Source: Candidatus Desantisiibacteriota bacterium (GTDB taxonomy: Bacteria > JACRDZ01). Taken from it: a stretch of 8,484 bases of DNA. Positions 1 through 8,484 of this stretch are shown here, one piece after another (the first letter of the stretch is position 1; each line of letters starts with the position of its first letter). Made by a program: the position numbers and the translations under genes. A model generated the notes under the pieces. That model saw nothing but the letters and a program-made list of their open reading frames with translations. It had not been told where the DNA came from and made no database searches. The stretch covers positions 1 through 8,484 of the forward strand of contig JACQWU010000114.1 of NCBI GenBank assembly GCA_016209155.1, written 5' to 3'.

Positions 1-74
1 TTGCTCCATATCAAATATATATAAAAAATTAAAAATCGGATGTTTTAATTTTTCAATAATAACTTTTTTATATT

Positions 75-437
75 TTAGAATTTTGTTCTAAGAATACGTA
101 CATTTTCAGCAGTTATAATTACTAAATTATTGGTTATATCATTTTCATTTAAAGAGTTATAAAATTTTTTAAATATTTCAAGAGTTCTTTTGACGTTTTG
201 CTTATAAATTTTAACAACAATAATTCCCCCGCATTTTGCTGGAGAAAATCTAAATATCCTTGTAAAATCTTTATCCATGGTTATTATAATTCTATTTTTT
301 TTACAAGCTATTTGAAATATTTTAGCATCAGATATTCCGGAAAGACCAGCATCTCTTACACTAAATATATCTAATCCTAAACTTTTCAAATAATCAATAA
401 TCGGTTCATATAAATTTTCGTCTGCTATAAATTTCAT
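75..437 (-). CDS. DUF5615 family PIN-like protein, probable toxin (RNase) of a DUF433/DUF5615 pair
   Basis: This 120-residue protein matches the small PIN-like DUF5615 (Mut7-C related) family in length and motifs. Acidic positions of a PIN-type metal site are visible: D6-E7-N8 in the opening strand (KFIADEN), D37 in GISDAKI, and D55/D57 in TMDKDF. An E111 in the C-terminal ITAENVRIL stretch is also typical of the family. By family knowledge it would act as a nuclease toxin in the cytoplasm; no nuclease target can be read from sequence. Its ATG overlaps the TGA of the upstream DUF433 gene (ATGA at 434-437), so the two are translationally coupled, which is standard for this pair. The ORF is full length with no break. 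The family assignment is secure. The toxic role is inferred from family and partner. Confidence 0.88.
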   Translation of the reverse strand: MKFIADENLYEPIIDYLKSLGLDIFSVRDAGLSGISDAKIFQIACKKNRIIITMDKDFTRIFRFSPAKCGGIIVVKIYKQNVKRTLEIFKKFYNSLNENDITNNLVIITAENVRILRTKF

Positions 438-661
438 ACAGCGATTCCTGCTTCTTCATCAACAAGAATTGAGGCATAAGCTAAACAAGCTCTTATATCT
501 TTATCTGTTATATTTGGATATGCTTTTATTATCCCATCAATATCTTCTCCACTAGCAAATAAATCAATTATAATATGAACGGGTATTCTTGTCCCTTTTA
601 TACATGCTTTTCCACTGCATATTTTGGGGTCACATATAATTCTATCAAAAATTTTTTCCAT
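434..661 (-). CDS. DUF433 family protein, probable antitoxin
   Basis: This 75-residue protein has the DUF433 signature: an opening RIICDPKICSGKACIKGTRI segment (residues 7-26) followed by a helix-turn-helix-like region (about residues 28-66) with PVHIIIDLFASGED and YPNITDKDIRACLAYA. The family usually supplies the antitoxin and DNA-binding partner of a DUF5615 nuclease encoded directly downstream, as here. The start at 661 is preceded by AAAGGA at good spacing and by a sigma-70-like promoter (724-752). The protein probably binds and neutralises the PIN-like protein and may repress its own promoter, but no clear operator palindrome was found in the leader. The reading frame is intact. Confidence 0.9.
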   Translation of the reverse strand: MEKIFDRIICDPKICSGKACIKGTRIPVHIIIDLFASGEDIDGIIKAYPNITDKDIRACLAYASILVDEEAGIAV

Positions 662-723
662 ATATTATTCCTTTCTAAATATATTTTTTTGTTTTAACAG
701 TGAGTTAGTTCTGATTTATGTAT

Positions 724-752
724 AATATATCAACCCATATATCTATTGTCAA
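724..752 (-). promoter_or_regulatory. Sigma-70-like promoter of the DUF433/DUF5615 operon
   Basis: On the minus strand a perfect -35 TTGACA (747-752) is followed after exactly 17 nt by TATATT (724-729, 5/6 match), with an A-rich tract just upstream of the -35. Transcription would start about 55 nt before the DUF433 ATG at 661. The position and quality make it the likely operon promoter. Confidence 0.65.
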
Positions 753-784
753 TTTTTTTCTAAAGAATGATTTAATAATATATG

Positions 785-801
785 CGGGACACATGTCCTC
801 C
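785..801. repeat. REP-like hairpin, copy 1 (GCGGGAC-N4-GTCCTCC)
   Basis: GGAC (787-790) and GTCC (795-798) form a short stem around a 4-nt loop, inside GCGGGAC-ACAT-GTCCTCC. The same layout, GCGGGAC-N4-GTCCT-ACC, occurs at 8319-8337. Both are GC-rich spots in AT-rich intergenic DNA and lie near copies of the 35-bp repeat, so they look like members of one dispersed palindromic family. Confidence 0.45.
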
Positions 802-841
802 AGAGTAGCAATAGGATTGACACTAAATTATAGTTTGAAAA

Positions 842-876
842 AATATTTGATAGGATTAACAGGATTTAAACCAAAA
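842..876. repeat. 35-bp dispersed repeat, copy 1 (inverted relative to 8161-8195)
   Basis: This segment matches the reverse complement of 8161-8195 at 33 of 35 positions. The last 25 bases (852-876) are identical, beginning AGGATTAACAGGATTT. The internal unit AGGATT(A/T) is itself repeated. Both copies lie in intergenic DNA next to GCGGGAC-type hairpins, about 7.3 kb apart and in opposite orientation. Confidence 0.75.
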
Positions 877-937
877 CAGTTACTTTTATTTAACATATTT
901 AAATCCATTAAGATATTTTATTATAATATTTTTAAAA

Positions 938-1042
938 GGCAGCGGATTTGATGTCCTATGGCCGCAGATAGCAGCTTTAGTAGTTCTTGGAACCATAATT
1001 ATGACAATAAGTATTTTAAGGTTTCACAAAAGATTGGAATAA
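938..1042 (+). pseudogene. Orphan C-terminal fragment of an ABC-2 type transporter permease
   Basis: Read on the plus strand, this stretch encodes 34 residues and a TAA stop. It contains GFDVLWPQIAALVVLG, a hydrophobic segment IIMTISILRF, and the ending HKRLE. This is the usual end of ABC-2 family permeases: a last periplasmic turn with xxxVLWPQ, the final transmembrane helix, then a short RFxKRLE tail. No matching upstream coding sequence is present; the AT-rich DNA before 938 does not continue the protein and the 5' part is gone. It is therefore a remnant of an efflux permease gene whose 3' end survived rearrangement. A MacB-type tail on the opposite strand ends a few bases away (1061-1087). 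Confidence 0.7.
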
Positions 1043-1060
1043 AAAGTTTTTCAACATCTT

Positions 1061-1087
1061 TTCATATCTTAACGCTTCAATCGGATT
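1061..1087 (-). pseudogene. Short MacB-type ABC permease tail (NPIEALRYE), copy 1
   Basis: Minus-strand translation gives NPIEALRYE, the conserved C-terminus of MacB/FtsX-family permeases. It overlaps, in another frame, the last codons of the chimeric ORF that ends at 1077. The coding DNA matches the second tail at 2743-2775 at 24 of 27 positions. In this copy the expected stop after RYE is missing and the frame runs on. It is a rearrangement scar, not a gene. Confidence 0.6.
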
Positions 1088-2084
1088 TATTATTTTTTAC
1101 ACGATTTATAATTTGATCAATATTTTTATTGGTTTTAATTGTTATTATTTCTATATTTGGATTTTTTTTATTATAAACACGAAATATCTCATCTGCAAAA
1201 GCCTGTCCAATTGTAGCCACTCCATCAAAATCAAAAATTACAATTTTAAATTTATCTATTCGCACCAATAGTCTTTTAGCTTGCGAACGTGAAATTAATT
1301 TTTCATTACCATATTGTGCTAAGCGCACAGGAACAATTGTTTTAGTAAATCCATAATCTTCACCGGATGTAAATTTATCGAATACTTCTTTAGTAGTTCG
1401 TGATGTATTATTTTTTAATGTCATAAATACACCGGTACCCGTGCTAAATTTTTGAGGTTCAAGAACCCAATCATCAATTTCATTATTCTTATGAGAAAAG
1501 CATACACTTCCTGAAATTATTGCAAAATGGTCGAACATTCTGGATGAAAAAAATATTCCTTCACCGGTATGATTTTCCGGATCAGTAGTGAGCTTGCCTT
1601 TTGATAACTCTAAAACAGAGTGACGTTCATCAAGTAATGACAGCTCTCTTTGTATTTTTTTAAAAATACCTTCTCCATTATCATAAATTACAATTTCAGT
1701 TGTTATTGCTGCAAAATCTTCAACATGTATTTTATCCCCTTTGTTTCTATCAAAACGTTTTACAATGTATGCAAAGCTGTTGGCTCTCAATTTTAAGACC
1801 GCAAATCCCGGGACATTGATTCCAATTTTTTTAGCTAAAATAGTGCATGTAAACTCATTTTCCGGTAAATGATAAAATGTTTGAGATTGTGGTTTTACAA
1901 TGTATTCACCTGCTTCAGCAGCAACAACTATTTTATTATCCGGTTTATTTATCTTAACTGATATTTTTGGCTGAACACCGGATATAGAAATCTTCCCTGC
2001 CATATTTTGCGCCTCAATATTAATGTCAGAAAGGCTTAAATCTATTTTTGGTATTTCATTTATCCAAAAAGATTTTTTGCGCAT
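1077..2084 (-). CDS. Chimeric ORF: N-terminal part of a HipT/HipA-like kinase fused to the C-terminal half of a GHKL ATPase/STAS-like (DUF4325) protein
   Basis: The 335-codon ORF joins two unrelated halves. Residues about 8-126 are HipT/HipA-like: NEIPKIDLSLSDI, a Gly-rich loop SISGVQPKIS with the serines autophosphorylated in HipT kinases, EYIVKP, the NEFTCTILAKKIGI helix, YIVKRFDR and HVEDFAAI. The C-terminal kinase half with the catalytic and metal-binding aspartates is absent. From about residue 129 the protein becomes an ATP-binding/STAS-like protein: a Bergerat-type D135-N-G-E-G139 box, a second TGEGIFFSSRMFD box (173-185), then a STAS-like domain (about 247-325) with KTIVPVRLAQYG, SRSQAKRLL and TIGQAFADEIFRVY. 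The N-box half of that ATPase is missing. The junction is near 1695-1710. The ATG at 2084 is probably not the native start, since the in-frame family N-terminus lies upstream in another frame (see 2060-2140). The product is probably catalytically dead. Confidence 0.8.
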   Translation of the reverse strand: MRKKSFWINEIPKIDLSLSDINIEAQNMAGKISISGVQPKISVKINKPDNKIVVAAEAGEYIVKPQSQTFYHLPENEFTCTILAKKIGINVPGFAVLKLRANSFAYIVKRFDRNKGDKIHVEDFAAITTEIVIYDNGEGIFKKIQRELSLLDERHSVLELSKGKLTTDPENHTGEGIFFSSRMFDHFAIISGSVCFSHKNNEIDDWVLEPQKFSTGTGVFMTLKNNTSRTTKEVFDKFTSGEDYGFTKTIVPVRLAQYGNEKLISRSQAKRLLVRIDKFKIVIFDFDGVATIGQAFADEIFRVYNKKNPNIEIITIKTNKNIDQIINRVKNNKSD

Positions 2085-2140
2085 TTATTGTGATATTCTT
2101 TTTTGCCTTCGCTATGCTCACCACAAATAAGACAAATCAT
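2060..2140 (-). pseudogene. hipT: Native hipT 5' end, out of frame with the downstream ORF
   Basis: An ATG at 2140 overlaps the TAA of hipS by one base (TAATG), follows GGAGG, and opens 26 codons reading MICLICGEHSEGKKEYHNKC then AKNLFG, ending at TAA (2060-2062). This CxxC...YHxKC...LFG opening is how HipT-type kinases normally begin, and the next expected residues (INEIPKIDL) continue in the -1 frame. A single base lost at about 2060-2066 would explain it. A slippery heptamer A-AAA-AAT sits in the correct zero frame at 2072-2078, so a -1 shift there is an alternative. Either way, hipT is not translated continuously by ordinary decoding. Confidence 0.75.
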
Positions 2141-2460
2141 TATTCCTCCACAATCTTAACCGCACCAATCGTATCTTCACAAGTAGCCAGCAATAATCCA
2201 AATTTATCATTCTTATCAATTTTAAGTGAAGTAGAAACAATATCCAAATACCAGCCTTCCGGCAGTAATCCTTCAAAAAATGAAAATAATTCCGTATTTT
2301 CATATGGTTCTTTTCTTATCTGTAAGGATATTGAAATAGGTGTTTTGTTATCAAGAAAATTAGCATCATAAGTAAACCTGAATCCTTTTTCTGTTTCTTC
2401 AAGTAATCCTGCTAATTTTTCTTTAAAAAAAATATTTGCTTTTCTTTTAGTTTTTATCAT
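2140..2460 (-). CDS. hipS: HipS-like small antitoxin (HipA N-terminal subdomain 1 protein)
   Basis: This 106-residue protein corresponds to the N-subdomain 1 of HipA encoded as a separate gene. That is the diagnostic feature of three-gene HipBST modules. The family pattern is visible: a K-x-G-x-L-x-E-x-(F) opening (KLAGLLEETEKGFRFTYDANFL), the strand ISISLQIRKEPYE, the FFEGLLPEGW motif (61-70), and FGLLLATCEDTIGAVKI (87-103). In the characterised E. coli HipBST system, HipS neutralises the kinase HipT and a protruding tryptophan is important; W70 here is a candidate equivalent. It overlaps hipB by 14 nt and hipT by one base, so the operon is translationally coupled. The gene is intact although its kinase partner is broken. 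The hip assignment is from domain and gene order. Confidence 0.82.
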   Translation of the reverse strand: MIKTKRKANIFFKEKLAGLLEETEKGFRFTYDANFLDNKTPISISLQIRKEPYENTELFSFFEGLLPEGWYLDIVSTSLKIDKNDKFGLLLATCEDTIGAVKIVEE

Positions 2461-2647
2461 TTTTTACCGCCTCTAAATGATAGCCAAATAATTCCAATAC
2501 CTGATTGACTTTATCAACACGTACTGTTTTTTTGCCTTGTTCAAGATCTCTTACAAATCTTATTCCAACCCCGGATCTTTTAGCAAAATCAACCTGGTTT
2601 AATCCTGATTTTTTTCGTAATTCCTTAATTTTTAATCGTATGTCCAT
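2447..2647 (-). CDS. hipB: HipB-like helix-turn-helix repressor
   Basis: The 66-residue protein is a single XRE/Cro-type HTH: RLKIKELRKKSGLNQVDFAK (4-23) holds the first helices with the typical L-x-Q-x-x-F-A turn, RSGVGIRFVRDLEQGK (24-39) the recognition helix and following turn, and VDKVNQVLELFGYHLE (44-59) the last helices. The FVRDLEQGKKTVRVDKV segment is characteristic of HipB/y4mF-type regulators. It is the first gene of a hipB-hipS-hipT operon, starts at ATG 2647 after AAGGG at good spacing, and lies 23 nt downstream of a perfect inverted repeat (2671-2696) that overlaps a TATAAT box. It should repress its own operon. The frame is intact. Confidence 0.88.
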   Translation of the reverse strand: MDIRLKIKELRKKSGLNQVDFAKRSGVGIRFVRDLEQGKKTVRVDKVNQVLELFGYHLEAVKNDKN

Positions 2648-2670
2648 TTTATATCCCTTAAATCGTCAGC

Positions 2671-2697
2671 ATAATAATATATAAACATATTATTATA
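2671..2697 (-). promoter_or_regulatory. Candidate HipB operator overlapping the hip -10 box
   Basis: ATAATAATAT (2671-2680) and ATATTATTAT (2687-2696) are perfect 10-bp inverted arms around a 6-nt spacer. On the minus strand a consensus -10 TATAAT lies at 2692-2697, overlapping the upstream arm; no good -35 was found at the usual distance. The hipB ATG is 24 nt downstream. A bound dimer would block the promoter, as expected for TA autoregulation. The arms are AT-only, so chance is higher than for a mixed sequence. Confidence 0.55.
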
Positions 2698-2742
2698 CGC
2701 ATATATACCTTTTGGGGTATAACTATTTTTTGGAATTATTAT

Positions 2743-2960
2743 CTATTCATACCTTAAAGCTTCAACCGGATTTAGCTTTTATGCCTGGCAGAGGTTGAAT
2801 GGTGCTCTCCCAGGTTCTCTGCTTCAGGCATTAAACCGGCGTCTCTTACTTCAGCATCTATGGAGTCAACATATTCTTGCCGAAAAGCTGGAACATACCT
2901 GTTATAACCGGAATAATAATTACATCGTCATTATCTCTCTTCAACCGGTTGCCACAACAG
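2743..2960 (-). pseudogene. Degraded MacB-type ABC efflux permease remnant
   Basis: Three pieces of a MacB-like permease are readable in order on the minus strand but in different frames. DNDDVIIIPVITGMFQLFG (about 2879-2935) resembles the periplasmic core domain and runs into TAG at 2858-2860. After a frameshift near 2880, RQEYVDSIDAEVRDAG and LMPEAEN (down to about 2800) continue that domain, ending in TAA at 2772-2774. Then, with the membrane helices deleted, LNPVEALRYE plus TAG (2743-2775) gives the conserved C-terminus. At least two frame breaks and one large internal deletion are needed. The 5' limit is uncertain. This explains the stretch between hipB and the ATPase gene; no functional gene is seen there. 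Confidence 0.7.
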
Positions 2961-2985
2961 CTATTACATCGCAGATGACAAATAC

Positions 2986-4116
2986 TTATATAATAAACTC
3001 CAAATAATTCTCTTTATTTATTACATTATATTCGGAATTTTTATAAGTTTCTTTCCATTCATCCGGTGACTTTATTTTTTGCTTTGACCATTTAATTTCA
3101 TATCCATATAATTTTCCATTTTTCTCTTCTATTAAATCTATCTCTTTTTTATCATAAGTTCGCCAGAAAAAATTATTTGAAAAAAACTGATAATATTCCT
3201 GCTTCTTAAGCATTTCAACAATAATATAATTTTCCCATAACATTCCTATATCATCACGTAAAAAAACAGGATTAAAATTATTTATTAAAGCATTTCTAAT
3301 GCCAAGATCATAAAAATAGTATCGTGGATTTTTGGTTATTTCTTTTCTTAAATTACGGCTAAATCCGGAAAGCTTAAAAATAACAAATGATTTTTCAAGC
3401 AAATCAAGATATCGGTCAACTGTATTTTTACTCATCGAAAGCTGAGTCCCAAGTTTAGTATAAGATACTTCTTTCCCTATTTGAAAAGCCAGACATTGCA
3501 GCAGCCTGCTTATTTTATCAGAATGCCGTATTCCATCAAGTTCAAGTATATCTTTATAGAGATAAGAATTTACTATTTCCTTCAAATAAAGAATGTTTTT
3601 ATTGTTATCATTATTTATAACAACTTCAGGATATGAACCATATATTAAACGATTTTCTAAAAGAGCAATTGTTTGCGCATGTGTTTCTGTTTCTTTTAAC
3701 TCTAATTGTGCAAGAGGATATAATTTAAGTGTGAATTTTCTTCCGGTTAATGGTTCTCCGATATTCTTTGCAAGATCAAAAGATGATGAACCGCTTGCTA
3801 TTAATTTTACCCCCTCTATATTATCAAGAATTAATTTAATATTTAGTCCTATATTTTTTATTTTTTGCGCTTCGTCAATAATTAATATTTTTGATTTACC
3901 TAAAAAATTTTTAAGTTTTTCAATAGATTGGCTGGATAAAAAATCCTGAATAACAATATCTTCCCCATTTACAAAAAGAGATTCATCTTTAAATTGCTTA
4001 ATTACTTCTTTAAGAAGTGTAGTTTTTCCACAGCGGCGAGGACCATACAAAATAATTGCTTTTTGAGGAGTTAATAATTTAATAATATTTTTTAAATGAT
4101 ATTGTGGTATATACAT
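2986..4116 (-). CDS. AAA+ ATPase with C-terminal DUF4143 domain
   Basis: This intact 376-residue protein has the standard layout of the AAA_14/DUF4143 family. An N-terminal NTPase domain carries Walker A GPRRCGKTT (26-34), Walker B ILIIDEAQ (76-83) and a sensor-like ASGSSSFDL segment (about 107-115), followed by LTGRKFTLKLYPL, the conserved (L/S)GR...L.PL strand. A winged-helix stretch VSYTKLGTQLSMSKNTVDRYLDLLEKSFVIFKL follows at about 218-250. The C-terminal DUF4143 region has YYFYDLGIRNALI, WENYIIVEM and a restriction-endonuclease-like core with EIDLIEE then YGYEIKW, resembling D-(x)n-ExK nuclease motifs. Family members bind ATP and are scattered among TA and mobile genes, but their cellular role is not established. 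The start is supported by the promoter and operator just upstream; the Shine-Dalgarno (AAAGG) is weak. Confidence 0.9.
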   Translation of the reverse strand: MYIPQYHLKNIIKLLTPQKAIILYGPRRCGKTTLLKEVIKQFKDESLFVNGEDIVIQDFLSSQSIEKLKNFLGKSKILIIDEAQKIKNIGLNIKLILDNIEGVKLIASGSSSFDLAKNIGEPLTGRKFTLKLYPLAQLELKETETHAQTIALLENRLIYGSYPEVVINNDNNKNILYLKEIVNSYLYKDILELDGIRHSDKISRLLQCLAFQIGKEVSYTKLGTQLSMSKNTVDRYLDLLEKSFVIFKLSGFSRNLRKEITKNPRYYFYDLGIRNALINNFNPVFLRDDIGMLWENYIIVEMLKKQEYYQFFSNNFFWRTYDKKEIDLIEEKNGKLYGYEIKWSKQKIKSPDEWKETYKNSEYNVINKENYLEFII

Positions 4117-4129
4117 TACTCAATACCTT

Positions 4130-4187
4130 TTTATAAATTTAGTCACCCAATTGACTAAATTATAAAAAATACAGTCATGTTTGTCAA
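4130..4187 (-). promoter_or_regulatory. Consensus promoter with overlapping inverted-repeat operator for the DUF4143 ATPase gene
   Basis: On the minus strand a perfect -35 TTGACA (4182-4187), a 17-nt spacer and a perfect -10 TATAAT (4159-4164) form a full consensus promoter. An inverted repeat overlaps the -10. Its arms TTTATAAATTTAGTC (4130-4144) and GACTAAATTATAAA (4153-4166) pair apart from one bulged A, around the 8-nt spacer ACCCAATT. The repeat ends 13 nt before the ATG at 4116. It may be a repressor operator, or a 5'-UTR hairpin that limits ribosome access. Confidence 0.7.
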
Positions 4188-4216
4188 TCAGAAATTATTC
4201 AATGAAATATTAATTT

Positions 4217-4245
4217 TTGATTTTTATAACAATTTTGGATATAAT
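4217..4245 (+). promoter_or_regulatory. Probable promoter for the plus-strand transcript leading to the surface protein
   Basis: TTGATT (4217-4222) and TATAAT (4240-4245) are separated by 17 nt, the optimal spacing. The start point would be near 4252, giving a leader of about 160 nt before the ATG at 4411. It lies back to back with the divergent ATPase promoter. Confidence 0.5.
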
Positions 4246-4252
4246 TGTGATT

Positions 4253-4375
4253 ATGGGTTTAGTTTTTTTGGCGAATATAACTTCTTATGCTGACAAACTT
4301 GATATTTTTAAAAAAATAATAAAAGAAGTTACACTGCCAAAAGAAGCTTCAAAATTATTGTGGAAAACAGTTTAG
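4253..4375 (+). CDS. Possible small ORF of 40 codons, or remnant, upstream of the surface protein
   Basis: ATG at 4253 opens 40 codons (MGLVFLANITSYADKLDIFK, then KIIKEVTLPKEASKLLWKTV) ending in TAG, 35 nt before the next ATG. The start is hydrophobic and the rest is amphipathic with lysines. Extending the same frame to a TTG at 4217 adds ITILDIIVIM and makes the start look like a signal or membrane segment. No Shine-Dalgarno site precedes either start, and the ATG falls almost on the predicted transcript start, so translation would have to be leaderless. It may be a leader peptide, a remnant of an exported protein or chance; I do not recognise a family. Confidence 0.3.
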   Translation: MGLVFLANITSYADKLDIFKKIIKEVTLPKEASKLLWKTV

Positions 4376-4410
4376 GAAGATATTATACGGATTTTTAAAA
4401 GGAGAATATT

Positions 4411-7400
4411 ATGTTCAAAAATTGTGTAATAAAAAATTTTGTTATTTTGTTGGTAAATTTATTAGTAAGAGCTAAGGGCTGGCATAATAAAAAAGATAAA
4501 ATATTATTGAGAGTTAGAGACTATACCAGAAGACGTTATATCTGGGCATTCAAATTAAGCTTTTTTTTATTTTTCATATCAATAAATTTTGTTTTTGCTG
4601 GTTCATGGCAAACAGGATTTGTGGATGCGCCTAAATATTTTAGTGATATGTCTCAAAGAAGTATTGCAATAGATAAAATTACAAATAATCCGCATATTGT
4701 TTATGGAGGATATAACCTTTATCATGCATATTATAATGGTTCTTCATGGCAATATGAAATAATAGATAATGATAGTGGCGTTGGTAAATATGCATCTATA
4801 GTGATGGATTCAAATAATAAAATCCATATCAGCTATTCTGGAAATAATTGTTTAAAATATGCGACAAATGCATCAGGAACATGGACAACTACTATTGTGG
4901 ATAGCATTAAATATGAATATGTTGGAGAATATACCTCCATAGCCGTTGATTCGAACGATAAAATTCATATTAGCTATTATGATGATTCTAACAATGATTT
5001 AAAATATGCGACAAATGAATCTGGCTTGTGGATTATTACTACTGTTGATAGTTACGGATATGTTGGACAATATACCTCCATAGCCGTTGATTCAAACGAT
5101 AAAATTCATATAAGTTATTATGATGATTCTAACAATGATTTAAAATATGCGACAAATGAATCTGGTTCATGGGTTACAACTACTGTTGACAGTTATGGAT
5201 ATACCGGACAATATAGCTCCATAGCTATAGATACAAATAATAAGATTCATATTAGCTATTATTATGATATGCCTTATGGTAATTCCAATAATCCACAAAG
5301 ATATAAACTAAAATATGCGACAAATGAATCTGGAACATGGACTATTACTACTGTGGATGGAGACGGACGTGTTGGAAAATTTAGCTCCATAGCTATAGAT
5401 ACAAATAATAAGGTTCATATTAGCTATTATTACGTAGGAAATGATTATGAAAATTATCGTGATTTTAGTTATAACGATTTAAAATATGCAACAAATAAAT
5501 CAGGTTCATGGATTACTACTACTGTGGATAGTAACATGGAAGTAGGGAGATATACCTCCATAGCCATTGATTCAAATGATAAAGTTCATATAAGTTATTA
5601 TGATGATTCTAACAAAGATTTAAAATATGTGACAAACGCGTCAGATTCGTGGGTTAGAACTACTGCTGACAGTTATGAATATGTTGGAGAATATAACTCC
5701 ATAGCCGTTGATTCAAAAGAATATAACTCCATAGCCGTTGATTCAAACGATAAAATTCATATAAGTTATTATGATGATTCTAACAAAGATTTAAAATATG
5801 CGACAAATTCATCAGGCTTGTGGATTACAACTACTGTTGACAGTTATGGATATGTTGGACAATATACCTCCATAGCCGTTGATTCAAACGATAAAATTCA
5901 TATAAGTTATTATGATGATTCTAACAATGATTTAAAATATGCGACAAACGCATCAGGTTCATGGGTTACAACTACTGTTGATAGCATTAATGGATCTGTT
6001 GGAAAATATACCTCCATAGACATTGATTCAAATGATAAAGTTCATATTAGCTACTGTGATAATACTAATAGAAATTTAAAATATGCAACAAATAAATCTG
6101 GGAGCTGGGGCACAAGTACTGTAGATAGTAATAATGGATATTATGCAGAATATACCTCAATAGTCGTAGATTTAAACAATATGGTACATATAAGCTATAA
6201 TGATTTTTTTAATGCAGATTTAATATATGCGACAAATGAATCTGGAAGCTGGATTACTACTATTGTGGATAATACTTGGATTACTGGAATTAAATCCTCA
6301 ATATCTATAGATAAAAACAATAAAATTCATATCAGTTATTGCGCTAGCGACTATTTAAAATATGCAACAAAAAATTCTGAATTATGGAGTACAGCTGATG
6401 TGGATAAAATTGGATATAATGGTTATACCTCTATAGCAATAGATTCAAATAATAGAATTTATATCAGCTATTTTGATTTGAGTAACTATAATTTAAAATA
6501 CGCAACAAAAGAAGCTAATATTCCACCAATCGCAAATGCAGGCACTGACCAAAATGTTAATGTTGGAACCAAAGTTATATTAAATGGCTCAAGCAGCAAT
6601 GACCCTAATGGAGATAATATTACATATTTATGGACGCAAATAAGCGGAGCTAATATAACATTATCAAATTCAAGTTCAGTATCCCCGACATTTTCACCAA
6701 ATTCCGCGGATATTTATATTTTTCAACTTATTGTAAATGATGGAAAAACTAATAGCTCTCCAGATACTGTTACAATAACTGTTAATACTATTCCAAACAA
6801 TTCCCCGGTAGCAAACAATGATAATATAATAACAAATGAAGATACTGCAACTATAATTAACGCGCTTTCAAATGACACAGATGCAGATGGTGATACATTA
6901 GTCATAACAGGAATTACACAAGGTACAAAAGGTGTTGCGGTAAATAATAACGATGGAGGAACTGTAACCTATACACCAATTCCTAACCTTAATGGAGCAG
7001 ACAGCTTTACATATATAATAAGCGATGGTAAAGGTGGATATGATACAGGAATTGTGCAAGTAACAATCACGGCAATAAATGATATTCCAGTTGCCAATTC
7101 CGGCGCGGATCAAACAGTGAATATCGGAATGCCGGCTACACTGAACGGTGCGAATAGCACTGATCCTGACGGAGATATCCTGACATATGCATGGACGCAG
7201 GTAAGTGGAACGAATGTTACATTATCAAATCCAAATTCCGTATCCCCAGTATTCACCTCGGATTCAGCAGGTTCTTATGAATTCCAGCTAATTGTAAATG
7301 ATGGACAAACGAATAGCGCACCAGATAAAGTGATGATTACTGTTAATAATATTTCTATAATAAATAATCCGCCAACCGCTAATGCCGGAAAAGATCAAAC

Positions 7401-7821
7401 TGTTAAAATTGGAACACAAGTTACATTAGATGGCTCAGCAAGCAACGATCCTGATAAAGATACAATTACATATTCATGGACACAAACAAGCGGACCAACA
7501 GTAACATTATCAAACTTAAATACCGTATCCTCGACATTCACTCCTGGCTCAGCTGGTACGTATGAATTTCAGCTTATTGTAAATGACGGACAAGTTAATA
7601 GCACACCTGACACAGTAACCATCGCTGTTAATAGTGGAACCGTGAATACCCCTGCTGCTTCTGCCGGAGGCGGGAAAAAGGGATGCATTATTACAAATAC
7701 AATTAAAAATAAAACCGCTGTTAGTTTTATTAATTCAATAAAAGATAAATATTTATTACAAAACGAATTTGCAAGGGTGATGCTTGAATTCTATTATAAG
7801 ATTACAACTAAATTGGAATAA
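4411..7821 (+). CDS. Large secreted repeat protein: propeller-like repeats, PKD/cadherin-like domains and degenerate CFI-box-type C-terminal tail
   Basis: The 1136-residue protein starts at an ATG with a strong AAAGGAG site. Residues 1-46 form an unusually long basic N-region containing TRRRYIW, followed by a hydrophobic core (FFLFFISINFVFA, 51-63) and a plausible cleavage after A63. Residues about 81-702 hold about 13 repeats of about 47 residues with the pattern VGxYTSIAxDSNDKIHISYY / DDSNNDLKYATN / SGSWxTTTVDS, a beta-propeller-like architecture. Two repeats (about 265-377) carry loop insertions. Then come a PKD/REJ-like domain (705-791), a cadherin-like domain with NEDT and SFTYIISDGKGG (799-888), and two more PKD-like domains (893-978, 987-1073), each with DP(D/N)GD or DPDKD, YxWTQ and FQLIVNDG. 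A GGGKKGC linker and the tail CIITNTI...DKYLLQNEFARVMLEFYYK resemble the CFI-box C-terminal sorting module. It probably acts outside the cell in adhesion or binding; the ligand is unknown. Confidence 0.85.
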   Translation: MFKNCVIKNFVILLVNLLVRAKGWHNKKDKILLRVRDYTRRRYIWAFKLSFFLFFISINFVFAGSWQTGFVDAPKYFSDMSQRSIAIDKITNNPHIVYGGYNLYHAYYNGSSWQYEIIDNDSGVGKYASIVMDSNNKIHISYSGNNCLKYATNASGTWTTTIVDSIKYEYVGEYTSIAVDSNDKIHISYYDDSNNDLKYATNESGLWIITTVDSYGYVGQYTSIAVDSNDKIHISYYDDSNNDLKYATNESGSWVTTTVDSYGYTGQYSSIAIDTNNKIHISYYYDMPYGNSNNPQRYKLKYATNESGTWTITTVDGDGRVGKFSSIAIDTNNKVHISYYYVGNDYENYRDFSYNDLKYATNKSGSWITTTVDSNMEVGRYTSIAIDSNDKVHISYYDDSNKDLKYVTNASDSWVRTTADSYEYVGEYNSIAVDSKEYNSIAVDSNDKIHISYYDDSNKDLKYATNSSGLWITTTVDSYGYVGQYTSIAVDSNDKIHISYYDDSNNDLKYATNASGSWVTTTVDSINGSVGKYTSIDIDSNDKVHISYCDNTNRNLKYATNKSGSWGTSTVDSNNGYYAEYTSIVVDLNNMVHISYNDFFNADLIYATNESGSWITTIVDNTWITGIKSSISIDKNNKIHISYCASDYLKYATKNSELWSTADVDKIGYNGYTSIAIDSNNRIYISYFDLSNYNLKYATKEANIPPIANAGTDQNVNVGTKVILNGSSSNDPNGDNITYLWTQISGANITLSNSSSVSPTFSPNSADIYIFQLIVNDGKTNSSPDTVTITVNTIPNNSPVANNDNIITNEDTATIINALSNDTDADGDTLVITGITQGTKGVAVNNNDGGTVTYTPIPNLNGADSFTYIISDGKGGYDTGIVQVTITAINDIPVANSGADQTVNIGMPATLNGANSTDPDGDILTYAWTQVSGTNVTLSNPNSVSPVFTSDSAGSYEFQLIVNDGQTNSAPDKVMITVNNISIINNPPTANAGKDQTVKIGTQVTLDGSASNDPDKDTITYSWTQTSGPTVTLSNLNTVSSTFTPGSAGTYEFQLIVNDGQVNSTPDTVTIAVNSGTVNTPAASAGGGKKGCIITNTIKNKTAVSFINSIKDKYLLQNEFARVMLEFYYKITTKLE
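4651..6516 (+). repeat. About 13 tandem coding repeats of about 141 bp
   Basis: The repeats encode the propeller-like units of the surface protein. Most are diverged, but some DNA stretches are nearly or fully identical. For example, 5056-5156 equals 5848-5948 over 101 bases, an offset of 792 nt (264 codons). A 30-bp tandem duplication (5689-5718 and 5719-5748, 29/30 identical) adds ten residues, EYNSIAVDSK then EYNSIAVDSN, inside one repeat. Confidence 0.85.
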
Positions 7822-7870
7822 GAATATTGTTTTAGTAAACCAATAATGATGGAAATAAAAATTATGATTA

Positions 7871-7909
7871 TTTATAAATTTATATTAAACATAAGCCGCA
7901 TTTTTTGGT
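7871..7909. repeat. Imperfect direct repeat, copy 1, at the 3' end of the MNT remnant
   Basis: TTTATAAATTTATATTAAA (7871-7889) recurs with one change at 8130-8148, and both copies run on to a similar GC(A)TTTT..GGT ending. The two copies bracket the nucleotidyltransferase remnant. The sequence is AT-rich, so chance similarity cannot be ruled out. Confidence 0.35.
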
Positions 7910-8056
7910 ACTTTTGTTTCATCAGAAACAATTTTAATAATCTGAGCCTTCCGTAAAATCACCTCTTGCATGCGAACCAAATAGAATAATTTGTTTAATA
8001 TGTTTTTTTAATTTTTGCCTAACACTTTGAGCAAATTCTTTGGATATTTTATCCAT
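7885..8056 (-). pseudogene. Frameshifted MNT-type nucleotidyltransferase remnant
   Basis: An ATG at 8056, preceded by AGGGG at close spacing, opens 40 codons including QKLKKHIKQIILFGSHARGD then FTEGSDY, ending in TAA at 7934-7936. LFGSxARGDxxxGSDYD is the catalytic signature of minimal nucleotidyltransferases (MNT/KNTase-like, including MenA/MNT antitoxins of HEPN-MNT pairs). The second aspartate expected after SDY is lost. In a shifted frame the DNA continues as KIVSDETKVPKNAAYV and stops at 7885-7887. Family members run about 95-140 residues, so the gene is both frameshifted and truncated, and no HEPN partner is visible. It explains part of the long gap after the surface protein gene. Confidence 0.75.
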
Positions 8057-8129
8057 ATGCACCCCTGATTCATAAAATTAATATTTTTTTATTCATTAAA
8101 ACTAACTTACAATTATAATTATATCATAA

Positions 8130-8167
8130 TTTATAAATTTACATTAAATAATAAACTACATTTTGGT
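8130..8167. repeat. Imperfect direct repeat, copy 2, upstream of the MNT remnant
   Basis: TTTATAAATTTACATTAAA (8130-8148) matches 7871-7889 at 18 of 19 bases, followed by a similar ACATTTTGGT ending that runs into the 35-bp repeat at 8161. Confidence 0.35.
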
Positions 8168-8195
8168 TTAAATCCTGTTAATCCTGTCAGATATT
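8161..8195. repeat. 35-bp dispersed repeat, copy 2 (inverted relative to 842-876)
   Basis: The reverse complement matches 842-876 at 33 of 35 bases, with 25 identical. It contains the doubled unit AATCCTGTTAATCCTGTCAG. It sits 18 nt before a REP-like hairpin, as copy 1 also sits near one. Confidence 0.75.
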
Positions 8196-8212
8196 CTTTG
8201 ATTAAAAATTAT

Positions 8213-8236
8213 CGCCGACAGGAGTCGGCTCCCACC
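8213..8236. repeat. REP-like hairpin (GCCGAC-AGGA-GTCGGC with CTCCCACC tail)
   Basis: A perfect 6-bp stem (8214-8219 with 8224-8229) closes a 4-nt loop and is followed by TCCCACC. On the minus strand it reads GGTGGGAGCCGACTCCTGTC, which has the same overall form as classic REP elements (GTGGGAGC followed by an inverted repeat). It is GC-rich within AT-rich DNA. Confidence 0.55.
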
Positions 8237-8318
8237 TTTTATTCCGGATTGCATGGATTATGTTTGTATAAAAAATATTAAATTTGGGTCATTGTATCAG
8301 TTGGTCGAAAATTGACAG

Positions 8319-8337
8319 GCGGGACGACTGTCCTACC
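8319..8337. repeat. REP-like hairpin, copy 2 (GCGGGAC-N4-GTCCTACC)
   Basis: GGAC (8322-8325) and GTCC (8330-8333) pair around the 4-nt loop GACT, within GGCGGGAC...GTCCTACC. The stem and flanks match the element at 785-801. Confidence 0.5.
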
Positions 8338-8374
8338 GGGGAATTATTGGTTTTTTAGGATGCCATCTGCTTAG

Positions 8375-8484
8375 CTGTATTTTCTTTATAGGATTATTGA
8401 GAAGGCTGATATTCTTGCGGCCATTTCCACGGATTATAATTTAAAAGCTAACGGCGTTAAATCTGATGTTACAAGTGGGATAGA
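8375..8484 (+). CDS. Possible partial ORF running off the window end
   Basis: From after a TAG at 8372-8374 the plus strand stays open to the window end, encoding RIIEKADILAAISTDYNLK then ANGVKSDVTSGI. Composition and codons look coding-like, but there is no ATG, GTG or TTG start and no ribosome site, so it may be an internal fragment of a broken gene. I do not recognise the family. The rest of 8237-8374 shows only the REP-like hairpin. Confidence 0.3.
   Translation, partial: MYFLYRIIEKADILAAISTDYNLKANGVKSDVTSGI

Follow-up and report, generated by a model that had tools for sequence, protein, structure and literature searches.

The window, which is the whole 8,484-nucleotide stretch analysed here (C327:1-8484, from an AT-rich bacterial metagenome assembly of 3.08 Mb in 352 contigs, 78.8% complete), probably carries a decayed hipBST operon in which hipT is a pseudogene with a deletion scar, broken once by a frame change close to its 5' end and a second time by an in-frame junction to part of an unrelated gene. 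On the minus strand hipB and hipS are followed by a single open reading frame of 335 residues, in which the N-lobe of a HipT kinase is continued by the C-terminal part of a winged-helix/HATPase/DUF4325 protein (table 1). This fusion ORF most likely represents a genomic scar of an ordinary kind rather than a new protein family.

Table 1. Features of the hipBST remnant and of the fusion ORF in the window.
Feature	Position	Strand	Basis or detail
hipB, HTH antitoxin/regulator, 66 aa, intact	2447..2647	minus	TIGR03070 above cut-off
hipS, N-subdomain-1-like antitoxin, 106 aa, intact	2140..2460	minus	Couple_hipA 2-98/99 (Pfam)
native hipT 5' end, 26 codons, premature stop after frame change	2060..2140	minus	stop 2062-2060
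A6 run adjoining the hipT -1 frame change	2073..2078	minus	A_AAA_AAT in native frame
fusion ORF	1077..2084	minus	ATG at 2084, stop 1079-1077; 335 aa
hipT N-lobe remnant, fusion ORF residues 1-124	1713..2084	minus	HipA_C 1-88/213
junction, hipT remnant/ATPase remnant	1698..1715	minus	alignments with both parents
C-terminal part of winged-helix/HATPase/DUF4325 protein	1077..1703	minus	DUF4325 E 1.7e-12

The antitoxin side of the operon agrees with the first-pass annotation, which had described HipB and HipS as intact upstream: the former scores above the family cut-off and the latter covers nearly the whole of its profile. Both genes lie directly upstream of the hipT remnant, in the order hipB-hipS-hipT of the hipBST operon of E. 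coli O127:H6, whose HipT belongs to clade III of Gerdes et al. 2021 (PMC8262856). As in that system, HipS carries an LLPEGW segment, which appears to match the Glu63 and Trp65 residues of E. coli HipS (PMC10627512). HipB and HipS are presumably still made, without a toxin to hold.

The hipT remnant is likewise recognizable, being 63% identical to the intact HipT of the nearest relative examined (L004) and retaining the SISGVQPK loop (the Gly-rich loop with the S-Psi-S motif, as defined in PMC10627512), KPQ, KRFDR, with the RFDR found also in E. coli O127:H6, and HVEDFA. Its match to HipA_C (E 4.9e-20, residues 32-129) is confined to the first 88 of 213 profile positions. Unlike HipT of known hipBST operons, it has a frame change at the 5' end and has lost, past the junction, both the catalytic loop (GNGDAHLKN in relatives) and the metal-binding Asp region (PAYD), where E. 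coli HipT has D210 and D233 (PMC10627512). Among the 26 columns invariant in relatives four are changed, three of them conservatively and one from D to A, a number that falls within the range of 0-6 found for intact relatives.

The frame change is a second lesion, which the first-pass annotation overlooked. The native hipT ATG at 2140 overlaps the hipS stop codon and is preceded by GGAGG, and the native frame reads MICLICGEHSEGKKEYHNKCAKNLFG before its stop, so that no single open frame runs on from the native start. That this short peptide, out of frame with the fusion ORF, is the true beginning of the gene is indicated by its match to the N-termini of two intact HipT proteins (L004, 52%, E 1.6e-4; L008, 50%, E 4e-5). 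The fusion ORF lies in the -1 frame relative to it. The interval 1077-2140 previously given for the fused gene thus needs correcting, since 2140 is the native hipT start whereas the fusion ORF begins only at 2084. With a stop and a frame change at the 5' end of hipT, the native start cannot reach the junction.

The position of the junction was obtained by aligning the fusion ORF with seven HipT and 13 HATPase-DUF4325 proteins. It tracks the former as far as HVEDFA, diverges after it and joins the latter just before their D-x-G-x-G box, placing the switch at residues ~124-128, in keeping with the earlier estimate of about residue 127. The alignments with the two families also bear out the description of a kinase deprived of its catalytic aspartates and an ATPase deprived of its N-box, and, together with the truncated HipA_C match and the missing winged helix, the view that two unrelated genes were joined, each lacking its other half. 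Solved structures match the HipT half only. PADLOC and NCBIfam gave no match for the fusion ORF, and PHROGs gave weak partial matches to entries of unknown function.

The second half, which is 57% identical to L026, resembles winged-helix + HATPase_c + DUF4325 (STAS-like, PF14213) proteins in retaining the D-x-G-x-G box (G1), GEGIFFSS, SRSQAKRL, IGQAFADEIFRV and the DUF4325 domain itself (residues 268-322; 47.3 bits against a cut-off of 23). It differs from them in having neither the N-box (E-x-x-N-N-x-I-D/E-H-S) nor the N-terminal winged helix, in place of which stands the HipT N-lobe. None of the 36 columns invariant in the 13 relatives is changed, which, as far as the alignment goes, would fit a recent joining and also continued selection, two alternatives that are not separable because a close relative is absent. 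The AlphaFold model of the fusion ORF (mean pLDDT 66.8, pTM 0.41) falls below a pLDDT of 50 at residues 116-127 and does not pack the two modules with confidence. Such low predicted confidence at this point would be expected where two incomplete domains meet end to end; given that the input alignment was shallow (21 rows, with two families mixed), the low value at the junction is weak evidence.

Comparison with relatives bears directly on whether this architecture is a scar or a real, conserved fusion family. In the nearest relative examined, G001 of the same phylum, hipB, hipS and hipT are intact on contig 60 (L004) and 77%, 72% and 63% identical to the genes of the window, respectively; the ORF downstream of hipT differs from that of the window, and the winged-helix/HATPase/DUF4325 gene is found apart, on contig 85. 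As the first-pass annotation had proposed, the same fusion was sought in related genomes: neither 98 genomes, nor the four genomes by which the phylum is sampled (that of the window included), nor a species-genome collection yielded a fused homologue, so that a conserved architecture, which would speak against a scar, is unseen. Viral contigs and phages gave no match, and none of 132 plasmid records covered 80% of the fusion ORF in one place, the 20 listed of these 132 matching the HipT half. Of nearly thirty relatives from the genomes and the species-genome collection, each aligns with a single half and none with both, and both parent genes are seen elsewhere as separate genes only. A new fusion family, for which the single open frame speaks and nothing more, is therefore extremely unlikely. 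In a different lineage (G046 contig 28; L014, L022) a hipT match is split over two frames with an internal stop, so that decay of hipT is not unusual.

With the architecture read as a scar, the junction would have exchanged the catalytic C-lobe of HipT for the 3' part of a wHTH-HATPase-DUF4325 gene, and the simplest route would be a deletion between two neighbouring genes of the same orientation, of at least roughly 0.9 kb to judge by how much of each gene is missing. The length of the open frame is accounted for by the in-frame joining of two recently functional coding sequences, an outcome expected in one case out of three by chance. The earlier proposal of a deletion scar is thus sustained as regards a scar over a conserved architecture; the deletion itself is something that we infer, since a relative with both parent genes side by side was not found among the genomes searched.

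The chief rival is a misjoin in an assembly that is 79% complete: the contig would wrongly connect two loci at 1715-1698, with a homopolymer error of the consensus accounting for the frame change. The fragmentation of the assembly lends it some plausibility, as does the location of both lesions in AT-rich DNA, one of them adjoining an A6 run, and the missing halves of the two genes may simply be unassembled. However, neither the lost halves nor another copy of either parent gene turned up when the genome was searched with full-length HipT and HATPase-DUF4325 proteins, which matched this locus only; the junction DNA occurs once in the assembly, whereas a repeat-driven misjoin would imply a further copy; and the G+C content is alike on the two sides (32% and 30%). 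An artefact of this kind is therefore considered unlikely. The absence of the lost halves elsewhere and the single copy of the junction DNA favour a real deletion, though short of proof in an incomplete assembly.

A chimeric protein had also been suggested as something the locus could still yield. The frame is indeed open for 335 codons; the suggestion is weakened by the stop that the native hipT start meets before the junction, so that a fusion product would require either internal initiation at the ATG at 2084 or slippage into the -1 frame at the A6 run. This run reads A_AAA_AAT in the native frame, and slippage at this putative site would link the native hipT and fusion frames. A working chimera made in either way, combining HipT N-lobe, HATPase part and DUF4325, could bind HipS or HipB and free or redirect them, and the ATPase part does retain all its invariant residues. 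Against it stand the loss of the kinase catalytic residues and, on the ATPase side, of N-box and winged helix, its absence from every relative searched, the low AlphaFold confidence at the junction and overall, and the sequence upstream of the ATG at 2084, in which a clear Shine-Dalgarno was not found. Such a protein is thus improbable, and it is highly improbable that the kinase N-lobe and part ATPase/STAS-like chimera is translated by these means and serves as a decoy for HipS/HipB.

Read as a decayed operon, the window shows the ordinary outcome of a toxin-antitoxin system from which the toxin has been lost and the antitoxin genes remain. It also calls for caution, since even an extended reading frame carrying two Pfam domains can turn out to be a scar: an automatic pipeline would log a 335-residue HipA_C/DUF4325 protein to which probably no family corresponds.

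The surroundings of the cassette contain several other features. Stretches reading INPIEALRYE (1022-1092, minus) and KLNPVEALRYE (2740-2786, minus) flank it, one on each side, and are presumably like the 3' ends of MacB/FtsX-type permease genes, while GSGFDVLWPQIAALVVLGTIIMTISILRFHKRLE at 935-1042 (plus) is one that we take to resemble an ABC-2-type permease gene at its 3' end; Pfam gave no match for these short gene ends. Near the hipBST remnant, a DUF433/DUF5615 gene pair at 75-661 (minus), identified through Pfam, resembles a VapBC-like toxin-antitoxin pair, its DUF5615 member being PIN-like. A dispersed repeat, 77-88% alike, occurs at 821-927 (plus) and 8112-8199 (minus), with further copies on contigs C206 and C20. 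Finally, positions 4411-7821 (plus) encode a protein of 1136 residues, in which a long run of SIAVDSNDKIHISYYDDSNNDLKYATN-type repeats is followed by PKD and cadherin-like domains.
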